From: Bacteroidota bacterium
Lineage (GTDB): Bacteria; Bacteroidota; Ignavibacteria; UBA10030
Assembly (NCBI GenBank): GCA_015661185.1
Contig: JACVXU010000004.1
Span: 1 to 38,916, forward strand
Length of the DNA stretch: 38,916 bases
Reading direction: 5' to 3'
Positions 1 to 38,916 of the stretch are shown piece after piece; position 1 is the stretch's first letter, and every line of letters starts with the position of its first letter. A program made the position numbers and the translations under genes. Below the pieces are notes generated by a model. It had not been told where the DNA came from. It searched no databases and was given only the letters and a program-made list of their open reading frames with translations.

Positions 1-1172
1 CCCGCTGACACCAGGATCATGGATTTCGTCAAAGAAAGCTGGCCGCTCCCGAGCAGCCCCAACGCGGCCTTCATGGCTTCCTTCTTGTACCGTGCGTTGA
101 CGGAAACGACAAGGAGGTTATGAAATCCACCTTCATAGTAGGCCCAGACATCACGGATCTCACTATGAAGTACGCGTGCAAGCGGTCCAAGTATTTGCTG
201 CGTTGCATCTCCGAGGAACTTGTCTTCCATCGGCGGTATTCCCACAACAGTTGCCGGATACACGGGGTTCCGGCGATGGGTCATTGCCTTGAGATGAAAC
301 ACGGGAAATGGCGCGGAATGCGAGTAGTGACCGAAGTGATCACCGAAAGGTCCCTCTTTCCGGCGTTCTTTCTGCGGCACGACACCTTCGAGTATGAACT
401 CCGCCTGTGCCGGGACCTGGATCGATATCCTCTTTCCTCTCGTCATCCCGATCGGAGCACCGCGGAGAAACGCCGCGAACGCGACTTCATCCATTCCTTC
501 AGGAAGCGCCGCAACAGATGCGAGCAACAGAGCAGGATCGGTTCCCAACGCCACAGCAACTTCGAGATCTTTACCCAACTCCTCAGCGTGGTGATAGTGG
601 AATCCTCCCCCCTTTTGAATCTGCCAGTGCATGCCTGTCGTCCTGGAATCATACACGTGCATGCGATAGATCCCCACGTTGCGTTTCGCATCAACCGGAT
701 CATACGTGAACACCTGGCCAAGCGTCAGAAACCGGCCGCCGTCATCCGGCCAGCAGGTTTGAATTGGCAGGATATCAAGATCGGGTTCAAGAACACTTCG
801 TTGAGACTCTGACGCGCTCACGAGCCGCCCGCGCGCCGAGGCAATCCTGCTCAACGTCTTTCTGCGCTGCCAGAGCGCTCCGAACCGCGGCGGCAGCAAT
901 CCATCGACAAACTGAAAGAGGTCCTGACCGATCTGTTCGGGATGTCTGCCCAGGGCATGCTCAATGCGTCGCTCTGTCCCGTAGACGTTAATGACCAGAG
1001 GAAATCTGGATCCCTTGACGTTTTCGAAAAAGAGAACCGGCTTGCTTTCCCGCAGGGCGCGTACGGCAATCTCCGTCACTTCCAAGTACGGATCGACTTC
1101 AACCTTAACCCTGCGCACTTCCCCGATTGATTCAAGGTAGCGGAGGAATTCGGACAGCGATGTGAAGTTCAT
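1..1172 (-). CDS. ubiD: UbiD-family decarboxylase, probable menaquinone (futalosine pathway) decarboxylase; 3' end cut by window edge
   Basis: An open frame runs from the ATG at 1172 to the window edge without a stop, giving about 390 residues; the family is usually 480-620, so the C-terminus is missing. The translation starts MNFTSLSEFLRYLESIGEV, a typical UbiD N-terminus, and carries the UbiD blocks IYRMHVYD and GMHWQIQKGGGFHYHH (prFMN and metal region) and EGPFGDHFGHYS near residue 275. UbiD enzymes use prenylated FMN made by UbiX to decarboxylate aromatic acids. ubiX lies 30 bp upstream and a ubiA prenyltransferase before that, so the three form one unit. The trio suggests an MqnL-like role in the futalosine menaquinone route; that role is inferred, the family is clear. 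Confidence 0.93.
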   Translation of the reverse strand, partial: MNFTSLSEFLRYLESIGEVRRVKVEVDPYLEVTEIAVRALRESKPVLFFENVKGSRFPLVINVYGTERRIEHALGRHPEQIGQDLFQFVDGLLPPRFGALWQRRKTLSRIASARGRLVSASESQRSVLEPDLDILPIQTCWPDDGGRFLTLGQVFTYDPVDAKRNVGIYRMHVYDSRTTGMHWQIQKGGGFHYHHAEELGKDLEVAVALGTDPALLLASVAALPEGMDEVAFAAFLRGAPIGMTRGKRISIQVPAQAEFILEGVVPQKERRKEGPFGDHFGHYSHSAPFPVFHLKAMTHRRNPVYPATVVGIPPMEDKFLGDATQQILGPLARVLHSEIRDVWAYYEGGFHNLLVVSVNARYKKEAMKAALGLLGSGQLSLTKSMILVSA

Positions 1173-1202
1173 AGTTCTCTCCCTCTGAATTCAAGCGCGA
1201 CC

Positions 1203-1751
1203 CTACAGCTCTTCAGATCTCCACCCCTTTGACTCACGAACGCCAATCACACCCAGCACCTTGTCCACAAACGCATGGACATATTCATCCACACTCTTCG
1301 GAACAAAATACAATGGCGGCGAGATGGGCATGATGATGGCACCGTCGCGTGAGAGTCTTGCACACTGTTCGAGCGTAATCGTCGAGAGAGGCGTCTCCCG
1401 GACACAAATAACCAGTTTGAACCTCTCTTTCAGTGCGACTTGCGCCGTGCGCGTGATGAGCGTATCGCCGATGCCGGAAGCAATCTTCCCGAGGGTCGAT
1501 GTCGAACAAGGCAAAATGACGAAAGCATCGAAGCGATTGGACCCTGATGCGACCGGTGCAGTGAGATCTTCATCCGAGAACTCATTCTTGACGAATGGAA
1601 GAAGGTCTTTGACCCCGATCCCCAGCTCATCGTTCAGCAGCACTTTTCCCCATCGACTCACAATGAGGTATTTGTCCCCGTCACACAGCTTGACGAATTC
1701 ACGGGCATAAATCGCACCGGAGGAGCCTGTGATGCCAAGAACGATTCTCAT
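1203..1751 (-). CDS. ubiX: UbiX-family flavin prenyltransferase
   Basis: The 182-residue product has the normal length for UbiX. It opens with MRIVLGITGSSGAIYA, whose glycine/serine loop binds FMN, and keeps the conserved ILPCSTSTLGKIASGIGD and LVICVRETPLS segments. UbiX joins a dimethylallyl group to FMN, giving the prenyl-FMN cofactor needed by UbiD. The ATG overlaps the ubiA stop codon as ATGA (1748-1751), so translation is probably coupled. The ubiD-family gene follows 30 bp downstream, the natural client for its product. The protein is cytosolic. Confidence 0.95.
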   Translation of the reverse strand: MRIVLGITGSSGAIYAREFVKLCDGDKYLIVSRWGKVLLNDELGIGVKDLLPFVKNEFSDEDLTAPVASGSNRFDAFVILPCSTSTLGKIASGIGDTLITRTAQVALKERFKLVICVRETPLSTITLEQCARLSRDGAIIMPISPPLYFVPKSVDEYVHAFVDKVLGVIGVRESKGWRSEEL

Positions 1752-2590
1752 GGGAAGTAGACTCCAACGACGATCATGCCAAGTATGACGAATCCCAGCA
1801 CCGCGTTGATCTTAAAGAACGCGAGCTCAACGTCACCCGCTTTCTTGTGTTCAAGATAGAGCAGATAGCCCGACAGCATCAGAAGAGGTAGTGCGGCCAC
1901 CGCTTTGATATACAGGATGAACAGGAGCGCCAGGGAGCCAAATGCCAGGACGTGCAAGATCGCCGATATCCGCAATGCCGTGATCCGTCCATACCGGGAC
2001 GTAAACGAATGAAGCTGCTCTTCCCGATCGAACATTTCATCAAGGGTTGAATAAATGATATCGAATCCGGTCACCCAGAAAAGTGTGAAGAGCGAAAGCA
2101 GTGCGCCCGCGAGGAGGTTCTGGAGGGATTGTTCGACCGCAAACCACCCGCCGAGCGGCGCCATTGCCAGGCCGAGGCCGACACCAAAATGGGCCAGCGC
2201 CGTGAATCTTTTCATGTAGGGATAGATGGTGAAAATAATCAGCGGTAAGGGCGACATTGCCAGGCAGAACGGAGAGATGAGCGCCGCCGAACCAACGTAC
2301 AGCGCTATTCCCACAGCCAGCACACTAAAAGCCTCGTAGACGTTCATGCGCCCGCTGGGCAGCTCGCGCACAGCTGTGCGCGGATTACGCCTGTCGATCT
2401 CCCGGTCGATGATCCGGTTCAACGCAAGCGCCGCGGTACGTGCACCCGTCGCCGCCGAGAGGATGAGCAACAGGAGCATCACAGTCGGAGGTTCCTTGGT
2501 TGCCAGAAAAGCGCCACTAAAAATGAGCGGGAGCGAAAAGAGCGTGTGTTCGATCTTTATGAAGCGTAGAAACTTCTGAAGTCGCTGCAA
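1748..2590 (-). CDS. UbiA-family aromatic prenyltransferase (MqnP/UbiA type)
   Basis: This is a 280-residue polytopic membrane protein with about eight hydrophobic segments. The first prenyl-diphosphate/Mg motif is NRIIDREID (N58, D62, D66). The second Asp-rich motif is DIIYSTLDEMFD near residue 180. The family transfers a polyprenyl chain to an aromatic acid. With ubiX and ubiD immediately downstream, the likely product is a prenylated 1,4-dihydroxy-6-naphthoate on the way to menaquinone (MqnP role), but 4-hydroxybenzoate prenylation cannot be excluded. The start is a TTG at 2590, preceded by an AAGGGA ribosome-binding site. The gene follows the metG terminator, so it probably has its own promoter in the 138-bp gap, though I could not fix one. 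Confidence 0.9.
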   Translation of the reverse strand: MQRLQKFLRFIKIEHTLFSLPLIFSGAFLATKEPPTVMLLLLILSAATGARTAALALNRIIDREIDRRNPRTAVRELPSGRMNVYEAFSVLAVGIALYVGSAALISPFCLAMSPLPLIIFTIYPYMKRFTALAHFGVGLGLAMAPLGGWFAVEQSLQNLLAGALLSLFTLFWVTGFDIIYSTLDEMFDREEQLHSFTSRYGRITALRISAILHVLAFGSLALLFILYIKAVAALPLLMLSGYLLYLEHKKAGDVELAFFKINAVLGFVILGMIVVGVYFP

Positions 2591-2673
2591 CCAAATCCCT
2601 TGCTAGAGTGGTGGTAGATTTTTGATAAATATAATGCTATTTGATACCGCAATCAAGAATTGCGACAATGCCC

Positions 2674-2700
2674 AAAAAAATGCCATCGAATCCGATGGCA
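2674..2700 (-). terminator. Rho-independent terminator after metG
   Basis: Read on the minus strand, an 8-bp perfect stem (TGCCATCG / CGATGGCA, 2681-2700) with a 4-nt loop is followed directly by seven T residues (2674-2680). It lies 28 bp past the metG stop codon and separates holB-metG from ubiA-ubiX-ubiD. Confidence 0.9.
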
Positions 2701-2728
2701 CGGTGGAACAATAGCACAGATGAGAATG

Positions 2729-4801
2729 CTATTTTATGCCGCTCCCACTCTCCAATTCCGCGTTCACCGTCAAGATGGCGAGCTTGCCCGTGCTATCACT
2801 AGCAGCGAGGAGCATGCCTTGTGATTCCTGCCCCATCAGCTTCGCCGGTTGCAGGTTGGCAACAACAACAATCATGCGTCCGACCAGTTCTTCCGGTTTG
2901 TAGTGCTGCGCGATGCCGGCGACAATCTGGCGCCGCTCTGCTCCAATCTCGACCTGGATCTTCAGCAACTTGTTGGATTTCGGGACGAGTTCTGCGCTGA
3001 CCACACGGGCGAGTTTCAGCTCCACTTTCTTGAAATCGTCGATGGTGATCAATGGCTTGACCTCCGCCGGAGGCTTCGGCGGTTCGGCGGCAGCTGGTTC
3101 ATTCAACGCCTTGATGATCCCATCGATTTGCTCGTCTTCGATTTTTGTCACAAGAATCTCCGCTTTCTTGAGTGCATGTCCGGGCTGAAGCGCCTGTTGA
3201 GCGGCACTCTCCCACCCTGCCGAACACGGCGTTCCTTCCAGATCGAGTGTTGACCAGACCTTTTGCGCCATCGCAGGGACGACCGGCTCGAGAAGAATCG
3301 CCAGTGACCGCACCACCTGCAGGCACATATTCAGCGTGGTGGCGCAGCGCTCCGGATTCGTCTTCGAGGTCTTCCACGGTTCACTATCGTTGAAATACTT
3401 GTTCGCCGCTCGTGCCAGGTTCATCGATTCGATCACTGCTTCCCGGAATTTGTAGTGCTCATAGAACGCACCTACCTTCGACGGCATCCCCGCAATCAGC
3501 ATTGCCATCTCTTTGTCACGTGCATCCAGTGAACCTGCAACCGGCACCGAGGCTTTGAAATTCTTCTCCGTGAAAGCAAGTGTGCGGTTTACGAAATTCC
3601 CGACGATGTCGGCCAACTCGTTGTTCGTTCGCGCCTGGAAATCCTTCAGGTAGAAATCGCTGTCCCGTGACTCCGGTAGATTGATTGCCAGTGTATAGCG
3701 CAGTGAATCCGCAGAGAAATGATTCAGGAAATTCTGGACATCGATTCCCCAGCCGCGGCTTTTTGAGAACTTCTGCCCTTCGAAGTTAAGAAACTCGTTG
3801 GCCGGGACATTCTCCGGCAGGACGTACTGCTCTCTCCCGGCGTCATTCCAAGCCATCAGCATTGCCGGAAATACGATGCAATGAAACACGACATTATCTT
3901 TGCCTATGAAAGCGACGTACTTTGTGTTCTCGCCGAGCCAATAGTCCTTCCAGCGATCGGGCTGCGAAATCCGTGAAGCCCACTCCTTTGCAGACGAAAT
4001 ATATCCGAGAACCGCATCGAACCATACATACAGTACTTTCGATTCGTAGCCCTGCACCGGAACCGGGACCCCCCAACTCAGATCCCTCGTGACGGCCCGG
4101 TCCTGCAGGCCATCCTTGAACCAGCTTTCGCAATAACGGAGCACGTTGTCCTTCCACCCATCACGCTCCGAGCGTTCCCGAATATACTCCTGCAATCGCT
4201 TCTGGAAATCACCGAGCGGAAAGTACCAATGGGAGGTAGTCCGGACGACGGGTGTCGTTCCGCAGAGTTTGCACTTTGGATCGATGAGTTCAGCCTGGTT
4301 CAGCCACGTTCCACAGTTCTCGCACTGATCACCCCGCGCTTCCGTATGCTTGCAATTCGGGCAGGTACCTTCGACGTAACGATCGGCGAGGAACATCCTG
4401 TCTTTCTCGCAGTAAAGCTGCTGCTCTTCCTTCTCCTTCAATACCCCGCTACGATGAAATTCCGCAAAGAACTCCTGCGCAGTTTTGTGATGGAGCGGCA
4501 GCGAGGTCCTCGAGTAGTTGTCGAAACTCATACCAAACTTCTCGAAGGTGGCTTTGTTCAGTTCGTGGTACCGGTCGACAACGGCTTGCGGCGTGATCTT
4601 CTCTTTCTCAGCCGTCACCGTGATGGCGACTCCATGCTCGTCCGATCCGCAGAGAAACAAGACATCGCGTTTCTTCGATCGCTGATAGCGCACATACATA
4701 TCTGCAGGCAGATACGCACCGGCGAGATGACCGAGATGGAGCAGCCCGTTGGCGTATGGCAATGCTGCGGTAACGAGTATTCTCTCAGGCTGTGATTTCA
4801 C
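2729..4801 (-). CDS. metG: Methionyl-tRNA synthetase with C-terminal tRNA-binding domain
   Basis: The 690-residue protein charges tRNA-Met with methionine. The class I Rossmann core starts with ALPYANGLLHLGHLAGAY (HIGH-type motif, about residues 13-30). A zinc knuckle region follows with CPNC, CENC and CKLC pairs (about 145-182). The KMSKS loop reads KFSKS near residue 345. An anticodon-binding helical domain spans about 390-550. After a Pro/Ala-rich linker (about 570-585), an EMAP/Trbp111-type OB domain covers about 587-690 (ITIDDFKKVELKLARVV). This is the full-length E. coli-like architecture. It starts 13 bp after holB and ends at a strong terminator. Confidence 0.98.
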   Translation of the reverse strand: MKSQPERILVTAALPYANGLLHLGHLAGAYLPADMYVRYQRSKKRDVLFLCGSDEHGVAITVTAEKEKITPQAVVDRYHELNKATFEKFGMSFDNYSRTSLPLHHKTAQEFFAEFHRSGVLKEKEEQQLYCEKDRMFLADRYVEGTCPNCKHTEARGDQCENCGTWLNQAELIDPKCKLCGTTPVVRTTSHWYFPLGDFQKRLQEYIRERSERDGWKDNVLRYCESWFKDGLQDRAVTRDLSWGVPVPVQGYESKVLYVWFDAVLGYISSAKEWASRISQPDRWKDYWLGENTKYVAFIGKDNVVFHCIVFPAMLMAWNDAGREQYVLPENVPANEFLNFEGQKFSKSRGWGIDVQNFLNHFSADSLRYTLAINLPESRDSDFYLKDFQARTNNELADIVGNFVNRTLAFTEKNFKASVPVAGSLDARDKEMAMLIAGMPSKVGAFYEHYKFREAVIESMNLARAANKYFNDSEPWKTSKTNPERCATTLNMCLQVVRSLAILLEPVVPAMAQKVWSTLDLEGTPCSAGWESAAQQALQPGHALKKAEILVTKIEDEQIDGIIKALNEPAAAEPPKPPAEVKPLITIDDFKKVELKLARVVSAELVPKSNKLLKIQVEIGAERRQIVAGIAQHYKPEELVGRMIVVVANLQPAKLMGQESQGMLLAASDSTGKLAILTVNAELESGSGIK

Positions 4802-4814
4802 GAACTCCCCGGAA

Positions 4815-5933
4815 TCAGGACGCTAGATGGCGTTTCAGGTCTATGGCGAGCGACGTTACAACAAGAGGAAGGTAGCCATTTTTGCCTACAAGAGCAATGC
4901 TGGTATCGACGCTCTCGAGAGCTCGGTAGAGATACGCGTGCGGAAATTTCTGATTGAAGCTGCTCAAATCTTTGAGCTGATCGCGATTCAACAATCCAGC
5001 CTCCCCCTGCTCGCGAAGAACCATTGCGTCACGAAGCCACACACCCAAGAGCTTCATCCACCGCTCGACCGCATTCCTGTCTCCCAACGCGGCAATCCTC
5101 TCTACTTCCAGTGCGAGCGGAATCTTCTGAGAGCCGAGCACAAGGCGCAGAAAGTGAACTGCCTCTTGCCGCTGTGCGACCATGTCAACCGAGAGCATCT
5201 CGAGCGCGGCGGTGTAACTGCCGTCAGCAAGGCGTGCAACCAACGCCGCCTGCTCTGACTCTACGCCGTTGCGGGTTACCAGAGCCTCCTGCAACTCCTC
5301 TTCGCTGAGCGGATCGAACTGAACGAGCTGGCACCGTGAAAGAATGGTGGGGAGCAAATGCTCCTTCTGAGCGGTGGTGAGGATCAACACAGAATCGGAC
5401 GAAGGCTCCTCGAGCGTCTTCAGAAGGGAATTACTGGCCTCAGCATTCATCTCTTCCGCGTTCGTAATGATGAAGACACGCTTTCCCCCCTCAAAGGAAG
5501 AGAGAGAGGCTTCCCGGCGGAGGTTGCGGACACTGTTGATCTTGATGAAATTCGCTTTCGGGACGGCGATCCGATGGTACGGGTTCTCTGCCTTCAGTTT
5601 CAATTGGTCCTGTATCGCACCGATCTGATCCTCGGACAATACCGTCACCGGGTCATCGCCCGACTGTTCGTTCTTCCCCACCGGCAACGCGACGATGAGA
5701 CTGATGTTCGGATGCTGCAACATATCCACCTTTCTGCAGCTTGCGCAAGCCCCGCAGGGGTCGACCTGATTCTGATGACAATTCAGCGCCCGCCCGAACT
5801 CGATCGCCATCGCATCTTTCCCAACACCCTCGCCCCCCCAGAAGAGATGAGCGTGGGCAACTGATCCCGAGGACAAGACTCGCCGAAGGAGCTCCTTGAC
5901 CCGACGTTGACCGATGATCCTATCCCAAGCCAT
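4815..5933 (-). CDS. holB: DNA polymerase III subunit delta'
   Basis: The 372-residue clamp-loader subunit begins MAWDRIIGQRRVKELLRRVL. It has a P-loop-like GGEGVGKDAMAIEFG, a four-Cys zinc module (C..CGAC..C, CHQNQVDPCGACASC), a Walker B-like region around VFIITNAEEMN, and an SRC-type segment (ILSRCQLVQF) typical of gamma/delta' subunits. It helps load the sliding clamp on DNA. The frame stays open upstream to 6002, but the ATG at 5933 fits the family N-terminus and has an AGGGA ribosome-binding site about 8 nt before it. The gene precedes metG by 13 bp and follows an inverted-repeat element. Confidence 0.93.
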   Translation of the reverse strand: MAWDRIIGQRRVKELLRRVLSSGSVAHAHLFWGGEGVGKDAMAIEFGRALNCHQNQVDPCGACASCRKVDMLQHPNISLIVALPVGKNEQSGDDPVTVLSEDQIGAIQDQLKLKAENPYHRIAVPKANFIKINSVRNLRREASLSSFEGGKRVFIITNAEEMNAEASNSLLKTLEEPSSDSVLILTTAQKEHLLPTILSRCQLVQFDPLSEEELQEALVTRNGVESEQAALVARLADGSYTAALEMLSVDMVAQRQEAVHFLRLVLGSQKIPLALEVERIAALGDRNAVERWMKLLGVWLRDAMVLREQGEAGLLNRDQLKDLSSFNQKFPHAYLYRALESVDTSIALVGKNGYLPLVVTSLAIDLKRHLAS

Positions 5934-5979
5934 GTGGCATTCCCTGAAACCGTGAACGAAAATCAATTGCAAAAGTACC

Positions 5980-6061
5980 GCCACAAAGACACGAAGTCCC
6001 AAAGGTTCTTGAAAAGGTGGAAAACAAGAAGATCTCCTTCGTGTCTTCGCGACTTCGTGGC
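5980..6061. repeat. 82-bp imperfect inverted-repeat element between the BamA-like gene and holB
   Basis: Two 26-bp arms (5980-6005 and 6036-6061) are inverted copies matching at about 20 of 26 positions; both arms carry spaced GAAG blocks (GCCACGAAGTCGCGAAG on the right arm, read on the minus strand). Inside lies a second perfect stem, TTCTTG/CAAGAA (6006-6011 and 6025-6030), with a 13-nt loop. The whole segment could fold as one long hairpin. It has no T-run, so it does not look like a simple terminator. It resembles a dispersed REP- or MITE-like palindrome, but no other copy is in this window. Confidence 0.7.
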
Positions 6062-6086
6062 AACGTTGAAGTTTTCGACCGTGCTT

Positions 6087-8156
6087 CTAGAATGAATGGC
6101 CAATGCCAAAGTGGAGGACGAAATTTCCCAGCGTCTCTTCGTAGAATTTCCTTCGTGTGATCCACCGCCGTTCAGGCACGCCCATTGGATCATAGACTCT
6201 GAATCCGAAATCGATCCTGACCGGTCCGGCAACAGTCGCGTATCGGAGCCCAACGCCTGACGCCAGCGCAATTTCACTCACCCGCATCGCATTGAGTCTG
6301 GTCCACACATTGCCGAAATCAAGGAAGAGCACGAGCGAGAAACGACTGAAATCGATGAAACCGAGTCGACCGGCGTCCCGCAGAAGGTTCCACCGGTTCT
6401 CGATACTTCCTTCGAACACCGCATTCCCACCTTCTTCAGGGAGCGTCGAGGCAGCAAGCTCCCGGGCCCGCCAACCACGTACGCTGCCGCTTCCACCTCC
6501 GAAGAACCTCCTCGTGATCGGGACCGGAGCCGGTGATTGGCCATAAAGCTCCGCGAAACCCCCGTACAGCCTGAAGGCCCAGATCGAAGCCTGAATCCAT
6601 GGCGGCCCCACGTACCATTGACTCCGCCCTGAGAGCTTGATGTATTTTGAATACGGAAGATCGGTCCCGAAGAGTCCTCCGAAGGCGGACGGTATGAGGC
6701 CTGCTTCTTCGACGCTGGCCGACTGAAAGAAGCCTGCGGATGGATAGAAAATGTCGTTACGTTTGTCCCGCTGCAGCGTAAACGACAGAATGGAGTTGAA
6801 CTGCGGTCGCCGGTCGATGCTTACTGAATCGAAGTAGAGCCGAGCAATCGTAGCATTGATCGCCTCATAGCCAATGCGTTCCAGGCTCCATTCCAGAAAG
6901 GCCGTCGTATAGCGTGCAGTTTGTGAGGTTACAGCCAGCCGGCCCCGGATGATGGGGTTGAAATAGTACTTGTTCCTTTTCTCCACGATAAATGAAAGAG
7001 AGGGAGTCAGGGAGGTCTTGTTGTTGAAGAAATATGGCTGGTTGATCTGGAATGAGAGTTCTGCATTCCCGATGACAGAACTGTCCCTTAGCCCGGTTCC
7101 TTGAAACACGCGCGAGAATTCGACGTCCTGAATCGACTGAAGCTGAAAACGGAATCTCGTCTCGAAGTTCCTCGCTCCCCCGAAAAAGTTCCGGTTGTTG
7201 TAACTGACGCCAAGAAGAATGTTGAATGCGTTGTTCTCGTCGCTGACGCCTATTTCTGGGACAAGCTCCTGGAATGGGCGCGGCCTGACGAACACCTGCA
7301 TTGGGATTTCAAAACTCGTATCAGACTTCACCCCAACGATTGGCTCGATCCGTGACGTCTCGAACACTCCCAGCCTGTTCAGATTCCGTTCGCTCTCCGT
7401 TCGTTTCGCCTCGCTATAGAAATCCCCCTCCTGGAAATCCATCTGCCGGCGAATGACGAGCTCATCAACGCGCTCGGAGGCAAGGGAATCCTGCCGCACA
7501 GCTATCCCGCCGAAGAGGTACCGCTTCCCGCGCGTGAGAGCGAATTTCACCGTAATGTTGTTCGTCGAAGCATAGCGGTAGGCAGCAACACTGTCAACGT
7601 GCACATCGGCGAAGCCATTGTTGAAGAATGCATTGACGATGCGTGCACGCTCATTGACCACGCGGTCGACAACGAATGGTTCCCCCGGCTCAATCAACGG
7701 CCCGGTGTCGAGTTCTTCCCTCAATGCCTGAGGAAGATTGTCGAACCCAACCTTCTGGATCGTATCGATGAGCGACCGATGACCTTCATGGATGAGAAAG
7801 GAGATGGCAATGGTGTTCCGGTCAAAGTCGGCACCCAAGAGAGTATCGATGCGGGCGGAAAAAAACCCCTGGTCCTTGTAGTAGGCCTCTAGCCGTGCGC
7901 AGTCCTGATCGAACAGAAGCCTGTCGAAGTACTCCGGCTTTTCTCCCAGCTTCTCGCTGATCGTATGCATGAATTTCCAGAAACCGGCGGGAGATTCCTT
8001 TGTCCTCATCACTGCGAGGAGGGCGTCGTCGCGGAACGATTCATTTCCTTCGAACCGGATGCTGGAGATTTCGAACCCCTGCCACGCATCCTGAGAAAGG
8101 ACGAGCGGGGAACACAATACGAGGAGGAGAACAATATGAAGGTACCGGAATTTCAT
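6087..8156 (-). CDS. Omp85/BamA-TamA-like outer-membrane protein with POTRA domains
   Basis: From the ATG at 8156 the product is 689 residues. It has an N-terminal signal peptide (MKFRYLHIVLLLVLCSPLVL), then about three POTRA-type repeats (about 25-330; for example ISSIRFEGNESFRDDALL and YLFGGIAVRQDS). A C-terminal 16-strand-type beta barrel follows (about 350-689), with the conserved GGGSGSVRGW segment of the L6 region and a terminal Phe in FGIGHSF. Family members insert or export outer-membrane proteins. At under 700 residues it is closer in size to TamA or a short BamA than to E. coli BamA, so the exact role is left open. A terminator hairpin sits directly before its start. Confidence 0.88.
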   Translation of the reverse strand: MKFRYLHIVLLLVLCSPLVLSQDAWQGFEISSIRFEGNESFRDDALLAVMRTKESPAGFWKFMHTISEKLGEKPEYFDRLLFDQDCARLEAYYKDQGFFSARIDTLLGADFDRNTIAISFLIHEGHRSLIDTIQKVGFDNLPQALREELDTGPLIEPGEPFVVDRVVNERARIVNAFFNNGFADVHVDSVAAYRYASTNNITVKFALTRGKRYLFGGIAVRQDSLASERVDELVIRRQMDFQEGDFYSEAKRTESERNLNRLGVFETSRIEPIVGVKSDTSFEIPMQVFVRPRPFQELVPEIGVSDENNAFNILLGVSYNNRNFFGGARNFETRFRFQLQSIQDVEFSRVFQGTGLRDSSVIGNAELSFQINQPYFFNNKTSLTPSLSFIVEKRNKYYFNPIIRGRLAVTSQTARYTTAFLEWSLERIGYEAINATIARLYFDSVSIDRRPQFNSILSFTLQRDKRNDIFYPSAGFFQSASVEEAGLIPSAFGGLFGTDLPYSKYIKLSGRSQWYVGPPWIQASIWAFRLYGGFAELYGQSPAPVPITRRFFGGGSGSVRGWRARELAASTLPEEGGNAVFEGSIENRWNLLRDAGRLGFIDFSRFSLVLFLDFGNVWTRLNAMRVSEIALASGVGLRYATVAGPVRIDFGFRVYDPMGVPERRWITRRKFYEETLGNFVLHFGIGHSF

Positions 8157-8165
8157 CGGGAGTTC

Positions 8166-8196
8166 AAAAAAAAACCCAGCCACGAAACGCTGGGTT
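8166..8196 (-). terminator. Rho-independent terminator after the DUF2795 gene
   Basis: On the minus strand an 8-bp perfect stem (AACCCAGC / GCTGGGTT, 8189-8196 and 8173-8180) with an 8-nt loop runs into a tract of nine T residues (8166-8174). It lies 58 bp beyond the DUF2795 stop and ends only 9 bp before the ATG of the BamA-like gene. Confidence 0.9.
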
Positions 8197-8254
8197 CAAT
8201 CCTGGCCCCATCCGTTTTCAAGGAGGGCAATCTCATGCGAAGGAGCCAGAGGTA

Positions 8255-8479
8255 CTAATACTCTTTGTCGTCTTCGAAGAAGAAATCTTCGTCGGTTGGA
8301 TAGTCCGGCCAGATCTCCTCCATGCTTTCGTACGGCTCGTCGCTGTCTTCAATCTCCTCAAGATTCTGTAGAACCTCCAGCGGTGCACCCGTCCTGACAG
8401 CATAATCAATCAATTCCTCCTTCGTAGCGGGCCAGGGCGCGTCATCCAGATACGAGGCCAATTCGAGTGTCCAAATCAT
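8255..8479 (-). CDS. DUF2795 family small acidic protein
   Basis: This 74-residue protein starts MIWTLELASYLDDAPWPATK, a start I recognise from the conserved DUF2795 proteins of Bacteroidota/Chlorobiota. A helical N-terminal half (residues 1-45) is followed by a strongly acidic tail (EEIEDSDEPYESMEEIW, then FFFEDDKEY). No function is established that I know of. A GGAGGAG ribosome-binding site lies 10 nt before the ATG. The M23 peptidase gene ends 62 bp upstream and a terminator follows, so the two probably share a transcript. Confidence 0.88.
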   Translation of the reverse strand: MIWTLELASYLDDAPWPATKEELIDYAVRTGAPLEVLQNLEEIEDSDEPYESMEEIWPDYPTDEDFFFEDDKEY

Positions 8480-8541
8480 TGTTCAAAAACTCCTCCAAGC
8501 TCATCAACCGCGCGGGAGCTTCCCGCCAGAGACTACCGGTG

Positions 8542-9492
8542 TTATTGGCGAGATGCGAGTTGCGTTTTTGTCTTCGGGTAATCAACGCCGTCAAAGAAAT
8601 AGTCAACGGGATTCTGCAACACCCCCTCGAACCGGACTTCATAGTGCAGGTGCGGACCTGTCACGATGCCTGTTCGGCCCGACCGGGCAATCATCGCCCC
8701 GCGTTTAACACGCTCTCCGGTCCCGACCAGCACCCTGTCGAGATGACCGTAGACCGTCGTGTATCCATACCCATGATCGATGGCGATCATAGTTCCAAGC
8801 CCGGCTTGTGTGCGACCGGCGGCCTCGATGACACCGTCGCCCGTCGCGTAGACCGGTGTGCCGACATCGTTTGAGATATCAAGCCCTTCGTGCGGCATCC
8901 ACTGATGGTAGACAGGATGATATCTCATCCCGAAACTGCTCATGGTGTAGAATCCTTCCATCGGCTTGATCGCGGGGAGGCAGGGATACATCTGCTTGTT
9001 CCCATCGTACTTCGAGACCGCTTCCGTGTAGCTTACCTGCTGTAGTTGCACTTCCTTTTCAGCTTTCGAGATCGAAAGCCGCAAGTCGTTCAACGCCCGG
9101 TTGATACCGCTGGGAATGCCCAGATCGATCCGTTCGTCTGTGCCGCCGAAACCGGCAGACCGTGTATCCTCATCGATCTTCGGCAGGTCCACAAGCAACC
9201 TCAGCTCATTCCCCTGATCACTTAACGCTGCGAGTCTATTCTGCAATCCCTGCAGCCTTCCGCCAAGACCGCGGAGCTGATCGCGAAGGACGGTATTTTC
9301 TGCGGCGAGAGCCTGGTTCTTCTGCAGACCCAAACCGAGGACATCATCGAAAACCTGATTCGTTTCAAACCCGACGACAAGCATCACCATCCCGCAGATC
9401 ATCGAGAGAACGATGGCCTTCGTCTTGAACCATCGGGCTTCAACGAAACTGAGAGACTTCGATGAAAAATAGTAGAGTTTGAATCTCCTCAT
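8542..9492 (-). CDS. M23-family peptidoglycan endopeptidase, membrane anchored
   Basis: This 316-residue protein has one N-terminal membrane helix (about 24-42), a coiled-coil region (about 55-100, leucine and glutamine rich) and a further helical stretch (about 128-160). A complete LytM/M23 domain covers about 185-300. The zinc and catalytic residues are present: H201 and D205 in HEGLD, H250 in VYGHLD, and H281/H283 in HLHYEV. Such proteins cut peptide cross-links in peptidoglycan or regulate amidases from the periplasm. With all ligands intact it is probably an active enzyme rather than an EnvC-like activator. A good promoter lies upstream at 9580-9608. Confidence 0.95.
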   Translation of the reverse strand: MRRFKLYYFSSKSLSFVEARWFKTKAIVLSMICGMVMLVVGFETNQVFDDVLGLGLQKNQALAAENTVLRDQLRGLGGRLQGLQNRLAALSDQGNELRLLVDLPKIDEDTRSAGFGGTDERIDLGIPSGINRALNDLRLSISKAEKEVQLQQVSYTEAVSKYDGNKQMYPCLPAIKPMEGFYTMSSFGMRYHPVYHQWMPHEGLDISNDVGTPVYATGDGVIEAAGRTQAGLGTMIAIDHGYGYTTVYGHLDRVLVGTGERVKRGAMIARSGRTGIVTGPHLHYEVRFEGVLQNPVDYFFDGVDYPKTKTQLASRQ

Positions 9493-9579
9493 AGTGTGCT
9501 CTGGACCTGTCCGTTACTGTATGATTGACGTGACGAGAGTATTTCGTGTTCCAGCCGTTAACCCTGAAAAAGCTGCCCG

Positions 9580-9608
9580 AAGTTAGAAAATATTCGGTGT
9601 TTTGTCAA
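9580..9608 (-). promoter_or_regulatory. Sigma70-type promoter for the M23 peptidase gene
   Basis: On the minus strand a perfect TTGACA (9603-9608) stands 17 bp from TAACTT (9580-9585). The predicted start near 9572 gives a leader of about 80 nt before the peptidase ATG at 9492. The -10 region reads TAACTTCG, which also partly fits the Bacteroidota TAnnTTTG element. Confidence 0.75.
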
Positions 9609-9623
9609 GCCAATTTGTCCCAA

Positions 9624-10631
9624 TTACTCGAAATCGTGCTCGAAGTAGTCGATAGCTCTCTTCCCCTTCGTTTTCTCTGCAATTGCTGCATCGAGCCGTT
9701 TTGCAAACTCCCGGGCAGCATCATATCCGTAGTGTTTTGACAGATAGTCGAGCGCTATCACTTCGACAATCACCGTAATGTTCTTTCCCGGGAAGATGGG
9801 AAGTTTTACATGCGGGAGATCGACTCCCAGAATTGAGATGTTTTCGTGGTCCAGCCCTGTTCGGGTGTATTCACGATCGTCCTTCCATTCCTGCAACTCA
9901 ACAATAATCTCCGCCCGCTTCTGAAAACGGATGGATCGGACGCCAAATATCGATCGGATATCGATCAGTCCGAGGCCCCGGATTTCCATGAAATGCTTCA
10001 CGACGTCCGTACCTGCTCCGATCAGGATCCCCTCTCCCTTCCGGGTAATCATGATCACATCATCCGCAACAAGCCGATGGCCACGCTCGACAAGGTCAAG
10101 GGCGATTTCGCTCTTACCGATACCCGACCGTCCCGCCAGGACGACGCCAATGCCATACACATCCATGAACGATCCGTGCAAGACCGTCTGCGGAGAAAAT
10201 TGGTCATCGAGAAAGTCGCTGACAAAGTACACGAGTTTGGTCGTCTCGAAAGGCGTTTGGAAGACGGAGACCCCGCGCCGCGTAGCAATCTCAATCAGTT
10301 CCTTGTCGATCTCGTTGTTGTCGCAGATAATTATACAGGGGATATCGAATTGGAAAATCGTTTCGAAAGCCTTGACACGCTCGGCAAGGCTCAGATGCCT
10401 GAGGTACCGGATTTCCGTGTTACCGAAGACCTGCACCCGATCGAAAGTAAAGAGCTCGACATATCCTGCAAGAGCGAGTCCAGGGCGGTGAATGCTCTTG
10501 TCCCGGATGATCTTTTGAAAACCCACCTCCCCGTTGATCGCAATCATCTTCACGCGGGCTTTGTTGCTTTCGAAGAAATATCCGACCGTGATGCTTTCGC
10601 GTCGGGTCTCTTTCAAATTCTCAAGTGCCAT
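9624..10631 (-). CDS. hprK: HPr kinase/phosphorylase
   Basis: The 335-residue protein phosphorylates and dephosphorylates Ser46 of HPr or an HPr-like protein. It has the HprK N-terminal domain (about 1-125) and the kinase domain with catalytic His (HGSFMDVYGIG, H152), P-loop GRSGIGKSE (167-175), the acidic pair in LVADD (about 188-192) and the signature MEIRGLGLIDI. The ATG at 10631, preceded by GGGAGG, is chosen over an upstream extension to 10673 that would overlap raiA. raiA ends 19 bp upstream. In Gram-negative bacteria HprK usually belongs to a regulatory PTS rather than sugar uptake; no other PTS gene is in view. Confidence 0.96.
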   Translation of the reverse strand: MALENLKETRRESITVGYFFESNKARVKMIAINGEVGFQKIIRDKSIHRPGLALAGYVELFTFDRVQVFGNTEIRYLRHLSLAERVKAFETIFQFDIPCIIICDNNEIDKELIEIATRRGVSVFQTPFETTKLVYFVSDFLDDQFSPQTVLHGSFMDVYGIGVVLAGRSGIGKSEIALDLVERGHRLVADDVIMITRKGEGILIGAGTDVVKHFMEIRGLGLIDIRSIFGVRSIRFQKRAEIIVELQEWKDDREYTRTGLDHENISILGVDLPHVKLPIFPGKNITVIVEVIALDYLSKHYGYDAAREFAKRLDAAIAEKTKGKRAIDYFEHDFE

Positions 10632-10650
10632 GAAAGGTTTCCCTCCCTTA

Positions 10651-10986
10651 TCATTCCGCTTTCGCCCGAACAATCCGGACTTGTTTGCGGTCCTTGGAGT
10701 GGAGTTTGTCTTTGTACTTCTTCAGCTGAACGAGCGTCTTCGCGACTGCTCCGTCAATCGACTTATGGAAGTCATCCGTCTCGGCTAGCGCCGTAATCTT
10801 GTTTCTGTAGACGGAAAGAATGACTTCAGCAATCTTGACACTGTTCTGTGCTTTCAGAAAACTCAGTTTGATCTCACACTTGATGATGCCGTCATAATAA
10901 CGTTCCAGCTTCTCAGCTGCCTCCTTTGCATAGTCAATCAACGTTTCGTGTGCCTTGAAGTGTCTGGACGTTACAGTCGTGTTCAT
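10651..10986 (-). CDS. raiA: Ribosome hibernation-promoting factor, HPF/RaiA (YfiA) family, short form
   Basis: The 111-residue protein begins MNTTVTSRHFKAHETLIDYA and keeps the beta-alpha-beta fold pattern of the family, with the second helix region DDFHKSIDGAVAKTLVQL. Length fits the short form without the C-terminal dimerisation domain. Members bind the decoding centre of the 30S subunit and silence ribosomes in starvation or stationary phase. The ribosome-binding site AAAGGAG sits just before the ATG. The gene lies between xer and hprK, an arrangement that recalls hpf next to PTS regulation genes in other Gram-negative bacteria. Confidence 0.94.
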   Translation of the reverse strand: MNTTVTSRHFKAHETLIDYAKEAAEKLERYYDGIIKCEIKLSFLKAQNSVKIAEVILSVYRNKITALAETDDFHKSIDGAVAKTLVQLKKYKDKLHSKDRKQVRIVRAKAE

Positions 10987-11037
10987 GTGAACTCCTTTCT
11001 TTACGCACGGTTGATTGCGCCCTCATTCCCCGCGGTT

Positions 11038-11961
11038 CTATGCTTTCGGATGAGACTGCCGGTACACCTTCTTCAATTGTTCGGTTGAGACATGCGTGTA
11101 CACCTGAGTTGTTGAAAGGCTTTCATGTCCCAGAAGTTCTTTGACCGCCCGCAAGTCTGCACCCCGGTTCAGCAAGTGAGTTGCAAACGTGTGACGCAGG
11201 ACGTGCGGGGATCGCTTCTCAATTTCTGAAACCAGGCCGATGGATTTCTTCACCATCCGGATGACCGCCTCTGGATAGAATCGCCTCCCCTTGCCCATGA
11301 CAAAGAGCGCCAATCCATGGTTGGACTGATCTCCCTTCCTGGAAATGCGCTTACGATCCTCAAGATACAGCTCCAAAGCGTGCAGCGCCCGACGCCCCAC
11401 AGGGATAATCCGCTGCTTCGATCCTTTCCCCGTCACTTTCACAACGCCCTGTGAAAAGTCGACGTCCCCCATGTTGAGGTTGATGAGTTCGCTCAACCTC
11501 ATGCCGGTGGAATAGAATAGCTCGAGAATCGCCCCTGTTCTTCTCCCCTCGGGAGACTTAATGTCAATGGAGTCGAAGAGGCGCTTTGTCGCTGATTCGT
11601 CCAGATACGCCGGGAGCCTTTTATCAAGCTTCGGCGAGACAATCGTGAGCGTTGGATTCGTGGTCGTGATCTTGTGGCGCTTGGCGTACCGGAAAAAAGA
11701 ACGCAGGGAGGCAATTTTCCTTGCAACACTCTTCTTGCTCAGATCTGCTGCAAGCAGACTGCCGAGATAGGAGCGCAAGAGAGGCTTTCGGACTTCATCA
11801 AACGAACGGATGCGGTTTGAATCAAGGTAGGCGACAAACTGATGCAGGTCAGCTTCGTACGAGCGAATCGTGTTGGGGGAATAATTTCGTTCGACCTCAA
11901 GATACTCTAGGAACCTGCGAACGTTGCTGTGCATGCCGGCGGAACCCTCAGGAAAGGTCAT
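11038..11961 (-). CDS. xerC: Tyrosine recombinase XerC/XerD family
   Basis: The 307-residue protein has a SAM-like N-terminal core-binding domain (about 12-95) and a C-terminal catalytic domain with all six expected residues: R155 (GMRLSEL), K179 (TGKGSKQR), H253 and R256 (HVLRHTF), H279 (LGHES) and nucleophile Y288 (YTHVS). Xer recombinases resolve chromosome dimers at dif. Whether it is XerC or XerD cannot be decided from one copy. It starts 17 bp after topA. Two starts are possible; the internal ATG at codon 10 has a better GAGG-type ribosome-binding site. Its place among housekeeping genes argues against a phage integrase. Confidence 0.94.
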   Translation of the reverse strand: MTFPEGSAGMHSNVRRFLEYLEVERNYSPNTIRSYEADLHQFVAYLDSNRIRSFDEVRKPLLRSYLGSLLAADLSKKSVARKIASLRSFFRYAKRHKITTTNPTLTIVSPKLDKRLPAYLDESATKRLFDSIDIKSPEGRRTGAILELFYSTGMRLSELINLNMGDVDFSQGVVKVTGKGSKQRIIPVGRRALHALELYLEDRKRISRKGDQSNHGLALFVMGKGRRFYPEAVIRMVKKSIGLVSEIEKRSPHVLRHTFATHLLNRGADLRAVKELLGHESLSTTQVYTHVSTEQLKKVYRQSHPKA

Positions 11962-11978
11962 TTCGATCGATGGACGGA

Positions 11979-14237
11979 CTAGGCGACAACGGCCATTTGT
12001 TCCCTCTCAAATTCCTCTCCGCACTCAGGACATTTGAGATACTCTCCTTTCGTCTGGGTATACTTCTGCACCAGATAGGTCGAGCCGCAGTTCGAACAGG
12101 GCAGATTGACGGGCTTGTCCCACGATGCGAAGTCGCACTCTGGATACCTGTTGCAGCCATAGAACGTGCGTTTCCCTTTTTTCGTCTTACGCTCCGTGAG
12201 GTCCCCCTGCTTGCACTTCGGACACGGGATCCCCATCGAGATCGGTTTTGTATTTTTGCACGCCGGGTAGGTTGAACAGCCCAAAAAAGTTCCAAACCGA
12301 CCTGATTTCACAACCATGTCGCCGCCGCACAGCTCGCACTTCATGCCGGCCAAGTGTTGATGTTTCTCCGCATCCTCGGCGAGCGGCTTCGTGTTCTTGC
12401 ACTCGGGGTAACCCGAACAAGCCATGAAGCGGCCGTTCCGGCCCCATTTGATAATCATCTTCCGGTCGCATACTTCACACGGCACCTCTGTCACTTCCTG
12501 AAGAGACTTTTTTATTTTCTGGGCATTCTTCTCGACTTTTTCGAGTGCCCGAATGAAAGGATCGTAGAAATCCTTCATCACCTTCACATAGAGCTGCTTT
12601 CCGGAGGCAATGGTGTCGAGTTCCTCCTCCATCTGCGCTGTGAACTTCACATTGAAGATATCGGGGAAGTACTGGACCAGGAGCTTGTTCACCTGCATCC
12701 CCAGCTCAGTTGCGAAAAGCTTCCGCTCAGTGTGCTCGACGTATTTTCTGTCGATAACGGTACTAACGATGAACGCGTAGGTGCTCGGGCGACCGATGCC
12801 CAACGACTCGAGCTCCTTGACGAGACTGCTCTCGGTGTACCGCGGGGGCGGTTTTGTGAAGTGCTGACGGGGAATCATATTCCGCAGCATCGCCGCCTGG
12901 CCTTTCGCAAGGTTCTCAGGGAGCTTGGAAATAGGGTCGACATCATCCTTCTCTCCCCCGTTCTCCTCGGCAACGTCATCGTAGACCTGCAGAAAACCGC
13001 GGAAGAGGGGGCGCTGGTCGGTTGCACGGAACAGGTATTCCCCGCCGACAACATCAACCGACAATTGCTCGAACTCAGCCGGAGACATCTGGCATGCGAT
13101 AAACCGGTTCCAGATGAGCTCATACAGGAGGTAGAGATCCTTATCGAGATGCTTCTTCATCTCTTTGGGCGTGTGTTTCACCGAAGTGGGACGGATCGCC
13201 TCGTGAGCGTCCTGTGAAGCCTTGCCTTTTTTGAACAGTCGAGGCTCTTTCGGCACGTACTCTTTGCCATAGTTGTCAAAAATATACTCGCGAACCTGCG
13301 CCACGGCGTCTCCGCTCAGCCTTGTTGAGTCCGTGCGCATATAGGTGATAAGACCGGTTGGGCCTTCCTCGCCTACGACAACACCCTCATAGAGCTTTTG
13401 AGCGAGCATCATCGTCCGCTTTGCAGAGAATCGAAGGCGGCGCGCCGCCTCCTGTTGCAGAGTGCTCGTAATGAATGGAGCCGGGGCGTTTCGCTTAACC
13501 GGTTTCCGTTCGACGCTTTTGATTTCGAACTTCTGTTTCTGGATATCATCAAGATACCCGCGCATCGTTGTTTCATCCGGGATGCGGGGCTCGGTACCAG
13601 TCACCTTCATGAGCTTGGCCAGGAAGGGCTCGCTCTGGGACGTTTGAAATTCGCCGGTGATGGACCAGTACTCCTCGGGGAGAAAAGCCTTGACCGCTTG
13701 TTCCCGCTCGCAGATGAGGCGTAGCGCAACCGACTGAACGCGTCCGGCAGAGAGTCCGTAATAGACTGTCTTCCAGACAAACGGACTTACTTTGTACCCT
13801 ACAATTCGGTCCATGGCGCGGCGGGCCTGCTGTGACAGCACGAGATGCTTATCCACCTTTTTCGGGTGGCGCATCCCTTCTTTGACACCCTCCGCGGTAA
13901 TCTCGTGGAACATCACACGCTTGATGTTCTTATTGACTCCTCGAATTTCGTCCGCCAGGTGAGCGGCGATCGCCTCCCCTTCACGGTCAGGGTCAGTCGC
14001 CAGGAAGATCGCTTTTGCCTTCGCAGCGCGATCGCGCAATTTCTCAATGACTGCGTCCTTCCCCTGGATGTTCTCGTAGACGACGGCAAATTCATTTTCG
14101 ACATCGACGCCAAGCTTGCTCTTTGGCAGGTTCTTGATATGACCTACGGAAGCCTCGACAATGAAATCCTTGCCGAGATATTTATTGATCGTCTTCGCTT
14201 TCGAAGGGGATTCAACTATGATGAGAGATTTTTCCAT
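11979..14237 (-). CDS. topA: DNA topoisomerase I
   Basis: The 752-residue type IA topoisomerase relaxes negative supercoils. The TOPRIM domain opens with MEKSLIIVESPSKAKTI and includes TDPDREGEA (about 81-89, Mg binding). The active tyrosine is Y299 in YMRTDSTRLS. The C-terminus holds four Cys4 zinc ribbons starting at CEVC, CELC, CPKC and CSNC (about 585-745). The ATG at 14237 gives the normal N-terminus and has an AGGA ribosome-binding site; the frame is open 30 bp further upstream, into the smg gene. smg lies 10 bp upstream and the Xer recombinase 17 bp downstream, so they are probably cotranscribed. Confidence 0.98.
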   Translation of the reverse strand: MEKSLIIVESPSKAKTINKYLGKDFIVEASVGHIKNLPKSKLGVDVENEFAVVYENIQGKDAVIEKLRDRAAKAKAIFLATDPDREGEAIAAHLADEIRGVNKNIKRVMFHEITAEGVKEGMRHPKKVDKHLVLSQQARRAMDRIVGYKVSPFVWKTVYYGLSAGRVQSVALRLICEREQAVKAFLPEEYWSITGEFQTSQSEPFLAKLMKVTGTEPRIPDETTMRGYLDDIQKQKFEIKSVERKPVKRNAPAPFITSTLQQEAARRLRFSAKRTMMLAQKLYEGVVVGEEGPTGLITYMRTDSTRLSGDAVAQVREYIFDNYGKEYVPKEPRLFKKGKASQDAHEAIRPTSVKHTPKEMKKHLDKDLYLLYELIWNRFIACQMSPAEFEQLSVDVVGGEYLFRATDQRPLFRGFLQVYDDVAEENGGEKDDVDPISKLPENLAKGQAAMLRNMIPRQHFTKPPPRYTESSLVKELESLGIGRPSTYAFIVSTVIDRKYVEHTERKLFATELGMQVNKLLVQYFPDIFNVKFTAQMEEELDTIASGKQLYVKVMKDFYDPFIRALEKVEKNAQKIKKSLQEVTEVPCEVCDRKMIIKWGRNGRFMACSGYPECKNTKPLAEDAEKHQHLAGMKCELCGGDMVVKSGRFGTFLGCSTYPACKNTKPISMGIPCPKCKQGDLTERKTKKGKRTFYGCNRYPECDFASWDKPVNLPCSNCGSTYLVQKYTQTKGEYLKCPECGEEFEREQMAVVA

Positions 14238-14247
14238 TCTTCCTGCA

Positions 14248-14703
14248 CTAATGAATCGTATCGTCACTATTCAGCGAAATCCGGCCGCTCATGCCGGACT
14301 GACTATCACCATCGAGCAGCATTCCCGCAACAAAGCTCTTCATCTCGGGAACGCCGGCACTCGAGAAACCTGCGCCCATGATCCGCTCAATAATGGTTTC
14401 GATGTCCGCATTGGATAAAAGACCAAGTTGCCTGCACTGCAGAAGATATCCGTAGCCTTCCGGTGTTATGACCATTTTCTCTGCCTCGTGGAGGACCCGA
14501 TGAGAGAACCGGGTGTCCTGGTCCTTGGCTACAAGTTCCTGACCAAGGGGCATCCGTTCAAAGAGCCACGAGAAGGCCGTGGAGATTTCTGATTGCGTAT
14601 AGCCGTTCTCCGTCAGAAGTGAGACATCCACGTCGTTCAACTGCTTGTTCGATTTCAGCTCGCTGACCAGAAAGAGGATTATTTCCACAATCCGTTCCTG
14701 CAT
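14248..14703 (-). CDS. smg: Smg / DUF494 family protein
   Basis: This 151-residue protein starts MQERIVEIILFLVSELKSN. It has the helix-rich DUF494 pattern, including GYTQSEISTAFSWLFER and the C-terminal EKMVITPEGYGYLLQCRQLGLLS block. The family's biochemical role is not settled. In many bacteria smg sits beside dprA and topA. Here topA follows 10 bp downstream and ybeY ends 4 bp upstream, which supports the assignment. Confidence 0.88.
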   Translation of the reverse strand: MQERIVEIILFLVSELKSNKQLNDVDVSLLTENGYTQSEISTAFSWLFERMPLGQELVAKDQDTRFSHRVLHEAEKMVITPEGYGYLLQCRQLGLLSNADIETIIERIMGAGFSSAGVPEMKSFVAGMLLDGDSQSGMSGRISLNSDDTIH

Positions 14704-14707
14704 TTCG

Positions 14708-15139
14708 CTACTCCCTATCGGATGTCGACAAACGGTCCAGGAGGAGATCTTCCCGCCGTGTCATCTGTGCTTTCTTTCGTGCGCTTGAGTCCGCATAGCC
14801 CAGCAGGTGAAGCGTTCCGTGGATTATCAGCCTTCGAGTTTCTTCCAAGAACGGTACAGCGTATTCTCGTGCCTGACTTTTTGCGCGATCGAGATTCACA
14901 TACATCTCTCCTTCAAGAGATGTCCTCTTCCTCTCGCCGAGAGGAAATGCGATGACATCAGTGACGTAATCGTGTTGGAGAAAGCGACGGTTGATGCGCC
15001 GGATGAACCGGCTCCCCACAAAAACAACCGACACCTGGAACGATCGCACGGACTCGTGTTCTAGAACAGTCTGAATAGCCCGGAAAGTTTCCCGCTTCGG
15101 AAATCGAAAAGATGGATGATTATTCGTGACGACAATCAT
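14708..15139 (-). CDS. ybeY: Endoribonuclease YbeY / rRNA maturation factor
   Basis: The 143-residue protein contains the family core TDVIAFPLG (from T60) and the metal-binding segment HGTLHLLGYAD (H107, H111). The third metal ligand, usually His in HGxLHLxGYDH, is Asp at 117. I recall that YbeY proteins of Bacteroidota often also have Asp here, so this need not mean loss of function. YbeY takes part in 16S rRNA 3' processing and ribosome quality control. Its ATG overlaps the stop of the upstream gene as ATGA, and smg follows 4 bp later, so it lies inside an operon. Confidence 0.93.
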   Translation of the reverse strand: MIVVTNNHPSFRFPKRETFRAIQTVLEHESVRSFQVSVVFVGSRFIRRINRRFLQHDYVTDVIAFPLGERKRTSLEGEMYVNLDRAKSQAREYAVPFLEETRRLIIHGTLHLLGYADSSARKKAQMTRREDLLLDRLSTSDRE

Positions 15140-15651
15140 CCAGTCTTGTTTTTTTGTTTCCGTTTCGTTTTCTCCTGACTTTTCCGACTCTCCTTCGCCT
15201 CTGAGCCCGAGGATGCAGACTGAGGAAGGATGTTTTCAGTTAATGATAATGCGATGCCGGAGAGCATCACTTCCGGACCTAATGTTGTGAAGTCCCCCGA
15301 GAGGATTCCTCGATCCACGTTGGCATAGAGCGAGCATCCTCCTTCGCGCTCCACCGTGAGGCCCGAGAGCTTCCCGTCGGATTCCGCCACGAAGGTAATC
15401 TCACCCAGGAGTTTGCTGACGACATACCCGGTGCAGAAATGCAGCTGGAGATGCGCCGTCGGCGTATAGACTGATACGAGGTTTCCCTTGCGTTGTCCAA
15501 TATTGATTGACGGGTAGATCTCGAGTGCTAATTTCCGATTGAGGCTCTTGTTCTCGAGCTCAAATCGAACGTTACTGCCTCTGTGTTTGACCGCTACACC
15601 AAGGATCTGCGCGATCTTCTTGATGTCCGATTCCTTGAATTCAAATTCCAT
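15136..15651 (-). CDS. Uncharacterised protein with basic tail, coupled to ybeY
   Basis: I do not recognise this 171-residue family. Residues 1-135 look like a compact mixed alpha/beta domain (MEFEFKESDIKKIAQILGV at the start, later LEIYPSINIGQRKGNLVSVY and LLGEITFVAESDGKLSG). The last 25 residues are Lys/Ser/Gln-rich and probably disordered, as in nucleic-acid-binding tails. There is no signal peptide or membrane segment. The ATG at 15651 is preceded by AGGA at about 9 nt; a longer frame to 15720 would run through a terminator hairpin and is not favoured. The stop overlaps the ybeY start (ATGA), so it is probably cotranslated with ybeY and may act in RNA or ribosome biology. That role is only inferred. 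Confidence 0.7.
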   Translation of the reverse strand: MEFEFKESDIKKIAQILGVAVKHRGSNVRFELENKSLNRKLALEIYPSINIGQRKGNLVSVYTPTAHLQLHFCTGYVVSKLLGEITFVAESDGKLSGLTVEREGGCSLYANVDRGILSGDFTTLGPEVMLSGIALSLTENILPQSASSGSEAKESRKSQEKTKRKQKNKTG

Positions 15652-15683
15652 CAGTGAGCGTCCTGGCATTTCGATCAGAGAAA

Positions 15684-15739
15684 TAAAAACCCCGGCAAGT
15701 CTCTCCAGCTGCACCAACACATGCTGAGACGCGGGGCTT
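15684..15739 (-). terminator. Probable terminator after the beta-lactamase-fold hydrolase gene
   Basis: On the minus strand AAGCCCCG (15732-15739) pairs with CGGGGTTT (one G-T pair). Inner pairings GTCTC/GAGAC and CAGC/GCTG extend the long stem, and the T-rich TTTTTATTT follows. It lies about 125 bp past the stop at 15864 and 33 bp before the start of the next gene. Confidence 0.65.
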
Positions 15740-15863
15740 CGACATAAATAAGATCGCTTGTTGTCTTCAAATCAGGTTCTTGCACATGAAACCGGGGATA
15801 TCACGAACTGCCTACCCTCTGATTCTCGCCCTGAATATAACCAAGGCACGACTGATTGTCAAG

Positions 15864-16763
15864 TTAGATGGTAATAACCATGCCCTCTGCTGCGGCCTCG
15901 CATTCAAATTTGTATCCACGCGTTTTCACTTCCTTCTTACTCTTGCGCAGAATATCATCCACTTTCTCGTCGCTGTGAGTCGGTTCATGATGGAACAGGC
16001 ACAGTTGCTTCACGTCCGCTTCCGCTGCAACCCTTAATGCAAAGAGGTAGTGTGAATGTCCCCAGCCAACCCTGTCGATGTATTCCTCGGGCGTGTAGGT
16101 AGCGTCATGCACCAACAAATCCGCCCCGCGGCAGAAGTCGAACACCCGTTGATTGGGATCTCCAACCTGGGATTCGTACTTATCTTTGACGACGGCTTCA
16201 AAGTTGGAGAGATTCCCCGCCACCCTGCGGTCGTATGGCTCGTTGTCACTAATGTAGACCAACGTCTTCCCTTTGTACTGGAGCCTGTACCCGACTGTAA
16301 AACCCGGGTGATTGACGTACATCGTCTTCACGCTGCATCCGCGCAGCTTCAATTCCCCTTCTTCACGGATCGGCTGGAAATGGATCTTTGCCTTCAGCGC
16401 GTGCAACTGAACGGGGAAATAGATCCGATCCATTTGCTCTGAAATGATCTCACTGAGGGATTTCTCGGGACGCTCTGTCCCGATGATGGTGAGCTCGTTA
16501 CCCGAAATGAATGCCGGCTTGAAGAAAGGAAAACCCTGGATGTGATCCCAGTGCGGATGTGTGATGAGAAGATGAGCATTGAGCGATGCTCCGTTGTTCA
16601 TCAGGTCATCGCCGAAATTCCGTATACCCGAACCGGCATCCAAGATGATGAGTTCGTCGTCGTCGAGCCGGAGCTCCAGGCATGGAGTATTTCCCCCGTA
16701 ACGAACGGTATGCCTACCCGGTGTCGGAATGGAGCCTCGAACTCCCCAGAACTTGAGCTTCAT
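15864..16763 (-). CDS. Metallo-beta-lactamase-fold hydrolase (PhnP/phosphodiesterase-like)
   Basis: The 299-residue protein starts MKLKFWGVRGSIPTPG and continues with YGGNT, a start typical of a group of predicted phosphodiesterases in the beta-lactamase fold. The metal motif is THPHWDHIQG (about residues 68-77). Further likely ligands are the His in YVNHPGF, the Asp in LVYISDNEP, and the late HSHYLFAL and FHHEPTHSD segments. A two-metal hydrolase on a phosphodiester or similar substrate is likely; the substrate cannot be read from sequence. It follows the carbonic anhydrase-like gene by 18 bp, with AGAGG before its ATG. Confidence 0.88.
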   Translation of the reverse strand: MKLKFWGVRGSIPTPGRHTVRYGGNTPCLELRLDDDELIILDAGSGIRNFGDDLMNNGASLNAHLLITHPHWDHIQGFPFFKPAFISGNELTIIGTERPEKSLSEIISEQMDRIYFPVQLHALKAKIHFQPIREEGELKLRGCSVKTMYVNHPGFTVGYRLQYKGKTLVYISDNEPYDRRVAGNLSNFEAVVKDKYESQVGDPNQRVFDFCRGADLLVHDATYTPEEYIDRVGWGHSHYLFALRVAAEADVKQLCLFHHEPTHSDEKVDDILRKSKKEVKTRGYKFECEAAAEGMVITI

Positions 16764-16781
16764 GACAATTCCCTCTGGCTG

Positions 16782-17288
16782 CTATTCTTGATAGGTTTTG
16801 ACGTAGCCGACGTAGTTTCGAGCCGACTGGACGATTTGCTCTCGTTCCTCTTCCGTCAGCATTCTCTTGATTCGGGCCGGCACCCCAGCAACAAGCGCCC
16901 CCTCCGGAACCTCGAAATGCTCCAGCACCAATGCGCCGGCAGCGACAAGCGCGTATGGACCAACCGTTGCATTGTCAAGGACCTTTGCCCCCATGCCGAT
17001 CAAACAGCGGTCCTTGATGGTCGCTGCGTGGAGGATGGCACCATGCCCAACCGTAACATCCGAACCAATGACGAGGGGATATGTATCATGCGTCACATGG
17101 AGTACGCAGTTGTCCTGAATGTTGGTCCTTTCCCCGATCCGGATGTAATGAACGTCTCCACGAATTACCGTGTTAAACCACACACTGCTGTCTCGGCCGA
17201 TCTCAACGTCTCCAATAATCTGGGCTCCCTCAGCGATGAACACCGAAGGGTCGATTTTGGGCTTGATCCCCCTGTATGGGATTATCAT
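16782..17288 (-). CDS. Gamma-carbonic anhydrase family protein (YrdA/PaaY-like)
   Basis: The 168-residue protein is a left-handed beta-helix built from hexapeptide repeats (about 15-130: VFIAEGAQIIGDVEIGRDS and on), followed by a C-terminal helix. The metal ligands of the family are present as H67 (in VTHDTYP), H82 and H87 (VTVGHGAILH). Members form trimers; some have carbonic anhydrase activity, others act in coenzyme A-linked or unknown reactions. Its ATG overlaps the stop of the DUF3108 gene (ATGA at 17285-17288). Confidence 0.92.
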   Translation of the reverse strand: MIIPYRGIKPKIDPSVFIAEGAQIIGDVEIGRDSSVWFNTVIRGDVHYIRIGERTNIQDNCVLHVTHDTYPLVIGSDVTVGHGAILHAATIKDRCLIGMGAKVLDNATVGPYALVAAGALVLEHFEVPEGALVAGVPARIKRMLTEEEREQIVQSARNYVGYVKTYQE

Positions 17289-18172
17289 CTCCCCGATGCC
17301 TCAACGTACTTCGGAGGCTGCCACCCCGGTCGGTTCCATTTTTGAAGCTCTATCTTGATGCTGCCCAGGATGACGTTCATTCGCGCCACAATTGGGATCT
17401 GTGCTTCATCGTTGCTGAACCATCCGCGGAATCCGCCGGTCAATCCAAAAATTCCTACGTAGTCTGCTTTCCCATCAAACGCAACTACATCGACAGGATA
17501 GTCAACTGCATCGATATCCGCATCCTCACGTCTGTTCATGAAGTTGATGTACGTATTCACCTGCTTGTTGTCAATCAACGTCGGAATGCGCAATTGACTC
17601 TTTGCGCGAACATGTTCGCGCGCATAGAAAAACAACGAGAGCCCATCCTGACACTGATCCGTGATGGCGATTGTGTCCCTCGATTCCACATTCCGCTCGT
17701 TCGCCGACAGCCTCTTTCCGTGTTCGAGATACGCCCTTTTGTTCTCGTAGTCGAACCGGAATCTCCGGAAATTGACTTCTTTCTTCGAGCTGTCATCCGC
17801 CAGCCAGAAATACGAGTACACCTCACCGTCCATCTCGCTGTGGAACTGGACATGGAGATTGACGAGCCAGCCGAGGCTTGGATTAGAATCGATGAGTGCG
17901 CGGGTCCTGTAGACCGTTCTGCCGTTTCTCTGTTCCTTGCTGACGACCTGCGTCCTGATGGTCCCGATGTTAAAGAAGGAGTAACTCACTTTGTACTCGA
18001 GCTCCTCACCGACTTCCAACATCCGGCTCTCATTATTGGCAGCCGCTGAGGCCACAGCGCGATGATGCGAGTGAGAAGGAAACCCCGAACCCATCACCAG
18101 GATAGCAAGAAAGGCACTGCACGTGAATGCGGTTGTTCCCGGTGTCCACCGGCTGAGTATTGTTGTTGTCAT
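17285..18172 (-). CDS. DUF3108 domain protein, exported
   Basis: The 295-residue protein has an N-terminal hydrophobic stretch (about residues 13-30, TTAFTCSAFLAILVM) that reads as a signal peptide. A DUF3108 beta-rich domain (about 50-285) follows, beginning VGEELEYKVSYSFFNIGTI and including the conserved FLY-type FFYAREH and FNGKADYVG-like segments (here AFDGKADYVGIF). It is probably periplasmic or outer-membrane associated. Function is unknown. It starts 7 bp after the CTP protease stop and overlaps the next gene by 4 bp, so it belongs to the same operon. Confidence 0.85.
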   Translation of the reverse strand: MTTTILSRWTPGTTAFTCSAFLAILVMGSGFPSHSHHRAVASAAANNESRMLEVGEELEYKVSYSFFNIGTIRTQVVSKEQRNGRTVYRTRALIDSNPSLGWLVNLHVQFHSEMDGEVYSYFWLADDSSKKEVNFRRFRFDYENKRAYLEHGKRLSANERNVESRDTIAITDQCQDGLSLFFYAREHVRAKSQLRIPTLIDNKQVNTYINFMNRREDADIDAVDYPVDVVAFDGKADYVGIFGLTGGFRGWFSNDEAQIPIVARMNVILGSIKIELQKWNRPGWQPPKYVEASGR

Positions 18173-18179
18173 TCCGGGG

Positions 18180-19802
18180 TCAATTCAACTTCGCAATCTT
18201 CTCTGCTTCGGGAAAGAGGCTCAGAGCCTTCTGGTATTGAGCATCGACCTGAAGCATCAATGGATACCATCCCTCGTTACCCCAGAAATTCCTCGCGAAT
18301 GTTGCCTTCAAGCGCGTTTTGACAAATGTGAGATCTTTTTGATAGTCTTTTTCGTCAATCTTGACTTCATGATTCTGCAGGTAGGAGCGAAAATCAGAAA
18401 GCATCTCTTCCGAGAGCACGAATGAATCGCGGAACTTCTTCCAGTTCTTCGCATACTCCGAGCGAATCGGCAATCCCTTCCCGTCAAGATGGGATGTGAC
18501 GAATTGTTCAAACAACCCACGCCGCAGTGCGGATTGCGAGAGGGCTGTGAGCTGAGCGTTTTTCACGACGTAGTCAGGCGTGATGCCACCCCCGCCATAG
18601 ACTACCCGCCCGGCGTGCGTTCGGAAAACCGGTCGCGATGAGTCGCTCTCTGCGTTGTGCTCGATGTTCTCGCCTTCTTTCTCCTGCCGCCCAAAAGCCT
18701 CTTTCTGATACTCTTCCTTGTCTTTCCCTTCATAGTCACGCTGTATCAACCTTCCGCTCGGCGTGTAGTAGCGGGCTATTGTCAACCTCAGTGCGGATCC
18801 GTCCATCAGCTTCCACTGACGCTGCACGAGGCCTTTTCCGAAACTTGTTTCACCCACAATGAGGCCCCGATCCCAGTCCTGGATCGCACCGGCGACAATT
18901 TCGCTTGCGCTGGCTGAATAGTTGCCTATGAGAATAATCACCGGAAGGTCCTCGTACGATCCACCGGTCTTGGCGAAGTACACTTCATCGAATTCAGGCC
19001 TGCGAGCCTTGGTGTAAACAATCTTGTGCGGCATTTCTTTCGACCCTCCATCAAGGAAGAGGTCCGCCATTTCGAAGGCCTGCTCGAGCAATCCCCCCGG
19101 ATTCGACCTGAGGTCCAGAATCAGCCTTTTCATTCCCAGAGATTTCAAGCGCTTGAGCGCCTGTTCCATCTCAGTATTCGTCTGCTCACTGAACTTGTTG
19201 ACGCTGATGTATCCGATTTCATCCTGCACCATCATGGAGATGTCTACGCTCGTGATGGCAATCTTATCACGAATGATCTCGAAATCCAGGAGTTCTTTCG
19301 TCCCCGGGCGATGAACTCCGATCTTCACCTTCGTCCCCTTCGGCCCTCTAAGGCGCTGCTTCACCTGGTCGTTGTTCATCCCGACTGCTGAGGAATCGCC
19401 TATCCGAACGATGCGATCGTTCGTTTGAATGCCCACCCTCGCGGAAGGCCCGCCACCAAAGGTATCGACGACCAATATTGAGTCATTCCGGATTGTGAAC
19501 GTAATCCCGACCCCCTCGAACTCTCCCCGAAACTCTTCAGCGACTTGTTCATAAGCCCGGGGCGGGATGTAGACGGAGTGGGGATCGAGCTTGTCCAGAA
19601 GCCCTTCGACGGCAGATTCTGTGAGCTTCTTGGTATCGACCTCTTTCACATAGTATTTCTCAGTCAGGCTGAGTACCTCACGGAACTTGTTCGCCTGATC
19701 AAACGCTGTGTCACCGGAAATCAGTTGCTTGATTTCCATTCCTGCGAACATACTGACCGCCATCAAAGCAACGATGGTCCATAACGAAATCCTGTTCTTC
19801 AT
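18180..19802 (-). CDS. C-terminal processing serine protease (S41 family, CtpA-like)
   Basis: The 540-residue protein has an uncleaved signal or anchor helix (about 7-22), an N-terminal helical part, a PDZ domain (about 92-175, EGVGITF onward) and the S41 protease core. The Ser-Lys dyad is S298 (SASASEIVAGAI) and K323 (SFGKGLVQ), with the family's usual 25-residue spacing. Residues beyond about 400 form an extra C-terminal region. Such tail-specific proteases act in the periplasm on exported proteins and on cell-wall hydrolases. The gene opens a four-gene operon that runs down to the beta-lactamase-fold gene. Confidence 0.95.
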   Translation of the reverse strand: MKNRISLWTIVALMAVSMFAGMEIKQLISGDTAFDQANKFREVLSLTEKYYVKEVDTKKLTESAVEGLLDKLDPHSVYIPPRAYEQVAEEFRGEFEGVGITFTIRNDSILVVDTFGGGPSARVGIQTNDRIVRIGDSSAVGMNNDQVKQRLRGPKGTKVKIGVHRPGTKELLDFEIIRDKIAITSVDISMMVQDEIGYISVNKFSEQTNTEMEQALKRLKSLGMKRLILDLRSNPGGLLEQAFEMADLFLDGGSKEMPHKIVYTKARRPEFDEVYFAKTGGSYEDLPVIILIGNYSASASEIVAGAIQDWDRGLIVGETSFGKGLVQRQWKLMDGSALRLTIARYYTPSGRLIQRDYEGKDKEEYQKEAFGRQEKEGENIEHNAESDSSRPVFRTHAGRVVYGGGGITPDYVVKNAQLTALSQSALRRGLFEQFVTSHLDGKGLPIRSEYAKNWKKFRDSFVLSEEMLSDFRSYLQNHEVKIDEKDYQKDLTFVKTRLKATFARNFWGNEGWYPLMLQVDAQYQKALSLFPEAEKIAKLN

Positions 19803-20200
19803 TCTCTATTCTCTCATCCTTTGCAAAATCCCGCGATGATTGTCCTTCTGCGATCCCTCTGTATGCAAAATGCTCGAAAATCGGCTCAAAAGCAAGAATC
19901 AAGCCCCAGAACCGCTTTTGGTCGCCCGAAAGGCTCTGGTCGTGACAAGAAATGGTGGGAATTGCCGAACCGCGAACAAATTTCGAGAAGGGGTGTACCG
20001 GTCATTCGTTGCCAATCGACCACGTTCACGATCGATAGAAATCCAGGAGCGCCACCGACCACACCGCGACCATTATCCGGTTTCCGGTCGGTCTCCGTTT
20101 CTTCCCGGCGGGCTCGCCATAATCGTTGTACAAATGTAAGGAATGAATCAGTACCTACGGAGTTGAACTCTCCAGGATATTGTTGTACCCGAACGATCTC
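19803..20200. other. 398-bp gap between lysS and the CTP protease gene
   Basis: No convincing coding frame, RNA gene or clear terminator is visible. Two weak features are present. One is an inverted repeat CCGACC/GGTCGG (20055-20060 and 20086-20091) with an inner CCGG/CCGG pair. The other is a 10-bp near-direct repeat, ATCGTTGTAC at 20122-20131 and ATTGTTGTAC at 20179-20188. The promoter of the protease operon must be here or in lysS, but I could not place it with confidence. Confidence 0.5.
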
Positions 20201-21748
20201 CTACTTCTCCGGTTTCATTTGGGGGAAGAAAATCACGTCCCGAATGGAATCCTTGTTCGTAAGAAGCATCGTCAATCGGTCGATGCCGATGCCGAGTCCC
20301 GCTGTCGGGGGCATCCCGTACTCCAACGCCCGAAGATAATCCTCATCGAGCACCTGGGCTTCTTCGTCGCCCCGTGCCCCAAGTTTCATCTGCTCCTCGA
20401 AACGAGAGCGCTGATCGAGCGGGTCGTTGAGTTCCGAGAATGCGTTGCAGATTTCGTGTCCATTGACAATCCCTTCGAACCGCTCTACCAATCCCGGTTC
20501 GGAGCGATGCTTCTTCGCCAGAGGCGACATCTCGAGCGGATAGTCCGTGATGAACGTCGGCTGGATCAGATACGGTTCGGCCTTCTGTCCGAATATCTCA
20601 TCGATGATCGCACCGGAGCCCAGAGAGGGTCCGATATCGATGTGAAGCTCTTTGGCGATAGAGCGCAGCTCCGCTTCCGGTTTGCCGCGCAGATTCTTTC
20701 CCGTGAATTCCTGAATTGCCCCAAACATCGTGATGCGTTTCCACGGAGGTGTGAAGTTGATCTCGTTTCCTCCGAGGGTGACGACGGGCGTGCCGTTGAC
20801 CGCCATCGCAACGTCGTAGATCATCTGCTCGGTCAATTCCATCATCCAGCGGTAGTCTTTGAGCGCCACGTAAATCTCGAGCATCGTGAACTCAGGGTTA
20901 TGCGCCCGGTCCATCCCCTCGTTGCGGAAGTCCTTGGAGATTTCGTAGACGCCGTCATACCCGCCGACAATCAGCCGTTTCAGGTAAAGTTCGTCAGCAA
21001 TGCGCAGATAGAGATCGATGTCCAAGGCATTGTGATGGGACTTGAACGGACGCGCGGAAGCGCCGCCGTAAAGCGGCTGAAGGACCGGGGTCTCAACCTC
21101 CAGGTAACCGCGCTCGTCGAAGAACCTTCGCATGGTGCTGATGATTTTCGCCCGCTTCACGAACACTTCGCGTACGTCATGGTTCACGATGAGATCGACA
21201 TACCGCTGGCGGTACCGCAGCTCTTTGTCCGAAAAGGGATCGTACACGACCTTGTTCCCATGTTCGTCGATCTTCTCCTTCACGATAGGAAGCGGACGCA
21301 AAGACTTGGCGAGCAAGGTCAACTCCTGTGAGTGAATCGAGACCTCTCCCATTTTCGTTCGAAAGACATATCCCTTCATTCCTATCACGTCGCCGATATC
21401 CATGAGTTTGAAGGCGTCGTACATCTGGCCGAGCGCTTCTTTCTTCAGATAGAGTTGGATCTTCCCCCGCGAGTCCTGTATGTGGCAGAAAGAAGCTTTC
21501 CCCATCCGGCGGATAGAGAGAATTCTCCCGGCAACGGAGACCGTGAGTTGCGGAGCATCATCTTTGAAACTCTCGACGATATCCCTCGAGAAATCTGTTC
21601 GATCGTAATCATACGGATAGGGATTGATGCCTGCCATCTTCAGGTTCTCGAGCTCTTCGCGGCGGCGCAGCATCAAGACGTTCAGGTCTTCGTGTTCAGA
21701 AGCCTGCCGATCTGTGGGTTTGTTTTTCTGATCTTGCGGGTCGTTCAT
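20201..21748 (-). CDS. lysS: Lysyl-tRNA synthetase, class II
   Basis: The 515-residue protein has the N-terminal OB anticodon-binding domain (about 60-170, [18 protein letters not shown]) and the class II catalytic core. Motif 1 is around [11 protein letters not shown]. Motif 2 is [15 protein letters not shown]. Motif 3 is [12 protein letters not shown] near the C-terminus. It charges tRNA-Lys. The ATG at 21748 matches the family; the frame stays open to 21868, but that part overlaps malQ and adds an untypical sequence. The ribosome-binding site before 21748 is weak. malQ ends 55 bp upstream. Confidence 0.97.
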
Positions 21749-21803
21749 AATCGTTGAGCGGGGTCCATGGAAGTAATTCGTTCGATCTGATCGCGTCCGG
21801 GCG

Positions 21804-23345
21804 CTATGGTCTCCGTCGGCCCTGGGGATACTCCGGCAGAATGAGCCGTTCGGGTGCGACACGGCCATACAGTGCGGAAATCTCGTACATCTTCAGTGCG
21901 TGCTCAGGCCCGACCTGATCCCAGGAGAACCGCCAATCCCAGTTACCGAGAGCCTTGCCGGGAAAATTCATTCGCGCTTCAGTGCCGAGACCCAGCACAT
22001 CCTGGAAGGGGAAAACGGCGAGATCGGCGACAGATCGCGAGGCCAACCTCATAAGGTCAAAATGAACTTCTTGGCACGCCCCCCCGCAGTATTTCTTGAC
22101 GAAGGTCTTTTCCCGATCTGTCGCACTCTCAAACCAACCCCGCGTCGTGTCGTTATCGTGCGTTCCAGTGTACACAACGCTGTTCTGCTCAAAATGATGC
22201 GGAAGGAACGGGTTATCCGGACTCCCTGCGAAAGCGAACTGAAGGACTTTCATTCCCGGGAATTCAAACTGGTTACGAAGTTCAGTGACTTCGGGAGTGA
22301 TGACACCCAAATCTTCGGCTATGATCGGAAGCGTGCCCAGCTTTCGCTGAACAGCTTTGAAGAGTTTTTCCTTCGGACCAGTCACCCAACGCCCCCGCAC
22401 AGCTGTCTTTTCCTTCGCCGGTATTTCCCAGTACCCAACGAAACCACGGAAGTGATCGATACGCGCGATGTCCACGAGAAGAAATGTCCTGCGAAAACGC
22501 TCGACCCACCACTGGAACCGGTCCTCCTCCATCTTGGCCCACCGATAAAGGGGATTTCCCCAGCGTTGACCAGTTTCACTGAAGTAGTCGGGCGGCACTC
22601 CTGCAACAAATGTCGGCTTGCCGTTCTTGTCGAGAGAGAAGAATTCGGGGTGTGACCAAACATCTGCACTGTGATGGGCAACGAAGATCGGTATGTCACC
22701 GATGATCTTGATCCCCCGATCGTTCGCATACTTCTTCACGTCGGCCCACTGGCGGTAGAATTGCCATTGAGCGAACTTCCAGAACCGGATTTCTCCGGAA
22801 AGCTCCTTGCGGGCGCTCTCGATGGACCTAGTCTTGCGTTGAGCCAGATCTGCGTCCCACTTGGTCCATTCGACACCGGCATGGTGATCCTCGAGCGCCT
22901 TGAAGAGAGCAAACTCCTCAAGCCAGGATTCATGCTCATGACAGAATGATTCGAAGTCAGCCTCATCCGGACCACGATGCAGCTCAAAGAACCTCTCCGC
23001 AGCCCGACGAAGTGCGAGCATGCGATAGGGAATTACCTTCGTATAGTCCACGCGCCGCGGCTCGAAAGCAGGCACGGGCTTGAGATCATCTTGCTTCAAC
23101 CATCCTTTGGCTACCAGACCTTCAAAGCTGATAAGCAAAGGATTTCCGGCAAACGCTGAAAGAGCCATATAGGGGGAATTACCATACCCCGTCGGCTCAA
23201 GCGGGAGAATCTGCCATACCTTCTGACCCGCGACGACAAGCCATTCTATGAAATGTCTCGAGACATCACCAAGGTCGCCACAGCCGAAGGGGCCCGGGAG
23301 CGATGTCGGATGAAGAAGAATTCCACTACTTCGGGGAAATCGCAT
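21804..23345 (-). CDS. malQ: 4-alpha-glucanotransferase (amylomaltase, GH77)
   Basis: The 513-residue protein starts [19 protein letters not shown] and carries [17 protein letters not shown] near residue 53. The GH77 catalytic blocks are [12 protein letters not shown] (nucleophile Asp), [13 protein letters not shown] (acid/base Glu) and [13 protein letters not shown] (third Asp). It rearranges alpha-1,4-glucans in glycogen or maltodextrin use. The start codon lies inside the 3' end of rluB (20-bp overlap), so its translation is probably coupled. No other glycogen or maltose gene is nearby. Confidence 0.97.
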
Positions 23346-24111
23346 AGCGTTCCGCTTCCAGTCCTGCTTTTTCTTTTAAATGTCTGACTTCCTGTCGTGT
23401 GAGACTTCTCCATCTTCCGCGTGCCAGACCCTGCGTCGTCAGACCGGCGAAAGAAACCCGCTCCAGCGCGTCCACCTCATATCCGAGCGCTTCAACCATT
23501 CTCCTGACTTCCCGATTCCGTCCCTCGATCAACGAGATATAGATCTGCGTGCGTTTCGTACCGGGGATAATTCCAACCTGATGCGGTTTCGCCATTCCAT
23601 CTTCGAGACGGACGCCCCTCTTCAACCTGCTGAAGTGTTCGTCGGCAATCCCGCGCTCAAGCTTCACCCGATAGATTCGCTCGATCTCGTGTTTCGGGTG
23701 GATCAACGCGTTGGCCAGTTCCCCGTCATTCGTCAGAAGAAGAACGCCGGTCGTATTCCGGTCGAGCCTCCCCACAGGATAGATCCGATCGCGCATTTTC
23801 ACATAGTCCATCACCGTGACACGACCTCGTTCGTCACTCACAGTTGTAATACAATCTTTGGGCTTGTTCAAGAGGAGGTAGTGGACCTTCCGCTGAAGGG
23901 CGACAATTTGTCCTTGGACGGTCACGCGGTCGGAAAACGGATCGACCTTCACTCCAAGCTCGCGGACGATCTTGCCATTAACTTTGACGACACCGGAGAG
24001 AATCAGTTCATCATTCTTGCGGCGAGAGCCAACCCCTGCTAGAGCGAGAAACCTATTCAACCGAATAGCTTCTTGATGAACCCTTGAATCTTCTCTTTCC
24101 ACGAATTCCAC
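23326..24111 (-). CDS. rluB: RluB/RsuA-family pseudouridine synthase
   Basis: From a GTG at 24111 the product is 261 residues. An S4 RNA-binding domain (about 17-65, RLNRFLALAGVGSRR) precedes the pseudouridine synthase domain, with catalytic D117 in VGRLDRNTTG and the C-terminal blocks EGRNREVRRM and VSFAGLTTQGL. RluB modifies 23S rRNA; RsuA modifies 16S. The position after scpA-scpB is the usual place of rluB. The start is uncertain: a TTG at 24060, overlapping the scpB stop as TTGA, would begin exactly at the S4 domain, while the GTG start overlaps scpB by 55 bp. Confidence 0.92.
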   Translation of the reverse strand: MEFVEREDSRVHQEAIRLNRFLALAGVGSRRKNDELILSGVVKVNGKIVRELGVKVDPFSDRVTVQGQIVALQRKVHYLLLNKPKDCITTVSDERGRVTVMDYVKMRDRIYPVGRLDRNTTGVLLLTNDGELANALIHPKHEIERIYRVKLERGIADEHFSRLKRGVRLEDGMAKPHQVGIIPGTKRTQIYISLIEGRNREVRRMVEALGYEVDALERVSFAGLTTQGLARGRWRSLTRQEVRHLKEKAGLEAERYAISPK

Positions 24112-25475
24112 CGGGTCTTTGGTTGGGGACGAGTCTGCTTGTCCGGTGCATCCTCGGATGTTGCATCACGCCCGGAGTACGTAACGCCCTGAGAGTCTTC
24201 CTCAACGGTTGGGGAAACAGATTGCGGGATTAGATCGATTGTGCTATCAACCTCTTCAATTTGCCCGGCCGTGGAGGTTCCTTCGACGGACGATTCTCCG
24301 ACTGGAAGAATTTCACCTTGCCCGGAAATCCCGACCTTCTGTTCCTCGATCGGTCGAATACTTTCCAACTTGTCCTGAACTGCAATGTCCGTTCCCCGAC
24401 CTTCAGTCATAGGGCTGGTTCCAATCTCTTGGTCACCCTCAACAGGCTGAGTTAGTCCTATGTACTTGGGTAGTTCTGCGGATGAAATCTGCTCAGTTTC
24501 ACCTATTTCTCCGTTCAAAGCCGAGCTTTCAGCTATGAAGCTCTTCTCAACTGCGGGAACATTCTGCTGCTCCATCTGAGCCGGCTCTCCAATAATCGAA
24601 GCTTGATCTTCAAGTATACTGGTCGAACCTATTCCAGGAACATCGGTTACTGGCTGCTCTTCCTTCGTTGCTTCAGGCTGTACAGCTTCAGGTTCCTCGC
24701 TCGGACGGACCTTGATTTCGCGTGTGCGCTTCTTCTGTGTAATCTTGACGTCGTCATCGAGGCCTGCTTTCCGTTTCGGAATATGCGGCAGACGAGACTT
24801 GAATTCTTCTTCCGCCTTCAATCCCTCCATGTCTTGTTGCGCTTCCAGCATCCGCCGTTCGGTCTCGAATTGACTGTCTCCCAAGATCTCCTGGATCTCC
24901 CGTGGCCTCGGGAGGTCATTCAGGTCGTTCAGTCCAAAGTGCTTCAGGAACTCTTTCGACGTGCCGTAGAGCAGCGGGCGCCCAACCGTAGGTGCGCGTC
25001 CGACGATCGTGGCAAGGTCCTTTTCGAGGAGTGTCTTGATCACATAGTCACAGTTTACCCCTCGAATCGACTCGAGCTCGGGTTTCGTGATCGGCTGCTT
25101 ATAAGCGATGATGGCGAGAGTCTCGATGGACGATTGGGACAATTTTCTTCGGGACTGTTCCTTGTAAAGCTTTCCAAGCCATTCTGCATAGGCCGGTAAG
25201 GTGGCGAATTGATATCCGCCTGCAATGTGTATGATACGATACGACCGGACTGAAACGGCGTATTCTCCATTCAACTCTTCGACGACGCGCTCAATCTCTT
25301 CGTAGGCGATCTTGCGTGGCTCGGTTCCTTCAGAGCCCTGATCCTCGTAGAGCGCCTGGATCTGTCGAACGGAGAGCGGCTCCCGGGCACCAAAGATCAA
25401 CGCCTCGACAAGGCACTTCACCGTCGTCGGGACCAGCAGGAGTAATGGCCGGGTTGTCGTATTCGCGTCACTCAT
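24057..25475 (-). CDS. scpB: Segregation and condensation protein B with long acidic tail
   Basis: The 472-residue protein is over twice the usual ScpB length (about 180-220). Residues 18-195 are a normal ScpB with two winged-helix domains (VKCLVEALIFGAREPLS, then KLSQSSIETLAIIAYKQPIT and GRPLLYGTSKEFL). ScpB binds ScpA and the SMC ATPase to organise the chromosome. After a charged coiled segment (about 198-250), residues 255-453 are Glu/Pro/Ser/Thr/Gln-rich and probably disordered. The extreme C-terminus, RWNSWKEKIQGFIKKLFG, looks like a basic amphipathic helix. scpA ends 6 bp upstream and rluB overlaps downstream. Confidence 0.95.
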   Translation of the reverse strand: MSDANTTTRPLLLLVPTTVKCLVEALIFGAREPLSVRQIQALYEDQGSEGTEPRKIAYEEIERVVEELNGEYAVSVRSYRIIHIAGGYQFATLPAYAEWLGKLYKEQSRRKLSQSSIETLAIIAYKQPITKPELESIRGVNCDYVIKTLLEKDLATIVGRAPTVGRPLLYGTSKEFLKHFGLNDLNDLPRPREIQEILGDSQFETERRMLEAQQDMEGLKAEEEFKSRLPHIPKRKAGLDDDVKITQKKRTREIKVRPSEEPEAVQPEATKEEQPVTDVPGIGSTSILEDQASIIGEPAQMEQQNVPAVEKSFIAESSALNGEIGETEQISSAELPKYIGLTQPVEGDQEIGTSPMTEGRGTDIAVQDKLESIRPIEEQKVGISGQGEILPVGESSVEGTSTAGQIEEVDSTIDLIPQSVSPTVEEDSQGVTYSGRDATSEDAPDKQTRPQPKTRWNSWKEKIQGFIKKLFG

Positions 25476-25481
25476 GGATGT

Positions 25482-26198
25482 CTACACCACATTCCGCATA
25501 ATGGAAACTTCGCCAAACGCTTCCGCCTGACGCACCACAATTTGCTTCGAACGTATCATTTCGAGCAATGCAATAAAGGTAACGACGACCCGGATCTTCT
25601 CCACCATATCCTTCACCAGCTCGTAGAATGTGGCCTCGGACCGACGTGAGAAAAAGTCGAGAATGTAGTCGATCTGCTCCTCGAGCGTCACGTTCAGCCG
25701 AGTGATTTCGTGGACAAATTTCTTCGGCATTCGTTCGATCGCGAACTTGAACGAGGAAATCAAATCGAAGAGGGAGACGTCCCTGAGAGACTGGTCTTCC
25801 TCTTCTTCCGTCGTCACACGTGGATCGGCCTCATAGTATCCACGGTAAAACACCTTCCGCTGTGCATCTTCCTGCATGGACATGCCGACCGCCACCTCTT
25901 TGAAGCGTTTGTACTCGACAAGACGCTTGATCAGATTTGCGCGCGGGTCCAGTTCTTCTTCCTCTCCTGGTTCAGGCGGCAACAGCATTCGTACTTTGAT
26001 CTGCATCAACTCAGCCGCCATCACGAGAAACTCCCCGGCCACCTCCAGATCGAGAGTCTCCATGTAGTGGACGTAGTCAAGAAACTCCTTCGTGATCCGC
26101 GAGATGGGGATGTTGTAAATGTCGAGCTCATCCCGCTTGATGAAAAACAAGAGCAGATCTAGCGGCCCTTCGAATTCATGGAGTTTGATTGTGTACAT
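25482..26198 (-). CDS. scpA: Segregation and condensation protein A
   Basis: The 238-residue kleisin subunit of the SMC-ScpAB complex begins MYTIKLHEFEGPLDLLLFFI, the signature ScpA start, with the N-terminal SMC-neck-binding part (about 1-80). A variable acidic middle follows (about 75-140), and the C-terminal winged helix (about 170-238: FLALLEMIR-type motif FIALLEMIRSKQIVV) binds the SMC head. Length is normal. It lies between trpS (69 bp upstream) and scpB (6 bp downstream), a frequent bacterial order. Confidence 0.97.
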   Translation of the reverse strand: MYTIKLHEFEGPLDLLLFFIKRDELDIYNIPISRITKEFLDYVHYMETLDLEVAGEFLVMAAELMQIKVRMLLPPEPGEEEELDPRANLIKRLVEYKRFKEVAVGMSMQEDAQRKVFYRGYYEADPRVTTEEEEDQSLRDVSLFDLISSFKFAIERMPKKFVHEITRLNVTLEEQIDYILDFFSRRSEATFYELVKDMVEKIRVVVTFIALLEMIRSKQIVVRQAEAFGEVSIMRNVV

Positions 26199-26267
26199 CT
26201 TCTCTCGTTTGGATTAGCCAGCCAAGCTTCCCTGCGCCCCCCGACAGAACTCGTGGGATGGTATTCA

Positions 26268-27260
26268 TCAACCCATGTTCATCGCAAGATGAACTTCGTC
26301 CATCGTTTGACGCGCGATGGCTCTTGCCTTCTCTTCCCCATCGTGCAGAGTCGCCGTCACCTCATCGAGATGGGATTCAAAATATGCCCGTCTCTCACGG
26401 TGAGACGCGAGCGCGTCTGCGATTCTGTCTGCACAACGCAACTTGCAATCGACACATCCCAACGCCCCGCTCTCACATCCCGATCGTATCTCGCCGACTT
26501 CCGCTGGACTGAACTTGTTGTGATATGCGAATACCAGACAAATATCAGGATGCCCCGGATCGCCTCGCCGTACTTTCTGAGGGTCCGTCACTGCGCCTTT
26601 CAGCTTCTTCTTGATCGCGTCGGGCGCATCCGAGAGAAGCACGGTGTTTCCTATCGACTTACTCATGCGACGCCCGTCCAGACCCGGAAGCCGGGCAAAT
26701 CTTGTCAGCTTCCCCTCGGGTTCCGGAAAGACTGCCTTCGTCGGAGAGTATTGCGCATTGAAACGTCGAGCGATCTCTCTCGTGATCTCAATATGCGGTA
26801 ACTGATCTTCGCCGACCGGGACCACATCGCCTTTGTACAGCAGGATATCTGCAGCCTGCAACACCGGGTACCCCAGGTGGCCGTATACAACTGTTTCCAT
26901 CTCCAGGTCCCGCACCTGTTCTTTGAGCGTCGGATTCCGCTCAAGCCTGGAGGTCGTGATCAACATTGAAAACACCAGATGAAGCTCGGCGTGCTCTTTT
27001 ACCTGCGATTGTCGGAACATCGGGCTTACGGTTGGATCGAGCCCGGCGGACAACCAATCAATAAGCATCTCGACTGAGTTTTGATAGATCTCTGATGAAT
27101 CAGGATTCGTCGTGAGCGCGTGATAATCCGCAATAAGATGGTAGTTCTGGTATTCACCCTGGAGCGACACCCAGTTCTCCAACGCTCCAACAAGATGTCC
27201 AAGATGCAGTTTCCCTGTCGGGCGCATGCCGCTCAGAATGACTTTTCTTTTCTGGCTCAA
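26268..27260 (-). CDS. trpS: Tryptophanyl-tRNA synthetase with probable [4Fe-4S] site
   Basis: The 330-residue class I synthetase charges tRNA-Trp. The HIGH-type motif is TGKLHLGH (15-22) and the KMSKS loop is RMSKS (198-202). Cysteines C241, C262, C269 and C272 are spaced x20-x6-x2. This closely resembles the C-x22-C-x6-C-x2-C site that binds a [4Fe-4S] cluster in Thermotoga maritima TrpRS near the anticodon-binding region; a fifth Cys is at 276. The start is a TTG at 27260. An AAAGGAG element lies 13 nt upstream, with an ATG-TAG start-stop pair between it and the TTG. scpA follows 69 bp downstream. Confidence 0.96.
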   Translation of the reverse strand: MSQKRKVILSGMRPTGKLHLGHLVGALENWVSLQGEYQNYHLIADYHALTTNPDSSEIYQNSVEMLIDWLSAGLDPTVSPMFRQSQVKEHAELHLVFSMLITTSRLERNPTLKEQVRDLEMETVVYGHLGYPVLQAADILLYKGDVVPVGEDQLPHIEITREIARRFNAQYSPTKAVFPEPEGKLTRFARLPGLDGRRMSKSIGNTVLLSDAPDAIKKKLKGAVTDPQKVRRGDPGHPDICLVFAYHNKFSPAEVGEIRSGCESGALGCVDCKLRCADRIADALASHRERRAYFESHLDEVTATLHDGEEKARAIARQTMDEVHLAMNMG

Positions 27261-27405
27261 CTCGCGCTACATACTCCTTTCAGACCAAAGCTCGAACGAA
27301 AACCCACTATTTGTTCCGCCGGTAACAAAACAGGCGCACCCGTGACTCGACTTTTCTGCCACCTCGCTGCAACTTCAGTCAAACTCCTGGAGAAAGTCCG
27401 TTTGC

Positions 27406-27930
27406 TCAATTCATGAAGAGATACGGCTTCCAGCGATCGTCCACGCTCCCCACGACATCGCGAATGAACATGACGTGATTCGGTCGTATCGGTTTTCTCA
27501 ACAACGACATCTGTGCTTCGCCCGGCAAGCGGTCCCCTTTCTTGTTGTTGCAGCGTACGCATGCCGCTACAAGGTTCTCCCAGGAATCCAGACCGCCTTT
27601 TGCTCTCGCCACAACGTGATCAACTGTCAACGGCACATCCCCCCCCCGGCCACAATATTGACAACGATGCCCATCGCGCCGTAAGATGTTCTTTCTCGAA
27701 AGCACAATCTTTTTGAAGGGGATACGAACGTAGATAGAGAGGCGAACGATGCTGGGAAACGGCATCGTCATAGAAACGGAATGTAGGTACCTACCATGAG
27801 AGGCTTCGATCAACTCAGCTTTCCCAAGAAACAGAAGGATGACCGCCTTTTTGACGTTGCAAACGCTCAAGGGCTCGTAGTTATGATTCAAAACGAGCAC
27901 TTTCCGGTTTATTTTTCCGTTGGAACGCAC
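27406..27930 (-). CDS. HNH endonuclease family protein
   Basis: The 174-residue protein opens with KVLVLNHNYEPLSVCNVKKA, the conserved N-terminus of a widespread chromosomal HNH family. The HNH domain covers about 85-140: CQYC, the catalytic LTVDHVVARAKGG (His in DHV) and CVRCNNKKGD, giving four zinc Cys plus the HNH residues. Its cellular role is not known. It is a lone gene here, without a methylase or toxin partner, so restriction is unlikely. The start is a GTG at 27930; the strongest ribosome-binding-like site (AAGGAGGTG at about 27960-27968) is some 30 nt upstream, too far for normal use. A strong promoter lies at 28032-28060. Confidence 0.9.
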   Translation of the reverse strand: MRSNGKINRKVLVLNHNYEPLSVCNVKKAVILLFLGKAELIEASHGRYLHSVSMTMPFPSIVRLSIYVRIPFKKIVLSRKNILRRDGHRCQYCGRGGDVPLTVDHVVARAKGGLDSWENLVAACVRCNNKKGDRLPGEAQMSLLRKPIRPNHVMFIRDVVGSVDDRWKPYLFMN

Positions 27931-28250
27931 AACGAGTTCTGCTGCGCTGAAGTCTGATGCACCTCCTTACGTCGGCAAATATAGACCTTTGGTAAACAGT
28001 TGCTTGAAGATTCAATGATTATGCCTTGCAAAATATAGCATAATCGAGAATGATAGTCAAGAGTTGAAATGACCTGGAATCGGCGAAAGGACACGAAAGC
28101 TGCGGATTTCTTGAAGCTGCCGCCTACGGCAAGGGCAGGTCAACCTCCTGGGAGGGAGCAGGCCAGAATTCTGGAATTGGTCCCGGTGCTTTCGGCACTC
28201 CTGAACCGATTGCCAATCCTGAGTGAAGCGGAAGTGGAGAACCAGTTGCG
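27931..28250. other. 320-bp gap between aroC and the HNH gene
   Basis: The left part holds the HNH gene promoter and leader. The right part, 28080-28250, shows no gene I can support: frames on both strands lack recognisable domains, and the plus-strand frame from 28069 continues antisense into aroC. No clear terminator follows aroC. Confidence 0.5.
28032..28060 (-). promoter_or_regulatory. Promoter for the HNH endonuclease gene
   Basis: On the minus strand TTGACT (28055-28060) stands 17 bp from TATATT (28032-28037), read in context as TATATTTTG. The leader would be about 95 nt. A second TATATTTG occurs at 27976-27983, without a good upstream partner element. Confidence 0.75.
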
Positions 28251-29426
28251 TCAGCGTGGTCTCTTGTATCGAGAGTGGATCTCCCGAATCGAATCACCTC
28301 CAAATTTCTCCAGAAATGCGTTCGCCAACACCGGAGCGACAACAGCTTCTCCGATCACGGAGCATGCAGGCACCGCGCAGACATCCGACCGCTCGTAGCG
28401 TGCATCGACCGTCTTCATTTTTCTGAGGTCAACAGATTTAAGGGGGTTTGCCAATGTGGAAATCGGCTTCATCGCGGCGTGGAGGACAATCATCTCACCG
28501 TTTGTGACGCCCCCCTCCAATCCTCCAGCCCTATTCGTCGTCCGGATGACTTTTCCAAACTGGACATCGAAGCCGTCATGCACTTTCGATCCGAACTCAG
28601 CTGCATTGGAGAAACCAGCTCCTATCTCCACCCCCTTCACGGCATGAATTGACATCAGCGCTTGTGCAAACAAACCATCAAGTTTCCGGTCGTAGTGAAC
28701 ATAGCTCCCGAGTCCGATGGGCGTACCTGTCGCAATCACTTCAAACACGCCTCCAAGAGTATCACCAAGCTTTTTCGTCCGTCTAATCAGGGCTACCGCT
28801 TTTTTCGACACCGATTCATCGAGGATGCGAACCTCGGACTTGTCAGCCTCTTCAGTCGTCTTGTAGGCGCCGCACGACGCTTTCGCGAATTTCGCAATCA
28901 GTCGGTCGACTTGCGTTCGATCCGCCACTTTCATGTGCCCAATCGACAGTACGTGGCTTCCGATAAAGATGCCCACATCTTCCAGAACCTTGCGGGCAAC
29001 CGTGCAGCATGCCACACGCATCGCCGTTTCCCTGGCACTCCCCCGCTCAATCGTATTCCGGATATCATCAAATGCGTATTTGAAGGCTCCGGCGAAATCG
29101 ACATGTCCGGGCCTTGGGACCGAGATTTTCTCAACGGAGCGACCGTCTCCGTCAATCGCCATCTTTTCTGTCCAATTTTGCCAATCCTTGTTCCTGATCA
29201 TCAATGCGATCGGGGACCCGAGCGTTTTGCCGAAACGAACTCCGGAGAGAATCTCAACAGTGTCCGATTCGATCCTCATTCTTCCACCACGTCCGTATCC
29301 CTGCTGCCGCCGCCACAATTGATGATTGATGTAGTCGGCAGAGATGGAAAGTCCGGCAGGAATCCCCTCGATCACGCCGATGAGTGCCTGCCCGTGCGAT
29401 TCACCTGCAGTAAGATAGCGGATCAA
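28251..29426 (-). CDS. aroC: Chorismate synthase
   Basis: The 391-residue enzyme makes chorismate from EPSP using reduced FMN, the last step of the shikimate pathway. It opens with IRYLTAGESHGQALIGVIEG, the classic N-terminus. It also contains YGRGGRMRIE (about 44-53), RPGHVDFAGAFKY and GSARETAMRVACC (about 130-145), and the late RKMKTVDARYERSDVCAVPA. The start is a TTG at 29426 with AAAGGAG at good spacing. The gene stands alone between its own promoter and a 320-bp gap; no other shikimate gene is near. Confidence 0.97.
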   Translation of the reverse strand: MIRYLTAGESHGQALIGVIEGIPAGLSISADYINHQLWRRQQGYGRGGRMRIESDTVEILSGVRFGKTLGSPIALMIRNKDWQNWTEKMAIDGDGRSVEKISVPRPGHVDFAGAFKYAFDDIRNTIERGSARETAMRVACCTVARKVLEDVGIFIGSHVLSIGHMKVADRTQVDRLIAKFAKASCGAYKTTEEADKSEVRILDESVSKKAVALIRRTKKLGDTLGGVFEVIATGTPIGLGSYVHYDRKLDGLFAQALMSIHAVKGVEIGAGFSNAAEFGSKVHDGFDVQFGKVIRTTNRAGGLEGGVTNGEMIVLHAAMKPISTLANPLKSVDLRKMKTVDARYERSDVCAVPACSVIGEAVVAPVLANAFLEKFGGDSIREIHSRYKRPR

Positions 29427-29471
29427 AGCGAACTCCTTTGGTTCTTCTGGGTTTTGAACGTGTTCATGCTT

Positions 29472-29500
29472 AATAAAGCGAAAAATGAGCCGATTATCAA
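29472..29500 (-). promoter_or_regulatory. Promoter for aroC
   Basis: On the minus strand TTGATA (29495-29500) stands 17 bp from TTTATT (29472-29477), placing transcription start about 40 nt before the aroC TTG. It lies just after the degP terminator. Confidence 0.6.
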
Positions 29501-29513
29501 TTCACACTAAATG

Positions 29514-29557
29514 AAAAGGCGCAAGTTTCGACCGCTCCTGCGGAGGAATCTTGCGCC
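29514..29557 (-). terminator. Terminator after the HtrA/DegP gene
   Basis: On the minus strand an 8-bp perfect stem GGCGCAAG/CTTGCGCC (29550-29557 and 29518-29525) encloses a smaller TCC/GGA-type hairpin (CTCC TGC GGAG) and is followed by four T residues. It sits 27 bp past the degP stop. Confidence 0.8.
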
Positions 29558-29583
29558 CTTCAAAACCTGGTGGAGTCTTCGCC

Positions 29584-31116
29584 TTATTTCCCTGGAACCT
29601 CAATCGCCACGAAACGCATCGACTTATCCTTCCCTTTCACTCTCATGAGAACTGCATCTCCCGCTCTCTTCCCTTTCAAAACCTTGTCGAACTGCGCCAC
29701 GGAACCGATATTCTGATCCCCTACGCTCACGATGACGTCGCTGGCCGCCAATCCGCGTTTGTTCGATTCACTCATGGGCTCGACGTTTTCGACAAGAATT
29801 CCATTTTCGACACCGTACTCCTTCTTCACTTTCGGATCGAGGTTGCTAACTGTCATACCGAGATTCTCGAGTTCGAGAGTTCCCTTGGAACTGACATCCG
29901 CCGGTTCAGTTGACTCTTCCCTGGATTGGTTCGACGCGACAGCTTCTTCCGCTATATCTCGCGATTTGAGAACCACTTTTTTCTCAATGTTTTTTCCATC
30001 GCGGTAGACTTTTAGGATCACCGTCTCGCCAGGATATTTCGAAGCGATAATTGTCTGGAGCTGATTCGGTGAGTTCACTTCTTTCCCATCCACAGAGAGG
30101 ATGACGTCCTTGGACTTGATCCCCGCTTCGGCACCCGCACTTTCGTCAGTGACGCCGTCGACAAATACACCCTTCGGTTTGTCAAGACCGACAGCCTTGG
30201 CAAACGTTGCGTCGACCATTTTAATATTCACACCGATGTATCCGCGCCGCACCTTTCCGTACTTGATCAGATCGGTGGCCACTTTTCTGGCAAGGTTGAT
30301 GGGGATTGCGAAGCTGTATCCCTGGTAACGGGCATTCGTTGTTGCAATCGCAGAGTTGATGCCCACGACTTCACCATAGATATCGACGAGGGCGCCACCG
30401 CTGTTCCCAGGATTGACGGCGGCGTCGGTCTGAATGAAATCTTCGATGCCGAGTGGTGAGCCATCCTCAATGATTCTCAACTGCCGACCGAGAGCGCTGA
30501 CAATTCCCTGCGTCATCGTGGAGGTCAGGCCGAGCGGATTACCAAATGCGAACACGGTGTGACCAACCTCGACATTATCCGAGTTGCCGAGTCGAGGCAT
30601 GGGTAGATCCTGAGCATCGACTTTGATAACCGCAAGGTCGGTATACTTGTCCGTACCGACAAGCTTTGCTTTCTTGAATACCCTGTTGTCCGACAACGTC
30701 ACCTCAATCCCTTCCGACGTTGCCCCTTCGACGACATGATTATTCGTCAGGATGTATCCATCCGATGTGAGGATGACGCCGGAACCGGCTCCTACTTCAG
30801 GTTGTGATCTGGGAGCCTGGAAGTTCGGTCCGAAAAAGTGGAAGAACGGACCCTGGCTGTTTCGGTCGCTTTTTGGTTTCGATGTCACAACGATATAGAC
30901 GACGGTTGGTGTCACCTGTTTTGAGATGGCATGATAGGCCTCGTTGAGCGACTGAAGAGCCGGGTGTGGATTCGCAGGCTTCGACTGCGCACCGAGCTTA
31001 ACATCCTGCCCTGCAAAAGTAAAATCAACGCCCTTGAAGCTCGAGACAAGCGTGACCCCGAAGACAATTCCCACTGCAATCAAAAGCACTGCAACAACAA
31101 CTGATTTCATCGACAT
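29584..31116 (-). CDS. degP: HtrA/DegP-family periplasmic serine protease
   Basis: The 510-residue protein has an N-terminal membrane or signal helix (about 4-26), a trypsin-like domain with the full triad H127 (TNNHVVEG), D160 (YTDLAVIKV) and S239 (GNSGGAL), and two PDZ domains (about 275-370 and 410-505). It degrades or refolds damaged envelope proteins. The Phe-rich linker after residue 85 (GPFFHFFGPNF) resembles the LA loop of DegP-type proteins. The ATG at 31116 is chosen because GAGGAG lies 7 nt before it; the frame opens 15 bp earlier. recO ends 67 bp upstream, and a terminator follows. Confidence 0.95.
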   Translation of the reverse strand: MSMKSVVVAVLLIAVGIVFGVTLVSSFKGVDFTFAGQDVKLGAQSKPANPHPALQSLNEAYHAISKQVTPTVVYIVVTSKPKSDRNSQGPFFHFFGPNFQAPRSQPEVGAGSGVILTSDGYILTNNHVVEGATSEGIEVTLSDNRVFKKAKLVGTDKYTDLAVIKVDAQDLPMPRLGNSDNVEVGHTVFAFGNPLGLTSTMTQGIVSALGRQLRIIEDGSPLGIEDFIQTDAAVNPGNSGGALVDIYGEVVGINSAIATTNARYQGYSFAIPINLARKVATDLIKYGKVRRGYIGVNIKMVDATFAKAVGLDKPKGVFVDGVTDESAGAEAGIKSKDVILSVDGKEVNSPNQLQTIIASKYPGETVILKVYRDGKNIEKKVVLKSRDIAEEAVASNQSREESTEPADVSSKGTLELENLGMTVSNLDPKVKKEYGVENGILVENVEPMSESNKRGLAASDVIVSVGDQNIGSVAQFDKVLKGKRAGDAVLMRVKGKDKSMRFVAIEVPGK

Positions 31117-31183
31117 GGAGTATCTCCTCAATACGAAGTTGTTCTTTGAACGAATTTATTTGTTTCAGCATCCCCAGATCCGA

Positions 31184-32047
31184 TCAGGCATCAATCTCCG
31201 GTTTCGCGACGGAGAATTTCTTCAAGATATCGAGAGATTTGATCGGCTTGAGGTCTTCGAAGTGTTGACGCATATATAAACGTAAAGTTCCATCAATTTC
31301 GTTCCCGGCCGCCGATGTCAGTTCGAGCGATGAAACCGAGTCAAGACGGGCGGTCAACAGTCTTTGAAGGGCTTTCAGCGTCCCAATGGATACGCGGACA
31401 TTTCCTTCTTCCGAATGCGGCCTTGTGCTTGCTTCCAGCGCTGTCTTCCTGACCCGGAGCGGATCGTCTTTAGGAGCGCTTGCTGAGGCCACACAACGCC
31501 CGCAAAGGACAGAGCCTTTTGACAACTGAAAGACAGCCATCCCATCCAATCCAATGTCATCGAGGCTGCGGCCGCACACCGAGCACGCGCCCAGACCCGG
31601 AGAGAACCCAAAAAGCGATGCACACCGAATCTCAAATGCAAAGAACAGGTTCACGAAGTTCCTTTTTGCGCCCTCAATTTCGTCAAGCGTCCCCACTAGA
31701 AGCAGGTACAATGCATCGTTTCCTTCCTCTTCGTGGACCAGCTGGTTCACCAGTTCGAGCACTGAAAGCGCCACAGCCATACGCTCAAGCTCGCTGTGGA
31801 TGCTCTTGTAGGTCTTGATCGCATCGCATTGCGATACGAGATGCAGCTCGCGGTGTTCTTTCTTGTACAGGACAAGCGAAACGCTCGTGATCGGCTCCAG
31901 CCCGGCGCCGAACTTGCTCTTCATCTGTCTGGCGCCTTTTGCGATGCATTTCACCTTACCGAAACGACGAGTATAGAACGTGACAATCTTGCTGCTGTCA
32001 CGGTAGTTCATCGACTTCAGCACCACAGCTTCTGTCTTTGTGATCAT
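31184..32047 (-). CDS. recO: DNA repair protein RecO
   Basis: The 287-residue protein has an OB domain (1-80, starting MITKTEAVVLKSMNYRDSSKIV) and a helical domain with a Cys4 zinc site (CSVC near 153 and CGRC near 185). RecO works with RecR and RecF to load RecA at gaps. Its ATG overlaps the mtnA stop by 4 bp (ATGA, 32044-32047), so translation is probably coupled. Confidence 0.94.
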   Translation of the reverse strand: MITKTEAVVLKSMNYRDSSKIVTFYTRRFGKVKCIAKGARQMKSKFGAGLEPITSVSLVLYKKEHRELHLVSQCDAIKTYKSIHSELERMAVALSVLELVNQLVHEEEGNDALYLLLVGTLDEIEGAKRNFVNLFFAFEIRCASLFGFSPGLGACSVCGRSLDDIGLDGMAVFQLSKGSVLCGRCVASASAPKDDPLRVRKTALEASTRPHSEEGNVRVSIGTLKALQRLLTARLDSVSSLELTSAAGNEIDGTLRLYMRQHFEDLKPIKSLDILKKFSVAKPEIDA

Positions 32048-33132
32048 CCCGCATGCCCGGCGGAAGGGCCCTTTTGGCTCAGTGCCGACAGGTTCTGCCC
32101 CCTTAAGGCTTCAAGAGCATCCCTGTAAGGCTTTCGCAGTACTTCCCTTTCCGTCACTATCGCAGTGATCAGTTCGTGAGGGGTTACATCGAACGCCGGC
32201 GAGTAGACGTCGACTCCTGCCGGAGCGATTTGATATTCACCGATTTTCGTAAGCTCAGTGCCACTCCTTTGTTCAATCGGGATCTCTCTTCCGGTCTCCA
32301 TCTCGAAATCAACAGTGCTCGTTGGCGCAGCGACGTAAAAGGGAATTTCGTGGTACGTGGCCATGACTGCCAGCCCGTAGGTCCCCACCTTGTTGGCAAC
32401 ATCTCCGTTCAACGTGATGCGATCCGCGCCGACAACGATGGCGTTCACTTTGCCTTGTTGCAGAAGAAAGGCTGCGGTGCTGTCGGTGATGAGCGTGCAG
32501 GGAATTCGGAGCCGCTGAAGTTCCCAGGCGGTCAAGCGCGCACCCTGGAGAAGGGGGCGCGTTTCGTCGATGTAAACGTGTTTCAGCTTCTTTTGCTCCC
32601 ACGCAACTTTGAGGATGCTCTGCGCCGTCCCGTCGCCCCCTGTGGCAAGGCTGCCAGTGTTGCAGTGAGTCAGAACGCTCGCTGCGTTGGGAAGAAGCCC
32701 GGCCCCCAGTTGGCCGATGATTCGACATTTCTCTTCGTCCTCGGTATGAATCGCGATTGCCTCCGCCAGCAAGTTCGCATGAATTGCATCCATGGATTTG
32801 CCTGTAGAGTCGATTGCGGTATGGCGCATTCGATTCACAGCCCAGAAGAGATTGACAGCCGTTGGACGCGTCGATGTGAAGAGGTGGGTTGTACGTTCGA
32901 TGCAGGTTGAGATGGACCGCGCATCATCCGACTTCAGACGGCCGAACGCGAGAACGAATCCATAGCCCGCTGCAATTCCGATCAGCGGCGCGCCGCGAAG
33001 AGCGAGGGACTTGATCGCACGGGCGACGACCGTTTCGTCGTCGGTCTCAATGTAGACCTCGTTCGCCGGGAGCTTCGATTGATCGAGGAATCTGACTTTG
33101 CCGTCATGCCACTCAATCGATCGCACAGACAT
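32044..33132 (-). CDS. mtnA: S-methyl-5-thioribose-1-phosphate isomerase (MtnA)
   Basis: From the ATG at 33132 the protein has 362 residues. It shows the MtnA blocks RGAPLIGIAAGYG (about 46-58), THCNTGSLATGGDGTA (catalytic Cys about 157), GADRITLNGDVANKVGTY (catalytic Asp about 237) and APTSTVDFEMETG. It isomerises methylthioribose-1-phosphate to methylthioribulose-1-phosphate in methionine salvage. The fold is shared with eIF2B and archaeal ribose-1,5-bisphosphate isomerase, but the motifs match MtnA. The upstream pfkB-family kinase stop and this ATG share a base (TGATG). No mtnB, mtnC, mtnD or mtnN-like gene is in the window. Confidence 0.94.
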   Translation of the reverse strand: MSVRSIEWHDGKVRFLDQSKLPANEVYIETDDETVVARAIKSLALRGAPLIGIAAGYGFVLAFGRLKSDDARSISTCIERTTHLFTSTRPTAVNLFWAVNRMRHTAIDSTGKSMDAIHANLLAEAIAIHTEDEEKCRIIGQLGAGLLPNAASVLTHCNTGSLATGGDGTAQSILKVAWEQKKLKHVYIDETRPLLQGARLTAWELQRLRIPCTLITDSTAAFLLQQGKVNAIVVGADRITLNGDVANKVGTYGLAVMATYHEIPFYVAAPTSTVDFEMETGREIPIEQRSGTELTKIGEYQIAPAGVDVYSPAFDVTPHELITAIVTEREVLRKPYRDALEALRGQNLSALSQKGPSAGHAG

Positions 33133-34046
33133 CACCTTTCGTCAAACCGGGAGAGCTGCATGAAAGACCGGTACCGATCCTGGATTTGCAGATAGGTGAG
33201 GTCCTTCATGCCATCGACACTAAACTTCTCGACACAGAAGGACGCGAGGGTGCTGCCGTACACAACCGCGCGCTTAAGATTCTCCGCAGACAGATCATCG
33301 GTCCGGGCCAGCCACCCGATGAATCCTCCGGCAAAGGCATCACCCGCACCGGTCGGATCATTGATGTTCTCCAGAGGATACGCCGGAGCTGAAAAGATCG
33401 TCTGTTCGGTCACAAGAACGGCCCCGTGTTCCCCCTTTTTGATGATAACGATCCGCGGCCCCGTCTTGATGATCTGTTTTGCAGCTTTGATGAGATTCGG
33501 CTCCTGGGTCAACAACCGCGCCTCTGATTCGTTGACGACGAGGACATCCATAAGTTTTATCGTCTCCGCGAGCTCTTTCGGTTTGTGCTCAATCCAGTAG
33601 TTCATCGTATCGCCCACAACCAGGCGGGGTTTTCCCAGCCGCCCGAGCACCTGCCGTTGAAGCGTCGGATCTATGTTGCCAAGGCAAACGTACGCACTGT
33701 TTTTGTAGGCCGATGGGACGACGGGATTGAATTTCTCGAAGACGTTCAACTCCGTGTAGAGCGAATCCCTCATGTTCAGATCGTAGTGGTATCTGCCTCC
33801 CCATCGGAAGGTTTTCCCCTCACGCACAATCTGGAGACCGTCGACATCAATATCGCGGCTCTCAAGGAACCGGATATGCTCTCGCGGAAAATCGCCTCCG
33901 ACGACGGCGACCAGCCGAACAGGCGCTGTGAAATAGCTGGCTGCGACGGAAATGTAGATAGCAGATCCTCCCAGGGCATCCTTCACGCTACCAAACGGCG
34001 TTTCGATAGAATCGATCGCAACGGAGCCAACGACGAGTAAACCCAA
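33132..34046 (-). CDS. PfkB-family (ribokinase-like) sugar or nucleoside kinase
   Basis: The 304-residue kinase has the GG-containing substrate region ALGGSAIYISVAASY (about 24-38) and the C-terminal PfkB signature DPTGAGDAFAGGF (230-242, catalytic base D236). An aromatic-rich insert, RWGGRYHYDLNMRD, lies near 81-94. Substrate cannot be read from the motifs: fructose-6-phosphate, ribose, adenosine or a methylthioribose-type sugar are possible. The start is a TTG at 34046 with GAGGAG 7 nt before it. The stop overlaps the mtnA start, so kinase and isomerase are made together and may act in one pathway. Confidence 0.9.
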   Translation of the reverse strand: MGLLVVGSVAIDSIETPFGSVKDALGGSAIYISVAASYFTAPVRLVAVVGGDFPREHIRFLESRDIDVDGLQIVREGKTFRWGGRYHYDLNMRDSLYTELNVFEKFNPVVPSAYKNSAYVCLGNIDPTLQRQVLGRLGKPRLVVGDTMNYWIEHKPKELAETIKLMDVLVVNESEARLLTQEPNLIKAAKQIIKTGPRIVIIKKGEHGAVLVTEQTIFSAPAYPLENINDPTGAGDAFAGGFIGWLARTDDLSAENLKRAVVYGSTLASFCVEKFSVDGMKDLTYLQIQDRYRSFMQLSRFDER

Positions 34047-34068
34047 TGAGCACTCCTCTTACTGAGTA

Positions 34069-34536
34069 TTAAACGGAAAGTGATAGGAGTCGGGAAGCTT
34101 CCTGTCTCCCGACGATATATTCATCTACAATCTGTAGTCCGTGACGCTGTCCCGGCCAGACAAGTCTCCGGCTCGCATCTTGAAGTGTGCACCAAGCATA
34201 CTCCTGATGCTCGCGAGAGAGCCGGGGCTGATCCCCGGGATTGACTTCGACGGCGAAAAAGGGACTTGTGTGTACCGTGTCATTTGCCGCGACATAAAAG
34301 GAATTCACATATGGAACCACCCAACATCGGGCGACCTCCAGACCTGTTTCTTCTCGGAACTCCCGAAGGGCGGCTTTGACGGCATGCTCCCCCTCTTTTA
34401 TCGTCCCAGTTACGAATTGCCACATGCCCGGGTAGAGGCTGTCATCGAGCGATCGTTTCAGGAGGAGGTATTTTGGGCCGTCTTCTTCCGTCTTGAAAAC
34501 ACACACTTCGACAGTGCGAGACACAATATTCGACAT
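34069..34536 (-). CDS. NUDIX hydrolase
   Basis: The 155-residue protein has a perfect Nudix box from G44 to L66 (GTIKEGE, then REFREETGL) in the frame GX5EX7REUXEEXGU. The N-terminus RTVEVCVFKTEEDGPKYLLL and the WQFVTGTI segment recall the dihydroneopterin-triphosphate pyrophosphatase/NtpA branch. It cleaves a nucleoside diphosphate linked to some group X; the substrate is undecided. It is 22 bp before the kinase gene and 15 bp after the pseudouridine synthase gene, so cotranscription is likely. Confidence 0.92.
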   Translation of the reverse strand: MSNIVSRTVEVCVFKTEEDGPKYLLLKRSLDDSLYPGMWQFVTGTIKEGEHAVKAALREFREETGLEVARCWVVPYVNSFYVAANDTVHTSPFFAVEVNPGDQPRLSREHQEYAWCTLQDASRRLVWPGQRHGLQIVDEYIVGRQEASRLLSLSV

Positions 34537-34551
34537 GCAACAATCTCCAGA

Positions 34552-35331
34552 TTACTGACGACGGTTCTTCGGGCCTGCTGCTTTTGCCTTCGGGGACCGC
34601 GCCGCCTCTTTGAGGCCGGTCACTTCACTCGAGGTCAAGTCACGAAACTGTCCTACTGCAAGATCTCCCAGCTGAAGAGGCCCAACCGAGATTCTTTGAA
34701 GACCCGAAAGTTCATACCCGAGCGCGCTCAGCATACGGCGAATCTGACGGTTCTTCCCTTCGGTAATCGAAATTTCGAACTCCGATGGGAGCGTCCGAGA
34801 AATGAGTGCAGGCTTCGTCCTGTGCGCGCTGCCTTTGATTCGAATTTCCATTCCTCTGGACAGCACAAGCATGTCCTCCCGTTCGATCGGCCGGTCGAGA
34901 CAAGCCACGTATGTCTTCGCGAGTTCAGAATCCGGGCTTGTCAACCGATTCGCGAGCTGATGATCATTTGTGAAGAGCAGCAGCCCCGTTGAGTCCTTGT
35001 CCAGTCTTCCAACGGGTGACAACCCTTCGCCATGATCACCGATCACATCGAATACAGTCTTTTGACCGCGCTCGTCCGAGCTTGTTGTGACGAATCCTTT
35101 CGGCTTGTGGAGGACAACATAGCGAAACGAGCGATGCTTCGCCACCTGATTCTTGACTTCAATCCGGTCTTGCTCGAGATCTATCCAGCGGTGAGGATTC
35201 AACTCTACGCGCTTATTGACCGTCACGTCTCCGTCTTGGATATAGCGGATTGCCTGCGACCGTGATGCTAACCCAAGCTTCGAGAGTGCGCGAGGTAGTG
35301 TGACCCTTCCTGGTCCACGGGAAGTTTTCAT
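34552..35331 (-). CDS. RsuA/RluB/E/F-family pseudouridine synthase (second paralogue)
   Basis: The 259-residue protein has an S4 domain (about 11-58, TLPRALSKLGLASRS) and a pseudouridine synthase domain with catalytic D111 in VGRLDKDSTG. It also has EGKNRQIRRM near 195 and a basic C-terminal tail (KAKAAGPKNRRQ). It is clearly distinct from the rluB at 23326-24111, so the window holds two members. It could be the RluE/RluF or RsuA equivalent; sequence alone does not tell which rRNA site it modifies. A promoter at 35396-35424 likely drives it and the NUDIX-kinase-mtnA-recO-degP series. Confidence 0.92.
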   Translation of the reverse strand: MKTSRGPGRVTLPRALSKLGLASRSQAIRYIQDGDVTVNKRVELNPHRWIDLEQDRIEVKNQVAKHRSFRYVVLHKPKGFVTTSSDERGQKTVFDVIGDHGEGLSPVGRLDKDSTGLLLFTNDHQLANRLTSPDSELAKTYVACLDRPIEREDMLVLSRGMEIRIKGSAHRTKPALISRTLPSEFEISITEGKNRQIRRMLSALGYELSGLQRISVGPLQLGDLAVGQFRDLTSSEVTGLKEAARSPKAKAAGPKNRRQ

Positions 35332-35395
35332 GTCGACCTTGATGGCTCATGTGAAGCAGTCGGTCTCGGTGCAGAATAACTTCTTGCGCCGGAAA

Positions 35396-35424
35396 AAGAT
35401 AAAGCAAAATAGTATGGAATCCAA
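35396..35424 (-). promoter_or_regulatory. Promoter for the RsuA-family/NUDIX/pfkB/mtnA/recO/degP series
   Basis: On the minus strand TTGGAT (35419-35424) stands 17 bp from TATCTT (35396-35401). The leader would be about 58 nt to the ATG at 35331, with AAGG before it. This 112-bp gap is the only sizeable one between 38 and 31.2 kb. Confidence 0.65.
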
Positions 35425-35443
35425 GACGTGCGAGCTTGAACAA

Positions 35444-36379
35444 TCATGCGTTCAGGCCCGGGATTCCGCTCACGCTCTTCGCGGACTTGACGCCCCGCCG
35501 AATGGCCTCTGCCGTAACCTGAGCAGCGATTTCTGAGATCAGATCAAGGTCGGCTTCCACCTGCCCGCACGAAAGAGCGAAGGAGACGTCTCCGTCATAC
35601 GACGTATGGGCAGGAACGACTGCACGAGCCATTCCGTCGTGCATCCGTTGCGACACCCGAAACAATTCAAGTTTCGAGAGCCGGGCGTTGGTGGCAACCA
35701 CTACCAGCGTTGTGTTGGACGATTCAAGGACTTTTCCACGAGAAAGAGGGCGATGAAGCTCGGTCACGCCGAAGAATTCTCCATCCGCGCGACGCGCTCC
35801 CGCGAGGACAGCACCATTAGCGTCGATAATATCGCCGACCGAGTTGACGACAGCAAGCGCAGCGACGATCAGGCCTGATGCCTGCACCGACGTCGTGCCA
35901 ACTCCTCCCTTCATCCAAAATTCAAATCCCTTCCACTTTCCGACAGTTGTGCCCGTTCCCGCGCCGACATTCCCCTCCTCCACCCCGTTGTCTGATGCGG
36001 CGTCGCATGCACGATATCCGCTCAACGCGTCCGGACGCACGGCACTGCTCCCGACATTGAGGTCGAACACCACCGCTGTCGGGACGAGGGGAACCGTTGC
36101 CCAAGGAGTGGAGTATCCGACATTGTGCTCCTCAAGCCATCGCATCACACCATCGGCAGCCGCCAAACCAAACGCGCTGCCGCCGGTAAGCAAGATCGCA
36201 TGAATCTCTTGCGCCGATTTCTCCGGCGCCAACAGCGCCAGCTCCCTGCTTCCGGGAGAGTTCCCGCGTACTTCACAACTGGCTCTGGTATTGGGCGGAC
36301 ATAGAATCACAGTGCAGCCTGTGAGCGCTTTGCTGTCCGTGTGGTGTCCAACTCTGATTCCCGGTACTGCCGTAAGCAT
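35444..36379 (-). CDS. P1-family (DmpA/NylC-like) aminopeptidase or amidohydrolase
   Basis: From the ATG at 36379 the protein has 311 residues and opens LTAVPGIRVGHHTD, the typical family start. It has LLTGGSAFGLAAADGVMRWL (about 63-82), EGNVGAGTGTTVGK (about 135-148) and the predicted self-cleavage site N222-T223 in ESSNTTLVVVATNA. Family members cut themselves to expose an N-terminal Ser or Thr nucleophile and hydrolyse N-terminal D-amino acids, beta-peptides or cyclic amides. An AAAGGAG site lies in the end of the preceding methyltransferase gene, 12 nt before this ATG. The longer frame up to 36622 overlaps that gene and is not favoured. Confidence 0.9.
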   Translation of the reverse strand: MLTAVPGIRVGHHTDSKALTGCTVILCPPNTRASCEVRGNSPGSRELALLAPEKSAQEIHAILLTGGSAFGLAAADGVMRWLEEHNVGYSTPWATVPLVPTAVVFDLNVGSSAVRPDALSGYRACDAASDNGVEEGNVGAGTGTTVGKWKGFEFWMKGGVGTTSVQASGLIVAALAVVNSVGDIIDANGAVLAGARRADGEFFGVTELHRPLSRGKVLESSNTTLVVVATNARLSKLELFRVSQRMHDGMARAVVPAHTSYDGDVSFALSCGQVEADLDLISEIAAQVTAEAIRRGVKSAKSVSGIPGLNA

Positions 36380-36386
36380 AGTCTGG

Positions 36387-37187
36387 TTAGACTCCTTTCG
36401 TGTTCTCTTTCCCGGCACGCGTGTGTGCGAGCACAATGCCGCAAGCAACTCCCACGTTGAGCGAATCGGCTTTGCCGTACTTGGGGATGCGAACGACCAC
36501 ATTCGCGACGCTGCGCACTTCACGCGAAACCCCATGCGCTTCACTTCCAAAGACAAAGATAGAACGTCCTCGCGGCTGCAGGGTCGTATACGCCTGCTTT
36601 CCATCACCCGAGAATGCCACAACGAAAAATCCTTGTTCTTTCATCATACTCAGTGTCTGCGGCAGGTCAACACCTTCCACGATTGGTACATGAAAAATCG
36701 AACCCACTGTGGAGCGCACGACCTTGTCATTGTAGAGATCGACACATCCCCGACCGAGGAGAATCGCATCCACATCGAACCAATCCGACGATCGCACAAT
36801 GGATCCCAGATTCCCCGGGTCGCTCACCGCGTCCACAGCGACGACCATTGGGGCAGGCCCGAAGCGTACTGAATCAAGTGTATATGATTTTTGATGAACG
36901 ACTGCGAGAACGCCCTGCGCGTGAACGGTGTCAGCGATCTGGTTCAGTTCTGTTTCGCTCAACTCTTTGATTGAAGCGCCGCGCTCAGCCAGCTTCGAGA
37001 GAATTGCCTTGTAATCCGGATCTTCCAGGTATCGGGACAAGACCGCCACCGCCTCGACTTTCGAGGCTGAATTCAGCACTTCTTTGAGCGCACGCCACCC
37101 TTCGAGAATGAACTTGCGCTCTGTCTGTCGGACTTTCTTCTGGGAGAGCGCGCGAAAAAGCTTTATGTCCGCTTTGGAAACTTTCAT
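36387..37187 (-). CDS. SPOUT (TrmH/SpoU) family rRNA 2'-O-methyltransferase
   Basis: The 266-residue protein has an N-terminal substrate-binding domain (about 20-95: ERKFILEGWRALKEVL) and the knotted SPOUT domain. Its three motifs are DPGNLGSIVRSSDWF (about 122-136), IFVFGSEAHGVS (about 212) and IPKYGKADSLNVGVACGI (about 235). It methylates a ribose in tRNA or rRNA with S-adenosylmethionine. RlmB-like or TsnR-like assignment is open. The ATG at 37187 lies right after a Bacteroidota-type promoter, so the mRNA may be leaderless. Confidence 0.92.
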   Translation of the reverse strand: MKVSKADIKLFRALSQKKVRQTERKFILEGWRALKEVLNSASKVEAVAVLSRYLEDPDYKAILSKLAERGASIKELSETELNQIADTVHAQGVLAVVHQKSYTLDSVRFGPAPMVVAVDAVSDPGNLGSIVRSSDWFDVDAILLGRGCVDLYNDKVVRSTVGSIFHVPIVEGVDLPQTLSMMKEQGFFVVAFSGDGKQAYTTLQPRGRSIFVFGSEAHGVSREVRSVANVVVRIPKYGKADSLNVGVACGIVLAHTRAGKENTKGV

Positions 37188-37190
37188 GTC

Positions 37191-37222
37191 CAAATATAGA
37201 CAAAATGGCCAAAAGAGACAAA
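37191..37222 (-). promoter_or_regulatory. Bacteroidota-type promoter directly before the SPOUT methyltransferase
   Basis: On the minus strand TTTG (37219-37222) stands 20 bp from TATATTTG (37191-37198), matching the -33 TTTG and -7 TAnnTTTG pattern known from Bacteroidota. The -7 element ends only 3 bp before the ATG at 37187. Confidence 0.65.
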
Positions 37223-37271
37223 GCTGGGAGCCGACCAGAAGGCACCAAAATCCCCGCTCACCTGCGCTGAT

Positions 37272-38915
37272 CTACTTCTCATATTCTCCCCATACGGTTC
37301 TCAGAATGTCCGAGATTTCGCCAATTGTTGCATACGACTCGACAGCCTCGAGCATGCAGGGAATAATGTTTTCATCCGCTTGAGCTATCTTCCGCAACCG
37401 CTCAAGCGACTCTTCAACCCGCTGCTGATTTCGTGCTGCCTTGGTTTCTCCAAGTCTCCGGATTTGCTTCATCCTGGTCCCTTCATCGATTTGAAGGGTT
37501 GCGGGCGTTTGTTTGTCTCCCGCCTGGAATTCGTTCACCCCGACGATGATTTTCTCATTCCGTTCGATCGCCATCTGATACTTGTAGGCACTGTCAGCAA
37601 TCTGCGTTTGGTAGAATTGCTGCTCGATGGCACGAACAGCTCCGCCGAGTTCGTCGATTTTCTGGATGTATTCCCAGACACGCCGTTCTATCTCATTTGT
37701 AAGCGACTCGATATAGTACGACCCGCCCATCGGATCGATTGAGTCAGTCACCCCCGACTCATGGGCGATGATTTGCTGGGTCCGGAGTGCCAGCCGCACC
37801 GCATCTTCTGTAGGAAGTGCGAGAGCTTCGTCACGCGAGTTGGTATGGAGCGATTGACATCCTCCCAGTACGGCTGCAAGCGCCTGCAGTGTGACCCTCA
37901 CAACGTTGTTGTCGATCTGTTGGGCGGTCAGAGTCGATCCGCCCGTTTGAGCATGAAAACGCAGCCTCATGGTCTCTTCCAACTTTGCGCCGAACCGTTC
38001 TTTCATGAGTCTTGCCCAGATTCGTCTCGCCGCACGGAACTTCGCAATCTCTTCGAAGAAATTGCTGTGCGCATTGAAAAAGAACGAGAGCTGCGAACCG
38101 AATTTGTCCACATCCAATCCCCTGTCGACCGCGGCCTGAACATACGCAATCGCATTCGTGAGCGTGAAGGCAAGTTCCTGGACGGCAGTAGCCCCCGCCT
38201 CACGAATGTGGTAACCGCTGATCGAAATCGTGTTCCATCGCGGCACGTTGACGCTGCACCATTCGAATACATCGGTCACGAGTCGCATCGACGGATGCGG
38301 CGGGAAGATGTGCGTTCCCCGGGCAATATATTCTTTCAGGATGTCATTCTGGACTGTCCCGGAAATGCCTTTGAGGTCAACTCCCTGCTTCTTTGCCACT
38401 GCAACGTACATACACAGGAGAATAGCTGCCGTTGCATTGATCGTCATCGACGTTGTTACCTGATCAAGCCGAATTCCCTGGAACAGCGTCTCCATGTCAG
38501 CCAGGGTGTCTATCGCAACTCCGACTTTGCCCACTTCTCCCTCGGCGAGCTGATGATCAGAATCATACCCAATCTGTGTCGGCAGGTCAAAAGCAACTGA
38601 GAGCCCTGTCGTTCCCTGGCTGATCAGATAGAGATATCTCTGATTGGAATCTTCTGCCGTGCCAAACCCGGCATATTGACGCATCGTCCAGAGGCGATTC
38701 CGGTACATTGTTGGATAAATTCCCCTCGTGAACGGGGGCTCGCCGGGAAATCCAAGTTGCGATTGATAGTCCATCTCGAAGGGAAGGTACAGGCGCTCCA
38801 CCTCTATTCCGGAATCCGTCAGATTGGATTTTTTACGCTCAGGAAGCTTTTCGATGGCGGGTCGGACCCGTTTCTTTTCCCATTCCGCCATGTGCTCGTT
38901 CAATGGACCACCCAT
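37272..38915 (-). CDS. Methylmalonyl-CoA mutase large (catalytic) subunit; 5' end at window edge
   Basis: The frame reaches the right edge; an ATG lies at 38915, but another is at codon 9 (MAEWEKK), and the true start may also lie outside. The 547 visible residues cover the whole (beta/alpha)8 barrel: the CoA-binding segment [20 protein letters not shown] (about 69-88), with the Tyr-Arg pattern of methylmalonyl- rather than isobutyryl-CoA mutases, then [15 protein letters not shown] and the [14 protein letters not shown] block. It ends WGEYEK without the B12-binding domain, so this is the separate-subunit type needing a small B12 subunit. It interconverts methylmalonyl-CoA and succinyl-CoA. 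Neither the small subunit nor meaB lies downstream in this window. Confidence 0.94.
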
Positions 38916-38916
38916 C

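Follow-up and report, generated by a model that had tools for sequence, protein, structure and literature searches.

A Thermotoga-type [4Fe-4S] site predicted in the single tryptophanyl-tRNA synthetase of an Ignavibacteria-like bacterium

The tryptophanyl-tRNA synthetase (TrpRS) of Thermotoga maritima (TM0492; PDB entry 2g36) carries a [4Fe-4S] cluster in its anticodon-binding region, the iron of which was confirmed by X-ray fluorescence (Han et al. 2010, PMC2954223). One sulfur of this cluster is contacted by Arg224, a published docking model puts Cys266 close to the anticodon, and either stability or anticodon recognition was proposed as the role of the cluster (PMC2954223). Homologues with an iron-sulfur site were already reported in 2010, with a first spacing of x21-24, mostly from thermophiles and other extremophiles, with anaerobes also being stressed (PMC2954223). 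A [4Fe-4S] cluster has likewise been predicted on four cysteines of the archaeal-type TrpRS-A2 of DPANN, which were compared there to C-x22-C-x6-C-x2-C, although TrpRS-A2 differs from the enzyme described here in being a member of the archaeal/eukaryotic TrpRS clade (PMC5370408). No later functional study of the TrpRS cluster was found in the open literature, a search that most subscription papers fall outside. By both sequence and tree, the nearest TrpRS sequences lacking the motif are Deinococcus radiodurans TrpRS II (1yi8) and Chlamydia trachomatis TrpRS (6ncr); all four cysteines found in the protein described here are replaced in these two enzymes, which have no cluster, and the cluster is therefore dispensable for catalysis in general.

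The window analyzed here is a stretch of 38,916 nucleotides (contig JACVXU010000004.1 of assembly GCA_015661185.1), in which the trpS gene and its neighbors are arranged as follows.

24057..25475, minus strand: scpB, extended at its C terminus by a long extra region
25482..26198, minus strand: scpA, segregation/condensation protein A, next downstream of trpS
26268..27260, minus strand: trpS, tryptophanyl-tRNA synthetase, 330 amino acids with a TTG start, matching TIGR00233 and, as the best PDB match, 2g36
27406..27930, minus strand: HNH-type nuclease-like gene, conserved upstream neighbor of trpS

The trpS product scored 284.9 bits against the trpS model TIGR00233, for which the family cut-off is 176.75, and is thus a member of the bacterial TrpRS family. 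It contains HIGH-like and KMSKS-like signatures (HLGH at residues 19-22 and RMSKS at 198-202). This gene is the single TrpRS gene in the whole genome of this Ignavibacteria-like bacterium; the only other PF00579 match was rejected as a second TrpRS because its trpS-model score was just 32 bits, against a cut-off of 177; it presumably encodes TyrRS. In related loci the order aroC, HNH gene, trpS, scpA, scpB and pseudouridine synthase recurs. The HNH gene is the immediate upstream neighbor of trpS in each of the 25 Ignavibacteria-like and Fidelibacterota loci read (L033-L057), and scpA adjoins trpS wherever the flank reaches that far. The order from the HNH gene to scpB is also found in the Fidelibacterota. 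The extension of ScpB is of low complexity and runs for ~280 residues past the ScpB domain.

Translation of the minus strand places five cysteines in the TrpRS, at residues 241, 262, 269, 272, and 276, with none elsewhere in the 330 amino acids. The first four follow the pattern C241-x20-C262-x6-C269-x2-C272, as had been read in the preliminary description, which mentioned neither the strand nor Cys276. This pattern has a C-x6-C-x2-C core with a fourth cysteine within the range of ~20-24 residues upstream. Because RMSKS begins at residue 198, the cysteines sit past the KMSKS loop, in the anticodon-binding domain. The codons concerned, together with that of a basic residue considered below, are located as follows, with counterparts in T. 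maritima assigned by alignment.

26574..26576, minus strand: Lys229, counterpart of T. maritima Arg224
26538..26540, minus strand: Cys241, predicted ligand 1, T. maritima Cys236
26475..26477, minus strand: Cys262, predicted ligand 2, T. maritima Cys259
26454..26456, minus strand: Cys269, predicted ligand 3, T. maritima Cys266
26445..26447, minus strand: Cys272, predicted ligand 4, T. maritima Cys269
26433..26435, minus strand: Cys276, fifth conserved cysteine, four residues past the last predicted ligand

Chance clustering of these residues was rejected both by their conservation (see below) and by simulation: when 5 cysteines were placed at random in 330 residues, all five fell within 36 residues in 0.05% of cases, and C-x6-C-x2-C arose in 0.06%.

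A search of the protein against every chain in the PDB gave 2g36 as the best match by sequence (1.6e-89, 303 bits), followed by Deinococcus TrpRS II and other TrpRS sequences at 242 bits or less. Each of the four cysteines has its own counterpart in 2g36 (Cys236, Cys259, Cys266, and Cys269, respectively), which bears out the earlier statements that the last two spacings equal those of T. maritima and that the motif occupies the same place after the KMSKS loop. The two enzymes are thus alike in fold, in the position of the four cysteines within the anticodon-binding domain, in the x6 and x2 spacings, and in a basic residue facing the cluster, at 49% aligned identity. They differ in that lysine (Lys229) stands here for Arg224, in the extra Cys276, which is absent from T. 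maritima TrpRS, and in the first spacing, which is x22 there and x20 here because two residues between the first two cysteines are deleted. This last difference speaks against a T. maritima-type assignment, x20 being outside the published x21-24 range. An AlphaFold model, built from 26 sequences, had a mean pLDDT of 83, with block means of 88-95 over residues 241-280, and superposed on 2g36 with a Z-score of 36.8 (1.9 Å over 314 residues, 49% identity). That Z-score was tied with those of the cluster-free Chlamydia and Deinococcus relatives, and so the structural match supports the fold and not the metal.

Four-cysteine sites in aminoacyl-tRNA synthetases often bind zinc, and a structural zinc site in place of [4Fe-4S] would fit the same residues, as metals are indistinguishable by sequence alone; the MetRS encoded in the same window also has a zinc-knuckle-like set of CxxC pairs. 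Against zinc, the homologous cysteines of 2g36 hold a [4Fe-4S] cluster in which the iron has been verified experimentally (PMC2954223), and a lysine or arginine is conserved at the cluster-contacting position. A zinc site is therefore considered unlikely.

To place the motif among relatives, 121 distinct TrpRS sequences were read from the same order, class, and phylum, of which 118 were complete over the motif. All four cysteines were present in 73 of these sequences, none in 35, and one in 10; no sequence among the 118 had two or three. Identity to the query was 57% or more for sequences bearing the motif and ~43% at most for those without it, a gap which indicates that two types of TrpRS are being compared. 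All four cysteines are kept in each of the 73 distinct subfamily relatives, which come from genomes of the Bacteroidota group and the Fidelibacterota. The first spacing was x20 in 71 of the 73 and x21 in the remaining 2, both from genomes encoding the FMO protein of green sulfur bacteria. Of 41 TrpRS sequences read from the phylum to which a Sulfobacillus genome belongs (the 20 nearest, 20 drawn for the most part from low on the list, and that of Sulfobacillus itself), 36 had the complete motif, with a first spacing of x19 or x20 and at identities down to 43%. By these counts, x20 is usual and the x22 of T. maritima is the exception.

At the position of Lys229, lysine was found in 73 of 73 motif-bearing relatives from the Bacteroidota group and the Fidelibacterota, and arginine in all rows with the motif from the Sulfobacillus phylum. 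Cys276 was kept in 63 of the 73 and was absent from the TrpRS sequences read from the Sulfobacillus phylum. Beyond the four predicted ligands and residue 276, the alignment of relatives contained no conserved cysteine column. It is conceivable that the cysteines are mere vestiges of an ancestral state and hold no metal in this lineage, given that the Deinococcus and Chlamydia members of the subfamily do not have them and the fold can thus do without; however, retention of exactly four cysteines in all 73 sequences down to 57% identity, together with the all-or-none distribution, makes this reading highly implausible.

In a tree of 100 sequences, the presence of the motif was explained by one change of state. 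The query groups with T. maritima TrpRS (support of 85 in a quick tree in which T. maritima is a long branch), and the Deinococcus and Chlamydia sequences fall just outside the motif-bearing clade; with that support and with Deinococcus, Chlamydia, and T. maritima all on long branches, gain of the motif is not separable from its loss. Within one class, and even within single families (f39 and f41), some genomes have the Fe-S type of TrpRS and others the cluster-free type. No genome with both types was seen in the class-level survey, which suggests whole-gene replacement. In one relative, bin fen_1287 (L057 3001-3741), trpS is present only in broken pieces with an internal stop, as it is in G029:C70; the fen_1287 fragments stem from an error of assembly or from a gene that is truly broken.

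Metagenome bins of Ignavibacteria or Bacteroidota make up the named relatives (74-96% identity), and the titles of their records point to fens, lake (sediment), and groundwater. As far as these habitats tell, the query is apparently not from a hyperthermophile, in contrast to TM0492. The genome encodes a heme-copper oxidase, as well as SufB/SufD-type assembly genes. Among 100 genomes of the class, a heme-copper oxidase was found in 62 of 65 with the query-like TrpRS versus 32 of 32 with the other type, the motif being taken as present at an identity of at least 60% where the TrpRS was not read directly. An association between the query-like TrpRS and absence of the oxidase was accordingly rejected (Fisher p=0.55), in a comparison with little power because the marker is near-universal. 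With 62 of 65 genomes encoding the oxidase and with moderate habitats, the Fe-S site extends beyond thermophiles and strict anaerobes, and the predicted cluster-type TrpRS is compatible with oxygen respiration and moderate habitats.

In a rival reading, which takes up the link to redox state or iron supply suggested in the preliminary description, the cluster would be a sensor, and its loss through oxygen, NO, or iron starvation would cut tryptophan charging and tie translation to redox or iron state. This TrpRS is the only one in the cell, the organism may meet oxygen given its oxidase, and Cys276 adjoins the predicted ligands as a fifth conserved cysteine in the group of the query. On the other side stand the missing association with oxidase absence, the neighborhood of trpS, where the unit comprises aroC, the HNH gene, and scpAB but nothing related to redox or iron, and the proposal of stability or anticodon recognition by Han et al. 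(PMC2954223). A sensory role is thus regarded as improbable, and there is just as slight a chance that the cluster and Cys276 together form an oxygen- or iron-sensitive switch on the sole tryptophan-charging enzyme of oxidase-encoding bacteria; the cluster is more likely to serve structure or anticodon binding than to form a link to redox state or iron supply.

A predicted Thermotoga-type [4Fe-4S] site is well supported by what was directly observed, namely the motif, its conservation, its all-or-none distribution, the homology to a solved Fe-S TrpRS, and the suf genes. The enzyme very probably belongs to the [4Fe-4S] subfamily of TrpRS, with a cluster that is loaded by Suf, is most likely structural, and aids the binding of tRNA-Trp without a part in electron transfer. 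In such a protein, the four cysteines of the anticodon-binding domain would hold the cluster provided by the Suf machinery of the cell, and the cluster would carry no electrons but would pin the loop beside the anticodon-recognition helix, which may in turn improve tRNA-Trp binding.

The motif is a general feature of this subfamily of TrpRS, and such homologues have been on record since 2010 (PMC2954223); the site is therefore taken to be real but neither remarkable nor new, and the modest addition made here is the breadth of Fe-S TrpRS. Many oxidase-encoding bacteria from moderate habitats have the predicted Fe-S site in their one TrpRS, whereas the picture in 2010 was mostly one of thermophiles and other extremophiles. 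The presence of the site in the only TrpRS of the cell means that a basic enzyme of translation in these bacteria is probably dependent on iron-sulfur assembly, and its presence in bacteria from moderate habitats makes the role of the cluster easier to test.
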